From NCBI GenBank assembly GCA_947504275.1, contig CANNHA010000007.1:1-41891 (forward strand): a DNA stretch of 41,891 nucleotides. The letters are read 5' to 3'. The DNA is from Flavobacteriales bacterium. GTDB taxonomy: Bacteria > Bacteroidota > Bacteroidia > Flavobacteriales_D > Sanyastnellaceae. The notes under the pieces were generated by a model that had not been told where the DNA came from, made no database searches, and saw nothing but the letters and a program-made list of their open reading frames with translations. Made by a program: the position numbers and the translations under genes. This document shows, piece after piece, positions 1-41,891 of this stretch (its first letter is position 1; the number at the start of each line of letters is the position of its first letter).

Positions 1-1118
1 GTAAGCACTTCTTTGTGCAATGCCTTTTGTTCTTCCCAATAGGCAGATGAACCGTACAAACCCTCTAAAGCCAATGACTCACAGTAGGAGGCCCAACCCT
101 CATTAAGCCACATATCCTCCTGTGTGCTACACGTAACTGCATCACCCCACCACATGTGACTCAATTCATGCGCATACAAGGTCTCGTAGGACAAGTTGCC
201 GTTTATGGCAAACAGCGGATAAGCAATATTGCCAGCGTGTTCCATGGCTCCTCCATTGAAAGGGACAGCGACGTATCCAATTCTATCAAAAGGGTATGGA
301 CCAAAACGCCCCTCAAAATGTCCAGTGACCAAAGGCAGATGCTGTAAACTGTTTTTGAAATTGGTCGTATCCGTTGCCTTAGAAGACAACCACATGGGAA
401 TCACATCCCCATCTTCAGAAACCCAATCATCTTCCACTCGAACATATTGACCCACAGCAACTGATGCCAGGTAGGAAGGGATTGGTTGCGCCAATTCCCA
501 CTCAAACCATCTGTTCCCTTCCGCATCTGTTGATTCTGATAATAATGCACCACCGCAATAAGCGGCATGATTAGGCAGTGTTCTTACTGAAAGATGGTAG
601 GTAGCTCGATCATTGAAATCGTCAATGCAAGGATGCCAAGCGCGACCCAAACAATGTGGATCTTCAGAAAAACCAACACCCAAGTTATAGGCGTATTGAC
701 TGTTGTAATAAAAACCACCCCAACTGGCATCCGTTTCGGGAGAACCATGGTAGTAGGTAAAAACCTCAATTGTATCACCTGCAGCGGCAATTGCATTCAC
801 AAAAAGCGAATGTGCTGTTTTGACGAAGGTTGCTGTTTGATCATTCACCTTGACACTATCCACGATCATTCCCCATAAGTCCAAATGAACAACGTCCGTT
901 GTTTGTGACATGTAAATTCTTGTCTGTGCCTCCCCCTTGATTTGCTGTGAAGAAAATCCAGTAAAATCCAAAGTTAAATTTTGATGAATGATCTCCATCG
1001 TGTCCAAGCGAGCTTGATTGGTTCGCAACATATTATGCTGATGACTGCATCCAACCTTGACTTGAGAAAAAATAGGAGTTGTAACAAACAACAAAAAGAA
1101 AAAAAGTATTCTATACAT
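1..1118 (-). CDS. M1 family metallopeptidase (aminopeptidase N-like), partial, C-terminus beyond window start
   Basis: Not in the ORF track because it runs off the edge. Reverse strand ATG at 1118 gives MYRILFFLFLLFVTTPIFSQVKVGCSHQHN...; the in-frame segment near 70-190 reads AHELSHMWWGDAVTCSTQEDMWLNEGWASYCESLALEG, the HExxH-(18)-E zinc motif of M1 peptidases. Confidence 0.9.
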   Translation of the reverse strand, partial: MYRILFFFLLFVTTPIFSQVKVGCSHQHNMLRTNQARLDTMEIIHQNLTLDFTGFSSQQIKGEAQTRIYMSQTTDVVHLDLWGMIVDSVKVNDQTATFVKTAHSLFVNAIAAAGDTIEVFTYYHGSPETDASWGGFYYNSQYAYNLGVGFSEDPHCLGRAWHPCIDDFNDRATYHLSVRTLPNHAAYCGGALLSESTDAEGNRWFEWELAQPIPSYLASVAVGQYVRVEDDWVSEDGDVIPMWLSSKATDTTNFKNSLQHLPLVTGHFEGRFGPYPFDRIGYVAVPFNGGAMEHAGNIAYPLFAINGNLSYETLYAHELSHMWWGDAVTCSTQEDMWLNEGWASYCESLALEGLYGSSAYWEEQKALHKEVL

Positions 1119-1908
1119 AATAAAAACTATTGATCCAACGGTCAAAGACATAATCGACGGCCTCTTCATTGGGATGACAGCCATCTGGTTTGTAAAAAGC
1201 ATAATCCCTTAATTCATCAACCACCCATTCGTAAGAAGGAAAATACCGGGCATCACTGGACTGTGTCAACCGATGACACAATACACGGAGCATTGATTTG
1301 GAAAGGTTGTTCTCCATCACCCCTAATCTTTCATGACGAACTGGACTCACCGTAAAGACAATTTTCACATTGGGATTGAAGGCCTTGATTTCTTGTATGG
1401 TCTTTTGCCACAAATCATAAACCGCATCCATATCGAGTAACTCCTGCTCGAAATCCAATTGATTCAGTCGCTGACAATTTCCTACGTGACAAGACAGCGG
1501 CAGATACTTCCATGCATATGCCGTTCCCAGAGTGACAACCAAAACATGAGCTTTCTTCAAATTCAACTGAATTTGATTACCCACCCAATCAATGTCTTGT
1601 ATTAAATCGGACTCCTTGGCATGATTTAAAACTTTACCACCGGCCAAACATTTGAACAATTGGTCATTAAAGACAACCTGTTCTTTTGGATTCCAACTTC
1701 TATCTCCGAGCGCATAACGCAACCAATGGGCAATCACTTCAGGTTGAAACAATGTACCCATGGGATTGGACAATACATCCCAGCCTTTCTCTCTGCTGCG
1801 CAAAGCCATTTCATTAGAGAAACAAGATCCAAGCATAACAGCATTGACAGCGTTGGGAACTTCCCAATCCATCCAGCCCAACCAATATCTTGAAAGCAAT
1901 TGACTCAT
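1111..1908 (-). CDS. GSCFA domain-containing protein
   Basis: 265 aa ORF with MLGSCFSNEMALRSREKGWDVLSNPMGTLFQP, the GSCFA signature; stop overlaps the M1 peptidase start. Confidence 0.88.
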   Translation of the reverse strand: MSQLLSRYWLGWMDWEVPNAVNAVMLGSCFSNEMALRSREKGWDVLSNPMGTLFQPEVIAHWLRYALGDRSWNPKEQVVFNDQLFKCLAGGKVLNHAKESDLIQDIDWVGNQIQLNLKKAHVLVVTLGTAYAWKYLPLSCHVGNCQRLNQLDFEQELLDMDAVYDLWQKTIQEIKAFNPNVKIVFTVSPVRHERLGVMENNLSKSMLRVLCHRLTQSSDARYFPSYEWVVDELRDYAFYKPDGCHPNEEAVDYVFDRWINSFYYV

Positions 1909-2852
1909 CGCGCTTTAAAATTAATTTGACCACAAGCAAAATCTCCTCTGGGACATGACTTTTTTCCATGCAATCCGCAAGGGCGGCAAGGCAGTTCCTC
2001 TGTTGTTTCCAAAACCAAACTGTTGGATGAAAGAGGCCCGAACCCAAAATCAGGAACAGTGCTGCAGAAAAAAGCCGTTACTGGAGCATTCATGGCTGAA
2101 CAAAGATGCAAAGGACCACTGTCATTCACGAAATTCATCTTAGCTTGTTTCATCAACGCTGCTGATTGCAACAATGTCAATTGACCCGCCAAAACTTGAA
2201 CATTTCCGAATCCCCAACCCATTTGAAATCTCGATAAAAAATCAAGATCACCAGGACCTCCCAATAAATAGATGGCTATATCTGAATGTGCTTCAGCAAC
2301 TGCCTTCCAGACATTTTCAGGCGCACGTTTGGTTTCCCACACTGAAGCTGGACTCATGGTTATAAAATCAGGTTTAGTCCACTTTTCAACCAACTTTTCA
2401 TCTTCTACCGAAGGATACAATTTGGGCAAATGACGCTCGCCTGATTGAATCAATTCCATCAATCGATCTACCTCATGCTTGCCTGGAGCCATCACATACG
2501 GGACCAGATGCTTAAAGAAAATTCCCAAAACACTTTGATCATAAGCCCATTTTACTTTTGACTTAGATAACAACGCGAACAAAGACATCGTAAAATACCG
2601 CTGCACCAAATACAACACATCAAATTCTTCTTTTCTGATTTGTTGCAATAAAAACCACCAAGACTTCCATTTGCTCTTTTTATCCCAAACCCAAACCTTG
2701 TGCACTCCCGGATGAGCATTGAAAAAAACTTCATTCCCCTTTCTGACCAACACATGTACCTGCTCGCCGCGCTGAGCAAGGGATTCAACAGCAGCTGTAG
2801 CCAGGATAGCATCGCCAATGAAAGCAGTTTGAATGAGGAGTGATTTTTTCAT
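1905..2852 (-). CDS. Glycosyltransferase family 9 (lipopolysaccharide heptosyltransferase-like)
   Basis: 315 aa; MKKSLLIQTAFIGDAILATAAVESLAQRGEQVHVLVRKGNE and C-terminal FVNDSGPLHLCSAMNAPVTAFFCSTVPDFGFGP typical of GT9. Confidence 0.88.
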   Translation of the reverse strand: MKKSLLIQTAFIGDAILATAAVESLAQRGEQVHVLVRKGNEVFFNAHPGVHKVWVWDKKSKWKSWWFLLQQIRKEEFDVLYLVQRYFTMSLFALLSKSKVKWAYDQSVLGIFFKHLVPYVMAPGKHEVDRLMELIQSGERHLPKLYPSVEDEKLVEKWTKPDFITMSPASVWETKRAPENVWKAVAEAHSDIAIYLLGGPGDLDFLSRFQMGWGFGNVQVLAGQLTLLQSAALMKQAKMNFVNDSGPLHLCSAMNAPVTAFFCSTVPDFGFGPLSSNSLVLETTEELPCRPCGLHGKKSCPRGDFACGQINFKAR

Positions 2853-3676
2853 TATACAGCTACTTCATGCTCGCGCAAAGCATCGTTTAGTGAAGTTTTC
2901 AAATCCGTGCTTTCTTTTCTTTGCCCGATAATCAAAGCACAAGGAACACCATACTCACCAGCAGGAAAAGCCTTATTGTAAGTTCCAGGAATAACAACTG
3001 AACGTTCAGGAACTTCACCCACATAGATAATGGGATCAACCTGTGTAACATCAATGATCTTGGTGCTTTTGGTCAATACAACATTGGCACCCAACACTGC
3101 CTCTTTTTTCACCCTTACTCCTTCAACGACAATACAGCGTGAACCAATAAAGCAACCATCCTCAATGATAACAGGCGCTGCTTGCAACGGTTCCAATACA
3201 CCTCCAATACCCACACCACCACTGAGATGAACATCCTTACCAATTTGCGCACATGAGCCAACAGTGGCCCAGGTATCTACCATGGTTCCTTTGTCCACAT
3301 ATGCACCAATGTTCACATAACTGGGCATCATGATTACCCCACTGGACAAATAAGCCCCGTATCGCGCTATGGCATGCGGAACAACACGAACACCCAACTC
3401 AGCATAATTTCTTTTCAACGCCATCTTATCATGGAACTCCATTGGCCCAGCCTCTAAGGTTTCCATTTTGCGAATGGGGAAGTACATCACCACTGCTTTT
3501 TTAACCCATTCATTGACTTGCCAGTCTCCATTCTCTAGAGGTTCCGCAACACGCAACCTTCCCTTGTCCAACTCCTCTATCACCCATTCTATGGCCTTCA
3601 CCACCTCAACCTGCTGCAAAAGCGAACGATCTGACCAGGCAGATTCAATGGTTGATTTAATTTCTGTAAGCATCAT
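2852..3676 (-). CDS. dapD: 2,3,4,5-tetrahydropyridine-2,6-dicarboxylate N-succinyltransferase
   Basis: 274 aa left-handed beta-helix protein; RYGAYLSSGVIMMPSYVNIGAYVDKGTMVDTWATVGSCAQIGKDVHLSGGVGIGGVLEPLQA is characteristic of DapD. Confidence 0.95.
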   Translation of the reverse strand: MMLTEIKSTIESAWSDRSLLQQVEVVKAIEWVIEELDKGRLRVAEPLENGDWQVNEWVKKAVVMYFPIRKMETLEAGPMEFHDKMALKRNYAELGVRVVPHAIARYGAYLSSGVIMMPSYVNIGAYVDKGTMVDTWATVGSCAQIGKDVHLSGGVGIGGVLEPLQAAPVIIEDGCFIGSRCIVVEGVRVKKEAVLGANVVLTKSTKIIDVTQVDPIIYVGEVPERSVVIPGTYNKAFPAGEYGVPCALIIGQRKESTDLKTSLNDALREHEVAV

Positions 3677-3695
3677 GATTTAAACGTATTTTGGT

Positions 3696-3703
3696 CAAAA
3701 ATA
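3696..3703 (-). promoter_or_regulatory. Putative Bacteroidota -7 element (TATTTTTG) upstream of dapD
   Basis: Reverse complement of caaaaata = TATTTTTG, matching TAnnTTTG, about 20 nt upstream of the dapD start. Confidence 0.4.
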
Positions 3704-3710
3704 AGCCAAG

Positions 3711-4115
3711 ATGGGACGACTGATAGCAATAGATTATGGTGAAAAAAAATGCGGAATCGCAGAAACCGATGATCTAAAAATGATTGCATCACCCCTTACC
3801 ACCGTCCCAACTGCTGAAATCATTGATTTCGTTCAAAAGTATCTTTCAAAATACAAAGTGGAAGGCATTGTCCTAGGTGAGGCGCGATACCTCAACGGAG
3901 ACGCCTCAAGCACCACTGCAATTCAAGCCAAGTTTGAAGAAAAACTGAAATTGAAATTTCCTAACACCCCCATTCATCGGGTCAATGAGATGTTCACCAG
4001 CGCCATTGCGACAAGAGCCATTCAAAGCATGGATCTTTCTAAGAAAAAGAGGGAGAACAAAGGGCTTGTCGATGCCATTAGCGCCAGCATCATCCTGCGT
4101 GACTTCTTGGGGTAA
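3711..4115 (+). CDS. ruvX: Holliday junction resolvase RuvX/YqgF family
   Basis: 134 aa; MGRLIAIDYGEKKCGIAETD...VEGIVLGEARYLNGDAS...VHRVNEMFTS-like...LVDAISASIILRDFL. Confidence 0.92.
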   Translation: MGRLIAIDYGEKKCGIAETDDLKMIASPLTTVPTAEIIDFVQKYLSKYKVEGIVLGEARYLNGDASSTTAIQAKFEEKLKLKFPNTPIHRVNEMFTSAIATRAIQSMDLSKKKRENKGLVDAISASIILRDFLG

Positions 4116-4145
4116 ATTAACAAAACAAAATATCAGGCTCTTTCC

Positions 4146-4153
4146 TATCTTTG
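4146..4153 (+). promoter_or_regulatory. Putative -7 element TATCTTTG of bamD
   Basis: Exact TAnnTTTG match 6 nt upstream of the bamD ATG at 4160. Confidence 0.5.
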
Positions 4154-4159
4154 TCGTCC

Positions 4160-4954
4160 ATGAAAAATTTCATTGTTTGTGCCCTTTCCATCATTGTTTT
4201 GAGCGGTTGCTCAGAATACAACAAGATATTGAAGGAAAAGGACATGAATAAAAAGTACCAAGCCGCCGTTAAGTATTACAATGATGGTGAATGCCACAAG
4301 GCATTGCCATTGTTGGATGAATTGCAAGGGCCAACAAGAGGTAGTTCGATAGCCGAAGATGTTCAGTACCATTTTGCAGTTACCCAATTGTGCATCAAGG
4401 ATTACATCATGGCCGGTTATTATTTGAAAAACTTTGCCAAGAATTATCCAAGACACCCCAAAGCTGAGGAGTGTTTGTTTAAATCAGCGTATTGCAGTTA
4501 TTACTTGAGCCCTGAGCACACATTGGATCAGTTGGAAACCAAGCAAGCCATTGATGATTTTCAATATTTCCTAGACCGCTACCCCAATTCAGCTTTGAAA
4601 GATTCCGCCAACATCCTAGTTGCTGAATTAAATGCCAAGCTAGAAATAAAGGCTTATGAAAAAGCAAAATTGTACGTAAAAACAGAAAAATACAAGGCTG
4701 CTTCACTGGCATTAAAACATTTTCTGACAGAATATCCAACCTCCAAGTACCGTGAAGAAATCCAATATTTGATTGTGAAAAGCGGCTATTTATTGGCTGA
4801 CGGAAGTATTGACAGCAAGAAAATCGAAAGATTTCGCGCAACTACAGAATCTTATGTTAACTTTGCCAATGCTTATCCTGAAAGCAATTGGCTCAAAGAG
4901 GCCCAAAGCTATTTTGATAAGAGTGTGAATCAAATTGAAAAATTGTCCAAGTAA
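4160..4954 (+). CDS. bamD: Outer membrane assembly lipoprotein BamD (start moved to ATG 4160)
   Basis: MKNFIVCALSIIVLSGCSEYNKILKEKD (lipobox LSGC) followed by TPR-type repeats; the ORF track starts at TTG 4151, inside the apparent promoter. Confidence 0.88.
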   Translation: MKNFIVCALSIIVLSGCSEYNKILKEKDMNKKYQAAVKYYNDGECHKALPLLDELQGPTRGSSIAEDVQYHFAVTQLCIKDYIMAGYYLKNFAKNYPRHPKAEECLFKSAYCSYYLSPEHTLDQLETKQAIDDFQYFLDRYPNSALKDSANILVAELNAKLEIKAYEKAKLYVKTEKYKAASLALKHFLTEYPTSKYREEIQYLIVKSGYLLADGSIDSKKIERFRATTESYVNFANAYPESNWLKEAQSYFDKSVNQIEKLSK

Positions 4955-4959
4955 TAACC

Positions 4960-5298
4960 ATGAGCAAGTTTAAAAATACAGCAGCCGAAAAGTCCACGGT
5001 AACTCGTGATGCCAACAAATTGTTTGAGAAAGTAGATGGCAATCTTTTCGAAACCATCGTTCTTTTGTCCAAGCGTTCCAATCAAGTGAGCAAAGAGATG
5101 AAAGAGGAATTGAGTCAAAAATTGGAAGAATTCAGTTCCAATACAGACAACTTGGAAGAGGTATTTGAGAACCGTGAGCAAATTGAAATCTCTAAGCATT
5201 ATGAGCGCATGGCCAAACCACAATCCATTGCCATTCAAGAATTGGTGGATGGTGAGGTTTATTGGAGATACCCAGACACAGAAGAAAATAATGGTTAA
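4960..5298 (+). CDS. rpoZ: RNA polymerase omega/Rpb6-like subunit
   Basis: 112 aa; NTAAEKSTVTRDANKLFEKVDGNLFETIVLLSKRSNQVSKEMKEELSQKLEEF, matching the Bacteroidota RpoZ/Rpb6 family, between bamD and coaBC. Confidence 0.82.
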   Translation: MSKFKNTAAEKSTVTRDANKLFEKVDGNLFETIVLLSKRSNQVSKEMKEELSQKLEEFSSNTDNLEEVFENREQIEISKHYERMAKPQSIAIQELVDGEVYWRYPDTEENNG

Positions 5299-5358
5299 TA
5301 CCATTTAATGTCAATAAATTAAAAGATGGCTTGGTCCATCTTTTTTTATTTTAGAAAC

Positions 5359-6558
5359 GTGAAAGGAAAGAAAATACTGGTAGGCGTCACAGGTAGCATT
5401 GCATGCATCAAAACGGCCATTCTCATTAGGTCCTTGACCAAGTCGGGATGTGAGGTGAAGGTTATGATGACCAATGCTGCTTTGAATTTTATACAACCCC
5501 TCACCTTTGCGGCATTGACAGGAAATCCTGTTTCCAATGATTTTTCAGAAAACAAAGACAGCGGTGAATGGGTCAATCATGTCCACTTGGCATTGTGGGC
5601 CGATGCCATCGTCATTGCGCCGTGCTCCGCTCATACATTGGCTAAAATGACCTCTGGTCATTGTGATAACTTTTTAATGGCCACCTACATGAGTGCTCGC
5701 TGCCCGGTATTCATTGCTCCGGCTATGGACCACGATATGTTTTTACATCCGGGAACCCAGACTAATATTAAAACACTAATAGAAAGAGGGCACATTATCA
5801 TTGATCCCCAAGAAGGAAGCTTGGCCAGTGGCCTGGATGGAAAAGGTCGAATGGCAGAGCCTGAAGATATTTTTGGCGTTCTACTGGCTCACTTCTCACC
5901 CCACAAAAAATTGCTCAATAAAAAAGTACTCATTACCGCAGGACCCACACAAGAGCCCATTGATCCAGTTCGTTACATCAGCAATCATAGTTCAGGGAAA
6001 ATGGGATTCGCGCTTGCTGAGCGGGCAGCAGAAATGGGTGCACACGTCACACTCATTTCAGGTCCGACACATTTGAATTGCCAGCACCCCAATATCCGAA
6101 GAATCAATACCATCACTGCAGCAGAAATGGCTGAAGCTGCGATTCAACATTTTGCAGATAGTGACATCGCCATTCTTTCAGCTGCCGTTGCTGACTTCAC
6201 CCCAGATGTTGTATCCAATCACAAAATAAAGAAATCAGGACAAGCGATGAGTATTGCCCTGAAACCAACAGTAGATATTGCTCTATCATTGGGACAAGCA
6301 AAATCAGAAAATCAGTTGGTCATTGGATTTGCTCTGGAAACTGAAAATTTAGAAAAAAATGCGCTGGCTAAAATGAGTGCAAAAAAAATGGATATGATTG
6401 TGGCCAATGATGCCACAGCGGCAAACGCTGGATTTGGAGGAGACAACAATACTGTCACAATGTATTTCGGAGAAAATCGTTCTATTGCACTTCAGCCCAT
6501 GCACAAAACAAAAGTGGCTCAAAAAATACTTGAATCGATATGCGACAACTTACTTTAA
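5359..6558 (+). CDS. coaBC: Bifunctional phosphopantothenoylcysteine decarboxylase/phosphopantothenate-cysteine ligase
   Basis: KGKKILVGVTGSIACIKTAILIRSLTKSG...APAMDHDMFLHPGTQTNI...KKVLITAGPTQEPIDPVRYISNHSSGKMGFALAE. Start placed at GTG 5359 rather than ATG 5326. Confidence 0.95.
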   Translation: MKGKKILVGVTGSIACIKTAILIRSLTKSGCEVKVMMTNAALNFIQPLTFAALTGNPVSNDFSENKDSGEWVNHVHLALWADAIVIAPCSAHTLAKMTSGHCDNFLMATYMSARCPVFIAPAMDHDMFLHPGTQTNIKTLIERGHIIIDPQEGSLASGLDGKGRMAEPEDIFGVLLAHFSPHKKLLNKKVLITAGPTQEPIDPVRYISNHSSGKMGFALAERAAEMGAHVTLISGPTHLNCQHPNIRRINTITAAEMAEAAIQHFADSDIAILSAAVADFTPDVVSNHKIKKSGQAMSIALKPTVDIALSLGQAKSENQLVIGFALETENLEKNALAKMSAKKMDMIVANDATAANAGFGGDNNTVTMYFGENRSIALQPMHKTKVAQKILESICDNLL

Positions 6559-7445
6559 TTGGATTCCTCTTTCTGAGTCTAGGTGCTCACTTCATTCAGG
6601 CGCAAGAATTGAATTGCAATGTCACAATTATACCTCCTCGCGTCATTACCACAGATGCGGAAATTTTCAAGACCATGGAAGGTGTAATTGAGGAGTTTAT
6701 GAATTCCAGAAAATGGACCAAGGACAGCTGGGATTCAAAAGAACGCATTGATTGCTCCATTCAAATTACGGTTGAGCAACAAGTAAGCAGCAGACAATTC
6801 CAAGGCTCCATTCAAGTAAGCAGCAGCAGACCTGTATTCAATGCAGATTACAAGTCAACCATGCTGAGCATCAATGATAAAAACTTTGGTTTCAGTTATC
6901 AGGACAATGCCAATTTGCAATGGTCACAGGATCAACACCGCGACAACCTCACTTCCGTATTGGCATACTATGCGTATTTAATATTGGCCATGGATTATGA
7001 CTCTTTTGCGCCAGAAGGTGGTACAGAACATTTTCTGATGTGTCAAACCATTGTTACCAATGCGCAAAATGCCCCAGAGGATGGATGGAAGGCAAGTCAA
7101 AAAGGTCAACAAAACAGATATTGGATCATTGAAAACATACTCTCGCAATCCTTCAAACCACTGCGCGATGCCTTGTATAGTTATCACCGTCAAGGTTTGG
7201 ACCTCCTGTATTATGACATAGAAAAAGGCAGAAACACCATGGCTGAAGCTTTAGAGGGATTAAGGGCCATTCATAAAATTAGGCCTTCATCCTACAATCT
7301 ACAGATTTTCTTTTACGGAAAAGCTGATGAAATCATCAATGTTTTCAAACCTGCGCCGAATGAAATCAAGCAACCCATTTATGAATTGTGCAAATTGGTT
7401 GACCCCGGAAACATCGCCAAGTATGAGCGAATCATGGCGCCATAA
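6540..7445 (+). CDS. DUF4835 family protein (PorD-like, T9SS-associated)
   Basis: 301 aa with signal peptide; QELNCNVTIIPPRVITTDAEIFKTMEGVIEEFMNSRKWT..., located between coaBC and recN as in many Flavobacteriia. Confidence 0.85.
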   Translation: MRQLTLIGFLFLSLGAHFIQAQELNCNVTIIPPRVITTDAEIFKTMEGVIEEFMNSRKWTKDSWDSKERIDCSIQITVEQQVSSRQFQGSIQVSSSRPVFNADYKSTMLSINDKNFGFSYQDNANLQWSQDQHRDNLTSVLAYYAYLILAMDYDSFAPEGGTEHFLMCQTIVTNAQNAPEDGWKASQKGQQNRYWIIENILSQSFKPLRDALYSYHRQGLDLLYYDIEKGRNTMAEALEGLRAIHKIRPSSYNLQIFFYGKADEIINVFKPAPNEIKQPIYELCKLVDPGNIAKYERIMAP

Positions 7446-7506
7446 TTTATGTGACCAAACGCATAATCTTCCTTTGTAATCCTCATTAACTTTAGCAAAA
7501 AAACCA

Positions 7507-9156
7507 GTGTTACAATCCATTAAAGTTCAAAATTTCGCACTGATTGACCAAGCCGAATTGATTTTTCAAGATGGTTTTACAGCCATTACAGGTGAGACAG
7601 GTAGTGGTAAATCAATTCTCCTTGGCGCCATCGGTGTATTGCTTGGACAACGTGCAGACACCAAGTTCATCCGTTCCGGAGAAAGCAAATGTGTGATAGA
7701 AGCGCATTTCGCATTGGATCCTACTTGGGTTGCATTCTTTGAAGAGCATGATTTGGATTTTGAATCCCAGACAACCATTCGCCGTGAGATACTGAATAAC
7801 GGTAAAAGTAGAGCTTTCATCAACGATACGCCTGTATCCGTACAAACCTTAAAATTGGCAGGTGAACAACTCATTGATATACATTCACAGCATGAGCAAT
7901 CATTGATTGGTCAAAGACATTTTCAATTGGATATCATTGACCTTGTCGCAAAAAATCAATTGGGTGTTCAAGAATACAAAAACAAATACAAGTATTGGAA
8001 CCAACTGAAAGAGCAGCAGACACAGCTCATTCAAAAGCAAAAAGAATGGTCAGCTACCGTTGACTTTATTCAATTTCAATATGATGAAATTTCACAATCA
8101 TCATTGGGAAAAATCAACATCCTGGAAAGTGAGCAATGGGTAAACAGAGCAGAACATATTGAGGAGATTAATGCCATGTTGCAGCAATGCAGTATGCTTT
8201 TCAACGCGGAGAATGGCATCGTTTCTCAGGTTTATCAGAGCTTACAATTGTTTCAAAAGCACGCTGAACAAATCAACAAAGGGCAAGACCTTTTGGATCG
8301 ATTAAAATCAATACAAATTGAAATCAAGGATTTATCCATTGAGCTAGAGACTGCATCTGAAAGCAATGTCATTGACCCTGAAAGATTGGACCAACTGCAA
8401 CAACAATTGGGAGAAATATACCGATTGCAACAAAAGCACCGCGTATCCAATGCAGGAGAGTTGATGGCATTAAAGGACCAATGGGAAACTCAACTCAACA
8501 CCATTCATCATTTTGATGATGAGATGGAAAAAATCAATCGAGAAATTTCCAAAACCGAATCTGAGTTACTGACCATTGGAAGATTGATTAGCACCAGAAG
8601 GCACGAAGCCGCTGCGAGCATTTGTTCAGACATAGAGGGTTGGTTAAAAAAGCTTTCCATGGAACATGCCCAACTTAGTCTTGACTTGACAGAAACAGAA
8701 TTCAAACCCGACGGCATCAATGATGTGCAAATGCTTTTTAGCGCTAACAAAGGAAATGCAGCCATGCCCATACAAAAAGCAGCTTCCGGAGGAGAATTAT
8801 CTAGGGTCATGTTGGCCATCAAAACCGTTTTGGCCAAGCAAAAAGCACTGCCCGTTTTGATTTTAGACGAAATAGATACGGGAGTTAGTGGTGATGTGGC
8901 CTTAAAAATAGGAGCCTTGTTACAAGAGTGTGGAACGCACATGCAGCTCATTACCATTTCGCATTTACCGCAGGTAGCGGCCAAAGCACAGCATCAATTC
9001 AAAGTATTAAAAGACCACAGTGGAGAGCGCACCATCACTTCCATTAAGACTCTTAATGCACAAGAGCGGGTTCAAGAAATTGCAGAAATGTTGAGTGGCC
9101 AAAAGCCCACGCCAGCCGCTATTACCAATGCCAAGGAATTGCTCAACCTCAATTAG
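7507..9156 (+). CDS. recN: DNA repair protein RecN (GTG start)
   Basis: 549 aa; FQDGFTAITGETGSGKSILLGAIGVLLGQRAD, ASGGELSRVMLAIK, LILDEIDTGVSGDVA, LITISHLPQVAAKAQHQF. Confidence 0.96.
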   Translation: MLQSIKVQNFALIDQAELIFQDGFTAITGETGSGKSILLGAIGVLLGQRADTKFIRSGESKCVIEAHFALDPTWVAFFEEHDLDFESQTTIRREILNNGKSRAFINDTPVSVQTLKLAGEQLIDIHSQHEQSLIGQRHFQLDIIDLVAKNQLGVQEYKNKYKYWNQLKEQQTQLIQKQKEWSATVDFIQFQYDEISQSSLGKINILESEQWVNRAEHIEEINAMLQQCSMLFNAENGIVSQVYQSLQLFQKHAEQINKGQDLLDRLKSIQIEIKDLSIELETASESNVIDPERLDQLQQQLGEIYRLQQKHRVSNAGELMALKDQWETQLNTIHHFDDEMEKINREISKTESELLTIGRLISTRRHEAAASICSDIEGWLKKLSMEHAQLSLDLTETEFKPDGINDVQMLFSANKGNAAMPIQKAASGGELSRVMLAIKTVLAKQKALPVLILDEIDTGVSGDVALKIGALLQECGTHMQLITISHLPQVAAKAQHQFKVLKDHSGERTITSIKTLNAQERVQEIAEMLSGQKPTPAAITNAKELLNLN

Positions 9157-11462
9157 AAGCTCATCTCGATGCCCATATTGAACATCAATGGCAATTGATT
9201 GGTGCGTTTAGCAGTTATGCGATCGATGTAAAACACATTCTCTCTGTTGTAGAAATTGGTAATACCATAATTCCACTCCCAGTTGGCTTTCTTGCCTTTC
9301 CACGTATGCTTTAGATTCACATCCAAACGATGGTAGTATGGCAATCTTCCTCTATTTAATTCGGCAAACTGTATACCCAATTCATTGGGATTGGCATTCA
9401 CATAATCCGTACTGATTCCACCAGCAACCAAGTTGGGTTGGTAGTATCCTTGGGTTTGGGTGAATGGCAATCCAGAACCCAAATTCCAACGACCAGACAA
9501 TTCCCAATTGCGATCCTTTCCAAACTTCTGTGTTGCCACTAAGTTAATGTTGTGACGGCGGTCAAATACGGGTGCGTACCATTTCAATCCATCCCAACGG
9601 TCTACCTTCATCAGAGAATACACCATGTAAATGTACTGACGCTTGCTTTCATATTTCAACACCATATCCGCTCCATAAGCCCTTCCCATTTCAATTAAGA
9701 AATCCTTTCTCAAAATTTCGGGTTGGTCCTGGTTGTCGCTATCGTCAGGGAAAATTTTATTTCTATTGATGTTGGTGATTTGTCTGAAATCTCTATAATA
9801 ACCTTCAAAATTGATGTTGATGGCCTCCGTTAAATCAAACTCCGCTCCAGCTACATAATGAATGGCTCTTTGCAAAGAATTTTTTACCAATTGCGTTTCA
9901 TTATCCGGGGTTACAAATTCGTCCTGCGTTTCTTCAGGCGCAGCTAAAAAACCATAGAACAAATTGACCACATCGCGGTCAGAGTTGGTTGCCATCAAGT
10001 TTTGAGAATATCTACCCAAAGCCAACTTCAATCTCAAACGTTCTGATGCTTTGTACTTTAAACCAAAGCGGGGTTCAGGAGAAACAACAGCTATGGAACT
10101 ATAATACTGCAAACGAATTCCAGGTTCAATGATCCAATTCTTACGATTGATTTTGTATGTGAAATATCCGTTGAGTTCTGTCATGTTCTGGGCCAAATCA
10201 ACTTTCACTCCTAGTGGATTGAAGGTATTGTATTGGGTTCCAAAACCTACAATCTCCAATCCATAATTCAACACATCTTTATCAATATTGAATTTGTAAT
10301 CTAAGCCAAAATTGAAACTTGAAATTTCCGTTGCTCTATCGGGATTGCTTTCCTCTTTGAGGATACACTTGTATTTGGAAAATGCAAAATTCCCGTTGAT
10401 CAATACCGTAGAACCTGCTGGAGCGACTACGAAATTACCACCACCACCATTATTGACCCAACTCAATTGAGACAATCCTTGGTACTTGATTACATCATCC
10501 GTAAAATTAAAACCAAACAAATTCAATTTGCTACCATTGCCACCACCCATAGAAATCTTTCCATAAATATCACGGTAACTAAAAGGCAAACCAGCACCAT
10601 CATTCACGTCAGGATAAATGGTTTTGGAGGATCTATCCAAATAGGAATTCTTCAACGAAAACATGTAAGAAATTCCACCGCCTTTCTCATTCATTTTCTT
10701 AAGCGGCCCCTCCAATAGAACCTTGGTTCCGAATGGATTCACTCCCACACGACCATTGGATTTTCTTTTGTTCCCATCTCTGGTTGTAATATCCATGACT
10801 GAACTGATTCTACCGCCGTATTGCGCATTAAAACCGCCTGTGTAAACATCGGCTGTTGAGATGATATCGGTATCAAAAACAGAAAAAAGACCAATGCTGT
10901 GAAATGGATTGTATATAACCATACCATCCATAATCACCTTATTTTGCACAGGGCTCCCGCCACGGACAAAGATTTGCCCACCTTGATCACCTGTGCTGAC
11001 AAAACCCGGTAGAACGGTGAGATACTGCACCAAATCAGCCTGACCGCCAATGGATGGGATTTTTTTAATATCCTGAGAGCGCACTGTTTCAGAGGAAATG
11101 TTCACATTGTTTATCTGATCGGAACGTTCAGAAGAAACATCCAATGTTTTCATTTCAACATCGGATCTTTCCACCAAATAATTTTTGGTTAAGACTTTAT
11201 TTTCTTGAATCTCAATCTCTTCCTTAATGGTTTTAAACTCAATGGATTGAACCACCAGTGTATATTTTCCCTTAGGAACTTTGGTTAAGGAATAATAACC
11301 GCTGATATCAGTTTGTGCACCAAAACCAGTCCCCTCCAAACCCACTGTTATGGGAAATACTGCTTGACCGGTTTCTTTGTCTTTGATAAATCCGCGAACC
11401 GAACCCTGACCCAACATTTGAACGCTCATCAAAAACAAAGCGGCAATAAACAAGTTTCTCAT
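9153..11462 (-). CDS. TonB-dependent receptor with carboxypeptidase-like regulatory N-terminal domain
   Basis: 769 aa; signal peptide, GSVRGFIKDKETGQAVFPITVGLEGTGFGAQTDISGYYSLTKVPKGKYTL, plug IKKIPSIGGQADLVQYLTVLPGFVSTGDQGGQIFVRGGSPVQNKVIMDGMVIYNPFH, beta-barrel ending in F. Confidence 0.92.
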   Translation of the reverse strand: MRNLFIAALFLMSVQMLGQGSVRGFIKDKETGQAVFPITVGLEGTGFGAQTDISGYYSLTKVPKGKYTLVVQSIEFKTIKEEIEIQENKVLTKNYLVERSDVEMKTLDVSSERSDQINNVNISSETVRSQDIKKIPSIGGQADLVQYLTVLPGFVSTGDQGGQIFVRGGSPVQNKVIMDGMVIYNPFHSIGLFSVFDTDIISTADVYTGGFNAQYGGRISSVMDITTRDGNKRKSNGRVGVNPFGTKVLLEGPLKKMNEKGGGISYMFSLKNSYLDRSSKTIYPDVNDGAGLPFSYRDIYGKISMGGGNGSKLNLFGFNFTDDVIKYQGLSQLSWVNNGGGGNFVVAPAGSTVLINGNFAFSKYKCILKEESNPDRATEISSFNFGLDYKFNIDKDVLNYGLEIVGFGTQYNTFNPLGVKVDLAQNMTELNGYFTYKINRKNWIIEPGIRLQYYSSIAVVSPEPRFGLKYKASERLRLKLALGRYSQNLMATNSDRDVVNLFYGFLAAPEETQDEFVTPDNETQLVKNSLQRAIHYVAGAEFDLTEAININFEGYYRDFRQITNINRNKIFPDDSDNQDQPEILRKDFLIEMGRAYGADMVLKYESKRQYIYMVYSLMKVDRWDGLKWYAPVFDRRHNINLVATQKFGKDRNWELSGRWNLGSGLPFTQTQGYYQPNLVAGGISTDYVNANPNELGIQFAELNRGRLPYYHRLDVNLKHTWKGKKANWEWNYGITNFYNRENVFYIDRITAKRTNQLPLMFNMGIEMSF

Positions 11463-11601
11463 ATCTCTTTCATTTGACTATCGGCGAAGATACAAAAGCG
11501 TTAGCCTCCGATTTGCGTATTTTTTGAGGGGAATAGATTACGTATGCTCAAAATGTTCTATTTTGGCATAGTTTTTTAAGTGGACCTCCAAAAATAAGAT
11601 T

Positions 11602-12330
11602 ATGAAAAAATTTTTGTTACTTGTATTCTCTCTCGCCTCCTCCGCATTGTTTGCTCAACCCGACAATGATTTCAAGGATTTGCTTTCGCTTTTTGTCGAC
11701 CAGAAATACGAGAAAGTGCTGAACAAAGCAGAAAACTACACCATGGGTGATGAAACCAAAAAACATCCTCTACCCTATTTGTATATCGCCATGTCGTTGT
11801 ATGAAATGTCAAAAATTGAGAAATACACCCAAATGGAGGAATACAAAGGCGCTTTCAAAGATGCCATGAAATTCTGCTCCAAGTATGGCGCAAAAGACAA
11901 AGACAAAAAGTATGTGGATGAATTCCCTGATTTCTTTATGAACATAAGAAAAGACATCACGATAGAAGGAGACATGTTTTATGAGCAAGCCAAATACACC
12001 AAAGCCAAATTGTACTATGACTGTTTGATAGATGTTGAACCTAGTGACGCAGGCGCGCACATTATGCTTGGTCTTTGTTTTGCCCATGCAAAAGCTGTAA
12101 AAGATTCCGATATGGAATTGGCCAAGGCCAAAGAATTGTTGGTATCACAGTCTTATTCTACGCGCAATGAAGAGGTGAAGAAATTATTGAAAAATGCCTT
12201 AATCGTTTATGCCAATGAGTTGGGCAATGCCAGTGATAAAAAGAAAGCCGCTGAATGGATGGGATATGCCAATGAATTGTTCATGGATGATCCTGAATGG
12301 CAAATACAATACAACACCGTTACCAAGTAA
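11602..12330 (+). CDS. Hypothetical secreted/periplasmic protein with TPR-like helices
   Basis: 242 aa; signal peptide MKKFLLLVFSLASSALFAQ; helical repeats (QAKYTKAKLYYDCLIDVEPSDAGAHIMLGLCFAHAKAV). Confidence 0.6.
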   Translation: MKKFLLLVFSLASSALFAQPDNDFKDLLSLFVDQKYEKVLNKAENYTMGDETKKHPLPYLYIAMSLYEMSKIEKYTQMEEYKGAFKDAMKFCSKYGAKDKDKKYVDEFPDFFMNIRKDITIEGDMFYEQAKYTKAKLYYDCLIDVEPSDAGAHIMLGLCFAHAKAVKDSDMELAKAKELLVSQSYSTRNEEVKKLLKNALIVYANELGNASDKKKAAEWMGYANELFMDDPEWQIQYNTVTK

Positions 12331-12348
12331 GTTCGAATTTACTAGTAA

Positions 12349-12378
12349 AGAAAAAGGCCGCAGTTGCGGCCTTTTTTT
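12349..12378. terminator. Bidirectional rho-independent terminator
   Basis: aaaaaGGCCGCAgtTGCGGCCttttttt between convergent genes. Confidence 0.88.
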
Positions 12379-12393
12379 ATTTCTTTGGTTTCA

Positions 12394-13404
12394 CTATTTC
12401 ACGGCAGCGTACATTCTCTCAATGATATCCACCACCTTCATTCCTTCCAAAGCGTTGGTGGTAATGATGGAGTTTCCTTGAAGTGTCGCAATAACATTTT
12501 CAATGATATAGACATGATTGGCCGCTGAACCCTTGTAATGACCATAATCATTGGCGGGATTCCCTTCTGGTAATTCCGGCATGACATAATCCTTCACATG
12601 ACAATACACCACCTCATTCATGTATTGCCCACCAATTTTAACTGTCCCATTTTCCGCGATGATGGTCATGCTGCTTTCGTAATTCTGATCAAAACAAGAG
12701 GTGGAAAAATTAAATGACCCCATGCCGCCGCTTACAAAATCAAAATTAACCATACCAGAATCTTCAAAATCTGTTGAATGGCCGTGGTTAAAATCCGTCA
12801 TCTTGGATTGTATGTTTGTAATATCACCAAACAACCAATACATAATATCCAAAAAGTGAGAGAACTGAGTAAACAAGGTACCTCCATCAAGGTCTTTTGT
12901 TCCTTTCCAATGATTTTTCTTGTAGTATCGATCATCACGGTTCCAATAGCAATTGATATTGACCATGAAAATTTTACCCAACTTTCCGCTTTCCAATAAA
13001 TCTTTAATCCAAACACTTGGTGGGCTGTATCGATTCTGCATGACACAAAATACTTGCCTGTTCACTTGTAAAGACTTATAAATTATTTCTTCACAATCAG
13101 CTTTTGTTAGTGCCATTGGTTTCTCTACAACCAAATGTTTTTTTGCATTGAGCACCGCCATTGAATGCTGTGCGTGAAAACCATTGGGACTGCAAACGCA
13201 TACAACATCACAATCTGGATGGTTCTGAAACAACTCTTCAGTGGTCTTGTACAATGGAACATTGAAAGACGCTATTGCGCAATCTTCAGCAGGGCGAACG
13301 TCACAAAAAGCCAACAATTCAGCATTGGGATTGCGCTTTACCATTTCAGCATGCCTTTTACCAATATGACCTGCCCCGATTACAGCAAATTTAATTTTCT
13401 TCAT
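12394..13404 (-). CDS. Gfo/Idh/MocA family oxidoreductase
   Basis: 336 aa; MKKIKFAVIGAGHIGKRHAEMVKRNPNAELLAFCDV (Rossmann), VVEKPMALTKADCEEI, GGTLFTQFSHFLDIMYWLFGD. Confidence 0.93.
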   Translation of the reverse strand: MKKIKFAVIGAGHIGKRHAEMVKRNPNAELLAFCDVRPAEDCAIASFNVPLYKTTEELFQNHPDCDVVCVCSPNGFHAQHSMAVLNAKKHLVVEKPMALTKADCEEIIYKSLQVNRQVFCVMQNRYSPPSVWIKDLLESGKLGKIFMVNINCYWNRDDRYYKKNHWKGTKDLDGGTLFTQFSHFLDIMYWLFGDITNIQSKMTDFNHGHSTDFEDSGMVNFDFVSGGMGSFNFSTSCFDQNYESSMTIIAENGTVKIGGQYMNEVVYCHVKDYVMPELPEGNPANDYGHYKGSAANHVYIIENVIATLQGNSIITTNALEGMKVVDIIERMYAAVK

Positions 13405-13422
13405 CTAGCTTAAATATCCGTG

Positions 13423-13430
13423 CAAAGATA
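13423..13430 (-). promoter_or_regulatory. Putative -7 element TATCTTTG upstream of the Gfo/Idh gene
   Basis: Reverse complement of caaagata; exact TAnnTTTG match about 18 nt upstream of the start codon. Confidence 0.45.
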
Positions 13431-13434
13431 AACA

Positions 13435-15732
13435 TTAATTCCTAGGGGAATCATTGAAAAGTATGTAGCCAAAATGAAACAAAGCAGATATCGGCTGGGT
13501 ATTCCGTTCTAAATAATTGAGCTGAAATGAAAGGGGCCCAACTGGGGTATGAAAAACAATACTACCCGAAAGTTGCGTATTCTCCTCCACTCCAAATTCC
13601 AACTTTGCCTTGTTAGAGGCATCTGACAGATAACGTTTCCAATTGTCCATACGGTGGTATTCAAAACGCACATCAAATCTATTTCTCCAACCAAATACGA
13701 CGCCCAACCCTGTTGTCGTATAAAACAACCCTCTAAACTGAGGCATGAAGAATGTGCTCGCCTCAGGTATTGCATTGTACTGAGACATTTGCATAATGGT
13801 TGCTACATAATTATTGAAAGCCTCCTGATTGCTCCATCCCCCACCCATCTGGGTCAGCCAAGAAATATTTTTGGTCATCTTCCAATATTTCAATCCCGTA
13901 AATTTGACATCCAACCAATTGTGCCACAGTGAAGTAGTATCCCGAATCAAACTGGTAGAACCTGGAATTGACGACTCTCTGCCATACACATTTTTAATAC
14001 CAAGTTTAACCAAAGTTCCTTCACTTGCATATTGTTTTCTGCTCAATGTGTTAAACTCCCATGAAAATCGATGAATCCATCCATCAAACTCGGTTACATC
14101 TGCTGTATCCACTGATAAAAACTGTCTTGTTTGGTAATACTTATCATATTGATGCGTAAAAGAACTTTGAAATTGAATCAAAGAATGCTGAGAAGTGGAC
14201 AATTTAAATCTGGCTTGAAAAAAACGCTCGTTGACCAATACAAAAGATGGTTTAACATCTTCAAAAAATGCCGATACACTCCTGTAATAATCCCATCGAT
14301 TTTGAATAAACTCGGCCGAAATAGCAGTGGGAAACCGAAAGGATTTGGTTGCCCATGAAACTCCAATCAACGCAGAGCCATAGAACCTTCCAAAATAACT
14401 GTTGGCATACAAAGAAGCATCTCTATTTTTTAATGGCTGATATTGAAGGGCAATCATCCCCGTATTAATGGCTCGGGAAGAAAAATTTCCACCAATGGTA
14501 GCCAAGGCAGGCATCTCCTTCTTAATTTTCAATCTCAATACATACCCATCACTCCCTTTGAGTGAAGTATCTGTTGAGCTGATGGGAAAAACTTTATTGA
14601 TTCGCTGATCCCTCCACAATGCATAGTATCGTTTTTCGAGCTGATTAAAATCCACCTTGGATAATCCCGCTGTAATTCCTTTGGCTATTCTGGAAGATTC
14701 CCTTTCTTCCAATCCCTCAATCTCAATTTTGGTAATTTTTTCGGGTATAGGCTTAGCAAGGAATTCTCTTCTCTTCTCCTCTAAAATTCTTGAATTGTGC
14801 AACACAATTGCACCGTGGGTTTCGATCCAAAATGTCAATTGTTCCTGAGCTGCAACATAGCCTTTTTGAATAATGTCTGCAGCGTTGCTGAAGGTAAAAG
14901 TTCCAAATGCCGATACGTCTGGTCTGATTTCAATAGATTCCGGACAAGGATGATGATTGACTTCCCGGTATACAATCAAACTTTCAATTTGGGAGAAAAA
15001 ATCATCTTCCTTAGGTTGAGCAATGACTCCAGACACATTAGATCCAATAATGATATCAGGCATAAACGATTGATACATCACATCCAAAGGAAAGTTGTTA
15101 TATATACCGCCATCAAACATCAACTTACCATCAACTGAAATAGCAGGGATATAAAATGGATATGTCATAGAAGCGCGAACGGCCTGGCTGAGCGAACCCG
15201 ATTGAAAAACTACAGTCTGCTTGGTTTCAACATCTGATGCCAAGCAACGAAAAGGAATCATCAAAGAATCAAAATTTTCATGACAACGATAATTGGCAGC
15301 ACTAAATCCTTTCATCGACTCCCAATCCATAATTTCAGGAGAAATCAAATGGGTGGGAATCGAACGTCTGACAGTCTCCTCTCCACCCAAACGAATGGAC
15401 AGCATAGACGCATCCGCAGGTGGTTGATGAAATAGGTATTGGTATTGAATGTCAATAATTCCTTCAGACATTTCACGGTATTCGTCAGAAGTCACGTAAG
15501 CCTCCATCTCAGCTACTGTCATTCCAGAAGCATACATGGCGCCAATTATACTCCCCATGCTGGTTCCTACTACATAATCAATGTTGATGTGACGTTCCTC
15601 AATAGCTTTGATTACACCAATGTGTGAAAGAGCTTGAGCACCTCCACCGCTCAAAACCAAACCCACTTTCTGCCCCTGAATAGAAGACGAAAAAATGAAA
15701 CCGAATAGTAAGATTATAATCCTTAAAAGCAC
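13435..15732 (-). CDS. Patatin-like phospholipase with C-terminal BamA/Omp85-like barrel (start moved to GTG 15732)
   Basis: QKVGLVLSGGGAQALSHIGVIKAIEERHINIDYVVGTSMGSIIGAMYASG (GGGxxG, GxSxG) and FDGGIYNNFPLDVM (DGG). C-terminal barrel-like GLGVVFGWRNRFDVRFEYHRM...GPLSFQLNYLERNTQP. The track's TTG start (15738) lies in an apparent promoter. Confidence 0.9.
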   Translation of the reverse strand: MLLRIIILLFGFIFSSSIQGQKVGLVLSGGGAQALSHIGVIKAIEERHINIDYVVGTSMGSIIGAMYASGMTVAEMEAYVTSDEYREMSEGIIDIQYQYLFHQPPADASMLSIRLGGEETVRRSIPTHLISPEIMDWESMKGFSAANYRCHENFDSLMIPFRCLASDVETKQTVVFQSGSLSQAVRASMTYPFYIPAISVDGKLMFDGGIYNNFPLDVMYQSFMPDIIIGSNVSGVIAQPKEDDFFSQIESLIVYREVNHHPCPESIEIRPDVSAFGTFTFSNAADIIQKGYVAAQEQLTFWIETHGAIVLHNSRILEEKRREFLAKPIPEKITKIEIEGLEERESSRIAKGITAGLSKVDFNQLEKRYYALWRDQRINKVFPISSTDTSLKGSDGYVLRLKIKKEMPALATIGGNFSSRAINTGMIALQYQPLKNRDASLYANSYFGRFYGSALIGVSWATKSFRFPTAISAEFIQNRWDYYRSVSAFFEDVKPSFVLVNERFFQARFKLSTSQHSLIQFQSSFTHQYDKYYQTRQFLSVDTADVTEFDGWIHRFSWEFNTLSRKQYASEGTLVKLGIKNVYGRESSIPGSTSLIRDTTSLWHNWLDVKFTGLKYWKMTKNISWLTQMGGGWSNQEAFNNYVATIMQMSQYNAIPEASTFFMPQFRGLFYTTTGLGVVFGWRNRFDVRFEYHRMDNWKRYLSDASNKAKLEFGVEENTQLSGSIVFHTPVGPLSFQLNYLERNTQPISALFHFGYILFNDSPRN

Positions 15733-15735
15733 GCT

Positions 15736-15743
15736 CAAAAGTA
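15736..15743 (-). promoter_or_regulatory. Putative -7 element TACTTTTG of the patatin gene
   Basis: Exact TAnnTTTG on the minus strand, 3 nt upstream of GTG 15732. Confidence 0.45.
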
Positions 15744-15756
15744 CTAATTTTACAGC

Positions 15757-16671
15757 GTGAAATTGCGGAAGTACAGACTCTATTTTTTAATCATTTTATT
15801 TTTGTATGTGATCCTTCAATTAACTTGGTGGGGAATACAATTGGAAAGAAATTACAGACTCATCTATGCAGATGACCAAGTTTATTTCTATAAATTGAGC
15901 ATGATTATAGGGGAAGGAGTAGTTTTTTGTATCCTTTTGTTCTTGGGTTTTAGATTCATTCACAAAACCATCAAAACAGATATGCAATGGGCCAAGACTG
16001 AGAATACCTTCTTGTTATCCGTGACTCATGAGCTTAAAACACCTTTGGCCAGCATCCGTTTGATGTTTGACACGCTTCTTAAGCGAAAAACAGATGAGGA
16101 AACGCAAGAACGAATGATAAAAAATGCTCAGAACGCGCTGAATAAACTTCATCATCAAATTGAGAATATTTTGTTAACAACACGTACCAACGGCGTTGGC
16201 ATCAATTTATGGAATTCAATCATCCAATTGGATACCATCTCTGAATCCGAGCTAAGAAAATACAAGCTATGGTATCCCAACCACCAATGGAAACTAGAAC
16301 AAAATGGAAAACTAACTTTCCCATTTGACCCTGAGCTCATGGGGGCCATACTTTCCAACCTCATGGACAATGCAGGAAAATACAGCCAAACTGGCAGTCT
16401 CATTGTTTTGAGTATTTCGCAAAACGACGACAATATCATCATTCAAGTCAGAGACGAAGGAATTGGCTTTAAAGACCAAGAGCGCGATCAAGTATTGAAA
16501 GCGTTTTATCGCGGTATAAGCACGCAATCACAACAACCCGGCACTGGTTTAGGTCTCTACCTAGTTCAAAATATTATTAAAATTTACAATGGCTCAATAT
16601 CCATCAATAGAAATGAGCCCAAAGGAAGTATCATAGAAATTCGTTTACCCTATCATGGAAAAACACAATAA
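15757..16671 (+). CDS. Sensor histidine kinase (two TM helices, HisKA and HATPase_c), GTG start
   Basis: 304 aa; LLSVTHELKTPLASIRLMFDTLLKRKTDEETQERM (H box), LMDNAGKYSQTG (N box), VRDEGIGF, GTGLGLYLVQNIIKIYNGSI (G boxes). Confidence 0.93.
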   Translation: MKLRKYRLYFLIILFLYVILQLTWWGIQLERNYRLIYADDQVYFYKLSMIIGEGVVFCILLFLGFRFIHKTIKTDMQWAKTENTFLLSVTHELKTPLASIRLMFDTLLKRKTDEETQERMIKNAQNALNKLHHQIENILLTTRTNGVGINLWNSIIQLDTISESELRKYKLWYPNHQWKLEQNGKLTFPFDPELMGAILSNLMDNAGKYSQTGSLIVLSISQNDDNIIIQVRDEGIGFKDQERDQVLKAFYRGISTQSQQPGTGLGLYLVQNIIKIYNGSISINRNEPKGSIIEIRLPYHGKTQ

Positions 16672-18178
16672 AAAAGTAGCTTTGGTCATTCTCGACGGCT
16701 GGGGCATTGGCAAAAAAGACAACACAGATGCCATCGCTAATGCACGCACACCTTTTGCTGACAGCTTGTCTAAAGAATATCCCAATGCCACACTGAGGAC
16801 AGATGGCGAGCATGTAGGACTTCCGGATGGACAGATGGGAAACTCAGAAGTGGGGCATATGAATATAGGTGCTGGTCGTGTGGTATTTCAAGAATTGGTT
16901 AGAATTAATAAAAACATTCGGGATAAAGAATTCTATTCCAATCCCACTTTGCTATCTGGTTTTGAATATGCCCAACAAAACAACAAAACTGTTCACTTAA
17001 TTGGATTGATCAGTGATGGAGGCGTTCATTCCCACTGGCTGCATGCCGCTGCTATTTGCGAGATAGCTTCCAAATTTCCGGAAGTGAAAACTTGTGTCCA
17101 CGCCATCACAGACGGACGAGACACCGATCCGCAAAGTGGACTGGGATACATTGAAGCTTTTGAAAAAGCCATTGAATCAACGGGTGTGAAGATTGCATCG
17201 GTCATAGGACGCTACTTTGCCATGGACAGAGATAAAAGATGGGAACGTATTAAAAGGTCGTATGACTTAATGACAAAGGGTATTGGAACAAACTACTCCA
17301 ACGCCTCACAAGGAATAGAAGCATCCTATAATGCCGGCGTAACCGATGAATTCATTGAACCCATCATCATTGAATCTCAATTTGCACCCATATCAGAAGG
17401 TGATGTTGTTATTTGCTTCAATTACAGAACGGATCGTTGCAGAGAAATAACCGAGGTCTTAAGTCAGCAGCCCTTTACAGAGTTTGAAATGTCTCCTATT
17501 CCACTTTTGTATTATATTACAATGACACAATATGATGAGAAGTTCGAAAATGTTCATGTTGTGTTTCAAAAAGACAATCTTATCCAAACATTGGGAGAGG
17601 TCATTTCCAATGCAGGAAGATCCCAATTGCGGATAGCTGAAACTGAAAAATACCCACACGTAACTTTTTTCTTCAATGGAGGGCGGGAGGAGCCTTTTGA
17701 AAGAGAGGATAGAGGAATGGTATCTTCCCCAAAAGTGGCTACTTATGACTTAATGCCTGAGATGTCGGCCCAAGGCATTTTGGAGAAAACCAAGGAGACC
17801 ATCATCAGCGATTCACCGGATTTCATTTGTCTCAACTTTGCCAACCCAGATATGGTTGGACACACTGGTGTTTGGGATGCTATTATCAAGGCTGTAGAAA
17901 CGGTAGACCAATGCTTGAAAGAGCTTGTTGAATTTGGTATTCAACATGGCTATCAATTCATCATCATTGCTGACCACGGCAATGCAGACAAGGCCATCAA
18001 TGAAGATGGCACACCCAACACCGCCCACACTACCAATCCCGTACCGGTTTGGATTATATCTGAAACGGTAAAAAAGGTAAAGGATGGCATTTTGGCTGAT
18101 GTTGCTCCTACAATCCTACATTTATTGGAAATAAAAAAGCCGATCGAAATGACCGGCTCTTTATTGGTAGAAGAATAA
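16655..18178 (+). CDS. gpmI: 2,3-bisphosphoglycerate-independent phosphoglycerate mutase
   Basis: 507 aa; KVALVILDGWGIGKKDNTDAIANARTPFADSL, GQMGNSEVGHMNIGAGRVVFQEL, HAITDGRDTDPQSGLGYIEAFE, IADHGNADKAINEDGTPNTAHTTNPVP. Confidence 0.97.
   Translation: MEKHNKKVALVILDGWGIGKKDNTDAIANARTPFADSLSKEYPNATLRTDGEHVGLPDGQMGNSEVGHMNIGAGRVVFQELVRINKNIRDKEFYSNPTLLSGFEYAQQNNKTVHLIGLISDGGVHSHWLHAAAICEIASKFPEVKTCVHAITDGRDTDPQSGLGYIEAFEKAIESTGVKIASVIGRYFAMDRDKRWERIKRSYDLMTKGIGTNYSNASQGIEASYNAGVTDEFIEPIIIESQFAPISEGDVVICFNYRTDRCREITEVLSQQPFTEFEMSPIPLLYYITMTQYDEKFENVHVVFQKDNLIQTLGEVISNAGRSQLRIAETEKYPHVTFFFNGGREEPFEREDRGMVSSPKVATYDLMPEMSAQGILEKTKETIISDSPDFICLNFANPDMVGHTGVWDAIIKAVETVDQCLKELVEFGIQHGYQFIIIADHGNADKAINEDGTPNTAHTTNPVPVWIISETVKKVKDGILADVAPTILHLLEIKKPIEMTGSLLVEE
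18138..18163 (+). terminator. Possible intragenic terminator hairpin in the 3' end of gpmI
   Basis: aaaaaAGCCGATCgaaatGACCGGCTcttta: 8-bp stem with one mismatch, flanked by A-run and T-rich sequence, about 20 nt before the gpmI stop. Confidence 0.4.
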
Positions 18179-18179
18179 T

Positions 18180-20573
18180 TTATTTCAATACATTGAATGA
18201 ACCTGTGTAATATTCCTTTTTAGGCCTATTCCATACAAACTCATAGTAATAAACACCTTCAGCAAGATCGGAGACTTTCCAATCATTTCTATAATCTCCA
18301 CTTTCATAAACTACCGTTCCCCAGCGATTGAAAACCTTGAGTGTTGAATTAGGATATTTCCATGTTGAATCATAGGGGTTGAATAAGCCGCAAATGTGAA
18401 AAGTCTCATTTCCTATTGGTTGGCCATCTTCAAACTCTTCAGCATATACCTCTGGGTTGCACAACAAACTGAAAGATTTAGCATCTCCTGCATATCCAGA
18501 AAGTAAATTGGGAAACTCAACTGTACAAGCCACCGGTAATACGGTATAATTGACGGATTCATAGTAACCACATTGCGGCTCTGTAACGCGGCACCAATAA
18601 GTCATAGGGAAAGCACTTCCAATAAAGTAGGAAGCAGAAGTCCAATCCACAGTGTTATCGGTAATTGAATCTGTTGCATCATAATACCACCATTTGTAGG
18701 AAACATTCTCACTGGTCCAGGCGGTCAAAGTCAAAGTATCAGTGGTGCACAATCCCAATATTAGTGAGTCGGGCAAAGTGATTGGTTTCATTGGTGGAAC
18801 CGGGATCTGCAAGTTCAATGTCGTGCTATCTGAAGTTCCGCAATAATCATTGATGATCACCTCATAGTTCCCGTTGGTTAAGTTAGCATCGCCAGGAGTG
18901 AAAGTGAAAACGGCGTTGGCACTATTCGTTACGACACTTTCATTGGCTGGATTTTTCCAAGTAAAAGAATAAGGGGCAGCACCTTGAGAAATGGCGTTTT
19001 CAACATTCACATTAACGGGAGATTGACAAAGTACAACATTGCTCAATGCATTGACATTGACGGGAACTGGATCTGTTACCTCAAAAGACAACGAGTCGGA
19101 TAGACCGCAAAAATCAGATACCATCAGCCAATATTCACCCGGTATAATACCCGGTGCTTGGTATTCAAAAAACGCGGTATCATTGTTCGATATAACATCC
19201 CCTAGAGGATTCTCCCACTGGTACAAGTATGGAGGAACGCCTGTATTTGGAGTAATGGCATTGGGTCCATAGCTCTCAGGAATCACAGCTTCACACAAAC
19301 CAATATCAGGGAGTGTACTCACGTTAATTGGACTGTAGTCAACAATAATCATTGTTGCCGTTGTGGTATCCATGTCTACGCCATTCAAAGTATCCAAAGG
19401 ATCGACATAAATAAAACCAATATCGATGGTTTCATACGTTGAGGTGATATTACCAAAAGTGATGGTGTTGGTTCCTTCTGCTATATCATCCACCATGGCA
19501 TTCAAGAACAAAGTATCATAAGTACCGGGATACACCACCAGTGTCGTATCACCATCGTAGGTATAATCTTCTCCCAATGTGGCAGATCCGCCAAAATAAA
19601 GTGTGATGGTATCGGGCTCCAATAAACATGGCGGTGGAGAGATTACAAAGAAACCATCATAACAACTCTCACCTTCCAAAATAGCGTTGGCAGGAAAACC
19701 AGTGATACCACCCTGACTTCCTGATATATTGACACTTACAGGTTGGATTAAGTTGTTTCCTACATTGAAGCTACCAGCTCTTAACGTAACAAAGGACTGC
19801 AAAGAACCATCCTGCGCATCTGCAATGGCTAGTTTGATATGGTAGGTTTCACCGCACAATAATGGGTAAGTAGCCAACAAAGGCACAGTGTAACCATTGC
19901 TACCAATATCGACATTCTGTGGATTATCAACATAATACTGACTGTAATCCTCATTGTTCAAGCTGGAAATGGTAATGGGCAAGGCTGGATCAGAACCGGG
20001 AATAATCGCAATGTTGGTGGAACCTCCTGGGTAACCCGGAGGTGCTGAATAATCACCGGTGATACCAGGACCTGCCAGGAAAAACGCAAATACATCATTG
20101 TACACCTGGTCTACGTAGGTCAAATATTCATCTGAACCAAAAATGTAATCAAAAGACAACGTGTTACCTGTGGCAATAAAATCAAATTCCAGAATGGCTT
20201 GGTCATTCACGTCTTGAATGGTCAAATTAAGACCAATCATTGGAAACACTGAATTGGCTACTTCTAATAAGTCAGGATTGTTGGCTACCCCGCCCGCAAT
20301 GGCCGGAACTGTCGCACCCAATTGCAATTCATTGACATGACCAGAGGTCAATGTAACTCCATCTTCAATCGCAAAAGCCGTTGGAGCTCCGCCACCAGAA
20401 AGGTAACCCAACTGACCTGGATCGCCTGTAAACTGAGCATTAAAATAAGTAACGTTTGGTCCAAGCAAATATTGAACAGCTTGATCCGCTGTAATTCCCG
20501 GGTTCAAAGTAATCTGTGCGCTGGAACAATAACCAACGAGCAAAAAGGCGACGAGAGTAAGAATTCTTTTCAT
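18180..20573 (-). CDS. Choice-of-anchor L domain protein with T9SS type B (gliding motility-associated) C-terminal domain
   Basis: 797 aa; signal peptide, TADQAVQYLLGPNVTYFNAQFTG...FDYIFGSDEYLTYVDQVYNDVFAFFLAGPGITG; C-term LKVFNRWGTVVYESGDYRNDWKVSDLAEGVYYYEFVWNRPKKEYYTGSFNVLK. Confidence 0.88.
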   Translation of the reverse strand: MKRILTLVAFLLVGYCSSAQITLNPGITADQAVQYLLGPNVTYFNAQFTGDPGQLGYLSGGGAPTAFAIEDGVTLTSGHVNELQLGATVPAIAGGVANNPDLLEVANSVFPMIGLNLTIQDVNDQAILEFDFIATGNTLSFDYIFGSDEYLTYVDQVYNDVFAFFLAGPGITGDYSAPPGYPGGSTNIAIIPGSDPALPITISSLNNEDYSQYYVDNPQNVDIGSNGYTVPLLATYPLLCGETYHIKLAIADAQDGSLQSFVTLRAGSFNVGNNLIQPVSVNISGSQGGITGFPANAILEGESCYDGFFVISPPPCLLEPDTITLYFGGSATLGEDYTYDGDTTLVVYPGTYDTLFLNAMVDDIAEGTNTITFGNITSTYETIDIGFIYVDPLDTLNGVDMDTTTATMIIVDYSPINVSTLPDIGLCEAVIPESYGPNAITPNTGVPPYLYQWENPLGDVISNNDTAFFEYQAPGIIPGEYWLMVSDFCGLSDSLSFEVTDPVPVNVNALSNVVLCQSPVNVNVENAISQGAAPYSFTWKNPANESVVTNSANAVFTFTPGDANLTNGNYEVIINDYCGTSDSTTLNLQIPVPPMKPITLPDSLILGLCTTDTLTLTAWTSENVSYKWWYYDATDSITDNTVDWTSASYFIGSAFPMTYWCRVTEPQCGYYESVNYTVLPVACTVEFPNLLSGYAGDAKSFSLLCNPEVYAEEFEDGQPIGNETFHICGLFNPYDSTWKYPNSTLKVFNRWGTVVYESGDYRNDWKVSDLAEGVYYYEFVWNRPKKEYYTGSFNVLK

Positions 20574-20667
20574 AAGTTTCTATTACCATGCTTAAGAGTC
20601 TAAATATACGCCAATCGATTTTGATTCAATAATTTATTTGAAAATACACATTCTAGTATCGACACAC

Positions 20668-23535
20668 TTAAGATTTTAGAAAACGAAAAACTCTTCTTCT
20701 ACTGTTTGATTTTAACTCCAAGAAATACACGCCACTGCTCCATTCACTTGAGTTTATTTTCAAATTTTCATTGGCAATTGTATCAAATATATTTAGTCCC
20801 AATGAATTATAAACAGATACTTCAAATCGGTCACAGCATAAAATAACTTCAATAAATTCCCCCTCAAACAGAACCTTAAATTCATTCATGGCGGTGCCTA
20901 ATTCTAACCATCCATTTGTCAAATCGATATTCAATGTATCTGACTCAATGCAACCATTTGGCAGAACACATTCTACATAAATGTAACCTGGTGAATTAGA
21001 CCACATAACTTGAATTACATTGGTACCTTGGCCAGACATTACATTCCCACCGGAGACCTCCCAATTATAACTGGCCCCGATGACTTGATTAATGCTGTAT
21101 GTGTATTCATTAAATGGTATAATGTCCATTTGACCTATTATCTGATCGATATTTGCTTCCGGTTCCCAAACAATTAGAGTTTCATCACTTTGGCAACCAA
21201 GTTCATCCACAATTTGAAAATGGTATTCACCACCAGACAGTTGAGATATGGTATCATAACCACAACACAGAAATGTACCATTTGAAATTAATAGTTCGCT
21301 GTTGACATCCTGCACGAAAAAATCAGAATTTGGTGCATATTCATCCCAACTAGCCAAAATCAGAGGAGTGGTTTCATCGAAACAATTCAAAGAATCCTGA
21401 TTCCATAGATAGTAATCAACCTTGGTTCGCACAATAATTGTATCCATTCCACTCCACGGCCCACCAGACCAACTCCCACACTGATCAACAAAACCAATAC
21501 CCACATTTTCGAATACACCATTCCAAATAATCTGATTGTTCAATGTATCAATATCGAACACGGGTGAATAATCATACCAATCAAACGGGCCTAATCCACC
21601 TTGAATTTGAGGCAAATATGCAGTGTATTGGCCGCAAAAATCAATATAATAAATCCCATTCTCGGCACCCACAATATGTGGAGCTTCATATGGCATAATA
21701 ACAATACTATCGTTCCAAGTAATTCCGCAAAAACTTTCAATCACAGTTGTAATTTCATGAAGGGAATCATTATCAGCAACATAATGCCATTCGTTACTCA
21801 CTAATTCTTCATATTCATCAATCCAATTTATTTGATAATAATTGGAATATATATCAGGATCGTTGGGACTCACAGAATTGACATCTATAGTAATAATTGG
21901 ATTAACACTTACATCTGGATTTATTGAATATGTTATACATCCCGAGATGTCAGTTGATACAAATTGTTGCGAAGTACTTAGAGTTCCAGGTAATGAAGAT
22001 CCTTCACCCCAACTAAAAAGAATAGGAGCGCTGATTGAGTTTCCATCGTAAATTGTAAATACATCACAACATGCTTCTATCGTTCCAGAAACCGAAATTT
22101 CCATCATACTTCCATCGTTGACATCAGGACAAAAAGTTTCTGTCCAAAAATAATTAGTCATATAAGGGATATTGTAATTATCTATACATTCTCCGCAAGA
22201 GGAAACTTCATTTGAATCTCCCCTATGAATATATACAGATAAATCTTGATTATCGCAAAAATGAGCTGTGTCAGTAATAAAAGAAAAATTTGTTTCACTG
22301 TCGTCTTCTTGAATCCATACACGTTGGGTAATAGAATCAATCTGATTGGACAATTCCAAAAAAGATATGTATGTTACATCGACATATTCGCCGCGCAGAC
22401 CAGGATATCCAGGAATTGAAGATCCATTTTCAAATATTCCATCATTCACGGCATGAATTGTGTGATAAATAGTATCACCTGGATTTATTGTTATCGTGCT
22501 TGGAAGATTTGAAAAAAAGTCAACACCTTCTTGCGCGCTTTGATTACTGTATTGAATATGTATCGTATCTTGTCCATTCGAACAAATGTAAGGAGTAAGC
22601 ATAACCTTGAAAGTTCTGCAATCCAAATTATCATTTCCTTCAAAAATAGTGTTTTCGGGCAAATTGAAACTTGTAGGACTCAATGAGCTATTTATCGAGA
22701 CAGCCTGCCCACCGATTCCAGTATTCAAACTACCAGCCTCCAAACAAACAAACGATTGCAAGCTTTGATCACCGCAGTCGGCAATGGCCAATCGAATATG
22801 ATAGGTAGATCCGCATTGCAAAGGGTGCTCTGCCAACATTGAGGCCGTATATCCGTTGGAATTGATGTCAATGTTGATCTGGTTGTCTATGTAATAGGTT
22901 GGATTTAAAACGTTATTTAAGGAACTGACGGTAATAGGAAGAGGTGGATTGGAATAGGGTACTGATGCAATGTTCACTGCACCCCCGGGGAATCCTGAAG
23001 GTGAAGCATACGGTCCTGTAATACCGGGCCCGGACAAGAAAAATGCAAACACATCGTTGTACTGCGTATTCACAAAAGTCAAATATTCATCTGAACCAAA
23101 AATGTAATTAAAGTTCAAAGCATTCCCTGTTGCAACAAAGTCAAACTCCAACATGGCCACATTGTGCACACTGGTGATGGTAAAAGTCTGACCAATCATT
23201 GGAGGCACCGATTGTGCCACTGCCAACAAATCATCTTGAATGTTCAAATCCGGAATAATAGGATCAACCACTCCATCCGGACTTAAAGTCACCGCATCAT
23301 CAGTGCAAATTATAACACCTTCAGGAATGGTAAAATTAGAAGGTGACCCCAACCATGTCAATCGACCCAACTGTATAGTATTTCCCGTAAACTGTGCGTT
23401 AAAGTACGCAACATTCGAACCCAAAAGGTATTGAACTGCTTGATCCGCGGTAAGATCATTGGTGACATTAATTTGTCCAATGGCACTGGTAATCATAAAG
23501 GACAATCCGAGTAGTAAATTCCTAGATAACTTCAT
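20668..23535 (-). CDS. Choice-of-anchor L domain protein with CUB-like segment and T9SS type A sorting domain
   Basis: 955 aa; N-term paralogous to the 18180-20573 product (TADQAVQYLLGSNVAYFNAQFTG...NYIFGSDEYLTFVNTQYNDVFAFFLSGPGITG); C-term VSVYNSLGLNIFDTIANENLKINSSEWSSGVYFLELKSNSRRRVFRFLKS. Confidence 0.86.
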   Translation of the reverse strand: MKLSRNLLLGLSFMITSAIGQINVTNDLTADQAVQYLLGSNVAYFNAQFTGNTIQLGRLTWLGSPSNFTIPEGVIICTDDAVTLSPDGVVDPIIPDLNIQDDLLAVAQSVPPMIGQTFTITSVHNVAMLEFDFVATGNALNFNYIFGSDEYLTFVNTQYNDVFAFFLSGPGITGPYASPSGFPGGAVNIASVPYSNPPLPITVSSLNNVLNPTYYIDNQINIDINSNGYTASMLAEHPLQCGSTYHIRLAIADCGDQSLQSFVCLEAGSLNTGIGGQAVSINSSLSPTSFNLPENTIFEGNDNLDCRTFKVMLTPYICSNGQDTIHIQYSNQSAQEGVDFFSNLPSTITINPGDTIYHTIHAVNDGIFENGSSIPGYPGLRGEYVDVTYISFLELSNQIDSITQRVWIQEDDSETNFSFITDTAHFCDNQDLSVYIHRGDSNEVSSCGECIDNYNIPYMTNYFWTETFCPDVNDGSMMEISVSGTIEACCDVFTIYDGNSISAPILFSWGEGSSLPGTLSTSQQFVSTDISGCITYSINPDVSVNPIITIDVNSVSPNDPDIYSNYYQINWIDEYEELVSNEWHYVADNDSLHEITTVIESFCGITWNDSIVIMPYEAPHIVGAENGIYYIDFCGQYTAYLPQIQGGLGPFDWYDYSPVFDIDTLNNQIIWNGVFENVGIGFVDQCGSWSGGPWSGMDTIIVRTKVDYYLWNQDSLNCFDETTPLILASWDEYAPNSDFFVQDVNSELLISNGTFLCCGYDTISQLSGGEYHFQIVDELGCQSDETLIVWEPEANIDQIIGQMDIIPFNEYTYSINQVIGASYNWEVSGGNVMSGQGTNVIQVMWSNSPGYIYVECVLPNGCIESDTLNIDLTNGWLELGTAMNEFKVLFEGEFIEVILCCDRFEVSVYNSLGLNIFDTIANENLKINSSEWSSGVYFLELKSNSRRRVFRFLKS

Positions 23536-23670
23536 ATTGCTTCATTTAAATCTGATTGTCAAAACCTGCCTTTGCTAACACCGAGATTTTATCCAAACTA
23601 ATGATTTCGATTTTATTTTTTTTACTGTTTATTACATTGTAAATATATTCCAAAATCTAAATTGTTACCT

Positions 23671-23678
23671 TAAATTTG
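23671..23678 (+). promoter_or_regulatory. Putative -7 element TAAATTTG of the ABC ATPase gene
   Basis: Exact TAnnTTTG 3 nt upstream of ATG 23682. Confidence 0.45.
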
Positions 23679-23681
23679 TTT

Positions 23682-24380
23682 ATGTCAAATTTGATAAAAA
23701 TAGAAGGTCTAACCAAAAGCTACACCATCGGTGAAGAGACGGTAAACGCCCTTAATGGCGTGGATTTAGAAATACTAAAAAATGAATATGTTGCACTCAT
23801 GGGACCTTCAGGGTCAGGGAAATCAACCTTGATGAACATTTTAGGTTGCCTCGATCGTCCCACCTCTGGGGATTATTTTCTGAATGGTCCCAATGTATCA
23901 ACTTTGACAGACAATGAACTGGCAGAAATACGCAACAAAGAAATTGGCTTTGTTTTTCAAACCTTTAATCTTTTGCCTAAATATACTGCGCTTGAAAATG
24001 TGGCCCTTCCGCTGGTGTATGCGGGATGGACTGAAGAAAAAAGATTAAAACGTGCCAAGCAAGTTTTAGAACAAGTTGGTCTTGCCGATAGAATGTTGCA
24101 CAAACCCAATGAACTCTCTGGAGGACAACGTCAGCGCGTTGCGGTGGCCCGAGCATTGGTCAATAAGCCCTCCATTATATTGGCCGATGAACCAACTGGT
24201 AACTTGGATACTAAAACTTCCCATGAAATCATGCGCCTTTTTCAAGACATACATGACTTGGGTAACACTGTAATTTTGGTCACCCATGAAGAGGATATTG
24301 CTTCACATGCAAACCGCATCATCCGGATGCGAGATGGAAAAATTGAAACCAAAAAATTGAATACCCCTGTTCATTTATAA
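23682..24380 (+). CDS. ABC transporter ATP-binding protein (LolD/MacB-like)
   Basis: [93 protein letters not shown]. Start moved from the track's TTG 23676 to ATG 23682. Confidence 0.94.
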
Positions 24381-24385
24381 TTGAT

Positions 24386-24393
24386 TAAATTTG
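24386..24393 (+). promoter_or_regulatory. Putative -7 element TAAATTTG of asnS
   Basis: Exact TAnnTTTG 16 nt upstream of ATG 24410. Confidence 0.45.
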
Positions 24394-24409
24394 TGCCTCA
24401 TTGAAGAAT

Positions 24410-25840
24410 ATGAAGCGCACAGAAATCATCCACATTTTAGATCAAGCCGAAATTGGCAAAGAAGTCAACATTAAAGGCTGGGTAAAGACCTTTAGAAATG
24501 ATCAATTCTTGACCATCAATGATGGTTCAACTTTGCGCAATATTCAGGTTGTACTTAACCCTGAACAAACGCCAGAAGATTTAAGAAAACGATTGTATAC
24601 TGGAACTTCTGTTTCTGTTATTGGTGTAGTGCAAGAAAGTCTTGGCAAAGGACAAAACGTGGAGGTGATTGGTCAATCCCTTACCATTCTTGGTGATTGT
24701 GATCCCAATGAGTTTCCTATTCAAATGAAAAAACACAGTTTGGAGTTTCTCAGGGAAAAGGCGCATTTGCGTTTTAGAACTTCAACATTTAGCGCGGTTT
24801 TTAGGGTGCGTCATCACCTTGCATTTGCAGTAAATAAATTCTTCAATGATCGCGGTTTTTATTACCTGCATACTCCCATTATTACCGGAAGCGATGCAGA
24901 GGGTGCAGGTGAAATGTTCAAGGTAACTACCCTAGATCTTAATCAGATTCCCAAAGACGAAAATGGACATGTAGACCACAGCCAGGATTTTTTTGGCAAA
25001 TCTGCTAACCTCACTGTCTCTGGACAGTTGGAAGCTGAGTTAGCCGCATTGGCTTTGGGAAAAGTGTACACCTTTGGGCCTACTTTTCGCGCAGAAAACT
25101 CCAATACTTCCCGCCATTTGGCTGAGTTTTGGATGATTGAACCAGAAGTAGCATTTAATGATATATATGACAACATGGACTTGGCTGAGGCCTTTTTGAA
25201 ATTCTGTCTCAACCATGTTTTGGAAAATGCCTTGGAAGATCTAACATTTTTGCAAGAAAGAGAACAACAAGAAGACAAAGCCAAACCACAAGAGGAAAGA
25301 CAAACCATTCCTTTGGTGGAAAGATTGAAATTTGTTGTTGATAGTCCTTTCGAACGCATCACTTATACAGAAGCCATTGACATTTTAATGAACTCCAATC
25401 ACTACAAAAAGAAAAAATTCAAATATGATGTCAGTTGGGGGATTGACTTGCAAAGTGAGCATGAGCGTTATTTGGTAGAAAAACATTTCCAAAAGCCTGT
25501 TATCATTACTGGATATCCAGCAGCGATTAAGGCGTTCTATATGCGTCTCAATGAAGACGGTAAAACAGTGGCTGCTATGGACATGTTGGTCCCTGGCATT
25601 GGTGAGATCATTGGCGGTTCACAGCGGGAAGAGCGTTACGATGTCTTGCTCGAAAAGTGCAAACAATTCAACATCCCTGAGGAGCACATTTGGTGGTATT
25701 TAGAAACGCGCAAGTTTGGCACATGTACCCATGCTGGATTTGGATTAGGCTTTGAACGCATGGTGATGTATGCTACTGGAATGAGTAACATCAGAGATGT
25801 TATTCCTTTCCCAAGAACGCCGCTCAACGCTGAGTTCTGA
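24410..25840 (+). CDS. asnS: Asparagine-tRNA ligase
   Basis: MKRTEIIHILDQAEIGKEVNIKGWVKTFRNDQFLTINDGS; class II motifs TFRAENSNTSRHLAEFWMIEPE, GFGLGFERMVMYATGMSNIRDVIPFPRTP. Confidence 0.96.
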   Translation: MKRTEIIHILDQAEIGKEVNIKGWVKTFRNDQFLTINDGSTLRNIQVVLNPEQTPEDLRKRLYTGTSVSVIGVVQESLGKGQNVEVIGQSLTILGDCDPNEFPIQMKKHSLEFLREKAHLRFRTSTFSAVFRVRHHLAFAVNKFFNDRGFYYLHTPIITGSDAEGAGEMFKVTTLDLNQIPKDENGHVDHSQDFFGKSANLTVSGQLEAELAALALGKVYTFGPTFRAENSNTSRHLAEFWMIEPEVAFNDIYDNMDLAEAFLKFCLNHVLENALEDLTFLQEREQQEDKAKPQEERQTIPLVERLKFVVDSPFERITYTEAIDILMNSNHYKKKKFKYDVSWGIDLQSEHERYLVEKHFQKPVIITGYPAAIKAFYMRLNEDGKTVAAMDMLVPGIGEIIGGSQREERYDVLLEKCKQFNIPEEHIWWYLETRKFGTCTHAGFGLGFERMVMYATGMSNIRDVIPFPRTPLNAEF

Positions 25841-27158
25841 TCGAATCAAATCGATAAGGTTGTAATTGGTAGTGTTGGAAAAATTCTTCTTCATTTTTGG
25901 ATAGAATATCTGACAACATTTTGTCAAAATTCTCTTCTGATCTGCAAACGATATTGTCCAAAGTAGAGCCTGAGAAAAATTCCATTTCAGCTCCCAATGG
26001 AGCAAACATGGCCTTGTATCCGCAATAGAGTCTTTCAATGTTTGCGCTTGAAATGGCTGTTACAGTGACATCTACTTCAGAGAAACATTGATAAGATTTC
26101 AGTCCTTTGTCATAAAAAACAACTTTCAAACCAGCGAAATAATCATTGTAGTAAGCTATAGCTTCTTGTTTCAACTCAGGTCGATGGCATTCCATAGGGT
26201 GCGGAAGAATGACCAAAGTATATGATGAATGAGATTTCAGGAAACTGCGCAGCGCATTCATGCAACGTTCTTCATAGTCAAAATCACGGTTGTTGTTTTG
26301 GGCATGAACCGCTCTCTTCTTTCTCAACCAAGCGCCACGAGACAAGAAGCCAATAGCCATTTTGTCTGTGCTTTTATCTCCTTTTACAAAGGGGGTTAAT
26401 TTCGAAAACTCAATAAAAGGCCATTGTTCTAAATGACCACAAAGCCATTGATGTTGGTATTTGTCATACTCTGTATTTTGAAAATCTGCTGTTATTATAA
26501 AAGTATCTGTTACAACTTGCTGATAGAAATTTCGGATGGGGTTCGCAGATGGAATGGTAATCAAGTGCACATTCATTGACCGGGCTAATAAACCCGTGAA
26601 GCATGAGTCATTTTCATAACCGCCAAAGAAATAGAGCTTCTGAACACCCCAGCGGAAACAAACATTGAACAAAAGAACATTCTCAACCCATTGCAATAAC
26701 ATTAATCCCAATCGTGATCTATGTTGAGCAAAAAGAGAGGAGATAAACAGTACCAGAGCCATTAAACTCACTAACAAAAACAACAAAAGTTTACTCAATA
26801 ATCCCAGCCCATTTGGTGTATTGTCACGATAAATCAGAAACTTCAAATCCCTTCCTGTAACTGCTTTTAAATAATTGGAAAACTGAGCTTCTTGCGAAGA
26901 TGTTTGGCAATAAATCATTTCTGTTTGATGAACAATTGGTAGATTTCTATTGTCAACAATTTTCCTGACAGCCCTTACCCAGTAGCGCGGCACAGCCAAT
27001 ATGTCGGTTTTTGACTTTTGACCCGTAGTTCTAAATGTATGACCTTGCATCCATTTCTTCCACGTCCAACCCAAGGAATTATTGACTTTAAAGACACCAA
27101 AAAAAAAGACTTTTACAAATATCCAAATGGCTTTTAGGATAATGATCAATGCATTCAT
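25824..27158 (-). CDS. Hypothetical protein, possible GT-B-type glycosyltransferase linked to NeuB/KdsC-like genes
   Basis: 444 aa; N-terminal hydrophobic segment plus a TM-like segment (LLSKLLLFLLVSLMALVLFISSLFA). FFGGYENDSCFTGLLARSMNVHLITIPSAN and VDVTVTAISSANIERLYCGYKAMFAPLGAEMEFF resemble nucleotide-sugar-binding GT-B patterns; ATGA overlap with the upstream gene. Confidence 0.45.
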   Translation of the reverse strand: MNALIIILKAIWIFVKVFFFGVFKVNNSLGWTWKKWMQGHTFRTTGQKSKTDILAVPRYWVRAVRKIVDNRNLPIVHQTEMIYCQTSSQEAQFSNYLKAVTGRDLKFLIYRDNTPNGLGLLSKLLLFLLVSLMALVLFISSLFAQHRSRLGLMLLQWVENVLLFNVCFRWGVQKLYFFGGYENDSCFTGLLARSMNVHLITIPSANPIRNFYQQVVTDTFIITADFQNTEYDKYQHQWLCGHLEQWPFIEFSKLTPFVKGDKSTDKMAIGFLSRGAWLRKKRAVHAQNNNRDFDYEERCMNALRSFLKSHSSYTLVILPHPMECHRPELKQEAIAYYNDYFAGLKVVFYDKGLKSYQCFSEVDVTVTAISSANIERLYCGYKAMFAPLGAEMEFFSGSTLDNIVCRSEENFDKMLSDILSKNEEEFFQHYQLQPYRFDSIRTQR

Positions 27159-27673
27159 TTATTAGTCCAATGTTTGATTACCTCCTCCCAAGTCCCGGAG
27201 TCCATCAACAATTCTTCAACAAAATCTCTAAAGGCTCCTTCGCCGCCTTTTTTAATAGATACTTTTTTAACCAGGGATTGAATGTAAGTAGGTGCATCGG
27301 CTGGACAACCTGAAAAACCTACCAATTTCAGAAGTGGAATATCCAACAAATCATCGCCAATAAAAGCAGCCTCATTCCATTGAATATTGTGGGCATCACA
27401 AAATGACTTGGCAACGGCTACTTTATCTTTTACTCCATGGTAGACGAAATTCAATTTGAGTTTCTCTGCTCTCCTGCGCATGATATCCGTGTCCTCTCCA
27501 GTAATAACCACCACTGGAATGTCCAATTGTCTTAAAAACAAAATGGCCGCAGAGTCTCTGGTATTGAATTTCTTCCACTCGTTGCCCGTTTGATCATAGT
27601 ACATACCGCCATCTGTCCAAACACCATCAATGTCTGTAAAAACAACTTTAGGCAAGAGAGGGTTCTGTTTCAT
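27155..27673 (-). CDS. KdsC-like HAD family phosphatase (3-deoxy-D-manno-octulosonate/acylneuraminate 9-phosphate phosphatase type)
   Basis: 172 aa; VVFTDIDGVWTDGGMYYDQTGNEWKKFNTRDSAAILFLRQLDIPVVVITGEDTDIMRRRAEKL...FIGDDLLDIPLLKLVGFSGCPADA. Confidence 0.85.
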   Translation of the reverse strand: MKQNPLLPKVVFTDIDGVWTDGGMYYDQTGNEWKKFNTRDSAAILFLRQLDIPVVVITGEDTDIMRRRAEKLKLNFVYHGVKDKVAVAKSFCDAHNIQWNEAAFIGDDLLDIPLLKLVGFSGCPADAPTYIQSLVKKVSIKKGGEGAFRDFVEELLMDSGTWEEVIKHWTNK

Positions 27674-28710
27674 GATTGAAGCATGTTGGGATAAATAATT
27701 TCATCCGCTGGCATATCTATGGCCACTGTTTTACCAATGACCAAATCTTTGTCCAACCACTTGAATCCATCTCCTGGTGATAGCATGTGTAAGTCTGATT
27801 CTTGAATTACTTCGCCAGTTTTGATTGCTCTTTTGGTGGCAATGGAACGCTCTAACTTAAACTTAGCCGCCTCTACTCCATCGGAAATAAAAATATCTTC
27901 AACGCCCATTTGCATCTCCAATAATCTAATATCCCTAACCATCCTGTTCATGCCATCAATCCCCAATGAACCTGCTTGGTCAGTCCCTTTCATGTTGCGA
28001 TCAAGCGTGATGTGTTTCTCGATGATTTTGGCACCCATAGCAACTGCAGCAACAGGCGTAGCAATGCCGATGGTGTGATCACTGTAACCGATGGTGTAAT
28101 TGGAATAGTGAGCTTGCAAATATTTCAATGTATTCAAATTGACATTGCGTGGTTCAGTTGGATATTGGGAAACACAATGCAAAATAGAAATATCACTATG
28201 ATAACGCTGGATGACTTTCAATGCTTCATCCAATTCCTTCTTCCCTGCCATGCCCGTTGATAAGATGATGGGAATTCTGGTCTCAGCCAAGGCCTGCAAT
28301 AAAGGAAGATTGGTCAAATCCCTACTCGCCACTTTTAATCTATCCGGAGTAAAATAACGCAACATGCTCAAACATCCTACAGCACAGAGTGTTTCGACAA
28401 AATCCAAACCCAATAACTTGGCGTGCTTGTATACCTCATAATGTTCTTCATCACTTAATTCAAGTGCTTCACGATGCTCGCCATATGTACGTCCAAAAGA
28501 GTGCAAACTCTCATATGATTTATTCATTTGCGATTGAGAAAGCTCTTCCTTCAAATCTCTCTTGGTAAGCTTGACTGCATTCATTGGACGCAATGACAAG
28601 TTGAATAAATTCTCCTTGATTGGACGTGCCGCTATTTCAACCAATAACTTGGCCAAATCCAATGAGCCATTGTGATTCTGACCAATTTCTCCGATAACAT
28701 ATACTCCCAT
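27670..28710 (-). CDS. N-acetylneuraminate synthase (NeuB) family protein with SAF domain
   Basis: 346 aa; MGVYVIGEIGQNHNGSLDLAKLLVE, ILSTGMAGKKELDEAL, LHCVSQYPTEPRNVNLNTLKYL, GYSDHTIGIATPVAAVAMGAKIIEKHITLDRNMKGTDQAGSL; C-terminal SAF domain KRAIKTGEVIQESDLHMLSPGDG. Confidence 0.92.
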   Translation of the reverse strand: MGVYVIGEIGQNHNGSLDLAKLLVEIAARPIKENLFNLSLRPMNAVKLTKRDLKEELSQSQMNKSYESLHSFGRTYGEHREALELSDEEHYEVYKHAKLLGLDFVETLCAVGCLSMLRYFTPDRLKVASRDLTNLPLLQALAETRIPIILSTGMAGKKELDEALKVIQRYHSDISILHCVSQYPTEPRNVNLNTLKYLQAHYSNYTIGYSDHTIGIATPVAAVAMGAKIIEKHITLDRNMKGTDQAGSLGIDGMNRMVRDIRLLEMQMGVEDIFISDGVEAAKFKLERSIATKRAIKTGEVIQESDLHMLSPGDGFKWLDKDLVIGKTVAIDMPADEIIYPNMLQS

Positions 28711-28732
28711 AATCTCACTGTTTTGGTATGAA

Positions 28733-28740
28733 CAAACTTA
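28733..28740 (-). promoter_or_regulatory. Putative -7 element TAAGTTTG upstream of the neuB-like operon
   Basis: Reverse complement of caaactta; exact TAnnTTTG about 22 nt before the start. Confidence 0.45.
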
Positions 28741-29064
28741 AAGATAATTAGGAAAGAAAAAAAATCTGACTGCTGTTTAAACTTTCTTTGTTCCCAATGC
28801 TCTAAAATTTATGAATCAACAGCACAAAAAAGACACTCCATTGCGCGCTCAACAAAAAGAGCGGGAGTTCTTAATGGCAGTTGAAAGTTGCCAAAAAACA
28901 ATTTACTATTTTGTGTGATGGCCAGTGAATAACGCTGAAGATATCCATAGCGTTTGTCAAAAAACTTTAACTGTTGCAAAGTGAATAAGGATGCTCGCAA
29001 GTAAAATGCGAAAAAAAAATAGCAAAGGAGATAACAAAGAAGAATACGTTATTATATTTATATC

Positions 29065-29880
29065 ATGAAAACATCCAAAAACATTGCTCTTTTTACTTTA
29101 ATGACTTTTTGTTCCGTGTCTTTCTTTTCTTGTAAAAAGTGGAGAGATAACCGTGACACCACAATCATTAAAGATCAGAATGTCATAGAGGGATTGTTTG
29201 ACGATATGTTTAAAATTGTCGACCAAGCTTCTAATTCTACGGCAGGAATCAAAACATTGGATGACCCTTGCATTGATGCCATCACATTAGATACAGCGGC
29301 CTCTCCCAAAGTGATGGTCATCGATTACGGAACGGATGACTGTGCTAGTAGTGATGGACGCGTGAGAAAAGGAGTGTTGACCATCTCCTATTCTGGAAGG
29401 TATAGAACACCTGGAACCATCATCACTGTAACACCTGAGAATTTTTCAATCGATGGATACAGCATTAATGGAAGCAAGACCATTGTCAATGAGGGTTTCA
29501 ATACCCAAGGACAGCCTTACTTCAGTATAACTGTATCTGCATCCATCACAGCTCCAAATAACGAGTGGGCGGCAACATGGAATGGCAACCGTACGCGCAC
29601 TTGGACAGAAGGTTACAATACCATCATCAATATTTTAGACGATGTTTACAGTGTCACAGGTGGAGGAACAGGTATCAACAGAAACAATGTCCCATATACA
29701 ATGAACATCGACGAACCCTTGGTGGCTCAGGTGGGATGCCCTTGGATCAAACAAGGTGTAATGACCATTGATCCTGAGCAAGGTCAAAATCGAGTAATCA
29801 ATTGGGGAAGTGGTGACTGCAATAACGGACTTACGCTCACCGTGGGAAACAATGAATATGAAGTCAATGGCGGGAACTAA
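29065..29880 (+). CDS. Hypothetical lipoprotein
   Basis: 271 aa; MKTSKNIALFTLMTFCSVSFFSCKKW, lipobox-like FFSC; no recognised domain. Confidence 0.7.
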   Translation: MKTSKNIALFTLMTFCSVSFFSCKKWRDNRDTTIIKDQNVIEGLFDDMFKIVDQASNSTAGIKTLDDPCIDAITLDTAASPKVMVIDYGTDDCASSDGRVRKGVLTISYSGRYRTPGTIITVTPENFSIDGYSINGSKTIVNEGFNTQGQPYFSITVSASITAPNNEWAATWNGNRTRTWTEGYNTIINILDDVYSVTGGGTGINRNNVPYTMNIDEPLVAQVGCPWIKQGVMTIDPEQGQNRVINWGSGDCNNGLTLTVGNNEYEVNGGN

Positions 29881-29900
29881 AAGAAACCTGTTTTATAACA

Positions 29901-29932
29901 AAAAAAGGTTGTCATTTATGACAACCTTTTTA
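29901..29932. terminator. Bidirectional rho-independent terminator
   Basis: aaaaaaGGTTGTCAtttaTGACAACCtttttat between convergent genes. Confidence 0.88.
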
Positions 29933-29953
29933 TTTATCGATAATCATCGAAAA

Positions 29954-31330
29954 TTATTTGAAATTCTCTTTCAAAAATTCTTCCATCTTGCTTCTAACAA
30001 TCAAACGGCTGATCACCTTTCCATTTTGATCAAGTGCAATTAAGGTTGGTGTGCTGGGCACCGGATAATGGTTATTGAATTCCTTTCTAACCTCGTAAGC
30101 CAAGAAAGTATCTTTCCATGGTTGAGGGTGCGCGTTCACATAAGTCTTCCACTCGTTAATATCTTTATCAATGGATACAGCATAAACTTCTAAACCTTGG
30201 CTGTGGTATTGATCATAAAGCCCCCTAAGAATGGGTTTGAACTCCTCGCAGTGATTGCAACTGCTCTTCCAAAAAAGCATCAAGGTCATTTTGTTCTTTT
30301 TGCAAACGTCCAAAAGAGCAACAGGCGTAGCGTTGATATCCGGCAACTTCAATGGCCAAACCTTTTTACCAGGGGCCACCTCATTCAAGGCAGTCACTAA
30401 CTGATCATTGGCTGATTTGCTGCTATGATCCTCTGAACAATCTTGACTGTAGTGCGACAACAAATGGGAAAGTCCCTTTTCACTTTTATAACCCAACATT
30501 TTATCCAACAAATATTTGAACAGGAACTGATCTACCTCTTCCAAACCACCGCTGCGAAACATCACGCCGTCTATAAAATCAATGGCGTAGTCGTCAGAAT
30601 CTTTTTGTTGCATGTGTTTGAAATAGCGCTCCAAACTTCTGACAAATAAGTTGTGATGCAGGGCTCCGGACTTGTAATAAGGCAATTTACTAATGCCGAA
30701 CTTGATGTAGAACAAAGAATCATTCAAAGACTCGTGCTTTTCTTTTGGATAATCTGATCTTACCGGTTGATAAACCAAATCAGCGACCACATCACCCGTA
30801 AAAGTCCCTCTGTTTTGTTGAGCCATTCTGCGAGAAATTTGATTCAGTTTTGTGGTAGCCGCCTCCAGTTTAAGCAGATCAACAGGTACAGCCGTTCTCT
30901 CGGCATCAAAATCCAAGAAGGCATTCATCAATTCAACATACAACTGACTCTCGAAAGAGTTGGAAACCACCAAAGGCCTTCCATTCATTTCAGAGTAATC
31001 GATGTTCAAATTCATGGATTTGGGTTCATCCTTGTATTGGGAAATAATAAAATCAGACCAGATGACACTGTTTTTCCCTGAGGGGAATCGGAAACGGTAT
31101 TGGCCATACACGGGAGGTAAAAACTGAAAATCAACTTGACCATCTTTGTCCAAGGCTTTGTTGTCGATTTGTTTCCACTCCTGGCCATTCATGTATTCAA
31201 AAATGACCTTCATATTGCCGTTTGGCAATTGATTGAACTTGGCATGAATGTTCACATTCTGCGCAAACAACAAGTTTTGAGCTCCAATTAGGCTCAATAT
31301 AGACAACAATAAAACGGAAAATATTTTCAT
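29954..31330 (-). CDS. TlpA-like thioredoxin-fold protein
   Basis: 458 aa; signal peptide; C-terminal MTLMLFWKSSCNHCEEFKPILRGLYDQYHSQGLEVYAVSIDKD...VPSTPTLIALDQNGKVISR with a CNHC active site. Confidence 0.85.
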   Translation of the reverse strand: MKIFSVLLLSILSLIGAQNLLFAQNVNIHAKFNQLPNGNMKVIFEYMNGQEWKQIDNKALDKDGQVDFQFLPPVYGQYRFRFPSGKNSVIWSDFIISQYKDEPKSMNLNIDYSEMNGRPLVVSNSFESQLYVELMNAFLDFDAERTAVPVDLLKLEAATTKLNQISRRMAQQNRGTFTGDVVADLVYQPVRSDYPKEKHESLNDSLFYIKFGISKLPYYKSGALHHNLFVRSLERYFKHMQQKDSDDYAIDFIDGVMFRSGGLEEVDQFLFKYLLDKMLGYKSEKGLSHLLSHYSQDCSEDHSSKSANDQLVTALNEVAPGKKVWPLKLPDINATPVALLDVCKKNKMTLMLFWKSSCNHCEEFKPILRGLYDQYHSQGLEVYAVSIDKDINEWKTYVNAHPQPWKDTFLAYEVRKEFNNHYPVPSTPTLIALDQNGKVISRLIVRSKMEEFLKENFK

Positions 31331-31420
31331 GTTTTCAAGCTAGATAAAAACCATGCCGAAGATAATTCAAACCGACCATTTACTTTTTTGTTTTTTTTTT
31401 TGAGGATGAAAAAAAAGGTT

Positions 31421-31428
31421 TATATTTG
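31421..31428 (+). promoter_or_regulatory. Bacteroidota -7 element TATATTTG for tRNA-Glu, with TTTG at 31399-31402 as possible -33
   Basis: TTTG, 18 nt, TATATTTG, then 20 nt to the tRNA 5' end; fits -33 TTTG / -7 TAnnTTTG. Confidence 0.6.
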
Positions 31429-31448
31429 CATCCGCTAAAGCGAACGAT

Positions 31449-31520
31449 GGCCCGTTCGTCTAGGGGTTAGGACAGCAGATTTTCATTCTGTAAACAGGGG
31501 TTCGATTCCCCTACGGGCTA
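31449..31520 (+). tRNA. tRNA-Glu (anticodon TTC)
   Basis: GGCCCGTTCGTCTAGGGGTTAGGACAGCAGATTTTCATTCTGTAAACAGGGGTTCGATTCCCCTACGGGCTA. Acceptor, anticodon (GCAGA-TTTTCAT-TCTGT) and T arms pair; anticodon loop TT-TTC-AT. Confidence 0.95.
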
Positions 31521-31525
31521 CGAAT

Positions 31526-31555
31526 AAAAGGTATCTAACAGATACCTTTTTTTTT
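31526..31555 (+). terminator. Rho-independent terminator after tRNA-Glu
   Basis: aaaaGGTATCtaacaGATACCttttttttt. Confidence 0.85.
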
Positions 31556-31590
31556 GCCCTTTTCAAAAAAACTTGTAATATTGAAAGATT

Positions 31591-32442
31591 ATGAATGGTG
31601 ATTGGAAAAAAATACCAGCATCAGGTATCGATACTCAAGCTTGGGATCGTTGTGTTGTGCAGAACAATGGATCCATGTTCTCTTTGAGCTGGTACTGGAG
31701 TGCCCTGTTACCCAAATGGCATGGCTGGGTAAAGGGAGAATATGAGGCTGTCATGCCGGATGCTTTGGTCAAAAAATGGGGAATAATCAACAGCAATAAA
31801 ACACCTCTTTATGTGAAGTATATAGAATGCATTGGTGAAAAACTATCATTGGAGGAAAAGAAAAGCATGCTTCAAAAAATCACAGGGCAAGGTATACTAA
31901 AAGGAATACATGTTCAACCAGGAATAGAGATGAAAGGGGATGTAAAAATCCACCGCGTACAAATTGCCCCATACGTCGGCGAAAACATTTCAAGAGAACT
32001 AAAAAAAAACCTACAAAAAGCGGAACGAGAGAACTTCAAAGTTGATTTCAATCAAACCTGGGAACTTTTTGACAAGTTCATGAAACGCCACCACCCCTAT
32101 GAGTGGCCGCAAGCCCAACAAACAAAGCTTGAGCAACTCTTTCAAGCAGGTCATGAAAGAGGGATGATAAAAATAGCTGGGCTTAGTTGCGATGGCTTAA
32201 TGGTAGCCATGCAGATGTATGGCTTATTCAATGGCACCTTGTACACCATTCAGAATGCTTCAGATAGAGATTATCGAGAATTGCATGTTATGTCCTACCT
32301 GATACATCATTTGACGATGGGGATCCACAGTGAAAACATCATTAAACAAATCCATTTCATGGGCTCTAGCAACAAAAGTGTGGCTCGTTTCAATAAGAAG
32401 TTTCAGGCCACAGACTTAGAATATAGTTTCATTGCATCATAA
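31591..32442 (+). CDS. GNAT/FemAB-like acyltransferase-fold protein
   Basis: 283 aa; SLSWYWSALLPKWHGW..., ISRELKKNLQKAERENFKV, IKQIHFMGSSNKSVARFNKKFQATDLEY, resembling FemAB-like uncharacterised proteins. Confidence 0.55.
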   Translation: MNGDWKKIPASGIDTQAWDRCVVQNNGSMFSLSWYWSALLPKWHGWVKGEYEAVMPDALVKKWGIINSNKTPLYVKYIECIGEKLSLEEKKSMLQKITGQGILKGIHVQPGIEMKGDVKIHRVQIAPYVGENISRELKKNLQKAERENFKVDFNQTWELFDKFMKRHHPYEWPQAQQTKLEQLFQAGHERGMIKIAGLSCDGLMVAMQMYGLFNGTLYTIQNASDRDYRELHVMSYLIHHLTMGIHSENIIKQIHFMGSSNKSVARFNKKFQATDLEYSFIAS

Positions 32443-32669
32443 ACTCTAAGTCCATTTGAAGAGACTCTTGCCTCTTGCCGAAACGTGATTGGAAAAAAAA
32501 TCTTGCCCATCTGAGAACCTAAAACATCATTCACTCAATCAAGTGTTAATTTTTGCGTAACAATTATTTAATGCATTTCATATTGTGTTCGTATAAAAAT
32601 AACATTAAAGCGCCAATGGCTTATTCTCATCAATCTTTTTTTGCAATTGACAAAATCTCGTAACGTGAT

Positions 32670-33773
32670 ATGAAAAAAATAGTCAGTTTTTGCTTTATTT
32701 TAATGATGTCCATCCCCTCCATTGCATCTATGGAACTGGACACCTGTGCTAATCCTTTAAACTACTTTTTTGATGCCGATGGCGATGGATTTGGTAATGC
32801 GGACAATTCCCTGTTGTTATGTAATCCAATCGTTTCTTTTGTAAACAATGCCGACGATTGCATTGATAACAATGCACTCATTTTTCCTGGCGCTAATGAA
32901 GCTTGTGACGAAACGGACAACAATTGTGACGGTGAAATAGACGAGTATGTTCAGAACACTTACTATATCGATACAGATATGGATGGCTTTGGAAACGTTG
33001 ATGAAATCATGCTTGCATGTGACATGCCGTTTGGTTATGTTAACAATGGGGACGATTGCGACGACAATTTAATCCTATTTGAAGATTTGGATAGCGACAG
33101 TTACGGTGGCGAAAACCTTTCTGCATGTGGCGAAATACAAACGGGAGATTGCAATGACAATGACGCCGCCGTATTTCCATTTCAATCAGAAGTCTGTAAT
33201 GATTTGGATGACAACTGCAATGATGAAATAGATGAGTTTGTGATCAACACCTACTTTGCCGATGTGGATGCCGATGGCTTCGGAGATCCGAACAATGCAG
33301 CCTATGCGTGTGCACCCTTGATGGGATTTGTTGAAAACAGTGAAGATTGTGATGATGCCTTACTTCTTTTTGAAGACCTTGATTTGGATGGATTTGGCAG
33401 TACTAATATGGTGGCTTGTGGTTCCGCATTGGATACTGATTGTGATGACACCAATAATACTATTAACCCCAACGCAATAGAAATTCCAGACAATAATATA
33501 GATGAGAATTGCGATGGTGAAATCAGCACTCATGTAACAGAAAACAAAGCCATGTATCTGCAACTTTTCCCAAATCCAGCCAATGAATGGATTACCATTG
33601 GTTCGGCCATTAACGCTTGGAACAACCAAGTCATTATTGTCAATCAGCTGGGTCAAAAAATGTTTGATGGCAAAATTGACCGCAGCCTGCAATTAAACGT
33701 AGGCGAATGGGCCAATGGTATTTATAACATCATCATTGGCACAGAAACAGAATCTTTCATGATATCGAGGTAA
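32670..33773 (+). CDS. MopE-like putative metal-binding-motif protein with T9SS type A sorting domain
   Basis: 367 aa; signal peptide; repeated DxDGFGN...DDCxDxxxxxxPGAxExCDxxDNNCDGEIDE units; C-term LQLFPNPANEWITIGSAINAWNNQVIIVNQLGQKMFDGKIDRSLQLNVGEWANGIYNIIIGTETESFMISR. Confidence 0.87.
   Translation: MKKIVSFCFILMMSIPSIASMELDTCANPLNYFFDADGDGFGNADNSLLLCNPIVSFVNNADDCIDNNALIFPGANEACDETDNNCDGEIDEYVQNTYYIDTDMDGFGNVDEIMLACDMPFGYVNNGDDCDDNLILFEDLDSDSYGGENLSACGEIQTGDCNDNDAAVFPFQSEVCNDLDDNCNDEIDEFVINTYFADVDADGFGDPNNAAYACAPLMGFVENSEDCDDALLLFEDLDLDGFGSTNMVACGSALDTDCDDTNNTINPNAIEIPDNNIDENCDGEISTHVTENKAMYLQLFPNPANEWITIGSAINAWNNQVIIVNQLGQKMFDGKIDRSLQLNVGEWANGIYNIIIGTETESFMISR
32772..33525 (+). repeat. 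Degenerate tandem Asp/Cys-rich metal-binding repeats within the MopE-like CDS
   Basis: Recurring DADGDGFGN / DTDMDGFGN / DVDADGFGD / DLDLDGFGS, each followed by DDC and CDxxDNNCDGEID-type blocks. Confidence 0.8.
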
Positions 33774-33779
33774 TTACAA

Positions 33780-34625
33780 ATGAAAACCCTGCTGTCTGCA
33801 TTAATTATTTTGATAACTTCTGTCATTGGTGCTCAAACTTTTGAAGGACTGGATGGTGTATATATAGAACGCTACTATCAATCCAATGAAATGGATAATG
33901 GAGCCGGAAAAATCAGCGGCGAACTAAAAAACAACTCAAAAACGTACAGAATATACTTGGACTTGTCTCCAGGATATCGTTTCCAAGCAGCCTACGGGAC
34001 AACGGCACACCCATTAAGTTTCCACTCAGAATCCCTCTTCTTTAATCACGCCGGAATTGGAAATACCTATCCCAATGTAATTCCTGAAAGAAGTCTTTCT
34101 AAAAACATTACATTGTTAGACTCCTGGTTCACAGCGGGTGCTGCTGGTGAAAGTTTTATGGGTGTTCCCAAAAAGCTAGACCATGACGATAACTTGCTTT
34201 ATAAAAAATTCGAGGACAACTATTTGACCAATGATACAAAATGGATGGAATTCAGTTTGCAAGAGCGCGATGGGATGCATGGATCAAATGACTTACCTAT
34301 CGTCAATCTGTTCCAATTGGACTCGACGTCAAAACATTTGATGATGGTCACCAATTCCAATCATTTACAAATCGACAATGGTGCATGGGCGTGCTTAGGG
34401 AAAGGATCCATTGGGGTTGATTCATTAGGAACCAACTATATCTTGATTGCACAATTGACCACTGCTGGTGACTTGGATTATTCCTTAAATATCATGATAG
34501 GAACTCCCCAAGGTAGATCAATCAAATACGTATGGGACAATCCGCAGAAAGGTGAAATTTTGTGTCCCTTACTGCGCGGAACAACAAAAAAAGAAAAGAA
34601 AAAAAAGAAGAACAAAAAAAAATAA
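33780..34625 (+). CDS. Secreted protein of an unrecognised family (paralog P1), lysine-rich C-terminal tail, no T9SS CTD
   Basis: 281 aa; signal peptide; GVYIERYYQSNE...NSKTYRIYLDLSPGYRFQAAYGTTAHPLSFHSESLFFNHAG...IAQLTTAGDLDYSLNIMIGTPQG; ends TTKKEKKKKKNKKK. Confidence 0.75.
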   Translation: MKTLLSALIILITSVIGAQTFEGLDGVYIERYYQSNEMDNGAGKISGELKNNSKTYRIYLDLSPGYRFQAAYGTTAHPLSFHSESLFFNHAGIGNTYPNVIPERSLSKNITLLDSWFTAGAAGESFMGVPKKLDHDDNLLYKKFEDNYLTNDTKWMEFSLQERDGMHGSNDLPIVNLFQLDSTSKHLMMVTNSNHLQIDNGAWACLGKGSIGVDSLGTNYILIAQLTTAGDLDYSLNIMIGTPQGRSIKYVWDNPQKGEILCPLLRGTTKKEKKKKKNKKK

Positions 34626-34629
34626 AATC

Positions 34630-35718
34630 ATGAAAAATATTTACACCGTTTTCACTGGATTAAGCCTAATGGTTGGTCTTTCTTCTCAACAAGTTCAAGC
34701 ACAAGGATTGCAAGGCATTGTTGTAGAAAAATACTACGTTTCCGATGCAGCAGACTCAATTGATGCAGCTGACAATTTCGCCACTTACCCACTCCATGTT
34801 GGATCAACCACATACAGGGTTTACGCAGATTTACAAGATGGTTACAGCTTTATTCAGATGTTTGGAAATGCAGCTCATCCTCTGGAAATCCATACCACCA
34901 CCTCTTTCTTCAACGACCCCAATTATGGAGTTGCTGTTTACCAGGGAACCAGTGTAAACAACACCAAGAAAAACACACAACTGATTGACACCTATTTGAC
35001 TGTAGGTGGGGTTGCGGCTACCAAAATGGGTGTTTTGAAAACTGAAGATACAGATGGAACAATTGGAAACAACGATGGTCTTATTGCCAACGTTACAACG
35101 GCCATGGGATTGCCAGTAACAGGAACAGATGGTGTAGATGGTATGTTGCCAGGTACTCCAATTAACCCAAATATTTTAGGTATCAGTTCAGAGTTGGATT
35201 TGTTTGATCAAACACCAGGATCTGATTTTGTAACTTCCAACGGAACGATTGCGGCTTTGGGTGGCGTTACTGGCGTTACTGCAAGCAACATGGTATTAAT
35301 CGGACAATTCACCACAGATGGGATTTTTTCATTCAAACTCAATCTTCAGTTGGGAACTCCTCAAATAGGAGGAAGTGAGATTTTTGTTGCCGAGAATCCT
35401 GAGAATGGAGAATTGACTGATAGCACTTTGATCTACGAGAGCACACCAGAAGAACCCAATGGTATTTCTTATATCGGACAAAGAAACAGCATGAGCATTT
35501 TCCCTAACCCTGCGACTGACTTCGTTGTTCTTAAAAACAATATGAAACAAGCCATTGGACAAATCAGTGTTTTCAATACGACTGGATCTTTGGTGCTTTC
35601 CGAGAATACGCAACAATCCAATTTAACATTGAATGTAGCCCAATTGGCCGCCGGCCTTTATACCGTTAACATCAACAATGACGGTCATATTCAAAAACTA
35701 TCCTTCATCAAAAAATAA
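34630..35718 (+). CDS. Secreted protein of the same family (paralog P2) with T9SS type A sorting domain
   Basis: GIVVEKYYVSDAADS...STTYRVYADLQDGYSFIQMFGNAAHPLEIHTTTSFFNDP...IGQFTTDGIFSFKLNLQLGTPQ; C-term SIFPNPATDFVVLKNNMKQAIGQISVFNTTGSLVLSENTQQSNLTLNVAQLAAGLYTVNI. Start placed at ATG 34630 rather than 34552. Confidence 0.85.
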   Translation: MKNIYTVFTGLSLMVGLSSQQVQAQGLQGIVVEKYYVSDAADSIDAADNFATYPLHVGSTTYRVYADLQDGYSFIQMFGNAAHPLEIHTTTSFFNDPNYGVAVYQGTSVNNTKKNTQLIDTYLTVGGVAATKMGVLKTEDTDGTIGNNDGLIANVTTAMGLPVTGTDGVDGMLPGTPINPNILGISSELDLFDQTPGSDFVTSNGTIAALGGVTGVTASNMVLIGQFTTDGIFSFKLNLQLGTPQIGGSEIFVAENPENGELTDSTLIYESTPEEPNGISYIGQRNSMSIFPNPATDFVVLKNNMKQAIGQISVFNTTGSLVLSENTQQSNLTLNVAQLAAGLYTVNINNDGHIQKLSFIKK

Positions 35719-35722
35719 ATCC

Positions 35723-38700
35723 ATGAGAGGTCTCCTTTCCATCCTTATTTTCATTTCAATCTCCACCATTGGCTTAGCTCAGGGAGTTCTCAAAGGCAAA
35801 GTCACCGATGAGAAGGGAGAACCTGTTTTTGGTGTAGTTGTCGTGGTCATAGAGAATCAATCTATTCTGTCAAAAACAGATTTTGATGGGCTCTACGAGT
35901 TGGCTATACCCAACAATAAAACCTATACCATCAACTATGTGATGACAGGATTTAAGACTACTGTAAACACGGTTGTCTTATCTAACAACCAAACGCTGGT
36001 AAGCAATGTAACGCTTTACAGCAGCTCATATGTTGTAAAAGGACTTGACATTGTAGGTAAAGTGGCTAAGTCCAATGATACCTATATGGAAAAAGTGAAG
36101 ATGAATTCCGCAACCACCATTGATTACATCTCCTCGGAAACCATGAAAAAAACAGGAGACCAAAACGTGGTGAATGCCATTGCCAGGGTTTCCGGTGTAT
36201 CAACTTCAGGAGGATTAATCACCGTCAGGGGAATTGGAGACCGTTATGTAAAAACGACATTGAATGGTTCCCGCATTCCTACATTGGATCCATTGACCAA
36301 CAACATCAAATTGGATATCTTCCCTTCAAGTTTGATTGACAACATCATCATCACCAAAACAGCTCAATCCAATTTGGCTTCTGATTGGTCTGGTGCTTAT
36401 ATATCCGTTGAAACCAAAGATTATCCTGATCAATTGAGCATCAATGTAGAATCCCAGTTTGGTTACAATCCCCAAGTCACTTTCAAAGATTTTATTACCT
36501 CTGCCAAGAGTAAAACAGATCGATGGGGCTTTGACAATGGAATGCGCAGGAGAGAAAAGGATGAAATATTGGTCCCCAATCTCGCACCTAATACCTATGA
36601 TGAAATGGTTGCTTTGGGCCTAGGTGACTTTTATGCCAACATGGGAATTCACGGTTGGGCAGATGGAAATGCAACAGCTGACAATTACTTGGCTTTGGGA
36701 CTGGTAGAATTGGGTTTGCTTCCTGCCAATCAACTGAATAATCCCGCTGCAGTTGCAGCTGCTACGCAAGAGTATACAAGTCAATACAAACCAAAAGCAT
36801 TTGCATTGATCAACCCTGATGGTACAGATTACAACAATGGTTTTGCCAACAACTGGAATGCTCGAGTGGAAAAAGCTCCCATGAATTTTAGCCAAAACTT
36901 TAGCATTGGCAATGAAACCAAACTCTTTGGGAAAAAATTAGGCTACTTCATTGGTATGCGTTACGGCACCAATTACCGTTATGACCCTAACGGAACTTCA
37001 CAAAGAGTTGGCGATGAAACTTTGGATTACCCCATAGACCGTCAGGACTATGCCCGTATCAGTCGTGAAACCAATTCTTGGAACGTTCTGCTGAATGCCA
37101 ATTACAAACTAAGCCCCAATCATAAAATTGGGTTGTTGTATATGCCAAATATCATTGGAACCAATGATGTGGCACAATATGAAGGAAGACCATTTATCTC
37201 ACCAGATGGAATAATCGACGAGCAAGATATTTCTGTTGTCAACAACATTTTCTATGAGCAGAGAAAACAATTGATTCATCAACTGAGCACCGAACATTAT
37301 TTTCCGGAGAAAGAACTAAAAATCAACTTCAATGCTAGTTATACCAAAGCCAATAGTATTGCACCTGATTTCAAAGTGAATCAATATAGTTACAACCTAG
37401 TCAACAATGAAATTCAGGCCTACACATTTGCGCCCACTTTTGGTGAGGGAATAAGAAGATTCTATAGATACCTCAACGAAAATCTCCTCGACAGCCGAAT
37501 GGACTTCTCTCAGCCCATTCATAAGTTGAAAAAAGAAGGATTGACAAGAAAAATGTTTTGGGGAGGATCTGCGCTAAGAAACTACCGAAAAATAGACAAC
37601 GATGAGTACAAACTATTTCAAGGAAACAATCTTAATCTAGAGACATTCACTTCAGGTAATATTGACCAATTCCTAGACCCTTCCAAATTTGTAATGCGTG
37701 ATGGCACCTTGGATTATTATTACATCAGGAACAACTTTGCCAGGGATCACAGCTTTGGACAAAGCGATGTTTATAGCGCCTATGCATTCTTTGACTACGA
37801 GAAATCATCTAGTCTCAGATTAATTGGTGGATTAAGGGCTGAACAAACGGACATCTTTGTAGATGTAGACAGCTACTATGCACAGGGCTATGAGAAAGAT
37901 GATTTTAGAAGAGAGAATGTGGGTGGGTTTCCACTGGTTAATCCTGCATCCATTGAACAATTGGATCTTTTACCCAATGCAAGTTTGGTTTACAAATTGG
38001 TTTCAGATTCATTGGGACAAACCAACTTGAGATTCAACTACTCAAAATCTCTTGCGCGTCCTAGCATCAGGGAATTGAGTGATGCTGCCATCGTTGACAA
38101 TGAGTTCAGAACATTGATCTATGGAAATTCTGACTTAAAAATGGTGACCATTCACAACTTTGATTTCCGTGCAGAAACCTATTTCAAAAAAGGACACAAT
38201 GCATCGATCAGTGCTTTTTATAAGGACTTTAATAACCATATCGAAATGGGATTTGGCTCAGCGGGAATTACCTGGGACAATATTGAGAAGTCCACAGTCT
38301 TGGGATTGGAATTGGAAGGAAACATACAGATTACACGTGCATTGGAATTCAAAAGCAACGTAACATTGGTAAAATCTGAAGCAGAGTTCATCAGAAAAGA
38401 TTTACAAGTTATTGATGGTAAGAAAGTTTATACCCCTTTGGATACTTTGAGAAGGCCCATGTTTGGTCAAGCGCCTTACCTCATTAACAGTATCTTAAGT
38501 TACACCGCCGACAGCCTAGGATTGAGTGCCACTGTATCTTATAATGTGCAAGGACCGAGATTGGTTATCGCGGGTGCCATTGTGGGCAGACCTGATGTGT
38601 ATGAAATGCCACGTCACATGATTGACTTTAAAGTCAACAAAAAAATCAATGATCATTGGTCAGCCAGTCTTACCATCAGAGATATTTTAAATACAGCGGT

Positions 38701-38827
38701 CAGAAGATCTTATCAAATTGATCGCATCAATGAAGCAGGTAATATCACCAACACAGATGGCTGGTATGATTACGACAACTTCCGTTATGGTACAACTTAT
38801 CAACTTTCTATTCAGTACAAAATATGA
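35723..38827 (+). CDS. TonB-dependent receptor with carboxypeptidase-like regulatory domain
   Basis: MRGLLSILIFISISTIGLAQGVLKGKVTDEKGEPVFGVVVVVIENQSILSKTDFDGLYEL; plug GDQNVVNAIARVSGVSTSGGLITVRGIGDRYVKTTLNGSRIPTLDPLTNNIKLDIFPSSLIDNIIITKT; C-term YRYGTTYQLSIQYKI-type barrel strand. Start at ATG 35723 rather than 35678. Confidence 0.92.
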   Translation: MRGLLSILIFISISTIGLAQGVLKGKVTDEKGEPVFGVVVVVIENQSILSKTDFDGLYELAIPNNKTYTINYVMTGFKTTVNTVVLSNNQTLVSNVTLYSSSYVVKGLDIVGKVAKSNDTYMEKVKMNSATTIDYISSETMKKTGDQNVVNAIARVSGVSTSGGLITVRGIGDRYVKTTLNGSRIPTLDPLTNNIKLDIFPSSLIDNIIITKTAQSNLASDWSGAYISVETKDYPDQLSINVESQFGYNPQVTFKDFITSAKSKTDRWGFDNGMRRREKDEILVPNLAPNTYDEMVALGLGDFYANMGIHGWADGNATADNYLALGLVELGLLPANQLNNPAAVAAATQEYTSQYKPKAFALINPDGTDYNNGFANNWNARVEKAPMNFSQNFSIGNETKLFGKKLGYFIGMRYGTNYRYDPNGTSQRVGDETLDYPIDRQDYARISRETNSWNVLLNANYKLSPNHKIGLLYMPNIIGTNDVAQYEGRPFISPDGIIDEQDISVVNNIFYEQRKQLIHQLSTEHYFPEKELKINFNASYTKANSIAPDFKVNQYSYNLVNNEIQAYTFAPTFGEGIRRFYRYLNENLLDSRMDFSQPIHKLKKEGLTRKMFWGGSALRNYRKIDNDEYKLFQGNNLNLETFTSGNIDQFLDPSKFVMRDGTLDYYYIRNNFARDHSFGQSDVYSAYAFFDYEKSSSLRLIGGLRAEQTDIFVDVDSYYAQGYEKDDFRRENVGGFPLVNPASIEQLDLLPNASLVYKLVSDSLGQTNLRFNYSKSLARPSIRELSDAAIVDNEFRTLIYGNSDLKMVTIHNFDFRAETYFKKGHNASISAFYKDFNNHIEMGFGSAGITWDNIEKSTVLGLELEGNIQITRALEFKSNVTLVKSEAEFIRKDLQVIDGKKVYTPLDTLRRPMFGQAPYLINSILSYTADSLGLSATVSYNVQGPRLVIAGAIVGRPDVYEMPRHMIDFKVNKKINDHWSASLTIRDILNTAVRRSYQIDRINEAGNITNTDGWYDYDNFRYGTTYQLSIQYKI

Positions 38828-40164
38828 AAGCATTAAAATTCATTCTAGCCATCAGCTTTGGGTTATTGACTCAACTTGGCTTTAGTCAATTACAAAACTT
38901 GTTTATCGAAAAGTATTACATCAGTGATACCGATGATGCTACCGATACTACAGGTGGAATACTCCCGGAAGGTTCAACCACCTATCGCATCTATGCCAAA
39001 TTGTTGCCTGGAAGCGCTGTTTCTAAAATCTTCGGAGATGCCAACCATGCTTTTACCATCAGCAGCAGTGCGCCGTTTTTTAATCATGCCACTGAAGGCA
39101 AATCATTTGGCAGAGATTTTCTTAAACCAAGATTGGGAGAAAGCTTGGTTGCCTTGGATACTTATCTAACAATTGGTCAAGTAGCCAAACAAGGCCCCAA
39201 TTTATACTTTGGTCTTCCTAAAAATCAAGATACCAACGGTTCTTTTATCGGTGGTTCTAATAGTGATGGTGGCAGTGAAATGCTACCACAAGGTTTGATG
39301 AACAATCAAAACAGTGAAATGGGCCTAGCCCTTACCCAAGTCGATGGGATTGATACAATGGTGACGGCCGCTGGGACCTGGGATATTTTTTTAACAAATG
39401 ACTATCTTACTTTTGGCATTGATAGTACGATTTTCGGATCCATTGTGCCGGGAAATTCTTATGAAAGCAACCAATTTTTTCTAACCCCAAGTGTTCCCTA
39501 CTCTGGTGTTGTAGCAGACAGCAATCATGTTATGCTTGCTCAACTTACCACTGCTGGAGAAATTTCATTTAACATCAATTTAGAAGTTGTGTTTTTTGAC
39601 AATGAAGGAAATCTACAATCCATTGAATATGTTGCACAAGACACCCTCATTGGTGAGAATCAACAATACAACCCTTTCCTTTCCTATCCATATGCTTGCG
39701 GATGTAACGACCCCAGTTACTTGGAATACAGCCCTGCTTTCATTTGCTTTGAAGAAGGAAGTTGTCTGAACAAAGCCATCATCGGCTGCTCGGATTCTCT
39801 TGCTTGCAATTATGATCCTAAAGCCAACATCATGATGGAGGAATTATGCTGTTACCCAGGCGATTGTAACAACCGGAATATTACAGAAGTTTGTCCAGCT
39901 TTGTTGGTTAGTAATTTTGAATGCGGTCTCTATCCCAATCCTGCGGAGGATCAAGTCAGAATCAACGTGGTGCAACCAGAAAATGGAAACATCACGATTC
40001 AATGGTTCAATGCCTTTGGAACAATGATATCAACTGAAAACGTTAATGATATTGGCATTAATTACAACAACACTGTGGACATCAGTCATCTGATGCCCGG
40101 TGTATACTACATCCAAATAACGGCTCCATTGGGAACACAAATTTTGACCTTATTCAAAATATAG
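38824..40164 (+). CDS. Secreted protein of the same family (paralog P3) with Cys-rich insert and T9SS type A sorting domain
   Basis: 446 aa; LFIEKYYISDTDDATD...STTYRIYAKLLPGSAVSKIFGDANHAFTISSSAPFFNHA...LAQLTTAGEISFNINLEV; Cys-rich ACGCNDP...GCSDSLACNYDPKANIMMEELCCYPGDC; CTD LYPNPAEDQVRINVVQPENGNITIQWFNAFGTMIS...LMPGVYYIQI. Confidence 0.85.
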   Translation: MKALKFILAISFGLLTQLGFSQLQNLFIEKYYISDTDDATDTTGGILPEGSTTYRIYAKLLPGSAVSKIFGDANHAFTISSSAPFFNHATEGKSFGRDFLKPRLGESLVALDTYLTIGQVAKQGPNLYFGLPKNQDTNGSFIGGSNSDGGSEMLPQGLMNNQNSEMGLALTQVDGIDTMVTAAGTWDIFLTNDYLTFGIDSTIFGSIVPGNSYESNQFFLTPSVPYSGVVADSNHVMLAQLTTAGEISFNINLEVVFFDNEGNLQSIEYVAQDTLIGENQQYNPFLSYPYACGCNDPSYLEYSPAFICFEEGSCLNKAIIGCSDSLACNYDPKANIMMEELCCYPGDCNNRNITEVCPALLVSNFECGLYPNPAEDQVRINVVQPENGNITIQWFNAFGTMISTENVNDIGINYNNTVDISHLMPGVYYIQITAPLGTQILTLFKI

Positions 40165-40166
40165 TC

Positions 40167-40877
40167 ATGAAAAAAATAACTAGCTGTCTTATCATCTGCT
40201 CCCTGCTCATTTTGGGTTGCAACAAGGATAAAAAAGAACCGATTGAAATAGAATATGGAACTGGCGTTGACAACGACGGCAGAACATTTACCACAATCAA
40301 GATTGGCGATCAATGGTGGATGGCGGAAAATTTGGCATCCAGTCGTTTTCAAAATGAGGATACCATTCAATATCTCTCCAGAGAAAATGCACTGTCTACT
40401 TGGAATGCCCAAAATCACAGCACATATACTTTTCACAACGATTCTCTTTTCGGTTATTTGTATAACTTTCAATGTGTTGAAGACACAAGAAAAATTGCAC
40501 CCAAAGGCTGGAAAATACCGAGTGACGAAGATTGGAAAATCCTGGAAAAACACATTGGTATGAGCACTGAAGCGGCCAACGCTTTTGGCTGGAGAGGCGT
40601 TGAGGAAGCCAATTTATTGACGACGAAATATTCCAGTGGATGGCCTGAATTCAGTCCATTGTACGGAATCGATAAATATGGGTTCAATGCCAGGCCAGGG
40701 GGATGTATCACACTTTTGAATTTCATGAATACTGGAGCTAATACCGCATTTTGGTGGACGTCCACACAAGATAACAACGAGGGATATTACCGTTACATAG
40801 ACTTTCAGCAAACACGTATCTTAAGATCCAAGATATCTAAACTTTACGGAATGAGTATCCGTTGTATTAAAGAATAA
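40167..40877 (+). CDS. FISUMP-domain lipoprotein
   Basis: 236 aa; MKKITSCLIICSLLILGCNKDKK (lipobox LGC); DGRTFTTIKIGDQWWMAENLASSRF...GYLYNFQCVEDTRKIAPKGWKIPSDEDWKILEKHIG...GFNARPGGC...FWWTSTQ...SIRCIKE. Confidence 0.9.
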   Translation: MKKITSCLIICSLLILGCNKDKKEPIEIEYGTGVDNDGRTFTTIKIGDQWWMAENLASSRFQNEDTIQYLSRENALSTWNAQNHSTYTFHNDSLFGYLYNFQCVEDTRKIAPKGWKIPSDEDWKILEKHIGMSTEAANAFGWRGVEEANLLTTKYSSGWPEFSPLYGIDKYGFNARPGGCITLLNFMNTGANTAFWWTSTQDNNEGYYRYIDFQQTRILRSKISKLYGMSIRCIKE

Positions 40878-40881
40878 TGCC

Positions 40882-41526
40882 ATGAAAACGAAACATTTCA
40901 TCCCGATACTAATACTTCTTTTGAATGTATCTCATGGATACGCTCAAACAAAATCATGGAATTGGTTCTTGGCTTATTCCTATGACATCAACAATCCACT
41001 TTTTGAAACATCATCTGAAACTTTTAATGGCAAATTGCAGGGCAATAGCTCATGGGGTATGGGCCAATCCTTTGGGTTGGGTGTGGGCTATAAAGCAGGC
41101 AAAAAAATTACGCTACGTTTGGGTGCTCAATTCAAAGGCATGTCCTATAAAAACGATAGCATTGGTCTTAATGACGTTAAATTGATTGATAAAACCTTTA
41201 GAGGTGTTGAAATCCCGATTATCGTCGACTATCAGATCACTGAGAGTGGTTGGGCAATTGGAATAGGAGGACAATATTATCATGGGTTCCAAGAGAAAAT
41301 CACCTACCAACTTTTAAACAATAATCAACGACAACAAGCATTTGAAAAATCGAAGGCAACAGGATTAGGCATTCAAATGCAATTGACAAAACAATTCAAT
41401 CCTGATGATACACACATGATTGCCATTGGACTGCAAGGTCAACTTTACCCCAAGTTGATAGAAAGCAGTGATGGACAATTTGGCTTTATGAATTTAGGTC
41501 TATGCATTGGTCTTACTTTCTTATGA
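40882..41526 (+). CDS. Outer membrane beta-barrel-like protein
   Basis: 214 aa; signal peptide MKTKHFIPILILLLNVSHGYAQ; GVGYKAGKKITLRLGAQFKGMSY...GVEIPIIVDYQI...GWAIGIGGQYYHGF...LGLCIGLTFL, alternating strands with terminal aromatic/aliphatic pattern. Confidence 0.65.
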   Translation: MKTKHFIPILILLLNVSHGYAQTKSWNWFLAYSYDINNPLFETSSETFNGKLQGNSSWGMGQSFGLGVGYKAGKKITLRLGAQFKGMSYKNDSIGLNDVKLIDKTFRGVEIPIIVDYQITESGWAIGIGGQYYHGFQEKITYQLLNNNQRQQAFEKSKATGLGIQMQLTKQFNPDDTHMIAIGLQGQLYPKLIESSDGQFGFMNLGLCIGLTFL

Positions 41527-41551
41527 CCAGCTGAAATATTCAATTGTACAT

Positions 41552-41586
41552 AAAAAACACTGATGTTAAGTCAGTGTTTTTTTTTT
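41552..41586 (+). terminator. Rho-independent terminator closing the 32670-41526 gene cluster
   Basis: aaaaaaCACTGAtgttaagTCAGTGtttttttttttt. Confidence 0.9.
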
Positions 41587-41718
41587 CATAAAACAGCAAC
41601 AATCTCTTAACAATTAATAGCCGCGTACAACAATTGCTTAATAGAAAGGTAAAGAGACTTTTATTCTGAATGATCATTGAAGTTTCAGATTTGCATCAAT
41701 CTAATTAACCAAAAAAAA

Positions 41719-41891
41719 ATGAAAAAATTAAACAATTTGAACAAAGTCATCGCGATGGCATTGTCATTTGTTGCAACTGCTTCAGTTGCACAATCGAATT
41801 TGGGAGCTGAGTGTGGATGTCCACCCGTAGCTTCTCGTCCAGAAGTTATTGTTTCTTCTATGCCCGGTTACACTGCAATCAGCGGAACCTA
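41719..41891 (+). CDS. Secreted protein, partial (N-terminus only)
   Basis: ATG at 41719: MKKLNNLNKVIAMALSFVATASVAQSNLGAECGCPPVASRPEVIVSSMPGYTAISGT..., signal peptide; open to window end, so absent from the ORF track. Confidence 0.7.
   Translation, partial: MKKLNNLNKVIAMALSFVATASVAQSNLGAECGCPPVASRPEVIVSSMPGYTAISGT

Follow-up and report, generated by a model that had tools for sequence, protein, structure and literature searches.

Predicted secreted paralogues of an unnamed domain superfamily as candidate partners of a TonB-dependent receptor in Flavobacteriales

The DNA analyzed here (the window) is a stretch of 41,891 nucleotides from a Flavobacteriales bacterium. It contains a gene for a TonB-dependent receptor (TBDR) surrounded by genes for three similar, presumably secreted proteins, P1, P2, and P3, and raises the question of what these proteins are and whether they serve the receptor. 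The initial annotation described them as paralogues with a common scaffold, not assignable to a known family, and suggested that they are co-evolved partners of the receptor. All three open reading frames lie where it had placed them, with two genes preceding the TBDR gene and one following it (Table 1), and the ATGA overlap between the TBDR stop codon (38825-38827) and the P3 start is indeed present. The locus also has parts beyond those recognized initially: a fourth paralogue (P4), a β-helix protein (HX), a FISUMP-domain lipoprotein, a small outer-membrane protein (OMP), and a far larger superfamily of the shared domain.

Table 1. Features of the locus in the window and on contig G000:C49 of the same genome
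Feature	Position	Strand	Description
MopE-motif protein	32670..33773	+	Three putative metal-binding motifs of MopE type in a T9SS-sorted protein; PF11617 2.5e-21, PF18962 1.5e-7
P1	33780..34625	+	Signal peptide (by eye) followed by a long-form D domain and a Lys-rich end; T9SS sorting domain absent
P2	34630..35718	+	Long-form D domain between a signal peptide (by eye) and a T9SS type A sorting domain
TBDR	35723..38827	+	CarboxypepD_reg domain at the N-terminus, and Plug; start of the mechanical ORF at 35678
P3	38824..40164	+	Long-form D domain between a signal peptide (by eye) and a Cys-rich stretch; ends in a T9SS type A sorting domain
FISUMP-domain lipoprotein	40167..40877	+	PF09603 2.7e-38; lipobox LILGC by eye; position conserved
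OMP	40882..41526	+	Predicted outer-membrane β-barrel protein, 214 aa; weak PF13505
Terminator-like hairpin	41552..41582	+	13 pairs and T-run; ends the P1-to-OMP gene run
HX (start)	41719..41891	+	β-helix protein truncated where the contig ends; its C-terminal tail is dockerin-like
P4	G000:C49, 11445-14348		967 aa; D domain, MopE motifs, T9SS tail

At the sequence level, P1, P2, and P3 are confirmed as true paralogues. Identity is 33% for P1/P2 (BLASTP E 5e-27/8e-29), 32% for P2/P3 (6e-19/4e-18), and 26% for P1/P3 (8e-15/2e-16), in alignments of about 250-265 aa and with the effective database set to 1e6 residues; such similarity is far beyond chance. The scaffold motifs quoted in the initial annotation fall in conserved columns of the shared 250-aa domain, denoted D. 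A fourth D-protein of the same genome, P4, is encoded together with a copy of HX on another contig, G000:C49, which carries the locus onward.

The paralogues differ in their C-termini. The tails of P2 (51 and 47 bits), P3 (44.8 and 32.2 bits), and P4 (42.8 bits) passed the curated cut-offs for the type IX secretion system (T9SS) sorting domain (Por_Secre_tail / TIGR04183). Judging by these domains, P2, P3, and P4 would be exported by the T9SS and would remain attached to the cell surface or near it. P1 has no Pfam or NCBIfam match and ends in a Lys-rich stretch instead of a T9SS type A tail; because it lacks this tail, it may be periplasmic or loosely held.

The identity of domain D was addressed by sequence and structure comparison. 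No match was found in the Pfam, NCBIfam, or PDB-sequence libraries. The AlphaFold model of the P2 domain (34696-35448), which represents the long form, is very confident (pLDDT 96.4, pTM 0.93), and Foldseek searches of the PDB and viral libraries yielded neither a significant fold match nor a functional analogue. The top-ranked PDB match, the copper-binding domain of YcnI (DUF1775), is not significant (E 0.18, probability 0.33, query TM-score 0.26). Thus, the earlier statement that D cannot be assigned holds for all libraries searched, none of which gave a confident match to a well-characterized family. Homology to cohesins was considered and rejected, with an hhalign probability of 0.2% and no match to PF00963 or any other Pfam family; Foldseek matches of the D model to cohesins are likewise not significant (E 0.35-1.9). 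Most likely, D represents an unnamed family of secreted β-domain proteins.

The genes from P1 through P2, TBDR, P3, and FISUMP to OMP form a tight run with short gaps or overlaps, closed by the terminator-like hairpin. For the TBDR, a start at 35723 (MRGLLSILIFISISTIGLAQG) is more likely than the mechanical one, since it yields a clean signal peptide and lies four bases past the P2 stop codon. The MopE-motif gene, 6 nt upstream of P1, occupies the same position in two genomes of the genus (G002 and G004) and lies outside the wider conserved locus. The OMP is conserved in position, with 54-57% amino acid identity to near relatives, which marks a divergent allele; one orthologue (L051) matches PF13568 with E 3.7e-18. 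No recognized enzyme occurs among the conserved locus genes.

This arrangement resembles the SusCD systems in several respects. The TBDR has the two domains looked for in a SusCD receptor, CarboxypepD_reg (PF13715) and Plug (PF07715), both over cut-off, and its gene stands in a tight operon with ever-present putative secreted partners and a lipoprotein nearby. However, the Pfam scan of neighboring proteins (29954-41526) found no SusD, and the best NCBIfam match of the TBDR is not a SusC model but TIGR01782, which is below its cut-off. Moreover, the partners here are predicted T9SS-exported D-domain proteins, two upstream and one downstream of the receptor.

The same gene order, continued by HX and P4, was observed in dozens of loci from metagenome-assembled genomes of freshwater Flavobacteriales, Cryomorphaceae, and Crocinitomicaceae. 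Among the 349 genomes of the order, long-form D domains (E<=1e-50) are present in 56 and the orthologous TBDR likewise in 56; 55 genomes have both, leaving one exception each way (Fisher p 5e-62, a nominal value since the genomes are related). In the tree of D domains, orthology follows gene position: the 53 P3 domains group in a single clade without exception, and clades hold 38 of the 46 P1 domains and 36 of the 52 P2 domains. The paralogues thus keep their places, so each position would seem to hold a separate, old role. Comparison with G002 revealed 92-100% nucleotide identity across P2, TBDR, P3, and FISUMP, as opposed to 65-80% in the flanking genes; therefore, these four genes appear to move as a single block. 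At the genomic level, the gene order and co-occurrence strongly support the suggested co-evolution of the D-proteins with the receptor.

A probable explanation, which we favor, is that P1-P4 are dedicated partners of the TBDR and, together with the FISUMP lipoprotein, the OMP, and HX, form a capture complex that works like SusCD but is made of other components. By analogy with SusCD, the substrate, perhaps a polysaccharide or glycoconjugate, would be bound outside the cell by this complex and then passed on to the TBDR, which would take it up in a TonB-driven manner. A polysaccharide is suggested solely because HX resembles β-helices of the pectate-lyase type: its model (pLDDT 84) has a best fold match to PL3 with probability 1.00 and E 5.6e-3, and all such matches have E>1e-3. 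A shared regulon, in which the proteins need not touch one another, could also account for the synteny and co-occurrence.

The wider distribution of D bears on a rival scenario, in which the D-proteins are repeat-rich surface adhesins or components of the biofilm matrix, co-regulated with a TBDR that has another task and making no contact with it. The superfamily reaches about 35 copies per genome in relatives. Short-form D gives up to about 36 matches per genome, many of them within multi-domain proteins, in genomes lacking the D-TBDR locus. The homologues of P4 carry Ig-like, PKD, MAM, TSP3, and MopE modules, which are typical of large surface proteins. This scenario nevertheless leaves unexplained the joint presence and absence of long-form D and one TBDR lineage across the 349 genomes, the constant location of the TBDR gene between those of P2 and P3, and the shared recombination block, and we consider it unlikely. 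Short-form D was not found in plasmids and phages, and the Bacteroidota samples were D-positive only within the same order. Other phyla were covered by a single contig scan with a narrow pattern; similar domains may occur in planctomycetes.

Another question is how HX would be held at the surface. Its tail terminates all 44 complete HX proteins and fits the calcium-loop repeat DxNxDGxxxxxD of type I dockerins, and a profile of the tail matches cellulosomal dockerins in the PDB (2y3n_B, E 4.5e-11). The cellulosome also provides a parallel to P4, which in most related genera contains a cohesin-like domain. Our own profile finds this domain in 31 D-protein entries, a few genes being counted twice, and three cases score over the PF00963 cut-off of 24.1 bits (L052, 32.8; L056, 27.5; L099, 27.0 bits). 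Dockerin_1 is present in 14 of 19 P4 proteins of related genera, and the gene after P4 often begins with a cohesin-like domain by our own profile. The differences from the cellulosome are that HX has one calcium loop instead of two (the L069 tail has no match to PF00404 or any other Pfam family) and that no cellulase array is seen.

These observations suggest a cohesin-dockerin type of assembly, in which the HX tail plugs into T9SS-anchored P4 or the next protein (by their cohesin-like domains) or into the D domains. Such docking would hang HX on the surface beside the TBDR and would be an additional layer of the capture complex rather than an alternative to it; we regard it as possible but doubtful. 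Genomes with more D domains also tend to have more dockerin-like tails (Spearman correlation of the counts, 0.80 within the family and 0.76 on genus means), although shared ancestry may account for this. The window's own genus has no cohesin-like domain in P4 (L049, L064, L143), and D itself is not detectably related to cohesins.

Additional evidence comes from a paralogous receptor, TBDR-B, which in the same bacterial family adjoins a homologue of HX. This pairing parallels the present locus, but the six TBDR-B loci read contain no D-proteins, FISUMP, or OMP, and in five of the six HX lacks the dockerin-like tail. The lack of D-proteins beside TBDR-B agrees with their being dedicated to the other receptor. 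The absence of the tail there is in line with docking at the D-TBDR locus. On the other hand, both of the scanned proteins have a T9SS sorting domain instead; the C-terminus of HX homologues is thus of one kind or the other. The dockerin-like tail could then itself direct sorting or anchoring from the C-terminus, perhaps as a further T9SS-type signal, with HX as mere cargo and no docking layer. In a 1.2-Mb sample of the tail-rich genome G046, all 22 tails are strictly C-terminal, T9SS tails are absent from the proteins that carry them, and no cohesin was found; this weakens the case for docking and also fits a sorting signal. The sorting scenario is at odds with the dockerin-like calcium loop, which is nearest to cellulosomal dockerins and doubled in 7 of the 22 tails, and with cohesin-like domains next door in most loci. 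It is likewise a tentative explanation. Quite improbably, the D superfamily itself could be a new class of docking domains for dockerin-like tails, forming a cellulosome-like T9SS-anchored scaffold that is coupled here to a TBDR.

In summary, no prior description of the D family or of this locus was found in the open-access literature, the coverage of which was incomplete. The near-strict partnership with one TBDR provides the first functional context for an unnamed superfamily, of which some genomes encode tens of copies. Should these proteins indeed capture substrates at the cell surface, Bacteroidota would possess a second architecture in addition to SusCD, one where a TonB transporter depends on cargo of the T9SS.

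Our analysis shows that the genes around one TonB-dependent receptor (TBDR) constitute a conserved functional unit. The three open reading frames for P1, P2 and P3 are present as first described, and the paralogy proposed in the initial annotation is beyond doubt, with about 260 residues aligned at 26-33% identity (E 1e-14 to 1e-29). The proposed ATGA overlap between the TBDR and P3 genes is likewise confirmed. All three proteins carry an N-terminal signal peptide; these peptides, like the lipobox, were called by eye. P2 and P3 terminate in a T9SS type A sorting domain that scores over the curated cut-offs; P1 lacks this domain and ends in GTTKKEKKKKKNKKK. At least eight K/R within the last 20 residues are observed in 12 of 45 P1 proteins from other loci, versus none of 150 P2, P3 and P4 proteins. 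The TBDR located between P2 and P3 contains CarboxypepD_reg and Plug domains. P3 is followed by the FISUMP lipoprotein and then by a small outer-membrane protein (OMP). The T9SS-sorted protein encoded directly upstream of P1 has three MopE-type motifs (putative metal binding), a kind shared by P4 of the source genome.

Coordinates of the features in the window (forward strand)
Feature	Position	Remark
MopE-motif protein	32670-33773	
P1	33780-34625	
P2	34630-35718	
TBDR	35723-38827	likely start; stop codon 38825-38827
P3	38824-40164	
OMP	40882-41526	
Terminator-like hairpin	41552-41582	3' of OMP
HX	from 41719	first codons only; truncated by contig end

Another contig of the same genome, C49, encodes the beta-helix protein HX and a fourth protein with the common domain D (P4; 967 aa, MopE motifs, T9SS tail). 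Its sequence resembles the end of the window, which comprises contig C7 in full, and the gene order on C49 is that of the near relatives. Between its conserved neighbours on either side, the OMP of the window diverges strongly, sharing 54-57% amino acid identity with the near relatives G002 and G004, and it may be a variable surface protein. C49 carries another OMP copy of different sequence adjoining HX (L143:16319-16963); we read the two copies as a sign that the assembly contains two alleles or strains.

The order [P1][P2]TBDR[P3][FISUMP][OMP][HX][P4] is repeated in loci of genomes from the same family and order. An independent scan of genome contigs, overlapping in part with the genomes already counted, found it in 60 TBDR-bearing loci, with losses and gains in some; by title these are mostly Flavobacteriales, Cryomorphaceae and Crocinitomicaceae metagenome-assembled genomes, many from lakes. 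In phylogenetic trees, D domains cluster by position rather than by genome (one clade holds 53/53 P3 domains; 38/46 P1 and 36/52 P2 domains fall in clades), and thus the duplications predate the genera. Long-form D is found in 27 of 100 relatives, and by our own reading of the match lists the same genomes carry a TBDR ortholog. Among 349 genomes of the order, 56 contain long-form D (E<=1e-50), 56 an orthologous TBDR (>=38% identity) and 55 both, with one exception each way (G518, G674); the Fisher p value for this co-occurrence ignores relatedness of the genomes. Most of these genomes were assembled from metagenomes and have parts missing; absence from a single genome may be a gap.

The ortholog cut-off was placed where identity and aligned length fall to the values of a paralogous lineage, TBDR-B. 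At L136, L137, L139, L140 and L141 this second lineage is regularly paired with HX. TBDR-B adjoins an HX homolog in all six loci read; this HX lacks the dockerin-like tail in five of the six and has a T9SS tail in both of the two scanned. TBDR-B and HX are an unnamed two-gene system.

Nucleotide identity to G002 is 92-100% over about 34.65-40.75 kb, comprising P2, TBDR, P3 and FISUMP (loci L068 and L049 for G002/G004). It is 65-80% upstream (GNAT, MopE protein, P1) and falls to about 65% in OMP; the best aligned pieces of the remaining window are 83-88% identical. Identity to G004 over the block is less even, 74-98%. Synonymous codon differences from G002 affect 75 of 1049 positions in TBDR and 124 of 281 in P1. 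The likeliest reading of these sequence comparisons is that species have recently exchanged the P2-TBDR-P3-FISUMP block without P1.

Searches of D, about 250 aa, against Pfam (run on 101 family members), NCBIfam and PDB sequences gave chance-level matches only. The AlphaFold model (101 sequences) is mainly beta (pLDDT 96.4, pTM 0.93), and Foldseek against PDB and viral models returned nothing at E<=1e-3 (top match YcnI, 0.18). In five genomes of the same bacterial family, the family profile also detects a shorter D (about 185 aa), with 19 to 50 matches in each, partly fragments; this form has no name in Pfam or NCBIfam. The two forms align with probability 99.8% (E 4.5e-30), the long one having an extra insertion of about 50 residues. 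A short-form profile yields 1 to 36 matches per genome across 37 genomes of the family; in two phylum-wide samples, D positives are limited to the same order.

The HX model is a beta-helix (pLDDT 84, pTM 0.88); its closest matches are parallel beta-helix proteins, PL3 pectate lyases among them (probability 1.00, E>1e-3). Complete HX proteins of D-TBDR loci terminate in a Ca-loop tail, e.g., CPTDLNxDGxTDVxDFLIFAPAFGTSCN, that matches cellulosomal dockerins (2y3n_B, E 4.5e-11). Up to about 100 such tail matches occur per related genome (G007-G036). D and tail counts, both lineage features, correlate (Spearman 0.91 in all relatives, 0.80 within the family, 0.76 for genus means). This tail may be a docking module: P4 of many relatives contains a cohesin-like domain (our own profile marks 31 D-protein entries, in which a few genes occur twice; L052, L056 and L099 exceed the cut-off for PF00963), Dockerin_1 is present in 14 of 19, and the gene after P4 often opens with a cohesin-like domain. 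It may instead be a sorting signal. In 1.2 Mb of G046 (L199-L258), all 22 tails are C-terminal, none accompanies a T9SS tail and seven are doubled, with no cohesin-like domain found there. P4 in the genus of the window lacks this domain as well. Given both the matches in relatives and the G046 pattern, docking and sorting are therefore both possible.

The locus differs from SusCD systems in having no SusD. Judging by their T9SS tails, P2, P3 and P4 would be positioned outside the cell. By analogy, the simplest reading is that they would bind a substrate, or the receptor, on the exterior of the cell, and that TonB would drive uptake as it does in SusCD.
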